In this document: piece by piece, positions 1-41,310 of the stretch
Layout: each line of letters starts with the position of its first letter
How positions within the stretch are numbered: position 1 is the first letter of the stretch
NCBI GenBank assembly: GCA_903839845.1
Contig: CAIMEA010000207.1
Coordinates: 1-41,310 of the forward strand
Direction of reading: 5' to 3'
DNA: 41,310 nt
From: an uncultured Hyphomicrobiales bacterium
GTDB taxonomy: Bacteria > Pseudomonadota > Alphaproteobacteria > Rhizobiales > Xanthobacteraceae
Translations under genes and position numbers: made by a program
Notes under the pieces: model-generated
The model's database searches: none
Told to the model about the DNA's origin: nothing
The model's input: the letters and a program-made list of their open reading frames with translations, nothing else

Positions 1-45
1 AGCGAATTTCAAGACCGGTGCCTTAAACCGCTCGGCCACCCTTCC
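1..45 (-). tRNA. tRNA-Ser(UGA), 5' part only
   Basis: Read on the minus strand from base 45, the sequence starts with acceptor strand GGAAGGG, then TG, a D-arm with stem GCC/GGC, an anticodon 5' stem CCGGT and loop CTTGAAA. The anticodon is therefore UGA (serine). The following bases, positions 1 to about 7, should begin ACCGG to close the anticodon stem, but read TTCGC and do not pair. The gene is either cut or interrupted at the end of the anticodon loop, or the first bases of the window are an assembly edge. A tRNA-Ser next to rlpA is a familiar rhizobial arrangement. The 3' half lies outside the window. Confidence 0.75.
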
Positions 46-343
46 ATTACCGACAGGGCCCGGACATGGAGGGCACTTGCCGCCCGGCGGCGGCGTTGCC
101 CGGTAACTTGAGAATCCGGGTCCAACTCAGCCCTTGTTCAATGGTCGAAGCCCGCCGCACTTGCAAGAGGGCTTTGCCGCGGGTTATCCGGACCGCGCGG
201 GGCAAGAGTCGCTCGCGGGCAATGCCCTCGGCGCAACGGCCTTAGGCGCAACCGTTTGTTTACCACGAACAATCAGCTGTGGTTCACGCCACGGCCTGTG
301 CGGGCTAGTCTGGCTGATCGGCAATCGGGGAAGCGACATCCTA
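46..343. other. intergenic region between tRNA-Ser and rlpA
   Basis: These 298 bases separate two divergent genes and should hold the promoters of both. An open frame extends upstream of the rlpA start to base 134, but its translation has no signal peptide character and is arginine/glycine-rich, so I treat it as non-coding leader. One GANTC site, GAATC, occurs near base 113. I see no convincing promoter hexamer pair or hairpin. Confidence 0.5.
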
Positions 344-1315
344 ATGGGCGGAGTGGGGGACAGCGGCCGTTTCGGTCTGCGCGCGCGCCTTTTGGCGGTC
401 GCGGCGGGTTCGCTGCTGCTTGCCAATTGCTCCGGCTCGACCTCCAAGCTCGACCCGAAATACGGCGTCTCGGCCAGCGCCCGCGTCGTCGAGCCGGGCC
501 AGCCGGTGCCCAAAGGCGGCGGCGTCTATCGCGTCGGCAAGCCCTATCAGGTCGCCGGCCGCACCTATGTTCCGGAAGAAGACCCCAGCTACAAGGCCGA
601 GGGCTTTGCTTCGTTTTACGGCGACGATTTCCATGGCCGCTACACCGCCAATGGCGAAGTCTTCGACATGAATTCGATCACCGCGGCGCATCCGACCATG
701 CCGCTGCCGTCCTATGCGCGGGTGACCAATCTGCGCAACAAGAAGTCGATCATCGTGCGGGTCAACGACCGCGGTCCCTATGTCGGCAATCGGGTCATCG
801 ACCTGTCGGTCAAGACCGCCAAGCTCCTGGATTTCTACGGGCAGGGCCTCGCCAAGGTGAAAGTCGAATATATCGGCCGCGCGCCTTTGGCCGGTTCCGA
901 CGACCGCAAGCTGATGGCCACCTTGCGCGACGGCAATTCGCCGGCGAATGACAGAACGAACGACAAGGTGCTGGTCGCCTCCAACCAGGCCTTCGCGCCG
1001 GCTTTATTCGATTCACGGCCGATGACCGAGGTGCCACGCCCGCCGGAACGGCCGTTCCGCGTCGATGGCGCGCCGCCTAGTGGCGCGCAAGCGGCCATGG
1101 GTCCTGAGCCGGAAGGTGACGAAATCGCGGCGGCCGAGCCGATCCGTCCGCGCGTGGCCGACGCCATGGGCCGGGCGCCGATGCTGGAGGCAAAGCCGCT
1201 GGCCAGGCAGGCCGCCAACTTGCCAACAAGCCCGTCGGTTTCGCCGGTATCGGCCTTCGCGCCGACCCGCTATGATGCCCCGGCGGGTTTCATGAGCGGC
1301 CGCGGCCTTTACTGA
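344..1315 (+). CDS. rlpA: RlpA-family septal ring lytic transglycosylase, lipoprotein
   Basis: RlpA proteins cleave glycan strands lacking stem peptides at the septum. The ATG at 344 was chosen because it puts a lipoprotein signal directly at the N-terminus: arginines at 9-15, a hydrophobic stretch at 16-27 and lipobox LLAN-C with Cys29. The frame stays open to 134, but that extension would bury the signal. The double-psi beta-barrel domain spans about residues 80-175 and keeps the family acid/base signature as NGEVFDMN followed by TAAHPTMP; these are the Glu, Asp and His needed for transglycosylase activity in Pseudomonas RlpA. The C-terminal third is proline/alanine-rich and probably disordered, with no recognisable SPOR domain. 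The lipobox residue before Cys is Asn, which is atypical. The next gene is a D,D-carboxypeptidase, so the two may act together in division-site wall trimming. Confidence 0.9.
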   Translation: MGGVGDSGRFGLRARLLAVAAGSLLLANCSGSTSKLDPKYGVSASARVVEPGQPVPKGGGVYRVGKPYQVAGRTYVPEEDPSYKAEGFASFYGDDFHGRYTANGEVFDMNSITAAHPTMPLPSYARVTNLRNKKSIIVRVNDRGPYVGNRVIDLSVKTAKLLDFYGQGLAKVKVEYIGRAPLAGSDDRKLMATLRDGNSPANDRTNDKVLVASNQAFAPALFDSRPMTEVPRPPERPFRVDGAPPSGAQAAMGPEPEGDEIAAAEPIRPRVADAMGRAPMLEAKPLARQAANLPTSPSVSPVSAFAPTRYDAPAGFMSGRGLY

Positions 1316-1410
1316 GCCGCATTTTCCGGTCACAGCGCCGCCTTGCCGGTCCGCGCAGGCGGGCCGCGAAAGACTATGCGGCTGATCGGCCGGGAACGAC
1401 GTTGGTGAGC

Positions 1411-2682
1411 ATGGCCATTCGTACATATAACTTCGGACGCCTGTTGAGCGCGGCTTTGTTGCTCGCGGGGCTGTTCCTGTCGGCGGCGCAAGGCGCGACG
1501 CCGGCGCACCGGCCGGCCTCCGGTCTGGCGCACAAGCCCGGCTCCGGGCTTTCCGCCAAGAAGGATGGCCCGAAAAAAGACGAGCCGCCGATCACCGCGC
1601 CGCACGCCATTTTGATCGACGCCGAGAACGGCGGCGTGCTGTTCGAGCGCGATCCCGACAAACTGATTTTTCCGGCCAGCCTCGCCAAGCTGATGACCGC
1701 CGAATATGTCTTCAACGAATTGAAGTCTGGCCGGCTCAATCTCACCGACGAGTTTCCGGTGAGCGAGAATGCCTGGCGCAAGGGCGGCGCGCCGTCAGGC
1801 GGCTCGACCATGTTCGCGGCGCTGCATAGCCGCATCAATGTCGACGACCTGCTGCACGGCGTGATCATTCACTCCGGCAACGATGCCTGTATCGTGCTGG
1901 CCGAAGGGATTGCGGGAAGCGAAGCGGCCTTCGCCGCCAAGATGACGCAACGTGCGCGCGCGATCGGCCTGACCAAATCGACCTTCGCCAATTCCAACGG
2001 GCTGCCCAATCCGGGCACGCAGGTGACGACGCGCGAACTCGGCCTTCTGGCGCGCCACATCATTGTCACCTATCCGGAATATTACCAGATCTACGGCCAG
2101 CGCGATTTCCTCTGGAACAAGATCAGGCAACCGAACCGCAACCCGTTGCTGGCGATGGATATCGGCGCCGACGGCATGAAGACCGGCTTCACCAAGGAAG
2201 CCGGCTATGGCCTCGTTGGCTCGGCGGTGCAGAGCGGCATTCGCCTGATCGTCGTCGTCAATGGTCTCAACACCGCCAAGGAACGTGGCGAGGAAGCCAA
2301 GAAGCTTCTCGAATGGGGCTTCAAGAGTTTCGAGCGCCGGATCGTCTTTGCCGAAGGACAGATCATCGGCAGCGCCAAGGTCTTTGGCGGCGTCGACAGC
2401 AGCGTGCCTTTGCTCGCCGACCGTGAAGTGCGGGTGATGATGCCGAAAAGCGGCGGCGACCGGCTGACGGCGCGCATCGTCTATAACGGGCCGGTACCGG
2501 CGCCGGTTGAGCAGGGCGCACAGATAGCCACGCTGAAGGTCTGGCGCAACGACAATGTGATCCTGCAAATGCCGCTCAAAGCGGCCGAGCCGGTGGCGCG
2601 TGGCGGTCTGTCGAAGCGCGCGTTCGATGCCGTCTCCGAACTGATGATCGGTCTGTTCCGCGCCGGCGCGCAGCGCTTATGA
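1411..2682 (+). CDS. D-alanyl-D-alanine carboxypeptidase (PBP5/6 type, peptidase S11)
   Basis: This periplasmic enzyme removes the terminal D-Ala of peptidoglycan pentapeptides. All three serine-acyltransferase motifs are visible: SLAK with nucleophile at about Ser90, SGN (HSGNDAC) and KTG (MKTGFTKEAGY). A signal peptide covers about residues 1-28 (hydrophobic LLSAALLLAGLFLSAA), then a proline/lysine-rich linker to about residue 60. The C-terminal 110 residues fit the PBP5 beta domain, ending in an amphipathic helix that could anchor the protein. The ATG at 1411 is one choice. GTG at 1405 and TTG at 1402 are in frame, and a GGGAA at 1392-1396 would suit the TTG better, so the exact start is uncertain. 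tmk follows 28 bases downstream of the stop. Confidence 0.92.
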   Translation: MAIRTYNFGRLLSAALLLAGLFLSAAQGATPAHRPASGLAHKPGSGLSAKKDGPKKDEPPITAPHAILIDAENGGVLFERDPDKLIFPASLAKLMTAEYVFNELKSGRLNLTDEFPVSENAWRKGGAPSGGSTMFAALHSRINVDDLLHGVIIHSGNDACIVLAEGIAGSEAAFAAKMTQRARAIGLTKSTFANSNGLPNPGTQVTTRELGLLARHIIVTYPEYYQIYGQRDFLWNKIRQPNRNPLLAMDIGADGMKTGFTKEAGYGLVGSAVQSGIRLIVVVNGLNTAKERGEEAKKLLEWGFKSFERRIVFAEGQIIGSAKVFGGVDSSVPLLADREVRVMMPKSGGDRLTARIVYNGPVPAPVEQGAQIATLKVWRNDNVILQMPLKAAEPVARGGLSKRAFDAVSELMIGLFRAGAQRL

Positions 2683-2710
2683 TAATCTTGACGTGCGGTC
2701 CGGAGAATTG

Positions 2711-3361
2711 ATGCGCGGCAAATTCATTACCTTTGAAGGCGGCGAAGGCTCGGGCAAATCGACCCACGCGGCGATGCTCGCCGAGCGGCTGAAGGCTCTC
2801 GACATCGATTGCGTGCTGACGCGCGAGCCCGGCGGTTCGACCGGCGCCGAGATCGTTCGCCACATCATCCTGTCTGGCATCGCCAAACCGTTGGGCGCGG
2901 AAACCGAGACGATATTGTTCGCGGCGGCGCGCGACGATCATGTGCGCATGACCATCGAACCGGCGCTGGCCGCCGGCAAATGGGTGATCAGCGACCGCTT
3001 CATCGATTCAACGCGCGTCTATCAAGGCGCGCTCGGCAAGGTCGACATGAAGATGATCCGCAGCCTGGAACGCGTCACCGTCGGCGCCACCATGCCCGAC
3101 CTGACTTTCGTGCTCGACGTGCCGAGCAATGTCGGCCTGGCGCGGGCCAAGAGCCGGCGCGGCGGCGGCGCCGCCGACCGTTTTGAATCGGAGTCGACCG
3201 AGTATCACGACGACCTGCGACGCGGCTTTCTCGTGCTCGCCGAGCGCGAGCCCGATCGCATCGTCGTTATTGACGGCCGTGCGCCGCGCGACGTGGTAGC
3301 GGAAAAAATCTGGGACGCCGTCCAAAGCCGTCTGCTCGGCGTCGAGACCGCGGCGCCGTGA
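2711..3361 (+). CDS. tmk: thymidylate kinase
   Basis: It phosphorylates dTMP to dTDP with ATP in the cytoplasm, the last specific step of dTTP supply. The P-loop GGEGSGKST lies near residues 8-16, the DR(F/Y) motif is SDRFIDST, and an arginine-rich lid segment reads RRGGGAADRFE. The ATG at 2711 has GGAG five bases upstream. An in-frame GTG at 2693 is possible but less likely because it precedes that site. The 216-residue length is normal. The stop codon overlaps the GTG start of holB (GTGA at 3358-3361), so the two are translationally coupled, as in other alphaproteobacteria. Confidence 0.95.
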   Translation: MRGKFITFEGGEGSGKSTHAAMLAERLKALDIDCVLTREPGGSTGAEIVRHIILSGIAKPLGAETETILFAAARDDHVRMTIEPALAAGKWVISDRFIDSTRVYQGALGKVDMKMIRSLERVTVGATMPDLTFVLDVPSNVGLARAKSRRGGGAADRFESESTEYHDDLRRGFLVLAEREPDRIVVIDGRAPRDVVAEKIWDAVQSRLLGVETAAP

Positions 3362-4392
3362 GCGACAACGCGCCCGAGCGCGATGTGTTGCTGCCGCGCG
3401 AGACGGCGGTGCTGTTCGGTCATGCCGAAGCGGAACGGACCCTGCTGGAGGCCTATCAAAGCACGCGCATGCCGCATGCCTGGCTGATCGGCGGCGGTCC
3501 CGGCATCGGCAAGGCGACCCTGGCGTACCGGCTGGCGCGTTTCGTGCTGGCCCATCCCGACCCGCAATCGCCCGACGTGCAGGGCGCAACATCGCTCGCG
3601 GTCGAGCCGGATCATCCGGTTGCCCGGCGCATCGCGGTACAGGCGCAAGGCGATCTGCTGGTGCTCGAGCGGGTCATCAACGAGCAGACCGGCAAGCTCT
3701 ATACCGTGATCCGGGTCGACGACGTGCGCCGCTCGGTGTCGTTCTTCGGCTCGACCGCCGGCGAGGGCGGTTGGCGCATTGCCATCGTCGACGCGGTCGA
3801 TGAGCTGCAACGCGAGGGCGCCAACGCGTTGCTCAAGGTGCTGGAGGAACCACCGGAGCGCACATTGCTGCTCCTTATCAGTCATTCGCCCGGGCGTGAG
3901 TTGCCGACGCTGCGCTCGCGATGCCGGCGTCTGTTATTGCGGCCGCTTGCCGCGGACGACGTTGCCCGCGCGGTGCAGGCGGCGACCGGACGCGACGCCG
4001 CCGACCCTGAGGTCGCGCAGGCGGTGGATGCCGCCGACGGCAGTGTCGGCCGCGCTCTGCGCTTTCTCGACGGACCGGCGCTGGCGCTGCGCCAGCGCGT
4101 GCTGGCTTTGCTGGCGCAATTGCCCAATCCCGATCCGCGCGCGCTGCATGCGCTGGGCGATGCCTTGTCCGGCAGCGAGCCGCAGACGCTTGCCGCCTTC
4201 ATGGACATGGTCAATGCCTGGCTGTCGGGCCGGCTCGACGCCGATGCGCGCGGCGGCGCGCAGATGGCCAAGGCAGCGCAGGCCTGGGAAAAGGTCAACC
4301 GCGCCGCGCGCGATGTCGAGGCCTATAACCTCGAGCGCAAGCCGCTGGTCTTTTCGGTGTTCGGTTTGCTGGCCGAGACGGCGCGGGCCTGA
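3358..4392 (+). CDS. holB: DNA polymerase III delta' subunit
   Basis: This is a clamp-loader AAA+ subunit. The N-terminal RFC-like domain contains a Walker-A-like GGPGIGKAT near residues 46-54, then the DAVDELQREGANALLKVLEEPP helix-strand region (Walker B and following) and the SRC motif (LRSRCRR) that supplies a trans-acting arginine to neighbouring loader subunits. The cysteine quartet of the E. coli zinc module is not seen. The C-terminal 140 residues are helical and Ala/Leu-rich, as in the collar domain. The start is GTG, overlapping the tmk stop. It is the last gene of the rlpA-tmk run: a hairpin follows its stop at once, and metG, its usual rhizobial neighbour, is 10.5 kb away. Confidence 0.9.
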   Translation: MSDNAPERDVLLPRETAVLFGHAEAERTLLEAYQSTRMPHAWLIGGGPGIGKATLAYRLARFVLAHPDPQSPDVQGATSLAVEPDHPVARRIAVQAQGDLLVLERVINEQTGKLYTVIRVDDVRRSVSFFGSTAGEGGWRIAIVDAVDELQREGANALLKVLEEPPERTLLLLISHSPGRELPTLRSRCRRLLLRPLAADDVARAVQAATGRDAADPEVAQAVDAADGSVGRALRFLDGPALALRQRVLALLAQLPNPDPRALHALGDALSGSEPQTLAAFMDMVNAWLSGRLDADARGGAQMAKAAQAWEKVNRAARDVEAYNLERKPLVFSVFGLLAETARA

Positions 4393-4393
4393 T

Positions 4394-4414
4394 CGCGACG
4401 AAATTGGCGTCGCG
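4394..4414 (+). terminator. hairpin after holB
   Basis: A perfect 7-bp inverted repeat, CGCGACG / CGTCGCG with a 7-base loop (aaattgg), starts two bases after the holB stop codon. No clear T-run follows, so it is not a textbook intrinsic terminator. Its position suggests it ends or attenuates the tmk-holB transcript, or protects its 3' end. Confidence 0.4.
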
Positions 4415-4623
4415 CCATTGTTCCCGTGCCCGCCGCAAAGTTCCATCCCCGACGACGGCGTAGCATTACAAAAATTGTCGTCACGCAATTGTGAAGACCT
4501 GACGATCGCCGCTGATGATGTCGCCGACAAACATCAAAAGGTGATTATTGTAGCGCGTTAGATGCGCGTAGCGCGATTTTGCTAAAATGGAATAATATTT
4601 TGTTCGACGTTAAAAGTTGTGGT

Positions 4624-4639
4624 TGTGCAGTATTGCACA
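4624..4639. promoter_or_regulatory. lux/tra-box-like inverted repeat
   Basis: The sequence TGTGCAGTATTGCACA is a perfect 6-bp inverted repeat with a 4-base spacer. Both half-sites and the spacing equal those of the Agrobacterium TraR (LuxR-type) tra box core, TGTGCA-N4-TGCACA. It lies 155 bases upstream of the ribbon-helix-helix gene. A TATAGT at 4653-4658 and a TTGCAC inside the right half-site would form a promoter with a too-short 14-base spacer, as can happen at activator-dependent promoters. The function is inferred; no luxR or luxI homologue is in the window. It could equally be an operator for the neighbouring RHH protein. Confidence 0.45.
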
Positions 4640-4735
4640 GCGTCATACTGATTATAGTGAATACGCTATCGACTGCGAATCTGGTGTTGCGTTTGTTGCT
4701 TTCGTAGTCATTTAAAATCAAGCGACATGCCTGCA

Positions 4736-4764
4736 AGCGGCTCTTTTGGGATTGCAAAGCCGCT
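4736..4764 (+). promoter_or_regulatory. leader hairpin before the RHH gene
   Basis: AGCGGCT (4736-4742) and AGCCGCT (4758-4764) can pair as a 7-bp stem around a 15-base loop, ending 30 bases before the start codon and 19 before the AGGAG ribosome-binding site. It could be a leader structure or part of an operator. No T-run follows. Confidence 0.25.
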
Positions 4765-4794
4765 GACGTGCATGCCGCATTAGAGGAGTCGCAC

Positions 4795-5070
4795 ATGAAA
4801 TCGCTCGTAATCAAGCGCTCCATCGTGATCGCTGGACACAAGACCAGTGTCAGCCTGGAAGACGCTTTCTGGTCCGAGCTGAAGGATATAGCCGAGCAGA
4901 AGGATCAGACCTTGTCGAGTGTGGTCGGCGAAATCGATACGCGCCGGCTTCAAGGCAATCTGTCGTCGGCGATCCGGCTGTTCGTTCTCGACAATGCGCG
5001 AGCCAGGGCGAGCCAGCACGCGTCCGTGCGGCACATGCCCGGCGCGTCGCCGACGGCGCTACAGGCCTGA
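4795..5070 (+). CDS. ribbon-helix-helix domain protein (RHH_4-like)
   Basis: This is a predicted small DNA-binding protein of 91 residues. The segment from about residue 5 (KRSIVIAGHKTSVSLEDAFW) through WSELKDIAEQKDQTLSSVVGEI to GNLSSAIRLFVLDNAR fits the alphaproteobacterial RHH_4 (PF13467-type) pattern: one beta strand, two helices and a conserved GNLSSA(I/L)RLFVL end. AGGAG at 4784-4788 lies six bases before the ATG at 4795, so the start is firm; an in-frame upstream ATG at 4768 has no comparable site. It stands alone on the + strand and converges with eutC 24 bases away. Palindromes in its AT-rich upstream region may be its own operator. Its target genes are unknown. Confidence 0.85.
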   Translation: MKSLVIKRSIVIAGHKTSVSLEDAFWSELKDIAEQKDQTLSSVVGEIDTRRLQGNLSSAIRLFVLDNARARASQHASVRHMPGASPTALQA

Positions 5071-5094
5071 TCGCGCGTCGACAGACCGGCTGTA

Positions 5095-5880
5095 TTAGAT
5101 GCCGCCGATCTGGAGTCGGTCGGACGTGTCCTTGAGGAGCACGCCGGAGACGCCATGCGTGCGCATGGCATCGAGTAGATGCGCAAGCTTGGACGCAGCC
5201 TCGGTGTAACCGATGCCATCCGGCCGGATATTGGACACGCAGTTGCGGTCGGCGTCGGAGGTCGGCACTCCGGGTTTGTACGTCAGGTAGGCGCCCATGC
5301 TGTCGGGAGCGCTTAATCCCGGACGCTCGCCGATCAGCATGACAACGCAGGTCGCGCGCAACGCCGCCGCCACCGCATCGCCGATGGCGACGCGGCCGTG
5401 CGTGACGATGACCAGCGGCGCCAGCCGCCAGTTTTCGCGGCGCATGATTTTCAAGGTTGCCGAGACGACCGGCGCGGCATGGCTTTGCACGGCGCGCGCC
5501 GACAGGCCGTCGCTGACGACAAAAACCAGATCGTAGCCTTTGGCGGCGTCGCCGGCGGACGCGAGCATCTGTTCGCTCCGCGGCGTCAAGACGCGGCCGA
5601 GGTCGGGTCGCATAAGATAGGTCTGCTTGTCGGCGGCGGCGCTGGCCAGCGTCAGCACCGGCAGGTTGAGCGGGGCGAGGTCGTTAGCAAGGCGCGGCGC
5701 ATCGAGTTCGGCCCGCACCGCGTCGCGCGCCTGCGCATGCGCCAGTTTGAACGCCAGCAGCGGCGCGGTCGACAGCGATGCGCCACTGCGCGGCAGACCG
5801 ATGCGGGCGGCGGTCAGGCGGCGCAGAGCGGTCCACAGTTCGGCGTCGGCGGTCACTGGGATTTTATCGTCTGTGCTCAT
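5095..5880 (-). CDS. eutC: ethanolamine ammonia-lyase small subunit
   Basis: This is the light chain of the adenosylcobalamin-dependent enzyme that splits ethanolamine into acetaldehyde and ammonia. The 261-residue protein shows the EutC pattern in order: the N-terminal LRRLTAARIGLPRSG segment, the DLVFVVSDGLSARAV strand-loop near the middle, VMLIGERPGLSAPDS, YLTYKPG and NCVSNIRPDGIGY. The last few form the cobalamin-side Rossmann-like part. Its ATG overlaps the eutB stop by four bases (ATGA at 5877-5880), so subunit synthesis is coupled. No microcompartment shell, permease, reactivase (eutA) or EutR gene is nearby, so this is the short alphaproteobacterial form of the pathway. Confidence 0.93.
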   Translation of the reverse strand: MSTDDKIPVTADAELWTALRRLTAARIGLPRSGASLSTAPLLAFKLAHAQARDAVRAELDAPRLANDLAPLNLPVLTLASAAADKQTYLMRPDLGRVLTPRSEQMLASAGDAAKGYDLVFVVSDGLSARAVQSHAAPVVSATLKIMRRENWRLAPLVIVTHGRVAIGDAVAAALRATCVVMLIGERPGLSAPDSMGAYLTYKPGVPTSDADRNCVSNIRPDGIGYTEAASKLAHLLDAMRTHGVSGVLLKDTSDRLQIGGI

Positions 5881-7262
5881 GCGCCCCCCGCCGGCAGCAG
5901 CGCGCTAAATTGCGCCGGCATCGCACGCGGACGAATACGATTTTCCTTGTCGAGCAGACCTTGCCGCGCCAGCCAGGATTCAAACTCGGGCGCGGGCTTG
6001 CGATGCAGCAGATCGCGCATGGCGAGCGCGTCATGAAACGACGTGCTCTGATAGCCGAGCATGATGTCGTCGGCGCCGGGAACGCCCATCACGAAATTCA
6101 CGCCCGATCCGGTGAGCAGCGCGAGCAGCGCATCGGCGTCATCCTGATCGGCTTCGGCGTGGTTCGTATAGCAGACATCGACGCCCATCGGCAGGCCGAG
6201 AAGCTTGCCGCAGAAATGATCTTCCAGTCCGGCACGCGTGATCTGCTTGCCGTCGTAGAGATATTCCGGGCCGATGAAGCCGACCACGCTGTTGACGAGA
6301 AGCGGCCGGAAGGCGCGGGCGACCGCGTAAGCGCGCGCTTCCAGCGTCTGCTGATCGACGCCGTGATGGGCATCGGCCGACAGCGCCGAGCCCTGTCCGG
6401 TCTCGAAATACATGACGTTGTCGCCGATCGTGCCGCGTTGAAGCGACAAGGTCGCGTCGTGCGCTTCCTTCAACAGCGTGAGGTCGATGCCGAAACTTTT
6501 GTTGGCAGATTGCGTACCGGCGATCGACTGGAAGGTGAGATCGACCGGCGCCCCCTTGCCGATCAGGTCGAGCGTGGTGGTGACATGCGCCAGCACGCAG
6601 GTCTGCGTCGGGATGTCGAGGCGGGCGCGGATCTCGTCGAGCATCGACAACAAAGCGTGCGCGCGGTCGGGACTGTCGGTGGCCGGATTGATGCCGATGA
6701 CGGCATCGCCGGCGCCGAGCAACAGGCCATCGAGAATGCTGGCGGCGATGCCGCGCGCGTCGTCGGTCGGGTGGTTCGGCTGCAAGCGGACCGCGAGGCG
6801 GCCGGGCAGGCCGATCGTATCGCGAAAGCGCGTCACCACCGTGCACTTCGCCGCCATGATCATCAAATCTTGCAGGCGGCTGATCTTGGCGACGGCCGCG
6901 GCCATTTCCGGCGTCAGGCCGGGCGCCAGAGTCGTGAGGACAGAAGATGTGGCGTGGTCGGACAACAGAAAATCGCGCAAACCGCCGACGGTCAAATGCG
7001 AAACCGCGGCGAAAGCCGCTTTGTCGTGGCTGTCGATAATCAGCCGCGTGACCTCGTCATCCTCGTACGGGACGACGGCTTCGTTGAGAAACGTGGTGAG
7101 CGGCAGATCGGCCAGCGCGAATTGCGCCGCGACCCGCTCTTCGCCGCTCTCGGCGATCAGGCCGGCAAGCGCGTCGCCGCTGCGTGCCGGCGTCGCCCTG
7201 GCCAGCAAGACTTTTAAATCGCGAAAGACGTAACGGCGCGCGCCGACGGTCGCAGCATACAT
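5877..7262 (-). CDS. eutB: ethanolamine ammonia-lyase large subunit
   Basis: The TIM-barrel catalytic subunit pairs with EutC. The 461 residues compare well with the roughly 453 of the E. coli protein. Recognisable family segments include EDDEVTRLIIDSHD near the N-terminus, a central RFRDTIGLPGRLAVRLQPNHP, QSIAGTQSANKSFGIDL, the FETGQGSALSADAHHG active-site region and GFIGPEYLYDG. The ATG at 7262 was preferred over an in-frame TTG at 7280 because the family normally begins close to the xYAxTVGxxRYxFxDLKxLLA segment. No cobalamin riboswitch is apparent in the 100 bases upstream. It is the first gene of a two-gene operon that could let the cell use ethanolamine as a nitrogen or carbon source. 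Confidence 0.94.
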   Translation of the reverse strand: MYAATVGARRYVFRDLKVLLARATPARSGDALAGLIAESGEERVAAQFALADLPLTTFLNEAVVPYEDDEVTRLIIDSHDKAAFAAVSHLTVGGLRDFLLSDHATSSVLTTLAPGLTPEMAAAVAKISRLQDLMIMAAKCTVVTRFRDTIGLPGRLAVRLQPNHPTDDARGIAASILDGLLLGAGDAVIGINPATDSPDRAHALLSMLDEIRARLDIPTQTCVLAHVTTTLDLIGKGAPVDLTFQSIAGTQSANKSFGIDLTLLKEAHDATLSLQRGTIGDNVMYFETGQGSALSADAHHGVDQQTLEARAYAVARAFRPLLVNSVVGFIGPEYLYDGKQITRAGLEDHFCGKLLGLPMGVDVCYTNHAEADQDDADALLALLTGSGVNFVMGVPGADDIMLGYQSTSFHDALAMRDLLHRKPAPEFESWLARQGLLDKENRIRPRAMPAQFSALLPAGGA

Positions 7263-7369
7263 CGAGGGCCCCGTTCGCAATCCATTCGGATGGAGTCGGG
7301 GCCCAGTATAGCTGAAACGGCGCGGCTTAGGGGTTGGCTGTCGGCCAGCCAGAAGACGGCAACAGCGAC

Positions 7370-7762
7370 TTAGTAGCCGCGCCGGCGCTCCTTCTTGGCC
7401 GACTTGCGCGCGGCATAGCGCGCGTCGCGCGCGGCCTTCTGTTCGGCCAGAAGCGCCAGCTCGGCGGCTTCCTTTTCGGCGGCGATCAGGGCTTCAAGCT
7501 CGGCCGCTTCGGCTTTGGCCTTGGCCTGGCGCTCGGCTTCGGCGGCGGCCAGCACGGCCAGCTCGGCCTCGCGCACCTTGCGGGCGGCTTCGCGCTCGGC
7601 CATGCGGGCGTCGCGCGCCTCGGCGATAGCGAGACGTTTGAGGCGTTGCTCTTCGAGGGACGGATCCTGGGCGGCGGCTTTGAATTTCTCCAGCATCGCC
7701 TTTTTGACGGCAGCAGCGTTATTCCGACGCTCCAAAACGTCGGGGCTTTTAAAATAGGCCAA
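7370..7762 (-). CDS. DUF6481 family coiled-coil protein
   Basis: A 130-residue highly charged protein made almost entirely of Ala, Glu, Lys and Arg after about residue 20, predicted as one long helix or coiled coil. The N-terminus (FKSPDVLERRNNAA..KKAMLEKFKAA) and the C-terminal LLAEQKAARDARYAARK match the alphaproteobacterial DUF6481 pattern; function is unknown. The start is a TTG at 7762, supported by AGGAG at 7769-7773 six bases upstream, with no in-frame ATG before residue 23. The strongly biased composition makes other frames look open here too; those are shadows. It is encoded upstream of eutB on the same strand with a 107-base gap, so a separate transcript is likely. Confidence 0.8.
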   Translation of the reverse strand: MAYFKSPDVLERRNNAAAVKKAMLEKFKAAAQDPSLEEQRLKRLAIAEARDARMAEREAARKVREAELAVLAAAEAERQAKAKAEAAELEALIAAEKEAAELALLAEQKAARDARYAARKSAKKERRRGY

Positions 7763-7886
7763 GTGATTCTCCTGAGGGGGACATTTCGGGGCTTATATGG
7801 CCCGCCGGAGCCCATTCTTCAACACCATTGGCGTCGAATTAAACGATTTAACCCGATACCGCCGCGCTATGGGTTCGCACGCGATT

Positions 7887-8813
7887 TCACGCCTTTAGAT
7901 ATTTGTCGAAAAACGCCTTGGTGTCGGCAAAGGCCTGAAGCTGCACGGCGTCGGGTTTATAGGTGCCGTCGGCTTCGCGCACCGGATAGATAAAGCCGTG
8001 CAGGTCGTGGGCGTAGCTCTTCCAGATCGCATCCTTGCCCATTTCGTGCAGCAGATCGTAGCTGACGCGGAAAATGCCCTGCAATTCGTCGTCGTCGCGC
8101 CCTTGCACAAAGAATGGCGTATCGATCGGCGCGACGCGGGCGCGGGCGACGTCCTCGGTGATGCGGGCGCGCACCTTGGCCGGCTCGCGCATCAGCATTT
8201 TTTCGACATTGAGCAACCCGGTCTTGGGATCGACATGCGCGGTCTCGTCCGGGCGCAGGCGCAGGAATTCATGGCTGGCCGGCTCGCTGGCGACGAAGGC
8301 CTTGAAGCCGTGATATTCGGACGCGATCTTGAGCGCCATCTCGCCGCCGTGGCTGACGCCGATATAGCCGAGCCGGTTGCCGTCGATATAGGGCAGGGTC
8401 TTGCAGTATTCAGCGACCGCGATGGCGTCCTCGTATTCGAGCGGGCCGCGGTTGAACAATTGCCGGTGCTGGCGGCCCGACTGGATCAATTTGCCGATCT
8501 TGTCGTAGGCGTAATCGACCTCGGCGCGATAGCGCATCCAGGCGACCGCGTAACCGGCATCGAGCAGTTGATCCTGGGTCCAGCCTTTGGTGTCGATGTG
8601 ATCGCGCAGCATGGTCATGCCGCCGCCGCCATTTCCGGTGGCGAAAAGGATCAGCGGGAAGGGGCCCTTGCCTTCCGGCTTGCGCATGCCGATCGGAATG
8701 TAAGCGCCATCGACCATCTCGATATACATGAGATCGACCGGATAGCGCGAGCCGGGGACCGGCGCCGTCACCACCACATGTGCGGGATCGAGGGATGAAA
8801 CGGACGCGCTCAT
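7887..8813 (-). CDS. alpha/beta hydrolase (dienelactone hydrolase / acyl-peptidase-like)
   Basis: A 308-residue alpha/beta-hydrolase-fold protein. The N-terminal region (PVDLMYIEMVDGAYIPIGMRKPEGKGPFPLILFATGNG) resembles peptidase S9/DLH entries, with an oxyanion loop GNGGGG. The nucleophile elbow is GVSHGGE (Ser near residue 158), the acid is probably Asp in QGRDDDEL, and the His is in AHDLHGF near the end. No signal peptide is seen, so it is cytoplasmic. The open frame continues upstream to 9233 into arginine-rich sequence with no homology character; the ATG at 8813 starts the recognisable fold. The substrate cannot be told from the sequence. An oddly oriented terminator-like hairpin lies 23 bases upstream. 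Confidence 0.82.
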   Translation of the reverse strand: MSASVSSLDPAHVVVTAPVPGSRYPVDLMYIEMVDGAYIPIGMRKPEGKGPFPLILFATGNGGGGMTMLRDHIDTKGWTQDQLLDAGYAVAWMRYRAEVDYAYDKIGKLIQSGRQHRQLFNRGPLEYEDAIAVAEYCKTLPYIDGNRLGYIGVSHGGEMALKIASEYHGFKAFVASEPASHEFLRLRPDETAHVDPKTGLLNVEKMLMREPAKVRARITEDVARARVAPIDTPFFVQGRDDDELQGIFRVSYDLLHEMGKDAIWKSYAHDLHGFIYPVREADGTYKPDAVQLQAFADTKAFFDKYLKA

Positions 8814-8835
8814 GGGGGCAGCCTCATGCGAGAAT

Positions 8836-8863
8836 AACGGGAGGCGCAGTGTCCCGTTTTTTT
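8836..8863 (+). terminator. intrinsic-terminator-shaped hairpin on the + strand
   Basis: AACGGGA (8836-8842) and TCCCGTT (8852-8858) form a perfect 7-bp stem with a 9-base loop, followed on the + strand by seven Ts (8857-8863). This is a canonical intrinsic terminator, but only for rightward transcripts. The genes on both sides (hydrolase and phoH) run leftward, so no annotated + strand gene ends here. On the - strand the same hairpin sits in the hydrolase leader without a T-run. Confidence 0.6.
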
Positions 8864-8910
8864 CGCCGCGCACAAGCGGGGTGCGGTTGCATTCCCACGG
8901 TCCCGTCAAA

Positions 8911-8942
8911 GCGGGCCGCGCGCAACGCGCGCGCGAACCCGC
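8911..8942 (-). terminator. GC-rich hairpin after phoH
   Basis: GCGGG (8911-8915) and CCCGC (8938-8942) enclose self-complementary alternating CG tracts, giving a long stable hairpin 14 bases past the phoH stop codon. No T-run is present. It could end or stabilise the phoH message. The alternating CG is also compatible with unusual helix forms. Confidence 0.35.
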
Positions 8943-8956
8943 CCTGAGTGTGGACG

Positions 8957-9691
8957 CTAGAGGTGGGCCTCCTCGAATGCATTGACCCACATGGCGCAGA
9001 TGCCGGAGCGGACAATGTCGCCGCGGGTGAACTCGATCACCGGCACCGGCAGGTTCTGCGTGTCGACCAGTTGAATGACCGTACGCAGGCCGCTGTCGCT
9101 GGGCAGATCGCACTGGCTGATGTCGCCGTTGATGACGACGGTACAGTCGTCGCCAATGCGGGTGAGGAAGGTCTTGATCTCGGCCGGCGTCGCGTTCTGC
9201 GCTTCGTCGAGCAGGACGAAAGCGTTTTTCCACGAGCGCCCGCGCATCACCTCGAACGGCACCAGTTCGATCGAGCCGTTCTTGAGGGCGATGTCGTAGG
9301 CCGCCTTGCCGATACGCTCCTTGATGGCTTCGGCGACCGGCGCCGCCCAGGGCGCGAATTTATCCTCGAGCGAGCCGGGGAAGAAGCCGAGCGAGCGGCC
9401 GCAGGGTACGTTGGGCCGCGTCAGGATGATCTTGTCGATGCGGCGGTTGCGGAACAGATCGGCGGCGTGCGTGGCGGCGATCCAGGTCTTGCCGGTGCCG
9501 GCGGGGCCGAGAACGATGACCTGGGGACTTTTACGCAGCGCGTCGAGATAGTCGGCCTGGGTGGGATTGAGCGCTTTTATCGGCGGCAGCGTTCGCTCGG
9601 TTTCGAACTTGCTGTGCTGAAAATTGATGATTTCGGCGGAACCGGACAAACGATCATTGCGGCGTCTCTTCTTGTTCAGGTTCTTACCCAA
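8957..9691 (-). CDS. PhoH family ATPase
   Basis: A short PhoH-like protein (244 residues) with a P-loop NTPase domain: Walker A GPAGTGKTW near residues 50-58, LTRPNVPCGRSLGFFPG after it, and Walker B FVLLDEAQN. The family is linked to RNA metabolism and phosphate or stress responses; the exact role here is unknown. The start is inferred as TTG at 9691 because AAGGAG (9698-9703) sits six bases before it and the protein then begins GKNLNKKRRRNDR, which suits this subgroup. An ATG at 9763 is in frame, but would add sequence without family character and lies inside a palindrome. A lysine/arginine-rich N-terminus may bind nucleic acid. The long upstream region (442 bases) is shared with the divergent diguanylate cyclase. 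Confidence 0.87.
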   Translation of the reverse strand: MGKNLNKKRRRNDRLSGSAEIINFQHSKFETERTLPPIKALNPTQADYLDALRKSPQVIVLGPAGTGKTWIAATHAADLFRNRRIDKIILTRPNVPCGRSLGFFPGSLEDKFAPWAAPVAEAIKERIGKAAYDIALKNGSIELVPFEVMRGRSWKNAFVLLDEAQNATPAEIKTFLTRIGDDCTVVINGDISQCDLPSDSGLRTVIQLVDTQNLPVPVIEFTRGDIVRSGICAMWVNAFEEAHL

Positions 9692-9759
9692 GGCCGACTC
9701 CTTCTTGTGGACTGCAAGGGACACACGGGGAACGCTCGACACCAAACCGCCAAATGACG

Positions 9760-9784
9760 GCATCTCAGATACGACCTGAGATGC
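9760..9784 (-). promoter_or_regulatory. 9-bp perfect palindrome in the phoH leader
   Basis: GCATCTCAG (9760-9768) and CTGAGATGC (9776-9784) are exact reverse complements separated by seven bases. It lies about 70 bases upstream of the proposed phoH TTG start. It could be a protein operator or an RNA leader hairpin. The seven-base spacer fits a hairpin loop better than many operators. Confidence 0.45.
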
Positions 9785-10016
9785 ATCGAACGTGCCAAGT
9801 GGGTTCTGGGGGTAAGCGCTTGAGGCGGCGGGAAAACTGGCGTCAGGGAGGGCTTTGGTCCCGCCTGACCCGGTTATCGTATCGATCCGAAATCGATCAA
9901 CCGCCATGCCGCTAAAGCTAGGCGATTCGCGTGACGGATTCTTAAAAAAAAATCGGGTTCGCGACGGGCGGCGCGCCGTCCGGCGCCCTATGCCGAACAA
10001 GGCTGACAGGCGGTTA

Positions 10017-10037
10017 AAATTGCCGCCAAGGCAATTT
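10017..10037. promoter_or_regulatory. 8-bp perfect palindrome upstream of the diguanylate cyclase
   Basis: AAATTGCC (10017-10024) and GGCAATTT (10030-10037) are exact reverse complements with a five-base spacer, 97 bases before the start codon of the GGDEF gene. The AT-rich arms and short spacer suggest a dimeric regulator operator near the promoter. No regulator gene is adjacent. Confidence 0.4.
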
Positions 10038-10133
10038 GGCTCAATAGGTGATGGTCTTATTTTACGGCCTTTGTATCCAAATCGGCTAACGCTGTGGCTC
10101 TTGTGACTCGTATCGACGTACCGCGCGGAGCCG

Positions 10134-12428
10134 ATGGCAGCGTTTTTCACCGATCAACTCGACTACATCCTGTTTTTTTACGGGCTGGCCTTCATTCTTC
10201 TGGGGGCGATATCCTTTGCAGTGTCGCGCGGCACGCAGCGGACCATGCCGTGGCCCTGGCTGGGCGCCTTCGGCTACATTCATGGCACTGGCGAGTGGCT
10301 TGATCTGCTGGCGCTGATCCTCGGCGACAATTCCGGCTTTGCCGTGGCGCGCACCGCGCTGATGACGGTTTCCTATATTCCGTTGATAGAGTTCGGCCGG
10401 CTGCTTGCGATCAGCCGTGGCCTGCGCGTGCCGGGCAGCTGGATCTATTTGCCATTACTGGCTCTGGTATTCGTCGGATGGTGTCTGGTCGGCGTCAACG
10501 GCGCCAACGCCTTTGCCCGCTATGTACTGGCCTTTCCCGGCGCGATGCTGGTCTGTTGGCTGCTGGCAATACAGGCACGCGATGCGCCGTCGGCGGAAAA
10601 ACGATGGTTGCTGGCGGGCGCCGCAGGCTTCGGCCTTTACGCTCTGGCCGCCGGTCTTGTGGTTCCATCGACGCCCGATTGGGACGGCGATTTTTTCAAC
10701 GGTGACATGTTCATTGCCGCGACCGGCATGCCGATTCAATTCGTGCGTGGCGTACTGGCCTGCTTCCTGTCTTTCGCGATCTGGGTCTATTGGGGCCAGC
10801 GGCTGGTCGTCGAAACGGATTCGGCGCTCTATGCCAAATTCCACAAGCGACAATTTGTGTGGACGATTTCGGCCATGGGCGTGATCCTCATCGCCGGCTG
10901 GCTGCTGACGCAGGTGCTCGGTGGAATCTATAGAGCGAATGTCGAGGAAGAAGCGCTCGGTGACCTAAACCTGATCGCCAGCCGTCTTGCCGGTGAAACT
11001 GCGGCCATCGAAGGAATGGTCCGGGCTCTTGCCGGGTCGCGCTCGGTGGGCGAACTGCTGGCGGGTAACCCGAAGGCCGATCGTGCGCGCGTCGACGACG
11101 TGCTGTCGTTGGAGACCGAGGCATCGGGCGCGAGCCAGGGTTTCATTCTCGACCGCCGCGGCAAGGTGGTTGCGGTAGCGGTGCGCGGCAGCACCGATGA
11201 CGTGACAATCGGACAGGACTTCAGCCAGACCCCGTTTTACAAGACCGCGATTGCCGGGGCGCCGGGCTTTCATTTCACCATCGAGGGCGGCCTTCACACT
11301 CCCAATTATTACGCCAGCTATCCGGTCCGCTCGGGGTCCGGACGTATGGTCGGTCAGACGATCGGCGCCGCGGTTTTCAAAAAACATCTTAGCCGCGTCG
11401 AGAGCGATCTGATGCAATTCGACCGTTCGTTTGCCATGATCGATCGCAATGGCATCGTGCTGCTCACCAATCGCCCGGAGATGCGGCTGCGCGCCGTTTG
11501 GCCGTTACCGGCCGGTTTGATCGACGCATTGTCGGAGGTCTACGGCACGATCAATCCGGCGTCTTTGATGAAACAGGAAACCGTCGGTTCGGTCTGGACC
11601 GTCTTCGACGGCGACCGCGATTATGTGCAGCGGCGCAGCCTCGAACATGGCGACTGGTCGCTGATGACCTGGAAAGTGCCGCAAGGCATTTTTGCCAGCC
11701 GCGTTCTCGGCATCATCATCACCTTGCAAATGGCGATCCTGGCTTTGGTCTATCTGGCAGGCCGCGAACGCTGGATGCACGATAACGTACAACTGGAAAA
11801 ACGGTTTGAGCTGGAGGAGCTGGCGCGCAGTCTCGACAAGCGCGCCGCCACCGACCCGCTGACCGGCCTGTTCAACCGGCGCAAAATCGACCGCAGCCTG
11901 GCCAACGAAATCATGCGGGCGCAACGCTACAAGACGCAGCTGTCATTGATGCTGTTCGACATCGATCATTTCAAGAAGGTCAACGACAATTTCGGCCACC
12001 AGGCCGGCGACGCGGTGCTGGTCGAACTGGCGCGCTATACCGCCGGCCACATCCGCAACACCGACGTGCTGGCGCGCTGGGGCGGCGAGGAATTCGTGAT
12101 TCTTAGTCCCGGCAATAGCGGGCCGATGGGCTGCCTGTTCGCCGGCAATCTGCTCGCCGGTTTCAGAAATCTGAGGATCGCCGACGTCGGCACAATTACC
12201 TGCAGCTTCGGCGTCGCCGAATTCCAGGACGGCGATACGGCGGAAACGCTGCTGGCGCGCGCCGACGACGCGCTGTACCGGGCGAAAAGCAACGGCCGCA
12301 ACCGGATCGAACTGGCCGATCAGTCGCCGGCGCCGGGTACGTCGATTGCACCCGCCGAGGTCTCCAGCGGCGAAGCGCCGGACGCGAAGACGACTTTCGA
12401 GCGCCGACCTGAAGCCAAGGCGATTTGA
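10134..12428 (+). CDS. membrane diguanylate cyclase (GGDEF) with extracytoplasmic sensor region
   Basis: A 764-residue protein predicted to make cyclic di-GMP. Residues 1-250 hold about seven hydrophobic helices of an MHYT/MASE-like membrane module, followed by another helix near 240-265. Residues 270-530 form a periplasmic sensor-like region resembling dCache (DFSQTPFYKTAIAGAPGFH, NYYASYPV). A final membrane segment near 535-555 and a short helical linker (LEKRFELEELARSLDKRAATD) precede the GGDEF domain. The catalytic motif is GGEEF at about residues 650-654, with inhibitory I-site RNTD at 641-644, exactly five residues upstream. It is therefore likely both active and product-inhibited. No EAL domain is present. 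The sensed signal is unknown. Confidence 0.92.
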   Translation: MAAFFTDQLDYILFFYGLAFILLGAISFAVSRGTQRTMPWPWLGAFGYIHGTGEWLDLLALILGDNSGFAVARTALMTVSYIPLIEFGRLLAISRGLRVPGSWIYLPLLALVFVGWCLVGVNGANAFARYVLAFPGAMLVCWLLAIQARDAPSAEKRWLLAGAAGFGLYALAAGLVVPSTPDWDGDFFNGDMFIAATGMPIQFVRGVLACFLSFAIWVYWGQRLVVETDSALYAKFHKRQFVWTISAMGVILIAGWLLTQVLGGIYRANVEEEALGDLNLIASRLAGETAAIEGMVRALAGSRSVGELLAGNPKADRARVDDVLSLETEASGASQGFILDRRGKVVAVAVRGSTDDVTIGQDFSQTPFYKTAIAGAPGFHFTIEGGLHTPNYYASYPVRSGSGRMVGQTIGAAVFKKHLSRVESDLMQFDRSFAMIDRNGIVLLTNRPEMRLRAVWPLPAGLIDALSEVYGTINPASLMKQETVGSVWTVFDGDRDYVQRRSLEHGDWSLMTWKVPQGIFASRVLGIIITLQMAILALVYLAGRERWMHDNVQLEKRFELEELARSLDKRAATDPLTGLFNRRKIDRSLANEIMRAQRYKTQLSLMLFDIDHFKKVNDNFGHQAGDAVLVELARYTAGHIRNTDVLARWGGEEFVILSPGNSGPMGCLFAGNLLAGFRNLRIADVGTITCSFGVAEFQDGDTAETLLARADDALYRAKSNGRNRIELADQSPAPGTSIAPAEVSSGEAPDAKTTFERRPEAKAI

Positions 12429-12504
12429 CGCCGATCAAGGCGCCACTGCCAGCAAACTGCGCTTATGCTGCAAAGCCGAGAAAAGGCTCAGCGAGGGGGC
12501 AAGG

Positions 12505-13287
12505 ATGGCATCGATTTCCGGCAAGACCGATCCCGTGGTGCGGCGCATCAGCGCGACCGATGTGACCGATGCGCTCGGCAAGGGTCTGCGCGACTTCCAG
12601 GCTATGCCGATTTACGGAATGCTGCTGGGCGCGATGTTCGCTGGCGGCGGCAGCATGGCCGTGCTGACGACCACGGCCTTTGGCATGAGCTATCTGTCGT
12701 ATCCGCTGGCCGCCGGCTTCGTGCTGATCGGTCCCTTCGCGGCAATCTTTCTCTACGAACTCAGCCGCCGCCGCGAGGAGGGCAGGCCGATCCAGCTTGT
12801 CGACATCGGCAAGACCGTGATCGGCCGTTCCGAGATCGGCTGGATGGCCTTCGTCACCATCTTCATTTTTGTCATCTGGATCTATCAGGTTCGGCTGTGG
12901 ATGGTGCTGCTGCTCGGCCTGCACGCCTCGTTCGCGAGCCTTCAGCAATTCATCGCCGTGCTGCTGACGACCAATGAAGGCCTGGTGTTCCTGCTGATCG
13001 GCAATATCGTCGGCTCGGTGCTGTCGCTCGTGCTGTTCTCGCTGACCGTGGTGTCATTTCCGCTGTTGCTCGACCGCGATGTCGATTTCATCACCGCGAT
13101 GATCACCAGCGTGCGCGCGGTGGTGATGAGTCCGCTGCCGATGATCGGCTGGGCGGCGGTAATCGTCGTATTAATGATCGTGTCGTGCCTGCCGTATTTT
13201 CTCGGCCTCGTGGTGACCTTGCCGATCCTTGGTCATACAACCTGGCACTTGTACCGGCGCATCGTCGCGCCGGTAGACAAGGGCTGA
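12505..13287 (+). CDS. DUF2189 family integral membrane protein
   Basis: A 260-residue protein with about six hydrophobic helices, including GMLLGAMFAGGGSMAVLTTT, LAAGFVLIGPFAAIFLYE, WMAFVTIFIFVIWIYQ and a C-terminal LGLVVTLPILGHTTWHLYRR. This layout, with the N-terminal ISATDVTDALGKGLRDF segment and a HxxWHLYR-type ending, fits the DUF2189 (COG5473) family of unknown function. The ATG at 12505 follows GAGGGGGCAAGG and starts just before the conserved part; the frame is open further upstream into arginine-rich sequence. It lies 76 bases after the diguanylate cyclase on the same strand and may be co-transcribed, but no functional link is known to me. Confidence 0.82.
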   Translation: MASISGKTDPVVRRISATDVTDALGKGLRDFQAMPIYGMLLGAMFAGGGSMAVLTTTAFGMSYLSYPLAAGFVLIGPFAAIFLYELSRRREEGRPIQLVDIGKTVIGRSEIGWMAFVTIFIFVIWIYQVRLWMVLLLGLHASFASLQQFIAVLLTTNEGLVFLLIGNIVGSVLSLVLFSLTVVSFPLLLDRDVDFITAMITSVRAVVMSPLPMIGWAAVIVVLMIVSCLPYFLGLVVTLPILGHTTWHLYRRIVAPVDKG

Positions 13288-13290
13288 CCG

Positions 13291-13557
13291 TCAGCTCTTG
13301 TTCAGGCCGCAATATCTTTGCGCGCCATTGTCCCAGCAGCCGGTTTTCAAACAGTACGACAATCGCGTGCCGCAGCCGGTGGCGCAGACCGACACGGCGA
13401 CGCGCGCGGTTTTCTTGCAATTGGTCAGGCAGGTTTTTTCCTCGCCGCTGCATTTCATCGGGTCGGCTGCGGCCGCCGGTGCGCCGAGTATCGCGTTGGC
13501 AAGGAGCGTGACGCCAAGGAGCGCGGCTGCGAAAGTTTTGCGGGCGGTTCCATTCAT
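13291..13557 (-). CDS. small secreted cysteine-rich protein
   Basis: An 88-residue protein with a clear signal peptide (KTFAAALLGVTLLANAILGAP, cleavage probably after APAAAA near residue 31). The mature part of about 55 residues has eight cysteines, including two CX3C pairs (CLTNC and CATGC) separated by ten residues, and four other cysteines. Such a pattern suggests a disulfide-stabilised periplasmic protein or a metal-binding one. I do not recognise a named family. It is convergent with the DUF2189 gene (3-base gap) and divergent from the L,D-transpeptidase-like gene, with a CtrA-type site 34-48 bases upstream of its start. Confidence 0.75.
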   Translation of the reverse strand: MNGTARKTFAAALLGVTLLANAILGAPAAAADPMKCSGEEKTCLTNCKKTARVAVSVCATGCGTRLSYCLKTGCWDNGAQRYCGLNKS

Positions 13558-13590
13558 GCGCGACAGCCATAGCTGAGTCGAGCGACCGCA

Positions 13591-13605
13591 TTAAGGCCCG
13601 CTTAA
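13591..13605. promoter_or_regulatory. CtrA-type binding site (TTAA-N7-TTAA)
   Basis: TTAAGGCCCGCTTAA matches the full CtrA consensus spacing TTAA-N7-TTAA and is followed by a C, as in the TTAAC half-site. A third TTAA starts at 13608, within a second copy of TTAAGGCC. A GANTC site (GAGTC, 13575-13579), the CcrM methylation target, is 12 bases away. The box lies in the divergent region between the cysteine-rich protein and the L,D-transpeptidase-like gene. In alphaproteobacteria CtrA controls cell-cycle and envelope genes. Direct binding is inferred. Confidence 0.5.
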
Positions 13606-13641
13606 CGTTAAGGCCTGCATAGTTTTCCCGAACAGAGGCAG

Positions 13642-13659
13642 GCGCGCCGCGCGGCGCGC
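13642..13659 (+). promoter_or_regulatory. 18-bp GC-only palindrome upstream of the DUF2778 gene
   Basis: GCGCGCCGC immediately followed by GCGGCGCGC is a perfect, spacer-free 18-bp palindrome, 39 bases before the start codon at 13699. It is pure GC and could be a strong leader structure, or simply a by-product of high GC. Weak evidence for function. Confidence 0.25.
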
Positions 13660-13698
13660 GGCCGTGGCGTCACTTTTGTTGAGTTCGGGTAAGCGTAG

Positions 13699-14832
13699 AT
13701 GGCGTATCGGACCGCGACGTTTGACGGCGCAGCTTCCTATGAGGGCCGCCGGGTCGCGTCTGGAACCAGGCGCGGCGTGCTGCGCACACTCGTCCGCCAT
13801 TTCATCCTCGCCACCGCTGCGGTCGCCACCGTCGGCCTGACCGGCGCGACAGCCATCGTGGCGTCCGGCTGGTTTCTGGGCACCGCCACTGTCACCAATC
13901 CTTACGCCGCGACCGCCGTGCGTTCCGGACCCGGCCGGCTGGCGCTCGCCGATCCTTCGGCGACGGGGGCGCCTGGAACCAATTTCGACACCGCCTGGGC
14001 ACGGACGCAATCATCACGAATGGCCCAAGGAATCGAGCAGGGCAGGCCGCTCATCATCGAGGTTCCGGAAAGTCCGCCGGTGATCGCGGCAGCGTCGATT
14101 CCCGTACCACTGCCCAAGCCCGAGCAGCCCGAGCAGGCCGTCAGTCTGGATGCGCCGGCGGTATCGCCGGCGGCCTTGCCGATGTTGCGGCCGATCCTGC
14201 CATCGCTGGCGCACGCACCGATCGAGCCGCCGGCCGCGAAGGTCGCCGTCGCGCCGCCCGCCGTCGCCACGTCCGACCAGCGCAGTCTGACGCAAGAGGC
14301 GCACAACAAAGAGCCGGCCGTCGCCGACGCCGACATTCGCACCGCCGTTTATGACATCGCCGCCGCGACCGTCTATCTGCCGAACGGGCAAAAGCTCGAG
14401 GCGCATTCCGGTCTTGGCGAAAGGATGGACGATCCGCGCCACATCAAGGTGCGCATGCGCGGGCCGACGCCGCCGAACGTCTACGATCTGACGTTGCGCG
14501 AGGAACTGTTCCACGGCGTGCGCGCCATCCGCCTCAATCCGGTCGACCGCGACAAGATGTACGGCCGCGACGGCATGCTGGCGCATACGTACATGCTTGG
14601 ACCGAACGGCCAGTCGAATGGCTGCGTCTCGTTCAAGAACTACGACAAATTCCTGCAAGCCTTCCTGAAGGGCGAGGTCGATCGTCTCGTCGTCGTTGGC
14701 GAGCTCGGCAATACATCGTGGCGCACCGCCGCGCGGCAGGCCGGGCCGCGCGCCGGTCCGCCGCGCCGCTATGCGGCCTATAGCGAAGCGCCGGAAAATC
14801 CGAAGCGCGAACGCAGCTTCTGGACGTGGTAG
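13699..14832 (+). CDS. membrane-anchored L,D-transpeptidase-like protein (DUF2778/Tlde1-type domain)
   Basis: A 377-residue protein. One membrane helix near residues 37-57 ([19 protein letters not shown]) follows an arginine-rich N-terminus, so the rest is periplasmic. Residues 60-215 are proline/alanine-rich linker. The C-terminal domain, about 220-345, has the DUF2778 layout: [14 protein letters not shown], then [17 protein letters not shown] carrying the catalytic-type His and Cys, and a basic tail. DUF2778/Tlde1 domains are related to L,D-transpeptidases and modify or cleave peptidoglycan; some are type VI effectors. Here the anchored form and the lack of secretion genes argue for a resident wall enzyme. 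The CtrA-type site upstream would fit cell-cycle timing. Confidence 0.8.
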
Positions 14833-14956
14833 CGGCATAAGTACCGGACGGGCAGGCGCGCTTGCCCCGGCGGCTGGCGGTTGTTACCTAACCCCCGGAC
14901 TCAAAAGTTGCCTTGGCCGGATTTATCGGCCTTTCCCCGTCGCCGAAAAGCCGAAA

Positions 14957-16573
14957 ATGCCCGCAAAAGCCCCATTTTACATTACCACCGCCATTTCCTA
15001 CCCGAACGGCGTGCCGCATATCGGCCACGCCTATGAGGCGATCGCGACCGACGCCATTGCCCGCTTCATGAGGCTCGACGGCTACGACGTCTATTTCCTG
15101 ACCGGTACCGACGAGCACGGCCAGAAGATGCAACAGACCGCAGCGAAGGAGGGGCTGACCGCCCGCCAGCTGCGCGACCGCAACGTGCCGCGCTTCGAGG
15201 CGATGGTCAAAGCGATGGGCTGCTCGAACGACGACTTCATCCATACGACGGAAGAGCGCCACTACCGCGCGTCGGAGGAAATCTGGCGCCGCATGGAAAA
15301 GAACGGCGACATCTATCTCGACAAATATGCCGGCTGGTATTCGGTGCGCGACGAGGCCTATTACGCCGAGGACGAGACGCATCTCAACGAGCACAAAGTG
15401 CGCCTCGCCACCAAGACCGGCACGCCGGTCGAATGGGTCGAGGAGGAGAGCTATTTCTTCAAGCTGTCGGCCTATCAGGACAAGCTGCTCGACCTTTACG
15501 CCAAAGTGCCCGACTTCGTGCTGCCGAAAGAACGGCTCAACGAAGTGGCGAGCTTCGTCAAAGGCGGCCTCAAGGATCTGTCGCTGTCGCGCACGACCTT
15601 CGACTGGGGCATTCCAGTGCCGGGGAATCCGAAGCACATCATGTATGTGTGGGTCGATGCGCTGACCAATTACATCACCGGCGTCGGTTTTCCCGACGAC
15701 CAGAGCGAGACGTTCAAGCGCTACTGGCCGGCGAGCCTGCACGTCATCGGCAAGGATATCGTGCGTTTTCACGCGGTCTATTGGCCGGCCTTCCTGATGT
15801 CGGCGGGGATTGCCGTGCCGAAGCGGATTTTCTCGCACGGATTCCTGTTCAATCGCGGCGAGAAGATGTCGAAGTCGGTCGGCAATGTGATCGATCCGTT
15901 CACCATGGTGGAGGCCTACGGTCTCGACCCGCTGCGCTTTTTCTTCCTGCGCGAAATTCCGTTCGGGCAGGACGGCAGTTACAGCCACGAGGCGATCGTC
16001 AACCGCATCAATGCCGATCTGGCCAACGATCTCGGCAATCTGGCGCAGCGCTCGCTGTCGATGGTCGGCAAGGCGTTCGGCGGCGTGTTGCCGGCGCCCG
16101 GCGATTTCACGCCGGAGGACCAGACCATTCTCGCCGCCGCCGACGCGATGATCGGCGTCGCGCGCGAGCACATGAAGACGCAACAATTGCACCAGGTGCT
16201 CAACGCGGTCTGGTCGGTGGTCGCCGACGCCAACCGCTATTTCGCCTCCGAGCAGCCCTGGGCCAAGGCCAAGACCGATCCGCAGCGGCAGGGGACGATC
16301 CTCTATGTCACGGCGGAAGTCATCCGGCAGGTGAGCCTGATGGCGCAGCCCTTCATGCCGACGGCGTCCGGCAAGCTGCTCGATCTCTTGGCGGTGCCGG
16401 CGGCGGAGCGCGACTTCACCGCGCTGGAGGGCGGCAAAAGGTTGGCGGCCGGCGTTCAATTGCCGGCGCCGCAGGGCGTGTTCCCGCGTTATGTCGAGCC
16501 GGAGACGGCGGAAGAAGAAAAGTCCGCCAAACCGGCGAAACCGCCCAAGCCCGCCAAACCGGCGAAGGCGTGA
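14957..16573 (+). CDS. metG: methionyl-tRNA synthetase
   Basis: A class I synthetase that charges tRNA-Met. The HIGH signature is PHIGHAYE near residue 17, and KMSKS occurs in [11 protein letters not shown] around residue 300. The zinc-knuckle cysteines of the E. coli type are absent: the segment reads [11 protein letters not shown], as in the zinc-free bacterial form. The anticodon-binding helical domain follows. The 538-residue protein lacks the C-terminal dimerisation (Trbp111-like) domain and instead ends in a Lys/Pro/Ala-rich tail of about 20 residues (repeats of KPAKP). The ATG at 14957 starts directly at the catalytic fold; the open frame upstream is shadow sequence. tatD begins three bases after the stop. 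Confidence 0.96.
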
Positions 16574-16575
16574 CG

Positions 16576-17370
16576 ATGCTCATCGACAGCCACTGCCATC
16601 TGGATTTTCCGGAATTCGCGCCTGAGCTGGACGCCATTGTCGCGCGCGCACGCGCCGCCGGTATTGGCCGCATGGTGACGATCTCGACGCGCGTGCGAAA
16701 ACTGCCGCAGGTGCTGGCGGTCGCCGAGAAATTTGCCGACATATTCTGCTCGGTCGGTACGCATCCTCATAATGCCCATGAGGAACTCGACATCGACGCG
16801 GCGCAGCTCGTGGCGCTGAGCAAGCATCCGAAAATCGTCGCCATCGGCGAGGCCGGGCTCGATTATCACTACGACAAGAGCCCGCGCGATGCGCAGGCTC
16901 AAGGCTTTCGCCAGCACATCGCCGCCGCGCGCGAGACCGGCCTGCCGCTGGTCATTCATGCGCGCGAGGCGGATGCCGACATGGCGCGCATTCTGGTCGA
17001 GGAAACGGAGAAGGGCGCCTTCCCGGCCGTTCTGCATTGCTATACCGGCGGCCGCGATCTGGCTTTTGAAGCCATCGAACTCGGCCTCTATATCGGCTTT
17101 ACCGGCATCATGACGTTCAAGAACGGTCAGGATTTGCGCAACCTCGCGGCGGAGCTGCCGGCGCATCGCATTCTGGTCGAAACCGACGCGCCGTTTCTCG
17201 CGCCGCTGCCTTATCGCGGCAAACGCAACGAGCCGTCTTACGTGGTCGAGACCGCCAAACTGCTGGCGCAGGTGCGCGGCGTCGATGCCGATGAAATCGC
17301 GCGGCAGACCACGGAAAATTTCTTTCAGTTGTTTTCCAAGGTTCCCCGGACGTTGGCAGACGCCGCATGA
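16576..17370 (+). CDS. tatD: TatD family metal-dependent DNase/hydrolase
   Basis: The TatD TIM-barrel hydrolases use two metal ions and act as 3'-5' exonucleases or D-aminoacyl-tRNA-type hydrolases. Metal ligands are visible in order: SHCHLDF near the N-terminus, GEAGLDYHY, PLVIHAREAD, LHCYTGG and ETDAPFLAP. The 264-residue length is typical. The ATG at 16576 follows the metG stop by two bases, and its own stop overlaps the next start (ATGA at 17367-17370), so metG-tatD-MBL form one translationally coupled operon, as in most rhizobia. Confidence 0.94.
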   Translation: MLIDSHCHLDFPEFAPELDAIVARARAAGIGRMVTISTRVRKLPQVLAVAEKFADIFCSVGTHPHNAHEELDIDAAQLVALSKHPKIVAIGEAGLDYHYDKSPRDAQAQGFRQHIAAARETGLPLVIHAREADADMARILVEETEKGAFPAVLHCYTGGRDLAFEAIELGLYIGFTGIMTFKNGQDLRNLAAELPAHRILVETDAPFLAPLPYRGKRNEPSYVVETAKLLAQVRGVDADEIARQTTENFFQLFSKVPRTLADAA

Positions 17371-18173
17371 GCTTGCGTTTCACAATGCGTTTTACGATTC
17401 TTGGCTGCGGCTCGTCGATGGGCGTGCCGCGCGTCGCGCTCGGCTGGGGCGATTGCGATCCGAACGAACCGAAGAACCGGCGGCGGCGTTGCGCGCTATT
17501 GGTAGAACGCACTTCCGCTGACGGCGTCACCCGTGTCCTCGTCGATGCCGGTTCCGACCTGCGCGAGCAACTCATCGGCGCCAATGTCGACTGGCTCGAT
17601 GGCGTGCTGATCACGCACGAGCACGCCGATCATACGCACGGCCTCGACGACCTGCGGCCGATCTTCGTCAAGAAGCGCCGCATGGTCGACGTCTATCTCG
17701 ACGCGGCGACCTCGCGCGCGGTGCATAGCGGTTTCGGCTATTGCTTTGCGACGCCGCCCGGCAGCAGCTACCCGCCGATCCTGAAGGAGCACCGCCTGGT
17801 GCCCGGCACGCCGGTGACGGTTCACGGGCAGGGTGGCCCGATCGACATTCTGCCGGTGCAACAGGAACACGGCGAGATCGACTCGCTTGGCTTTCGCTTC
17901 GGCAATGTGGCCTACTCGACCGACCTGAAACGGCTGCCGCCAGCCAGCATCAAGGCGCTTGCCGGCCTCGACGTGTGGATCGTCGATGCGCTGCGCCGGA
18001 CGCCGCATCCGAGCCATTTCAATCTGCCCGAGACGCTGGAATGGATCGAGCGCATCAAGCCAAAGCGCGCCATCCTGACCGACATGCACACCGATATGGA
18101 CTACCAGACGCTGCGCGCCGAACTGCCGGCGCATATCGAGCCGGCCTTTGACGGCATGCAATTCGATGCATAA
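17367..18173 (+). CDS. MBL-fold metallohydrolase (PhnP-like)
   Basis: A 268-residue beta-lactamase-fold metal hydrolase. The zinc motif is HEHADHTHG near residues 88-96. Other ligand positions appear as QQEHGE, YSTDLKR and LTDMHTDMDY at the end. Beginning FTILGCGSSMGVPR is typical of this branch, close to PhnP phosphodiesterases and often annotated that way. The start is the ATG at 17367 overlapping the tatD stop; a second ATG at 17382 (MRFTILG) is possible. The substrate is likely a cyclic or linear phosphodiester, unknown in detail. No phn genes are nearby, so a C-P lyase role is not implied. Confidence 0.9.
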   Translation: MSLRFTMRFTILGCGSSMGVPRVALGWGDCDPNEPKNRRRRCALLVERTSADGVTRVLVDAGSDLREQLIGANVDWLDGVLITHEHADHTHGLDDLRPIFVKKRRMVDVYLDAATSRAVHSGFGYCFATPPGSSYPPILKEHRLVPGTPVTVHGQGGPIDILPVQQEHGEIDSLGFRFGNVAYSTDLKRLPPASIKALAGLDVWIVDALRRTPHPSHFNLPETLEWIERIKPKRAILTDMHTDMDYQTLRAELPAHIEPAFDGMQFDA

Positions 18174-18331
18174 GCGGCGTAAATAGATCAGTTATTTCAA
18201 TAGTTAGCGACGGACAGCTAAAGGTTCACCCGACCTGTGACGGGAAGTCGATATCTAGAAATATTCCATAATATGTCTTATGCGAATTAGCTGTTGCGAT
18301 GCGCCATCGTGCGTCAGCAACGGTCAGCTGG

Positions 18332-19750
18332 TCACCCCGTGCCCAAGACTGGCACTGCTGGACCCGGCTCCGGCGCGCCGGCACGGGCCGACTTGATCAA
18401 ACCCCGGTACCACGCAAACGACGCTTTGGGCGTCCGCTGCTGGGTGGCGTAGTCGATATAGGTCAAGCCGAAGCGCACCCCGTAACCGGAGTCCCATTCG
18501 AAATTATCGAGCAGCGACCAGACGAAATAGCCGCGAATGTCGGCACCGGCAGCGGCCGCCTCGTCCAGCGCGCCGATATAGGCTTTGAGATACGCGATGC
18601 GGTTCTCGTCGTTGATTGCGCCGGCCGCGTAGGTTTTGTCGGAATCGCCAAAGCCGTTTTCCATCACATAGACCGGCAGCGCGTAGGTCTTGGCGACCGT
18701 TAGCAAGGTGTCGCGAAACGCATCCGGTTCGATCATCCAGCCGATCGGTGTCTGCGGAATGCCGTCCGGCTTCTCGCCGAACTGCCAGCCGAGGCGCGAT
18801 CCCGGATCGGCCTTCACGTAGCTCGGCCCATAGTGGTTGAGGCCGAACCAGTCGAGCGGCCGGTGAATACGCGCCATATCCCCCGGCTCTATGTATGGCG
18901 CCATCGCCTCTTGCATGAGTGCGGGATAGGCGCCGAGGCATTGCGGGTCGGGAAAGGCCTGGTTCCAATAAACACTGGACCGTTGCGCCGCTTGCGCATC
19001 GGCCGGCGTCGACGGCAGGCAGGGCTGGCAGTTGTGGATGGCGCCAATCAAACTGCCGGCGACGCGGTCGCGCAGCGCATCGACCGCTGCGCCATGGGCG
19101 AGATTGACGTTGTGGATGCACCGATGGAACGTGTCGACGTTCCGCATGTCGCGTTCGCCGCCGCCGGTGGCCTGCGCGAATATCGTGAAGATCGACGGCT
19201 CGTTAAACGTGGCAAAGCGTTTGACGCGGTCGCCGTAGCGGTTGGCGACCAAAGCGGCGTAGTCGGCAAACCAGCCGACGATGTCCCTGTTGGTCCAGCC
19301 GCCGACGTCGTCGAGCGCCTGCGGCATATCCCAGTGATAAAGGCAGAGCCACGGCTCGATGCCGGCCGCCAGGAGCGCATCGATCAGCCGGTCGTAGAAA
19401 GCGAGCCCCGCCTCGTTCGGCGCCCCTCGCCCCGTCGGCAGGAGTCGCGGCCACGCCACCGAAAAGCGGTAGGCCTGAACGCCGAGGCGCTGCATCAGGC
19501 CGATGTCCTCGGCATAGCGATGGTAATGGTCGCAGGCGATGTCGCCGGTGTCCTTGTTGGCGATCTGGCCCTTCAGGCCGTAGGTATCCCAGACGCTAAG
19601 CCCCCGGCCGTCCTCGCGCGTCGCGCCCTCGATTTGAAATGCCGACGTCGATACGCCCCAGATGAAGTCGCGCCGCAAAGCCGCCGTCGCTGGAAACCGC
19701 GCGGCTGCGCCAGTTCCCGTCGAAATACCCGTATGCTCTGCTGGAATCAT
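18332..19750 (-). CDS. GH1 family beta-glucosidase
   Basis: It is predicted to hydrolyse beta-linked disaccharides or aryl-glucosides in the cytoplasm; no signal peptide is evident. The GH1 N-terminal signature is FIWGVSTSAFQIEGA, the acid/base glutamate is in TFNEPS, and the nucleophile is in YVMENGF. The C-terminal WSLLDNFEW is the aglycone-site Trp/Glu motif. The 472-residue length is normal. The ATG at 19750 lies about 20 residues before the conserved core. It stands alone, with no sugar transporter or LacI regulator beside it, and is divergent from mazG. Its gene lies between two otherwise conserved blocks (metG operon and mazG) and may be an accessory acquisition. Confidence 0.94.
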   Translation of the reverse strand: MIPAEHTGISTGTGAAARFPATAALRRDFIWGVSTSAFQIEGATREDGRGLSVWDTYGLKGQIANKDTGDIACDHYHRYAEDIGLMQRLGVQAYRFSVAWPRLLPTGRGAPNEAGLAFYDRLIDALLAAGIEPWLCLYHWDMPQALDDVGGWTNRDIVGWFADYAALVANRYGDRVKRFATFNEPSIFTIFAQATGGGERDMRNVDTFHRCIHNVNLAHGAAVDALRDRVAGSLIGAIHNCQPCLPSTPADAQAAQRSSVYWNQAFPDPQCLGAYPALMQEAMAPYIEPGDMARIHRPLDWFGLNHYGPSYVKADPGSRLGWQFGEKPDGIPQTPIGWMIEPDAFRDTLLTVAKTYALPVYVMENGFGDSDKTYAAGAINDENRIAYLKAYIGALDEAAAAGADIRGYFVWSLLDNFEWDSGYGVRFGLTYIDYATQQRTPKASFAWYRGLIKSARAGAPEPGPAVPVLGTG

Positions 19751-19819
19751 CGATCACCCTTGCAAGTCGTCCGCAATCGTTATTCAGCGTGAAATCTAGC
19801 CCGGTATCGCCGGAAATTA

Positions 19820-19849
19820 TTGAGACAAGTCAATCGATTGCGTCATAAT
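19820..19849 (+). promoter_or_regulatory. candidate sigma-70 promoter for mazG
   Basis: TTGAGA (19820-19825) and CATAAT (19844-19849) are separated by 18 bases, about 114 bases before the mazG GTG. The region between the divergent beta-glucosidase and mazG is lower in GC than its surroundings. ATTGA-N6-TCAAT overlaps the -35 and could be a small operator. Judged by eye only. Confidence 0.35.
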
Positions 19850-19962
19850 CCGGGTCGGCCCGCACGATGACGGGACAGCCGATAGTTTGCTAAGACAGCC
19901 GCGCCGCCATCCCGATACCCGAACCCATCCCGACACCCATTTTCCGAACGCAGCCGCCGCCC

Positions 19963-20781
19963 GTGAAACCATCCCGCGACATCGTCCGGCTGCTCGAGAT
20001 CATGGCGGCGCTGCGCACGCCGGGCAGCGGCTGTCCGTGGGACCTGGAGCAGGACTTCGGCACCATCGCGCCCTACACCATCGAGGAAGCCTATGAGGTC
20101 GCCGACGCCATTGCCCGCGGCGATCTGGCCGACCTGCGCGACGAACTCGGCGACCTCCTGTTGCAGGTCGTTTTCCACGCGCGCATGGCCGAGGAGCAAG
20201 GCGCCTTCGATTTCGGCGGCGTGGTCGACGCCATCACCACCAAGATGATCCGCCGCCATCCGCATGTCTTTGCCGACGCCGAGGGCAACACGGCGGCGGC
20301 GGTCAAAGGCATGTGGGAAGAGATCAAGGCGCAAGAGAAGGCGGAGAAGCAATCCGGCGAGACCGCCTCGCCCGCCAGCGCGCCCCCGAGCGCGCTCGAC
20401 GGCGTGCCTGTGGCCCTGCCCGCATTGACCCGCGCCCTCAAGCTGCAACAGAAGGCCGGCCGTGTCGGCTTCGACTGGAACGACCCGCGCGCCGTGCTGG
20501 CGAAAATCCGCGAGGAAGCCGACGAGATCGAGGCCGAACTGGATGCGGCTGACAAGAGCAGCGCGGCGGCGGAAGTCGGCGATCTTCTGTTCGCGGTCGT
20601 CAACCTCGCCCGCCATCTAAGCGCCGATCCGGAAGCGATCCTGCGTGCGACCAACGACAAGTTCGCCCGCCGTTTCCAGTCGATCGAGCGGGCGCTGCTG
20701 GCGCAGGGCAAAGGTCCGAAAGACGCGACCTTGGCCGAGATGGATGCTTTATGGGACGCGGCGAAAGCCGAGGAAAAGTAG
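19963..20781 (+). CDS. mazG: nucleoside triphosphate pyrophosphohydrolase MazG
   Basis: It hydrolyses NTPs/dNTPs to monophosphates and pyrophosphate, a house-cleaning role. Two MazG domains are visible. The first has the TPGSGCPWDLEQ entry, then EEAYEVADAI and DELGDLLLQVVFHARMAEE (EExxE and ExxD metal motifs). The second has GFDWNDPRAVLAKIREEADEIEAEL and EVGDLLFAVVNLARHL. An Ala/Ser/Pro-rich linker near residues 125-150 joins them. The 272-residue length is typical. The GTG at 19963 starts ten residues before the conserved LLEIMAALR; no earlier ATG fits. In related genomes mazG is usually followed closely by hflX; here two extra genes intervene. Confidence 0.94.
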   Translation: MKPSRDIVRLLEIMAALRTPGSGCPWDLEQDFGTIAPYTIEEAYEVADAIARGDLADLRDELGDLLLQVVFHARMAEEQGAFDFGGVVDAITTKMIRRHPHVFADAEGNTAAAVKGMWEEIKAQEKAEKQSGETASPASAPPSALDGVPVALPALTRALKLQQKAGRVGFDWNDPRAVLAKIREEADEIEAELDAADKSSAAAEVGDLLFAVVNLARHLSADPEAILRATNDKFARRFQSIERALLAQGKGPKDATLAEMDALWDAAKAEEK

Positions 20782-20899
20782 GCTCTGCGCCCTTCTCCGC
20801 TGATGCCTGCGCAGGCGGGCCCCCAGTCCAACATCCGGTGGGCTTGCCCTGGCGGCTTTCAAAAGCTAATGAAATTCAAGTATTTGGGGACTGGGTTCT

Positions 20900-22198
20900 A
20901 TGACGGACAATCTGGTCATTGTCGCCGGCGGCGGCATCGGCGGGCTAGCGACGGCGTTGACGCTGCACCAGATCGGCGTGCCCTGCGTCGTGTTCGAGGC
21001 AGTGCGCGAGATGCGCCCGCTTGGCGTCGGCATTAACCTGCAGCCAAATGCTGTGCGCGAACTCTACGACCTCGGCATCACCCAGGACGATCTTGACCGC
21101 GTCGGTCTGCCGGCCAAGGAATGGGCGCTGGTCGGCCTGAACGGCAACGACATTTATTCAGAGCCGCGCGGCCTGCTCGCCGGCTATAACTGGCCGCAAT
21201 ATGCCGTGCATCGCGGCCAGTTGCACATGCTGCTGCACGACCGGCTGGTCGAGCGCATCGGCGCAAAGTCTGTCCGACTCGGCAGCCGCGTCAGCGGCTA
21301 CCGCAAGAACGGCAACGGCAGCGTCACCGCGCTGATCGAGCACGCCGACGGTTCAACCTCGGAGACGACCGGCGCGCTGCTGATCGGCGCCGACGGCATC
21401 CACTCGGCAGTGCGCGCGCAGATGCACCCCGCCCAGCCGCCGATCCACTGGGGCGGCGCCATCATGTGGCGCGGTACGACGCAGGCCAACCCGATCCGCA
21501 GCGGCGCGTCCTTCGTCGGCCTCGGTACGCATCGCCAGCGCGTCGTGTTCTATCCGATCTCGCAGCCCGATCCGACGACAGGCCTGTCGACGATCAACTG
21601 GATCGCCGAGACGACGCTCGACAATAGCGAAGGCTGGAAGCAGACCGGCTGGTTCCGGCAGGTGAAGGTCGAGGACTTCGTCCATCATTTCGATAAATGG
21701 GTGTGGGACTGGCTGGACGTGCCGTCTTTCCTGAATCAGGCCGACGTGGCATTCGAGAATCCGATGATCGACCGCGATCCGGTGCCGACCTGGTGCGACG
21801 GTCCGGTGGCGCTGATGGGCGACGCCGCGCATGCGATGTATCCGACCGGATCGAACGGCGCGAGCCAGGCGATCATCGACGCGCGCGTTCTCGGCGCATT
21901 GATGGTCGCGCATGGCGTCACCACGGAGGCGCTGGCTGCGTATGACGAACAGCTTTGCGGTCCGATCTCGCAGCTCATTCTGCGCAACCGCGGCGCCGGA
22001 CCGTTCGGCCTCCTGAACATGGTCGATGAGCGCTGCGGCGGCACGTTCGACAATATCGACGATGTCATTCCGCCCAAAGAGCGCGCCGAGTTCATGGCCG
22101 GCTACAAGGCCGCCGCCGGCTTCGCCATCGAGAAGCTCAACAACGCGCCGCCGACGATTGCCAAAGGCGCAAGAGCGCGCATCGCACAGGTGGTGTAA
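20900..22198 (+). CDS. FAD-dependent monooxygenase (PhzS/salicylate hydroxylase-like)
   Basis: A class A flavoprotein monooxygenase of 432 residues. FAD-binding motifs are in order: GGGIGGLATALTLHQ (ADP-binding) near residue 10, GADGIHSAVR (DG motif) near residue 160, and LMGDAAHAMYPTGSNGASQAI (GD motif) near residue 305. The family adds one oxygen to aromatic rings using NAD(P)H; closest in style are PhzS and other flavin-dependent oxidoreductases. The middle segment probably binds an aromatic substrate, but which one cannot be read from the sequence. It lies 118 bases after mazG and 68 before a methyltransferase gene on the same strand, suggesting a two-gene unit that hydroxylates and methylates one small molecule. 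That link is inferred. Confidence 0.88.
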   Translation: MTDNLVIVAGGGIGGLATALTLHQIGVPCVVFEAVREMRPLGVGINLQPNAVRELYDLGITQDDLDRVGLPAKEWALVGLNGNDIYSEPRGLLAGYNWPQYAVHRGQLHMLLHDRLVERIGAKSVRLGSRVSGYRKNGNGSVTALIEHADGSTSETTGALLIGADGIHSAVRAQMHPAQPPIHWGGAIMWRGTTQANPIRSGASFVGLGTHRQRVVFYPISQPDPTTGLSTINWIAETTLDNSEGWKQTGWFRQVKVEDFVHHFDKWVWDWLDVPSFLNQADVAFENPMIDRDPVPTWCDGPVALMGDAAHAMYPTGSNGASQAIIDARVLGALMVAHGVTTEALAAYDEQLCGPISQLILRNRGAGPFGLLNMVDERCGGTFDNIDDVIPPKERAEFMAGYKAAAGFAIEKLNNAPPTIAKGARARIAQVV

Positions 22199-22266
22199 GT
22201 GATGGCAAACGTCCGTGTTCGATGCGGAGCGCGGCGCTGACGGTCTAAGCGACAGGGCTAGATGGC

Positions 22267-23091
22267 ATGCTTATCGAAAAGTCGAAAAATCCAGCAGAAT
22301 ATCTCGATTTTGAGCGCACCGGCTGGGGCGCCTACATCGGCGGCTACAATGACACATTCGGCGCGGTAACCCGGCAAACGGTGCAAGCGACACTGGACGC
22401 GGCGCGGGTCGGCGGCGGCACGCGGATGCTCGACATTTGTTGCGGGCCGGGGATGTTGTCGGAAGCAGCCGCCCAACGTGGCGCGCAGGCCACAGGCCTC
22501 GATTTTCCCGGCGTCGTCGAGCTTGCACGCCGCCTGGTGCCGGCCGCGGAATTTCTGAGCGGCGACGCGCTCGACCTGCCGTTTCCTGACAATTCTTTTG
22601 ACGCCGTTGTCTGCGGCTACGGCGTCATGCATGTGCCGGACCCGGAAAAAGCGATGCGGGAGATGCTGCGCGTACTGCGGCCGGGTGGTCATGCCGCGCT
22701 CACCGTGTGGGACAACGACCCCAAATCCGGCCTCGGCCTTGTCTATCGCGCGGTACACGACTTCGCTAACCTGAATGTCCCTTTGCCGCACGGTCCGGGT
22801 ATTTTCCAGTTCAGCTCGATCGAGAAGATGCGGGACACCTTGACCGAAATCGGTTTCGCCAAAGCGGAGGCTACGCTCTTTCCGCAATACTGGCGTCTGC
22901 AGTCCGCCCGGCAATTGCTCGACGCGGTGCATGAAGGGACAGTCCGCACGCGTGCGGTGCTCGCCGCCCAAACGCCGGATGTCATCGCAAAGATCGCTGC
23001 ATATATTGAAGCCGGTTTCGACGGCGTACGGTCCGATGCCGGCTATAATGTGCCGATGCCGGCGATCATCGGCAGCGGCACCAAGCCCTAG
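22267..23091 (+). CDS. class I SAM-dependent methyltransferase (UbiE-like)
   Basis: A 274-residue Rossmann-fold methyltransferase. Motif I is MLDICCGPGML near residue 58, the acidic end of strand 2 is GLDFPG, and LPFPDNSFDAVVCGYGVMHVPDPEKAM plus VLRPGGHAALTVW are the usual post-I to motif III segments. It belongs to the Methyltransf_11/UbiE-like group; the acceptor is not determinable. The ATG at 22267 begins about 30 residues before the fold. It is probably co-transcribed with the upstream flavin monooxygenase, and converges with hflX, whose stop is 36 bases away. Confidence 0.85.
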   Translation: MLIEKSKNPAEYLDFERTGWGAYIGGYNDTFGAVTRQTVQATLDAARVGGGTRMLDICCGPGMLSEAAAQRGAQATGLDFPGVVELARRLVPAAEFLSGDALDLPFPDNSFDAVVCGYGVMHVPDPEKAMREMLRVLRPGGHAALTVWDNDPKSGLGLVYRAVHDFANLNVPLPHGPGIFQFSSIEKMRDTLTEIGFAKAEATLFPQYWRLQSARQLLDAVHEGTVRTRAVLAAQTPDVIAKIAAYIEAGFDGVRSDAGYNVPMPAIIGSGTKP

Positions 23092-23127
23092 CCGGAACCA
23101 GTCACGCGACTAAGCCGACTTCCGCGC

Positions 23128-24489
23128 TTACGCGCCGAATTTTGCCCGCACCCGCGCCGCCTGGTCGGGATCGGCGCGCACGGTGACGGCGAGCTTGCCC
23201 TGCTCGTCCATCTCCTTGGACAGCACTTCGGCGTGGCGATAAAGCCAGCTTAAGCCCGCGCCATCCGACGGATCGAGCGAGAGATCGATGGTCTGGCGCT
23301 TTTCGGCGAGCCGCGCCTCGACCGCGCCGATCAACTGATCGACGCCCTCGCCGGTTATCGCCGACACCGCGACTGGGCGGCGCTCTGCCGGTGCGCGCTC
23401 GGCCAGATTGAGAATGCGCTCGCGGCCATTGGCGTCGAGCCGGTCGATCTTGTTCCACACTTCGACGATGCGAGGGTCTTCCGGCGCGATGCCGAGTTCA
23501 CTTAAGACCTTTTCGACATCGTGCGACTGCGCGCTGGCGTCGTCATGCGACAGGTCGCGCACATGCAAAATGACGTCGGCCTCGATGACCTCTTCCAAGG
23601 TCGCACGGAACGCCGCCACCAAGGTGGTCGGCAGATCGGAAATGAAGCCGACCGTGTCGGAGAGAATAATGCGATTGCCGCGCGGCAGATCGACCGCACG
23701 CATGGTCGGATCGAGCGTGGCAAACAGCATGTCGGCCGACAGGACGCCGGCCGTCGTCATGCGGTTGAACAGAGTCGACTTGCCGGCGTTGGTATAGCCG
23801 ACCAAAGCGACGATCGGATATGGCGTGCGCTTGCGCGCGTCGCGGTGCAGCTTGCGGGTGCGCTTGACGCGCTCGAGTTCCTCCTCGATGCGCATGATCT
23901 TATCCGACAGCATGCGCCGGTCGGATTCAATTTGGGTTTCGCCGGGGCCGCCAAGAAACGCGCCGCCGCCGCGTTGGCGCTCGAGATGCGTCCAGGAGCG
24001 GACCAGCCGGCCCTTCTGATAGGTCAGGTGCGCATGCTCGACTTGCAACGCGCCCTCGCGGGTACGCGCGCGGCGGCCGAAGATTTCGAGAATGAGCCCG
24101 GTGCGATCGATGACTTTGGCGCCCCACGCTTTCTCCAGGTTGCGCTGTTGCACCGGCGAAATCGCGCAATCCATGATGACGACGGACGCTTCCAGCGACT
24201 TGGTCAGCCCGGCGATTTCGTCGACCTTGCCCTTGCCGACATAGGTCGGCGGCCGCACCGCGTGCAGCATGACGACGCCGCCCTGCACGACATCGAGATC
24301 GATGGCGCGGGCGAGCCCCATGGCTTCTTCAAGACGCGCTTCCGGCGTGCGCGTTTCGCCGGCGGCGCGCATACCGCCGGTGCGCGCGGTCGGACGCTTG
24401 ATCCACGGTTCGATGACGAGCGCGCGTCCGCTGCCCGAGCCCGTGGGCGTCAGGGTGTCCTTGCCGTCGTCGCGCTCGCGCTGTTCCAA
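23128..24489 (-). CDS. hflX: ribosome-associated GTPase HflX
   Basis: HflX binds the large ribosomal subunit and can split stalled 70S ribosomes after stress. The N-terminal nucleotide-binding domain ends with the glycine-rich GGGAFLGGPGETQIESD segment. The G domain has G1 GYTNAGKST, G2 FATLDPT, G3 DTVGF and G4 NKID. The 453-residue length is typical of alphaproteobacteria. The only start fitting the frame is a TTG at 24489, which abuts the hfq TAG stop with no spacing; the next in-frame ATG is about 40 residues in. Translation is thus likely coupled to hfq, giving an hfq-hflX pair as in many proteobacteria. Confidence 0.94.
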   Translation of the reverse strand: MEQRERDDGKDTLTPTGSGSGRALVIEPWIKRPTARTGGMRAAGETRTPEARLEEAMGLARAIDLDVVQGGVVMLHAVRPPTYVGKGKVDEIAGLTKSLEASVVIMDCAISPVQQRNLEKAWGAKVIDRTGLILEIFGRRARTREGALQVEHAHLTYQKGRLVRSWTHLERQRGGGAFLGGPGETQIESDRRMLSDKIMRIEEELERVKRTRKLHRDARKRTPYPIVALVGYTNAGKSTLFNRMTTAGVLSADMLFATLDPTMRAVDLPRGNRIILSDTVGFISDLPTTLVAAFRATLEEVIEADVILHVRDLSHDDASAQSHDVEKVLSELGIAPEDPRIVEVWNKIDRLDANGRERILNLAERAPAERRPVAVSAITGEGVDQLIGAVEARLAEKRQTIDLSLDPSDGAGLSWLYRHAEVLSKEMDEQGKLAVTVRADPDQAARVRAKFGA

Positions 24490-24750
24490 CTAGGCTTTTT
24501 CCACCGCGAAGGGTTCTTCGCTGCCTTCGAACAACTGGATCGGGTGTCCCGGCATGATGGTCGAGATGGCGTGCTTGTAGACCAATTGGGAATGACCATC
24601 GCGGCGCAACAGCACACAGAAATTGTCGAACCAGGTGACGACGCCCTGCAACTTCACGCCATTGACCAGAAATATGGTGAGCGGGATTTTTGCCTTGCGG
24701 ACGTGATTGAGAAAAGTGTCTTGCAGGTTTTGTGCACGTTCGGCTGCCAT
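24490..24750 (-). CDS. hfq: RNA chaperone Hfq
   Basis: Hfq forms a hexameric Sm-like ring that pairs small RNAs with mRNAs. The 86-residue protein contains Sm1 ([35 protein letters not shown] in two overlapping parts) and Sm2 with the family YKHAIST motif. The short C-terminal tail is normal for rhizobia. The ATG at 24750 was preferred over an in-frame ATG at 24777, because rhizobial Hfq begins [12 protein letters not shown] 253-base gap to the upstream aminotransferase suggests its own promoter. It is followed without gap by hflX. In related bacteria Hfq affects nitrogen regulation, consistent with its place after ntrYX. Confidence 0.96.
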
Positions 24751-25003
24751 GGCCTCGTTCCATTTTTTAGCTCGCATCTTAACGCGCGAGACAATCGTTG
24801 CCCTTTATCCTTCAACATGTCCTGCGGGCATGCACCGCCTGCCCGACGCAAGCCGGTTTGAAGTTTGGGAACCGGTATTAGATGGCAGGGCGCTTCCCGG
24901 CGCAAGCAGAAGTTCGCGGGCAGTGCGGCAAGTCGCTGAAATAAATGTGATTTTCACCCATATTCACAACGATTTGGCGGCTTTTGCCGGCCGCCGCAGC
25001 GCC

Positions 25004-25861
25004 TCAGCTGAATTCCGCCTGGCTGTGATAATCGCGGCGCAAGGCAGAGGCAATCAGGCCCGGGGCGCCATTGCCGATTGGGCGGCCGTCAATTTGAACA
25101 ACCGGCATGACGAGCTGGCTTGCCGACGTGACGAAGGCCTCACGCGCGGCATAGGCCTCCTCGACGGTAAAAGGCCGCTCCTCGAAGCCAAGACCCTCGC
25201 GGGCGATCAGGTCGATGACAACCGAGCGGGTGATACCCGGCAGGATGTCGCCCGACAGTGGACGGGTGACGAGCTTGCCGTCGCGGGTGACGATCCAGGC
25301 ATTCGACGAGGCGCCTTCGGTGACGCGGCCTTGCTCGTCGACCAGCCAGGCCTCCTTGGCGCCCTGCTCGCGCGCCGCCTGCTTGGCCAGCACGTTGGGA
25401 AGCAGTGCCACCGATTTAATATCGACGCGCTGCCAGCGCAGGTCCGGCATGGTTACGACGGCGATGCCGTCGGCCGCTTGCTTCTCCAGTTTCACAGTGT
25501 CGTGGCTGCGCGCGGTGACGACGATGGACGGGCGCGTGCCGTCGGGTGGAAACGGAAAATCGCGCCGCATCTCGCCGCGCGTCACCTGGACATAGACGAT
25601 GCCGTCGCGTACGCGGTTGCGCCGCACCGTCTCGCGCATGACGATGCCGAGCGCTTTCGGCGTCATCGGATGTGCCATGCGCAGCTCACGCAAGGAACGG
25701 TCGAGCCGCGCCATGTGGCGGCGCTCGTCGACCAGACGCAAGCCCCTCACCTCGCAGACTTCATAAACGCCGTCGGCGAACTGATAGCCGCGATCCTCAA
25801 TGCCAACCATGGCTTGTGCGTGCGGGACATATTGGCCGTTGACGTAAGCGATGCGCGACAT
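25004..25861 (-). CDS. dat: class IV PLP aminotransferase, D-amino-acid transaminase-like
   Basis: A 285-residue fold-type IV aminotransferase. The PLP lysine is in VDIKSVALLPNV (Lys149), just as in D-amino acid transaminases, and the entry segment GIEDRGYQFADGVYEV is typical. The segment EGASSNAWIV binds the cofactor phosphate. It probably interconverts D-alanine and D-glutamate with their oxo acids, feeding peptidoglycan; a branched-chain or ADC-lyase-like specificity cannot be excluded. It lies nine bases after ntrX on the same strand and is likely part of the ntrYX transcript, an arrangement common in Bradyrhizobium relatives. Confidence 0.88.
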   Translation of the reverse strand: MSRIAYVNGQYVPHAQAMVGIEDRGYQFADGVYEVCEVRGLRLVDERRHMARLDRSLRELRMAHPMTPKALGIVMRETVRRNRVRDGIVYVQVTRGEMRRDFPFPPDGTRPSIVVTARSHDTVKLEKQAADGIAVVTMPDLRWQRVDIKSVALLPNVLAKQAAREQGAKEAWLVDEQGRVTEGASSNAWIVTRDGKLVTRPLSGDILPGITRSVVIDLIAREGLGFEERPFTVEEAYAAREAFVTSASQLVMPVVQIDGRPIGNGAPGLIASALRRDYHSQAEFS

Positions 25862-25870
25862 TGAAGAGTC

Positions 25871-27238
25871 TCAACCGATACCGAGGGCTTTGAGCTTGCG
25901 ATGCAGCGCCGAGCGCTCCATGCCGACGAACTCGGCGGTGCGCGAGATGTTGCCGCCGAAGCGGGAAATCTGCGCCACCAGATATTCGCGTTCGAACACT
26001 TCGCGCGCGTCGCGCAACGGCAGGCCCATCAATTGCTCGCCGCCAGCGCCATTCGGCATCGCCGGCACCATCGAGCCGACATCGGGCGGCAGCATCGAGG
26101 CATCGAGCACGGCGTCCGGATCGCCGCCGGCCAAAATCATCAGGCGCTCGATATTGTTGCGCAGCTGGCGCACATTGCCCGGCCAGCTATGCGACTGCAA
26201 AACCGCCATGGCGTCGTCGCCGATGCGGCGCTTCGGCAAGCCGCTGCCTTGCGAAATCTGGTCCATGAAATAGTCGATCAGTTCGGGGATATCGTCGCGC
26301 CGCTCGGCTAAAGGCGGCACGCGGATCGGCACCACCGACAGACGGTGATAAAGGTCCTCGCGGAACGTACCTTCGGCGATCGCCACTTCGAGATTGCGCG
26401 AGGTCGACGCAACGATGCGCACATCGACGGCAACCTTGGTGCTGCCGCCGACGCGCTGAAAGGTCTGATCGACCAGAACGCGCAAGATCTTGTTCTGTGT
26501 TTCGCGCGGCAGGTCGGCGACGTCGTCGATAAACAAGGTGCCGCCATGCGCGTCTTCCAGCGCACCCAGTTTGCGCCCGTCACTGCCATTGGCCTCGACG
26601 CCGAACAATTCGGGTTCCATGCGCTCCGGCGTGATCGCGGCGGCATTGATGACGATGAACGGCCCACCGGCGCGCGCCGACAATTGATGCAGCGTGCGGG
26701 CCGCCAATTCCTTGCCGGCGCCGGAAGGCCCGACGATCAGCACGCGGCTATTGGTCGGCGCGACGCGCTCGATCGCCTGACGCAGCACCGACATGACCGC
26801 AGACTTGCCGACCAGGGTCGACGGTTGCGGCGCCAGTTGCTTGAGCTGCTTGACCTCGCGCTTGAGCCGCGAGGTTTCCAGTGCGCGATCGGCGACCAGC
26901 ACCAGCCGGTCCGCCTTGAATGGCTTTTCGATAAAGTCATAGGCGCCGTGCTTGATGGCGGCGACGGCGGTTTCGATATTGCCGTGGCCGGAAATCATGA
27001 CGATGGGGATTTCCGGATGCTCGGCTTTGAGAATATCGAGCAACTGCAGACCGTCGAGCTTGGAGCCCTGCAGCCAGATATCGAGGAAAATCAGGTGCGG
27101 CCGCCGCGCCACGATCGAGGCCAGCGCATCGTCGCTGTTGCGCGCGGTGCGCGCGACATAGCCTTCGTCTTCCAGGATACCGGCGACCAGGTCGCGGATA
27201 TCGGCTTCGTCATCGACGATGAGAATTTCTGCGGCCAT
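25871..27238 (-). CDS. ntrX: nitrogen assimilation response regulator NtrX
   Basis: A 455-residue NtrC-like regulator paired with NtrY. The receiver domain has acidic pocket DDE at 9-11 and phospho-acceptor Asp53. The AAA+ domain has Walker A GPSGAGKE and Walker B LFIDDVADL. Where sigma-54 activators have GAFTGA, this protein reads ELFGVEANGSDGRKLGALED, so the sigma-54 contact loop is missing. That is known for NtrX of several alphaproteobacteria and implies action without sigma-54 opening activity. The C-terminal Fis-type helix-turn-helix (ISRTAEFVGMERSALHRKLKALG) binds DNA. It starts six bases after the ntrY stop. Confidence 0.95.
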   Translation of the reverse strand: MAAEILIVDDEADIRDLVAGILEDEGYVARTARNSDDALASIVARRPHLIFLDIWLQGSKLDGLQLLDILKAEHPEIPIVMISGHGNIETAVAAIKHGAYDFIEKPFKADRLVLVADRALETSRLKREVKQLKQLAPQPSTLVGKSAVMSVLRQAIERVAPTNSRVLIVGPSGAGKELAARTLHQLSARAGGPFIVINAAAITPERMEPELFGVEANGSDGRKLGALEDAHGGTLFIDDVADLPRETQNKILRVLVDQTFQRVGGSTKVAVDVRIVASTSRNLEVAIAEGTFREDLYHRLSVVPIRVPPLAERRDDIPELIDYFMDQISQGSGLPKRRIGDDAMAVLQSHSWPGNVRQLRNNIERLMILAGGDPDAVLDASMLPPDVGSMVPAMPNGAGGEQLMGLPLRDAREVFEREYLVAQISRFGGNISRTAEFVGMERSALHRKLKALGIG

Positions 27239-27244
27239 ACTATT

Positions 27245-29557
27245 CTACTCGTTCAACGTCAGTTGCGGCGAAGACTGTGTCGCCATCGCGCTTTCGGTTC
27301 CAAAGGATGGCGGGTTCGCCGCCGCCGCCGGTACGTTCGTCTCGGGTTTGCCGGCGGCGGAAAACCGCATGCGCACCCAGGCGCCGCGCACGTTCGCGGC
27401 ACTGCCCGGAATTCGGTCGGCGGCGTCGCGCAGTTCGATAGTGCCGCCATGTTCTTCGACGATGCGGCCGACAATGGCCAGGCCCAGGCCGGTGCCTTTC
27501 TCGCGTGTCGTGACATAGGGCTCGATCAACCGGCTGCGGTTTTCCTTCGGCAGGCCGATGCCATTATCGACGACATCGATGACGATGTTGCCGCCTTCGC
27601 GCGCGGCGTAGAGGTGAATCTTGCCTTTGCCGAGTTCCTCCGGCGGCACCGCGGCGATCGCCTCGGTGGCGTTCTTGATCAGATTGGTCAGCGCCTGCGA
27701 AATCAGCCGGCGGTCGAATTGCGCCGTCATCGGGCTTTCTGCGATGTCGGTGTCGATATCGATCTCGGCATTGCCGACGCGCATCAGGAACACCGCCTGG
27801 CGCACGGTGTCGGCGACGTCCTCGGCCTGGATCACCGGCTTTGGCATGCGCGCGAATTTGGAGAACTCATCGACCATGCGCCGGATGTCGTCGACCTGGC
27901 GGATAATGGTGTCGGTGCATTGTTCGAAGATGGCGCGATCCTCGACGATCACCTTGCCGTATTTGCGGCGCAGCCGTTCGGCCGACAGCTGAATCGGCGT
28001 CAGCGGGTTCTTGATCTCATGCGCGATGCGCCGCGCAATGTCGGCCCAGGCCGAGGTGCGCTGCGCGGCGACCAGTTCGGTGATGTCGTCCAGCGTAATG
28101 ACATAGCCGTGGTCGGCTTCGGCGGATTGCTCGCCGGTGACGCGCACCGACAGATTTCGTTCGCGGCCATTGCGCGCGATGGTGACCTGATCCTGGGTGC
28201 GCGCGCCGGTGGTGGCGGCAAACATGATGTCCGCCAGTTCCGGAAATACTTCGTTGAGCGGCTTGCCGAGCGCCTCGTCCTCGCTGCGGCCGATCAGCTT
28301 TTCCGCCGAGCGGTTAAGAATGCGCACGAGACCGTGGCTGTCGACGCCGACGACGCCGGCCGAAGCGCCGGCCAGCACCGCTTCGGTGAAACGCCGCCTG
28401 GTATCGATGACGTCGCGGGCGCGCACCAGATCGTCGCGCTGTGTGCGCAGTTCCTGGGTCATGCGGTTGAAGGTCTCGCCGAGATGAGCAAGATCGCCCT
28501 CCGCCGGCCGCACTGGCACGCGTACGAACAGATTGCCTTCCGACACCGCGTTGGCGGCGCCGATCAGGCGACGGATCGGCGCCACCAGTTTATTGGCGAA
28601 GTTGAATCCGATCCACACCGCCGACAACAGCACGATCAGTGCGATCACCGTGTACATCAGCGCGAAGGCGACCTGGACGCCGACGCGGCGCGCCTCGATC
28701 GCAGTGTATTCGTTGACGCTCTTCTGCGTCTCCCGCAGCTGCGGCACGACGCGCGGATCGAGCAGCCGCGTCACGTATAGATAGCGGTTATCGAAATTCG
28801 GCAATTTGACGATGGCCGCGACGTAATTGGTGTCGGGCAGCAACACCAGCTGCGGCTCCTTGTCGCTGATATTCGGCAGCGCCTCGCGCGGCGGCAACGC
28901 GAATGTCAGGTTCGTCTTGACGTCGGCACGGCCAACCACGTTGAGATCGGAATCGAGCACGATGACAGCGCCGAGGCCGCGCACCGCCGCCTGGAAGGTC
29001 AGAAACTCATTGAGCTTTTCCGGGTCTTGATCGACCACGGCCTTGGCGCGCGACAGTTCGATGGCCACCACCAGAATATCGGAGCGCACGATCTGGGCAT
29101 GTTCGTTGAGATAGGCTTGCGCCACGATCAGCGAATTTTCGATCGCCGCGCGCGTGCGGGTCGAAAACAGGCGGTCGAGGCCGCGGTCGAGGGTGACGCT
29201 GGCGACGATGGCGACCAGGATGGCGGGCGCCGCGGCGATCAGCGAGAACAGGCCGACGATGCGGACATGCAGCTTGGCAGCGGCCCGTCCTGAGCGGCGC
29301 GCCTGCACCACCTGCCAGACCTCGCGCACGATGATCGCCAGCAGCAGGACGACGCTCGCGGCGTTGACCAGCAACAAGGTGACGACGACGTAATGGGTCG
29401 GCGACACCGGCGTCAGATCGGCCAAGACGACGAAGGTGACGAAGGCCGACAACAGCGCCAGGGCGACCGCCAACGGCCCCATGATCCGCCGCTCCTCGCG
29501 CCGCGCCAGCGCGGACGAAAGCCCTGAATCCGCGGTCGTTGGCTGATCGACGCTCAT
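27245..29557 (-). CDS. ntrY: membrane sensor histidine kinase NtrY
   Basis: A 770-residue sensor linked to nitrogen and redox/oxygen signalling. Hydrophobic helices lie near 25-48, 54-78 and 98-122, then a periplasmic region to about 290 and another helix near 293-318. A HAMP segment follows (about 320-375) and a PAS domain (about 385-495). The phospho-acceptor is His513 in [21 protein letters not shown]. The ATPase domain has N box NLIKNATEAI, DNGIGLPKE and GTGLGLAIV. It probably phosphorylates NtrX. It is preceded by a 168-base gap after the LLM gene, so it likely has its own promoter instead of being read through from ntrBC. Confidence 0.95.
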   Translation of the reverse strand: MSVDQPTTADSGLSSALARREERRIMGPLAVALALLSAFVTFVVLADLTPVSPTHYVVVTLLLVNAASVVLLLAIIVREVWQVVQARRSGRAAAKLHVRIVGLFSLIAAAPAILVAIVASVTLDRGLDRLFSTRTRAAIENSLIVAQAYLNEHAQIVRSDILVVAIELSRAKAVVDQDPEKLNEFLTFQAAVRGLGAVIVLDSDLNVVGRADVKTNLTFALPPREALPNISDKEPQLVLLPDTNYVAAIVKLPNFDNRYLYVTRLLDPRVVPQLRETQKSVNEYTAIEARRVGVQVAFALMYTVIALIVLLSAVWIGFNFANKLVAPIRRLIGAANAVSEGNLFVRVPVRPAEGDLAHLGETFNRMTQELRTQRDDLVRARDVIDTRRRFTEAVLAGASAGVVGVDSHGLVRILNRSAEKLIGRSEDEALGKPLNEVFPELADIMFAATTGARTQDQVTIARNGRERNLSVRVTGEQSAEADHGYVITLDDITELVAAQRTSAWADIARRIAHEIKNPLTPIQLSAERLRRKYGKVIVEDRAIFEQCTDTIIRQVDDIRRMVDEFSKFARMPKPVIQAEDVADTVRQAVFLMRVGNAEIDIDTDIAESPMTAQFDRRLISQALTNLIKNATEAIAAVPPEELGKGKIHLYAAREGGNIVIDVVDNGIGLPKENRSRLIEPYVTTREKGTGLGLAIVGRIVEEHGGTIELRDAADRIPGSAANVRGAWVRMRFSAAGKPETNVPAAAANPPSFGTESAMATQSSPQLTLNE

Positions 29558-29651
29558 GCGGTTTTGAGGTCCCTTGGCAGCACAATGGCGGGCATGGCGA
29601 AGCAGGCAATGCCGGCGAAGGCAGAACCTTCATCGACGTTGATGCTTTTAT

Positions 29652-29666
29652 ACAACAATGTTGCCA
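29652..29666 (-). promoter_or_regulatory. candidate sigma-54 promoter upstream of ntrY
   Basis: On the minus strand TGGCAACATTGTTGT has the -24/-12 layout TGGCA(C)-N5-TTG(C), with the key GG and TTG kept but the final GC reading GT. It lies 95 bases before the ntrY ATG. A TATAAA directly downstream offers a sigma-70 alternative (TTGTCG with a 19-base spacer). Control of ntrY by NtrC through sigma-54 would be plausible but is inferred. Confidence 0.3.
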
Positions 29667-29725
29667 AAATACGACAAGACTGCGGCGCCAAAGCACAGTC
29701 TCGGTTAATGCACCGGGAAAGCGCT

Positions 29726-30769
29726 TTAGCCGGCTGCCGCGCCGACCATTTCCCGCACCAGTGGCGCGACCTTGCGGCCGTACAGCTCGATGCAGCGCAT
29801 CATCTTGGCGTGCGGCAACGGGCCGGCCGAGTATTTCATGTCGAAACGGGAGGCGCCGAGCGTTGTGACGGTCGCGGCGATCTTGCGGGCCACGGTTTCG
29901 GGCGAGCCGACATAAAGCGAGCCATGCGCGATCTCGCGCTCGAACTCGGCCGGGCCGAACGGGGCCCAGCCGCGCTCGGCGCCGATTTTGTCGCGCATGC
30001 GCTTGTAGTCGGCGAACAGCTCCTCGCGCGCCAGCGCATCGGTTTCGGCGACGTAGCCGTGCGAGTGGACGCCGACCGGCAGCATCGGCTTGCCCTCTTG
30101 CGCGAGCGCGCGCTTGTACAGATCGACAAAGGGCGCAAAGCGCGCCGGGTCGCCGCCGATGATCGCCAGCATCATCGGGAAACCGTAATGCGCCGCGCGC
30201 ACCACCGACTCCGGCGTGCCGCCGACGCCGATCCAGGTGGTCAGCGTGCCGGATTCGGTTTTCGGGAAGATCGGCTGTTTGCCGAGCGGCGCGCGGGTGC
30301 GGCCCTGCCAGGTGACCGGCTGCTGCTTGATCACCTGCGCGTAGAGATCGAGCTTCTCGTTGAACAGTTCCTCGTATTGATTGAGGTCGAAGCCGAACAA
30401 CGGAAACGACTCGATGAACGAGCCGCGGCCGAGGATCACTTCGGCGCGGCCGTTCGAGACGGCGTCGAGCGTGGCGAAGCGCTGATAGACGCGGATTGGA
30501 TCGTCGGACGACAGCACGGTGACCGCCGAACCGAGCCGAATGCGTTTGGTGCGGGCTGCGATCGCGGCCAGCACCATCTCGGGCGAAGCCACAGCGAAGT
30601 CGGCGCGATGATGTTCGCCGACGCCGAGAAAATCGACGCCGGCCTCATCGGCCAGCACGCCCTCCTCGACCAGATCGCGGATTACCTGCGCGGGGTGTTG
30701 CGGCTTGCCGTCGAGTCCGTCGGTGACGTCGCCGAATGTGTCGAGGCCAAGTTCGATGGGTGCAGGCAT
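29726..30769 (-). CDS. LLM class (luciferase-like) flavin-dependent oxidoreductase
   Basis: A 347-residue TIM-barrel protein of the bacterial luciferase-like monooxygenase superfamily, using FMNH2 or F420. Family segments include the N-terminal LGLDTFGDVT, ADEAGVDFLGVGEHHRADFAVASPE, LGSAVTVLSSDDPIRVYQRFATLDAVSNGR and a C-terminal GSPETVARKI. The FMN- versus F420-type and substrate cannot be judged here; FMN is likelier in proteobacteria. It lies between ntrC and ntrY, which are normally adjacent, and its leader starts inside a 90-base palindromic repeat. The ribosome-binding site is weak: GGGGA lies about 11 bases before the ATG, from the repeat's edge. It is probably an insertion into the ntr cluster. 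Confidence 0.9.
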   Translation of the reverse strand: MPAPIELGLDTFGDVTDGLDGKPQHPAQVIRDLVEEGVLADEAGVDFLGVGEHHRADFAVASPEMVLAAIAARTKRIRLGSAVTVLSSDDPIRVYQRFATLDAVSNGRAEVILGRGSFIESFPLFGFDLNQYEELFNEKLDLYAQVIKQQPVTWQGRTRAPLGKQPIFPKTESGTLTTWIGVGGTPESVVRAAHYGFPMMLAIIGGDPARFAPFVDLYKRALAQEGKPMLPVGVHSHGYVAETDALAREELFADYKRMRDKIGAERGWAPFGPAEFEREIAHGSLYVGSPETVARKIAATVTTLGASRFDMKYSAGPLPHAKMMRCIELYGRKVAPLVREMVGAAAG

Positions 30770-30781
30770 AATGGATTACAA

Positions 30782-30871
30782 TCCCCGTCATGGCCGGGCT
30801 TGTCCCGGCCATCCACGACTTTCCTCTAATAAAGACGTGGATGCCCGGCACAAGGCCGGGCATGACGGGGA
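30782..30871. repeat. palindromic intergenic repeat (REP-like), 36-base arms
   Basis: The left arm (30782-30817) and right arm (30836-30871) are 36 bases each and imperfectly inverted, with an 18-base loop. Both ends match exactly over TCCCCGTCAT and ATCCACG; the middle of each arm is itself a smaller hairpin (GGCCGGG..CCCGGCC and GCCCGGC..GCCGGGC). This type of CCCGTCATGGCCGGG / CATCCACG element is widespread between genes in Bradyrhizobiaceae-like genomes. No second copy was found in this window. It sits 23 bases after the ntrC stop and 12 before the LLM start codon. Confidence 0.85.
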
Positions 30872-30894
30872 ATATATGGACGTGCGCGGAAAGA

Positions 30895-32337
<1,443 letters not shown>

Positions 32338-32345
32338 CGGTTACC

Positions 32346-33500
32346 TCACGGGCTCTGGACGGACGGCGCATCGTCGATGACGCCGTCGCCGCTGTAGATG
32401 GGCATCAGCACGCGGAAGGTCGTCCGCCGCGGCTGCGATTCACATTCGATAATTCCGCCGTGGTCGCCGACGATCTTGGCGACCAGAGCAAGGCCGAGGC
32501 CGCTGCCGGTCCGCTTGGTGGTGACGAAGGGATCGAACAGATGCGGCATGAGATCCTCCGGAACGCCGGGGCCGTTGTCACGCACGCAGAACTCGAGCGG
32601 CAGCGACACGCGCGCATTGGTGCCGGGCACGGCAAGCCGCACGCCGGGACGGAACGCCGTCGTCAACTGGATTTCGCCGTCGGACGCGGTCTCGCCGATC
32701 GCCTCGGCGGCGTTCTTGACCAGATTGAGAAATACCTGAATGAGCTGATCGCGGTTGGCCAGAACCGGCGGCAGCGACGGGTCGTATTCCTCGACGAATT
32801 TGATGTGCCGGGCAAAGCCGGTCTGCGCCAGCCGCTTCACGTGATCGAGCACAACGTGGATGTTGACCGGCTCGCGCTCGACCGGACGTTCGTCGGCGAA
32901 TACTTCCATGCGGTCGACCAGTTTCACGATGCGGTCGGTCTCATCGCAAATCAGTGTGGTGAGCTGGCGATCTTCGTCGCCGGCCGATTGTTCAAGCAAC
33001 TGCGCCGCGCCACGAATGCCGGACAATGGATTCTTGATTTCATGCGCCAGCATGGCGGCAAGCGCAATCACCGAGCGCGCCGCGCCGCGATGCGTCAACT
33101 GGCGGTCCATCTTGTCGGCGATGGTGCGCTCTTGCAGCATGACGATGACGTGGCCCGGATATTCCGGCAGCGGTGCGACGTGCAGATCGACCAGCCGTTC
33201 GCCCGGATTGCGCGGCGTCGCCAGATCGACCTTGTATTCGTTCACCGCCGAACCGCCGCGGCGCACCTGCTCGATCAAGGTCAGCAAAGGCGAGCCGAAC
33301 GGCACCAGATCGCGCAGCATGTTCCGGCGCAGCATCGGGATCGACGCCTCGAAGAACTGTTCGGCGGCGACATTGGCGTCGGCGATCTTGCCGTCGGCCG
33401 ATATCATCAGCACCGGATGCGGCAGCGCGTTGAGCATCGCGTCGGCCGAAACGGTCTCGCGCGCCGACAAGGTCTTCGACGAGATTTGCGCGCGGCTCAT
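32346..33500 (-). CDS. ntrB: nitrogen regulation sensor histidine kinase NtrB
   Basis: A cytoplasmic kinase/phosphatase of 384 residues that sets NtrC phosphorylation according to PII (GlnB) status. A PAS domain spans about residues 22-130. The phospho-acceptor is His153 in [24 protein letters not shown]-binding motifs are N box [20 protein letters not shown] and GSGLGLALV. No membrane segment is present. Its ATG overlaps the dusB stop by four bases (ATGA at 33497-33500), giving the classic nifR3-ntrB-ntrC operon of alphaproteobacteria. Confidence 0.96.
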
Positions 33501-34552
33501 GCGGCGGCCCTCCAGTTGAAGGCGTCATAGGCCTCGGCCAGATACTGCCGTGCCAGGCGCGGCTCTTCGGCCGTGAGGACGCGGGCACGATGGAGTTTCA
33601 GCAGGTCGTCGGATGCGCCGGCGCTCTGCGCCGCCGCGTCGAGCGCCCAGGCAAGATGCTTGCGGGCGTGTTTGCGGCCGATTTTCAGACCGTGATGCGC
33701 CAGCATGTCGTCATACATCGTGTCGATCAGCGCGAGCTGTTCATGCAACGGCGGCGCGCTCTCGCGCACGCCGCTGTCGAGATAGCGCGCGACCTGACCC
33801 GGGAACCACGGCCGGCCTTGCGCGGCGCGGCCGACCATCACCGCGTCGGCGCCGGAGGCTTTGAGCGCGCGGTCGGCATCGTCGAAGGAGCGGATATCGC
33901 CATTGACGATGACGGGCACCGTCACCGCGTTTTTGACCGCGCCCACGGCGGCCCAGTCGGCGCTGCCGTCATAGAATTGGCAACGGGTGCGGCCATGCAC
34001 GGTGATCATCTTGACGCCGGCATTTTGCGCGCGGCGCGCCAGTTCGGGCGCGTTCAGCGAGGTGGTGTCCCAGCCGAGTCGCATCTTCAGCGTCACCGGC
34101 ACCTTGACCGCGTTGACCGTGGCATCGATGAGCGTCAGCGCGTGATCGAGGTCGCGCATCAGCGCCGAACCGGCCGCGCCGTTGGTCACCTGCTTGGACG
34201 GGCACCCCATATTGATATCGACGATCTGCGCGCCTTGGCCTTCGACGATGCGGGCGCCTTCGGCCATCCAGTGGGTCTCGCAGCCGGCGAGCTGGACCAC
34301 ATTGATGGCGACGCCGTCGCCGCGGCTACGCACATTGGCCTCGCGCTGGCCCAGCGCCAGGCCCGCACAGGCGGTCATTTCCGATACCACAAGCCCCGCG
34401 CCAAGGCGTTCGGCCACACGGCGGAACGGCGCATCGGTAATGCCGGACATCGGCGCCAGGATGACGCGATTCGGCACCGCGACAGGCCCGATGGTCATTG
34501 CCGGTACCTGAAAACCGTTGATTTCGCGCCCCCGGGGGCTAATGCCCATCAT
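33497..34552 (-). CDS. dusB: tRNA-dihydrouridine synthase DusB (NifR3)
   Basis: It reduces uridines in the tRNA D-loop with FMN and NADPH. The 351-residue protein has a TIM barrel with substrate-side [14 protein letters not shown] near residue 30, catalytic Cys in [25 protein letters not shown] and the FMN-phosphate segment [16 protein letters not shown]. The ATG at 34552 has AAGGTGA upstream; a second ATG follows immediately. It is first in the ntrBC operon, where rhizobial literature calls it nifR3. A sigma-70-like promoter is close upstream. Confidence 0.95.
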
Positions 34553-34577
34553 TTAGGCGTCACCTTTCGTTGCATAG

Positions 34578-34605
34578 AGTTTAGCCAAGATACCGGGCGG
34601 CGCAA
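34578..34605 (-). promoter_or_regulatory. candidate promoter of the dusB-ntrBC operon
   Basis: On the minus strand, TTGCGC (34600-34605) and TAAACT (34578-34583) are 16 bases apart, ending about 26 bases before the dusB start codon. This would give a short leader. No clear NtrC site (TGCAC-N-GTGCA type) was seen in the 168-base region shared with ispDF. Judged by eye only. Confidence 0.35.
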
Positions 34606-34720
34606 GTGCTGCACTGCAATATTCTGTACATGCTTAAAGGCGTGCTGCGCATAGCTCGGCCTTTTCCGGCGACGCCGGAACGCGGTAAAGCGGACGGGCA
34701 TTCACGGAGCGGCTTCTAGC

Positions 34721-35914
34721 ATGGCGTCGGAACCACGGGAAAAAGTCGCCGCGATTATCGTCGCGGCCGGGCGCGGCACGCGCGCCGGGGCATCCGGTGT
34801 GCCGAAACAGTTCCGCCCGGTTGGTGGCGAAATCATGTTGCGGCGGACGCTGGCTTTGTTTGCCGGCGCGCCGGAACTGGCGCTGGTGCAGACCGTCATT
34901 CATGCCGACGATGAAGCACGCTATCGCGTAGCGGCGAACGGCTTTGACTTGTTGCCGCCGGTGCATGGCGGCGCGACACGGCAGGCTTCGGTGCGCGCCG
35001 GGCTGGAAGCCTTAGTGGCGCATGCGCCTGATATCGTGCTCATTCATGATGCCGCTCGCCCTTTCGCCAGCGCCGCTCTAGTCGCGCGCGCGGTTCATGC
35101 CGCCCGGCAATCCGGCGCGGCGATCCCGGCCGTTGCCGTCACCGATACGATCAAGCGTGTCGATGACAACGGCCATGTCGGCGAAACGCTCGACCGCGCC
35201 ACATTGCGCGCGGTGCAGACGCCGCAGGCCTTCGCGTTCCAGCCGCTGCTGGCGGCGCATCGCAACGCTTTGCGCGACAAGCGCGACGATTTCACCGACG
35301 ACGCCGCGCTCGCCGAATGGGCCGGAATGACGGTGACAACCTTTGCCGGCGAGCCGGGCAACATCAAGATCACCAACCCCGAGGACTTCATGCGCGCCGA
35401 AGCAGTGACAATGGATCAACTAGGCGATATCCGCACCGGCACCGGCATCGATGTTCATGCTTTCAGCGTCGGCGATCATGTCATCCTCGGCGGCATCAGC
35501 ATTCCGCATTCGGAAACCCTGCGCGGTCATTCCGACGCCGATGTCGCGCTGCATGCGCTCACCGACGCCCTGCTCGGCGCGCTCGCGAATGGCGATATCG
35601 GCTCGCATTTTCCGCCAAGCGACGAACAGTGGCGCAATGCCTCCTCCGACCGGTTTCTCAAATTCGCGGTCGACCAGGTCGCAGTGCGCGGCGGCTGTAT
35701 CGCCCATCTCGACCTCACCATCGTCTGCGAAGCGCCGAAGATCGGCCCGCATCGCGATGCGATGCGTGAATCGATTGCGCGCATCGCCGGCATCGATATC
35801 GGCCGCGTCGCGGTGAAGGCGACGACCAGCGAGCGGCTCGGCTTTACCGGCCGCGGCGAAGGCATCGCCGCCTATGCGACGGCGACAGTGCGGTTACCGT
35901 GGGGCGAGCCATGA
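34721..35914 (+). CDS. ispDF: bifunctional IspD-IspF (MEP cytidylyltransferase / MECDP synthase)
   Basis: It carries two non-consecutive steps of the non-mevalonate isoprenoid pathway in one chain. Residues 1-230 are IspD, with [20 protein letters not shown] (CTP-binding glycine-rich loop), LIHDAARPF and VTDTIKRV. Residues from about 238 are IspF, with [34 protein letters not shown] (in two overlapping motifs, including the Asp/His zinc ligands) and the final [17 protein letters not shown]. The fusion is common in alphaproteobacteria and epsilonproteobacteria. The ATG at 34721 starts 8 residues before the IspD core. Its stop overlaps the pncC start (ATGA at 35911-35914). Confidence 0.96.
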
Positions 35915-36417
35915 ACGACGACATCACGCAGGCGGCGGGCGAGCTGATCAAGCTGTGCATCGCCGACACGCTGACGATTGCCACGGCGGAATCCTGCACC
36001 GGCGGGCTGGTGGCCGGCGCGCTGACCGATATTGCCGGCTCGTCGGCGGTGCTCGACCGCGGCTACGTCACTTATTCCAACGCCGCCAAGCAGCAGATGC
36101 TCGGCGTGCCGGCCGCGACATTGAAGCAATATGGCGCGGTCAGCCGGCAGACCGCCGAAGCGATGGCGCGCGGCGTTCTGACGAGGTGCAAAGTCGATCT
36201 GGCGGTGGCGATCACCGGCATTGCCGGACCGGGCGGCGGCTCGCCCGAGAAGCCGGTCGGCCTGGTGCATTTCGCCGCCGCCTCGCGCGATGGCACGTCG
36301 ATGCACGCGGCGATGCGCTATGGCGACATCGGCCGCACCGAGGTGCGCTACAAATCGGTGCTGAAGGCGTTAACGATGCTGCGGGAACTGGTGGAGAGCG
36401 AGCCCGTCGCGCGCTGA
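35911..36417 (+). CDS. pncC: nicotinamide-nucleotide amidase (CinA C-terminal domain family)
   Basis: It deamidates nicotinamide mononucleotide for NAD salvage. The 168 residues form only the CinA C-terminal domain: [36 protein letters not shown] and [19 protein letters not shown] are its conserved blocks. The N-terminal molybdopterin-binding-like domain of full CinA is absent, as usual in this group. The ATG at 35911 overlaps the ispDF stop; an in-frame start at 35899 is less likely. This ispDF-cinA pairing is standard for the order. Confidence 0.93.
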
Positions 36418-36566
36418 TGTAGATCAAAGAGCGCGACGGCAAGCCCTGTCACGTTGTCGCCACGGCGGGCTTCCGCCTAACCTGGGAAAGCGTTACAGGC
36501 TGGTTGGCGGGGCAATCAGCCGACCAGGCTGCGTGCCGGGGCCGGCAAGGTAAAGATGGAGCGGTA

Positions 36567-37583
36567 ATGTTCAGAGCTGTCAGCAAGATCCTTTTGACCG
36601 CCGGGTGCATCATCTTCTCTGTCGCTAATCTGCGGGCCGGCAGCCTCGACGACCTCAAAGCGGCGTCCGCCGCCGCCGATAACGGCAATGTCGACGAGGC
36701 GATACGGCTATTTTCGCAGGCGCTCTCAGCTGGCGATCTTTCACCCGCGGATCGCATCCTGGCACTGACGCGGCGCGGCGGCGGATATTCCGCCAAGGGA
36801 CTGATCGCGGACGCCTTCCAAAAGAGCGATGACGCGCGACGCCAACGCGACAATGCCATTGCCGACTATTCCGCCGCGCTTGGCCTCAAGGCCGACGCCG
36901 ACCTGTACGTCGCCCGCGCGCAGGACCGCGACCTGAACGGCCAATACGATCAGGCCATCGCCGACATCGATGCCGCGCTCAAGCTGAACGCCAGCGCAAA
37001 TGCTCTGGTTCAGCGCGGCGCCAGTTACCGGGCAAAGGGCGACTATGACCATGCGCTCGCCGACTACACCGCCGCGCTCGCAGCTGCGCCCAAAGACGGG
37101 CTCGAGGGTTGGGATATCTACAACGAACGCGGCTACGCCAATTTCCTCGCCGCCCGTTACGACGCGGCCGCCGACGATTTCAGCAAGGCGCTGACGCTAG
37201 GGTCGGCCGCGCGTACCAGTGACGTGCTCTGGCTTCCCTACCAGATAGCCTGGTTGCACATCGCCCGCGCCCGGGCCGGCCAGAACGACGCCGAGGAACT
37301 CGCCCGCAATTCCGGCACGATCGACCTCAAGCAATGGCCCGGCATGCTGATCGCGTTCTTTCAGGGCCAGCTCAAAACCGACCAGATTACGCCCCCTTCG
37401 AATCACGGCTCGATGGGCCGCGCGCGCGAATGTAATCTGGCGTTCTTTTCCGGTCAGCAGGCGCTCATCAATAACGATGGCGCGACGGCGATACCGCTGT
37501 TCCAGAGAACGCGCGACATCTGCAACATCCACTCGATGCAGTATCTGGTCGCCGGCGTCGAATTGAAACGATTGATAAAGTGA
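36567..37583 (+). CDS. secreted tetratricopeptide repeat protein
   Basis: A 338-residue protein with a signal peptide (ISKILLTAGCIIFSVANL-like hydrophobic stretch, cleavage near residue 26) and about four to five TPR units between residues 30 and 230. Examples are VDEAIRLFSQALSAGD, YDQAIADIDAALKLNA, YDHALADYTAALAAAP and YDAAADDFSKALTLG. The C-terminal hundred residues hold further helices (IDLKQWPGMLIAFFQGQL) and two or three cysteines. It probably works as a periplasmic protein-binding scaffold; partners are unknown. The ATG at 36567 begins at the signal peptide; the frame is open for 21 codons upstream without signal character. Confidence 0.82.
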   Translation: MFRAVSKILLTAGCIIFSVANLRAGSLDDLKAASAAADNGNVDEAIRLFSQALSAGDLSPADRILALTRRGGGYSAKGLIADAFQKSDDARRQRDNAIADYSAALGLKADADLYVARAQDRDLNGQYDQAIADIDAALKLNASANALVQRGASYRAKGDYDHALADYTAALAAAPKDGLEGWDIYNERGYANFLAARYDAAADDFSKALTLGSAARTSDVLWLPYQIAWLHIARARAGQNDAEELARNSGTIDLKQWPGMLIAFFQGQLKTDQITPPSNHGSMGRARECNLAFFSGQQALINNDGATAIPLFQRTRDICNIHSMQYLVAGVELKRLIK

Positions 37584-37631
37584 GGCGTTAGACGTGTCGT
37601 TGCCGCATCCGATGACGTCCGAGCCAATTTC

Positions 37632-38129
37632 ATGAGCCAAATCAATACCACCGGTTCGGTGCAAGGCCTTCGCCTCGCCGCGCTACCGATCGCCGCCGTG
37701 GTGGCGGCGTCTGTCCTCGGGCAACTGGCGACCTTCCCGAATTTGGTGCCCTGGTATGCCGGGCTGATCAAGCCGTCATTCAATCCGCCGAACTGGATCT
37801 TCGGGCCGGTATGGACGACGCTCTACGGGCTGATGGCCTATGCCGCTTACCGCATATTGAAACTGGCTTCATCGCCGGCGCAGCGCGTCGCGATCGTCTT
37901 GTTTTACGCGCAGCTTGCAATCAACGCGACGTGGCCGTGGATGTTCTTTGCCGCGCACTCGCCGGCGCTCGGCATGGTCAACGTCGTGCCGCAACTTGTT
38001 GTCGCTGTCGCAACCGCCATTACGTTCATCCGCCTCGACCGCATCGCCGGGATGTGCCTGCTGCCGCTGATCGTCTGGGTCACATTCGCCGCGACGCTTA
38101 ACGCCGCGCTCTGGCGGCTGAACGGCTGA
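37632..38129 (+). CDS. tspO: TspO/MBR family tryptophan-rich sensory protein
   Basis: A 165-residue membrane protein with five predicted helices that binds porphyrins. The family signature lies in FNPPNWIFGPVWTTLYGLMAYA, followed by YAQLAINATWPWMFF, then the C-terminal TFAATLNAALWRLNG. In Rhodobacter TspO tunes photosynthesis gene expression in response to oxygen and porphyrin. Here it is probably an envelope stress or tetrapyrrole regulator. The ATG at 37632 is supported by the hydrophobic start of helix 1 about 20 residues in. It converges with the Coq10/RatA-like gene, with only three bases between stops. Confidence 0.93.
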   Translation: MSQINTTGSVQGLRLAALPIAAVVAASVLGQLATFPNLVPWYAGLIKPSFNPPNWIFGPVWTTLYGLMAYAAYRILKLASSPAQRVAIVLFYAQLAINATWPWMFFAAHSPALGMVNVVPQLVVAVATAITFIRLDRIAGMCLLPLIVWVTFAATLNAALWRLNG

Positions 38130-38132
38130 CCC

Positions 38133-38591
38133 TTACACCGCGTTCTTGCCGTAAACCGCGTCGGCACGCTGCTCGAAGGCGACAGCGAATTTGCGGAAGG
38201 CGGTATCGAACATCGCCCCCATCAGCATGGCGAGCGTGCGGCTCTTGAACTCGTAATCGATGAAAAACTCGACCTCGCAGGTCGCGTCCCCGGTCGGCTT
38301 GAAGGTCCAGCGGTTCTGCAAACGGCTGAACGGGCCGTCGAGATATTCGACCAGGATTTTCAGGTTCGCTTTATCGAGCGTGACGCGGCTGGTGAAGGTC
38401 TGGCTGATCACCTTGTAGGCGGCGGTCATCGCGGCGACGATGACATCGGTGTCGCCCTTTTGCGTCCGGCTGCGTACTTTCATGGATGTGCACAGCGGCA
38501 CGAATTGCGGATATTTCTCGACGTCGGCGACGAGGTCGAACATATCGGCCGCGGCGTGGCGGACGCGGCGCTTGCTAGAAAATTGCGGCAT
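38133..38591 (-). CDS. Coq10/RatA-family START-like protein
   Basis: A 152-residue SRPBCC-fold protein. The start (PQFSSKRRVRHAAADMFDLVADVEKYPQFVP, in parts) and the end FKSRTLAMLMGAMFDTAFRKFAVAFEQRADAVYG match the family. Relatives include yeast and mitochondrial Coq10, which binds ubiquinone, and E. coli RatA, an inhibitor of 70S assembly. No RatB is beside it, and in alphaproteobacteria this family typically follows lipA, so a quinone-binding role is more likely than a toxin role. It starts four bases after the lipA stop. Confidence 0.88.
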   Translation of the reverse strand: MPQFSSKRRVRHAAADMFDLVADVEKYPQFVPLCTSMKVRSRTQKGDTDVIVAAMTAAYKVISQTFTSRVTLDKANLKILVEYLDGPFSRLQNRWTFKPTGDATCEVEFFIDYEFKSRTLAMLMGAMFDTAFRKFAVAFEQRADAVYGKNAV

Positions 38592-38595
38592 CGAT

Positions 38596-39546
38596 TTAGA
38601 GCTGAGCTTCGCGCGCCGTCTTCAGCCGCGCGAAGTCGTCGCCGGCGTGATGCGACGAGCGCGTCAAGGGCGACGCCGACACCATCAGGAAGCCCTTGGA
38701 GTAAGCAATAGTCTCGAGCGACTTGAATTCATCCGGCGGCACGAAGCGCTTGACCTCGGCGTGCTTGCGCGTCGGCTGCAGATACTGGCCGATGGTGAGG
38801 AAATCGACATTGGCCGAGCGCAGATCGTCCATCACCTGGAGAATTTCGTTTCGCTCTTCGCCAAGGCCCACCATGATGCCCGACTTGGTGAACATCGCCG
38901 GGTCGAGTTCCTTCACCTGCTGCAACAGGCGCAGCGAATGGAAATAGCGCGCGCCGGGGCGGATGGTGAGATACAGCGACGGCACGGTTTCCAGATTATG
39001 GTTAAAGACGTCGGGCTTGGCGTCGACGACAACTTCAAGCGCGCCGTCCTTGCGCAGGAAATCCGGTGTGAGAATTTCAATCGTCGTGCCCGGCGCGTGC
39101 GTGCGGATGGCGCGGATGGTGTCGGCGAAATGTCGGGCGCCGCCGTCGGCAAGATCGTCGCGGTCGACCGAGGTGACGACGATATGCGCCAGTCCCAGTT
39201 TCGCGGTCGCCTGGCCGACATGCTCGGGCTCTTGGCGATCGAGCGCGCCCGGCAGGCCGGTTTTGACGTTGCAGAACGAACAGGCGCGCGTGCAGGTGTC
39301 ACCCATGATCATGAAGGTGGCGTGCTTCTTCTCCCAGCACTCGCCGATATTCGGGCAGCCGGCCTCCTCGCAAACGGTGACGAGGCCGTTCTCGCGCATG
39401 ATCTGGTGCGTAGCGTTAAAGCCGGCCGACACCGGCGCCTTGACGCGGATCCAGTCCGGCTTTTTCAGCACCGGCGTATCCGGCCGGCCGGCCTTTTCCG
39501 GGTGGCGCGGGCGCGGATTATTGACGAGGTCGAGGACGACGGCCAT
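38596..39546 (-). CDS. lipA: lipoyl synthase
   Basis: A radical SAM enzyme that inserts two sulfurs into octanoyl groups on lipoyl domains of 2-oxoacid dehydrogenases. The auxiliary cluster cysteines are Cys59, Cys64 and Cys70 ([13 protein letters not shown]). The radical SAM CX3CX2C motif is Cys85, Cys89 and Cys92 (CTRACSFC). The C-terminal RSSHHAG carries the serine that binds the auxiliary cluster. The 316-residue length is normal. Its product is used by the pyruvate dehydrogenase complex, whose E3 subunit gene lies just upstream at the right edge. Confidence 0.97.
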
Positions 39547-39594
39547 GGTTCCTACCTTGACCCTACTTACGGCCGCGCCGCGGCCGCTGCAAGG

Positions 39595-39837
39595 TCACGC
39601 CCGCCGGATCGCACGCCAGATCAGCAGAAACAGAATGGCGCCGATGGTGGCGGTGATGAGATTGCCCCAGAAATCGGGGATCACCTGGAGATTGAGCTTC
39701 TCGAACAGGAAGCCACCGAAAATGGCGCCGACCAGGCCGACGGCGATATTGCCGAAAATGCCGCCGCGGCCGCCGAGGATGGTGTGCGCCAGCCAGCCGG
39801 CGATCAGGCCGACGACGATCCACGAAAGGACACCCAT
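39595..39837 (-). CDS. GlsB/YeaQ/YmgE family stress membrane protein
   Basis: An 80-residue integral membrane protein with three hydrophobic helices: SWIVVGLIAGWLAHTILGG, IFGNIAVGLVGAIFGGFLF and LITATIGAILFLLIWRA. The GGRGGIFGNI glycine segment between helices is the family mark. Function is not well defined; members are often stress-induced. The ATG at 39837 has GGAGG five bases upstream, so this is the true start although the frame stays open further 5' (to 40101) inside cysK. It lies 11 bases after the cysK stop. Confidence 0.87.
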   Translation of the reverse strand: MGVLSWIVVGLIAGWLAHTILGGRGGIFGNIAVGLVGAIFGGFLFEKLNLQVIPDFWGNLITATIGAILFLLIWRAIRRA

Positions 39838-39848
39838 ATGCGCCTCCG

Positions 39849-40907
39849 TTAAGCCGTCGGCTTCGGCGGCATCTGCTGCCCCGGCGTCGAGTTGGCAATG
39901 GCGATCTCGTCCTCCGACATGTCGGCGCCGATGTCGGCGAATAGCGGCGTCGACAGATAACGCTCGCCGGTATCCGGCAGCATGGCCAGAATGGTCGAAC
40001 CCGGCGCCGCTCTTTCGGCGATTTTCAGAGCACCCGCGAAGGTCGCGCCGGCGGTGATGCCGACGAAGATGCCTTCCTTCTGCGCCAGATCCTTCGAGCA
40101 CTTGAGGGCTTCCGGACCGGCGATGGTCAGGATCTCGCTGATGACGCCGCTCTCGACAGCCTCGCCGGTGATCTTCGGCACGAAATCCGGCGACCAGCCT
40201 TGCATCGGATGCGGCTTGAACGCGGCGTTCGGTTTGGCGGGCGTGCCGTCGGCATTGCGCTCCTGCGGCGACTTGGTCGAGAGCATTGGCGCGTCGGCCG
40301 GTTCGCAGACGACAATCTTGGTGTTCGGCATTTCCTTGGACAGAACGCGCGACACGCCGGTCAGCGTGCCGCCGGTGCCGAAGCCGGTGACCCAGTAGTC
40401 GAGCTTTTCGCCCTTGAAGTCGTTGACGATCTCGCGCGCTGTGGTGCGCGCATGCATGTCCGGATTGGCTTCGTTCTCGAACTGTCGCGTGAGGAACCAG
40501 CCATGCGCCTTGGCCAGTTCAGCGGCTTTGGCGACCATGCCGAAGCCGCGGCCGGCGGCGGGCGTGAGGACCACCTTGGCGCCGAGAAAACGCATCAGCT
40601 TGCGGCGCTCGACCGAGAAGGTTTCAGCCATGGTCACGACCAGCGGATATCCCTTGGCGGCGCAAACCATCGCCAGACCAATGCCGGTGTTACCCGACGT
40701 GCCTTCGATGACCGTCATGCCGGGCTTAAGTTCGCCCGACTTTTCAGCCGCCTCGATGATGCCGAGCGCCAGACGGTCCTTGACCGAACCGAGCGGATTG
40801 AAGGCTTCGATCTTGACGTAGAGGTTGATGCCTTTCGGCCCGAGCTTGTTGATGCGCACGACCGGCGTATTGCCGACAGTGCCGAGGATTGAGTCGTACT
40901 TGGCCAT
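39849..40907 (-). CDS. cysK: cysteine synthase A (O-acetylserine sulfhydrylase)
   Basis: A PLP enzyme making cysteine from O-acetylserine and sulfide. The PLP lysine is Lys43 in GSVKDRLA. The substrate loop is EGTSGNTGIGLAM, and the PLP-phosphate segment is GFGTGGTLTGV. The 352-residue length slightly exceeds the usual 310-325, owing to an insertion near residues 205-235 (KSPQERNADGTPAKPNAAFK) and a C-terminal tail ending QQMPPKPTA. A close cystathionine beta-synthase-like variant is possible, but the motifs favour CysK. It lies 93 bases downstream of the lpd stop and is followed by the small GlsB-like gene. Confidence 0.92.
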   Translation of the reverse strand: MAKYDSILGTVGNTPVVRINKLGPKGINLYVKIEAFNPLGSVKDRLALGIIEAAEKSGELKPGMTVIEGTSGNTGIGLAMVCAAKGYPLVVTMAETFSVERRKLMRFLGAKVVLTPAAGRGFGMVAKAAELAKAHGWFLTRQFENEANPDMHARTTAREIVNDFKGEKLDYWVTGFGTGGTLTGVSRVLSKEMPNTKIVVCEPADAPMLSTKSPQERNADGTPAKPNAAFKPHPMQGWSPDFVPKITGEAVESGVISEILTIAGPEALKCSKDLAQKEGIFVGITAGATFAGALKIAERAAPGSTILAMLPDTGERYLSTPLFADIGADMSEDEIAIANSTPGQQMPPKPTA

Positions 40908-41000
40908 TGAAATAATTCTCCTCTTTGCTCGCGCCGCCGTGGCATTTGCATCTCAAGGCAATATCAATTTGAGAATGAATATGCCGAATGGCGTCAGAAG

Positions 41001-41310
41001 CTACATGTTCAGCACGCGCCCATAAGCATCGAGCACGGCTTCCTTCATCATTTCCGACAAAGTCGGGTGCGGGAAAATGACATGCATCAATTCTTCTTCC
41101 GTCGTCTCCAGATTCATGGCGACGACGTAGCCTTGAATGAGTTCGGTGACCTCGGCGCCGACCATATGCGCACCGAGCAATTGTCCGGTCCTCTTGTCGA
41201 AAATCACCTTGACCAGACCCTGATCCTCGCCGAGCGCGATAGCCTTGCCATTGCCGGCGAAGGGAAAGCGGCCGACGCGGATGTCGAGTTTCTTCTCCTT
41301 GCAGGCCTGC
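41001..41310 (-). CDS. lpdA: dihydrolipoyl dehydrogenase, C-terminal part (runs off window)
   Basis: Only the last 102 codons are present; the 5' part lies beyond base 41310. The dimerisation domain is clear: VGRFPFAGNGKAIALGEDQG, TGQLLGAHMVGAEVTELIQG and the catalytic HVIFPHPTLSEMMKEAV, whose His serves as acid/base with the partner subunit. It is the E3 component of pyruvate or 2-oxoglutarate dehydrogenase, re-oxidising lipoyl groups made by LipA encoded nearby. Frame and stop (41001-41003) are unambiguous. Confidence 0.95.
   Translation of the reverse strand, partial: QACKEKKLDIRVGRFPFAGNGKAIALGEDQGLVKVIFDKRTGQLLGAHMVGAEVTELIQGYVVAMNLETTEEELMHVIFPHPTLSEMMKEAVLDAYGRVLNM

Follow-up and report, generated by a model that had tools for sequence, protein, structure and literature searches.

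Between two divergent genes of an uncultured Hyphomicrobiales bacterium, a CtrA-type box and a CcrM-type GANTC site stand side by side, and the question that this arrangement raises is whether they constitute one promoter pattern serving both genes or two elements, each with a gene of its own. The first-pass annotation of this DNA had favored the former view and, from the combined pattern, had linked both genes to the cell cycle. Here, this reading is re-examined by comparison of the window, i.e., the whole stretch of 41,310 nucleotides that was analyzed, with related loci and with the home genome, an assembly of 240 contigs totaling 4.04 Mb.

The divergent genes and the region between them

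The relevant features of the window are the following:

13291-13557, minus strand: open reading frame for a Cys-rich small secreted-type protein of 88 aa
13566-13571, minus strand: candidate -10 of the Cys-rich gene, TATGGC within GCTATGG, 8 nt before the ATG and conserved directly after GANTC
13575-13579: CcrM-type GAGTC, matching the extended motif YGAKTCG as TGAGTCG, by direct reading
13589-13594, minus strand: candidate -35 of the Cys-rich gene, TTAATG, 17 nt from its -10, by direct reading
13591-13606, plus strand: CtrA-type full box TTAA-N7-TTAAC, TTAAGGCCCGCTTAAC, by direct reading
13608-13611: third TTAA, by direct reading; relatives often have CTAA or TTAA here
13618-13623, plus strand: candidate -10 of the Tlde1 gene, CATAGT, from its fixed distance to the box in aligned loci
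13699-14832, plus strand: Tlde1-domain (DUF2778, L,D-transpeptidase-like) protein of 377 aa, from PF10908 and orthologues

Direct reading bears out the letters and coordinates that the first-pass annotation gave for TTAA-N7-TTAAC, the third TTAA and GAGTC, and the divergent Cys-rich and DUF2778 genes that it placed on either side are indeed present. The second and third TTAA together form the palindrome TTAACGTTAA (13602-13611), and the candidate -35 of the Cys-rich gene doubles as a half-site of the CtrA-type box. A strict sigma-70 scan of the region returned no promoter, and searches of the same region for intrinsic terminators and Rfam families returned neither. An imperfect direct repeat, TTAAGGCCCGCTTA / TTAAGGCCTGCATA, with copies 17 bp apart (13591-13621), spans the box and the candidate -10 and may be a local duplication. 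The 21 bases that abut the Tlde1 ATG, GTTGAGTTCGGGTAAGCGTAG (13678-13698), are almost invariant among close relatives; they are unlike a Shine-Dalgarno site and are perhaps a leader element. Many same-genus loci repeat GAGT...GCGTA ahead of this ATG.

The 377-aa protein matches the Pfam profile PF10908 (Tlde1_dom, which we take to be the former DUF2778) with 102.4 bits against a cut-off of 30.1, starts with a hydrophobic stretch (by eye) and contains SNGCVSF, presumably the catalytic Cys motif. It is a putative wall enzyme, the domain being named after an L,D-transpeptidase effector; the Tlde1 family is best known as a type VI secretion effector domain. No solved relative of the protein was detected by sequence at E up to 0.1. 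The start of the Cys-rich protein resembles a signal peptide (by eye), and its invariant cysteines form a near-palindromic array, CX6CX3C-X10-CX3CX6C in the window protein, followed by GCW and a last Cys. Searches with this protein against Pfam, NCBIfam and PHROG gave no match within the limits applied, and its predicted fold, a helical hairpin (mean pLDDT 74.7), had no PDB match at E up to 0.001. Among 198 genomes of the family, 150 contained matches to the Tlde1 protein (E up to 1e-30), compared with 21 for the Cys-rich protein (E up to 0.001); named contigs carrying an orthologue of the latter are titled Pseudolabrys, Rhizobium sp. Q54, Bradyrhizobiaceae or Rhizobiales. Together with its homologues L104-L123, the window protein represents a small secreted-type family that is apparently undescribed. 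At 10134-13287, upstream of its gene, a DUF2189 membrane protein and a GGDEF protein, the latter with a weak match of Cache type, are encoded.

Word counts in the window and the home genome

TTAAN7TTAA occurs once in the window, compared with a mean of 0.06 in shuffled versions, 6 of 100 of which contained at least one. In the home genome, 37 of the 133 TTAA pairs with spacings from N2 to N14 have the N7 spacing and the other 12 spacings have about 8 each, i.e., N7 is ~4.6 times commoner than the others (binomial p ~4e-12), whereas the backward control (AATT) shows no excess at N7 (30/403). The variant TTWAC-N6-TTAAC is found 23 times, its backward control 9 times. Intergenic location was rejected as evidence for the box, off-spacing TTAA pairs (20/22) being as intergenic as the N7 pairs (35/37). 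GANTC is depleted about threefold in the window (60 observed against 193.6 expected from shuffles), as would be expected where a CcrM-type methylase reads this word.

The Pfam search of genes adjacent to N7 sites, which was confined to such genes and covered 30 of the 47 listed, identified genes of the wall, division, cell shape and the flagellum (a DivIC-type protein, a class A PBP, an M74 endopeptidase, an amidase, a crescentin rod protein and FliK), along with four outer-membrane beta-barrels and ordinary metabolic genes; seven of the 30 had no Pfam match. Such a gene set would suit a CtrA regulon.

The CtrA-type box accompanies the Tlde1 gene

The first-pass annotation had made conservation of the TTAA spacing in orthologous regions a test of its reading, and the spacing is indeed kept. 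Allowing for one mismatch at most, 26 of 27 same-genus loci have an N7 box upstream of their Tlde1 gene, 13 of them a perfect one; the remaining locus, L024, has a two-mismatch site only. Among loci from other genera of the family, which were collected by similarity, the box is found at the same threshold in 25 of 47 (12 perfect). The reversed-sequence control yielded 3/27 and 5/47, respectively, and among 131 other genes in the fetched loci and in the window, 3 have a box; in all these counts, related loci do not represent independent samples. Of the other-genus loci, 22 fall short of this threshold, and some of them may be paralogues or have been given a wrong start. Several Tlde1 starts are guesses based on a simple codon score, for which 21 long ORFs of the window served as the training set. 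The counts exclude L023, which lies at a contig end, and L030, for which no start was found, and two loci from other families of the order were counted apart, L027 (one mismatch) and L029 (no box). The home genome encodes a second Tlde1 gene (L172, C226:23700-26000), for which no box was detected in the upstream stretch examined.

In the aligned Tlde1 upstream regions, the half-sites are retained and the spacer letters vary, the second TTAA is followed by C in 27/27 and 22/25 aligned rows, and a gcAtagt consensus follows the box at a fixed distance. If CATAGT is the -10 of the window's Tlde1 gene, the 5' base of the box would lie at about -39 of the start site deduced from it. Many relatives have TTTAC-N6-TTAAC in place of TTAA-N7-TTAAC. 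The Cys-rich gene was found by tblastn in 15 of 30 Tlde1 loci, with flanks of at most 1.5 kb, and the box also stands at Tlde1 genes for which no Cys-rich gene was found nearby. In 11 other-genus loci (L138, L149, L152, L155, L158, L160, L161, L162, L166, L167 and L168), the box is embedded in a longer common element, approximately TTAATCNGCATTTAACTAAAA, which is followed after 10-20 bp by another TTAAT or CTAAT.

The GANTC site accompanies the Cys-rich gene

The Cys-rich gene was compared across 16 divergent pairs (L001-L008, L010, L012, L015, L017, L018, L020, L021 and L033). All 16 have a GANTC 17-22 nt before the Cys-rich ATG (start to start), and all match the extended motif YGAKTCG; the background rate of GANTC in these loci is about once per 608 bases. 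GANTC was sought by script on the upstream side of an in-frame ATG, at 10-39 nt from it. For 14 of the 16 pairs, taking the first in-frame ATG leads to an identical start; the starts of L012 and L015 were chosen via the GANTC script itself. On the coding strand, all pairs have CGACTC followed by A or G; downstream of it, ahead of the ATG, comes a -10-like stretch (GCTATR, GCGTA or similar). By reading, the end of the -10-like hexamer lies 7-8 nt upstream of the ATG in 15 of 16 pairs; the exception is L017, where it lies 4 nt upstream of the ATG and 7 nt upstream of a second one. Such proximity of the hexamer to the ATG suggests a leaderless transcript, with transcription of the Cys-rich gene probably beginning at the ATG or immediately beside it.

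Outside the syntenic set, inspection by eye of the Cys-rich homologues L109-L117 and L123, several of which have doubtful starts, did not reveal the same GANTC arrangement; L118-L122, which are below the tblastn limit, were left out of this comparison. A genome-wide search for the GANTC-adjacent leaderless pattern gave 4 and 5 matches, the backward controls 4 and 2; the pattern used was one base too long between C and TA and consequently missed the window's own site.

Two modules at variable distance

The distance between the box and GANTC separates the 16 pairs. It is 10-12 bp in nine, the subgroup that includes the window, and 71-88 bp in six, and L010 has no box within 160 bp of its GANTC. 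Sequence comparison thus assigns the box to the Tlde1 gene and GANTC to the Cys-rich gene as independent modules, and the one pattern of the first-pass annotation comes apart in the six widely spaced pairs, which also disfavor a single shared box as the basic state. Given the varying distance, what was seen in the window is the compact state of two modules. The tight packing in the nine pairs places a CtrA half-site at the candidate -35 of the Cys-rich gene. Of the reading as cell-cycle promoters, the part that is supported is the one concerning CtrA, the box being conserved and the regulators encoded in the home genome, and the part that has to be given up is the unity of box and GANTC.

Regulator genes in the home genome

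Homologues of the relevant regulators are encoded in the home genome: CtrA (NF045991, 426 bits vs a cut-off of 350), GcrA (PF07750, 187.5 vs 26.9), a CcrM-type enzyme (RAMA, 68.8 vs 35.2) and a SciP-type protein (PF06627, presumably the SciP family, 140.3 vs 23.5). GcrA and CcrM score below the NCBIfam equivalog cut-offs (162.7 vs 280 and 591.2 vs 830, respectively), the name of the CcrM model suggesting Caulobacter. PF00486 has ten matches in this genome. The region upstream of ctrA contains a TTAACCATG half-site and TTAA-N7-TTTA, and no perfect full site was found in it. The motifs, their positions and conservation, the independence of the two modules and the presence of these regulator genes are all shown by comparison of sequences.

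Proposed mechanism and alternatives

We consider it likely that the region contains two adjacent, back-to-back cell-cycle promoters, one controlled by CtrA, for the Tlde1 gene, and the other by GcrA and CcrM, for the Cys-rich gene. Phosphorylated CtrA would bind the full box at 13591-13606 and activate the gene of the Tlde1-domain wall protein from a -10 near 13618, and this CtrA-Tlde1 module would be old and widely kept in the family. On the other side, GAGTC (13575-13579) would lie between the -35 and -10 of the Cys-rich promoter, with GcrA-sigma70 acting according to its methylation state. In the compact subgroup, CtrA would probably modulate the Cys-rich gene too, either activating or blocking it, because the CtrA half-site coincides with its -35; CtrA control of this gene is plausible mainly where box and GANTC touch. 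CtrA binding, methylation, start sites, timing and the sense of control are all deduced here. Given that the neighboring conserved sites resemble those of CtrA and of GcrA/CcrM, the two genes are probably turned on at fixed points of the cell cycle. A more far-reaching proposal, which we put forward tentatively and rate somewhat below even, is that CtrA control of the Tlde1 wall enzyme is ancestral to the family, amounting to a fixed, cell-cycle-timed modification of the wall, and that the CtrA and GcrA-CcrM circuits became physically fused into one promoter pair in the window's subgroup, where they would assign the wall enzyme and the secreted, disulfide-rich protein to phases that are either successive or opposite.

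The unified picture of the first-pass annotation, taken as a single bidirectional CtrA switch in which one box activates both genes and GANTC only adds methylation timing, appears unlikely. The full box is palindromic, a half-site occupies the Cys-rich -35 in nine of 16 pairs, and, according to the accessible text of PMC6180460, one CtrA site drives the divergent fliF2p-fliL2p promoters of Rhodobacter sphaeroides; however, the box is 71-88 bp away from the GANTC promoter in six of 16 pairs, none lies within 160 bp in L010, boxes are present at Tlde1 genes without a Cys-rich gene found nearby, and the conserved C of TTAAC points toward the Tlde1 side. The box might also belong to an OmpR-family regulator other than CtrA, CenR-like or otherwise, which we regard as improbable. 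An 11-bp direct repeat fits the family as a whole, and TTTAC-N6-TTAAC in many relatives and the ten PF00486 matches leave room for another member; CenR itself controls a putative L,D-transpeptidase in R. sphaeroides, as reported in the part of PMC9275681 consulted. The TTAA-N7-TTAAC form is nevertheless the CtrA ChIP-seq motif of Hyphomonas neptunium in the available portion of PMC7200025, and CenR in particular was rejected as the owner of the box on account of its motifs: the Rhodobacter motif TGA-N8-TGA is present in 0/27 same-genus Tlde1 upstream regions (280 bp) and nowhere in the window's intergenic region, and the repeat of the CenR-dependent srlA promoter of Sinorhizobium, as far as given in the accessible text of PMC9561847, is a different one.

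That the sites are AT-rich words brought together by chance and devoid of regulatory meaning seems very improbable. GANTC has only five letters, an N7 pair turned up in 6 of 100 window shuffles, and off-spacing TTAA pairs are likewise mostly intergenic (20/22), but chance does not account for the excess of the N7 spacing, the conservation above the reversed-sequence and other-gene controls, or the constant place of GANTC. On these comparisons, box and GANTC are not fortuitous, and the arrangement of two separate promoters outlined above is the reading retained below.

Relation to known systems

Both kinds of promoter are already known; the comparisons that follow rely on the accessible portions of the cited papers. 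In Caulobacter, full CtrA sites near -35 activate and sites over -10 repress, and the ctrA P2 site lies at -39 (PMC4287350); function of CtrA sites at N6 spacing has also been reported (PMC6180460). In promoters of Caulobacter, GANTC sits at roughly -24 to -29, GcrA protects ctrA P1, when fully methylated, from -35 to -10 (PMC3667746), and the extended GANTC motif is YGAKTCG, with Brevundimonas showing no preference for the extended form (PMC7987155). Shared CtrA sites can activate both promoters, as at fliF2p-fliL2p, or act in opposite ways, as in Caulobacter, where flgBp is repressed and fliOp activated (PMC6180460).

The box of the window resembles the CtrA sites of Caulobacter crescentus (PMC4287350) and H. 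neptunium (PMC7200025) in its TTAA-N7-TTAA(C) form and in the presence of an encoded CtrA, and CtrA full-site promoters in that its 5' base would lie near -35 to -39 relative to the inferred start (PMC4287350). It differs from those systems in its putative target, a Tlde1-domain wall gene, and in TTTAC as the first half in many relatives. The GANTC module, similarly, is akin to the GcrA-CcrM promoters ctrA P1 and mipZ (PMC3667746, PMC7987155) in having GANTC in the predicted -35 to -10 region, the YGAKTCG form and encoded GcrA and CcrM, and unlike them in that its putative target is an undescribed small secreted Cys-rich protein whose transcript is probably leaderless.

What appears to be new is the target, i.e., the Tlde1 wall gene with its Cys-rich neighbor, and the gradation from modules that stand apart to modules that are fused. 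The literature searched, most subscription papers and preprints being outside the search, contained no paper joining CtrA with DUF2778 or Tlde1, so the link appears undescribed therein. If true, it would place a Tlde1-family wall-remodeling enzyme under a cell-cycle master regulator in a large alphaproteobacterial group. Pairs with modules apart and pairs with modules fused would represent a natural series on how CtrA and GcrA-CcrM control share a promoter. As at fliF2p-fliL2p of R. sphaeroides, one CtrA-type box stands between close divergent promoters (PMC6180460); unlike there, the box is associated mainly with one gene, the other has its own GANTC module, and the two are apart in six of 16 pairs. 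The combination of GANTC and CtrA elements is also found in the ctrA region of Caulobacter, with its GcrA-type P1 and CtrA-type P2 (PMC4287350, PMC11264516), where, as far as the accessible text describes it, both elements serve one gene in one direction, whereas here they face divergent genes.
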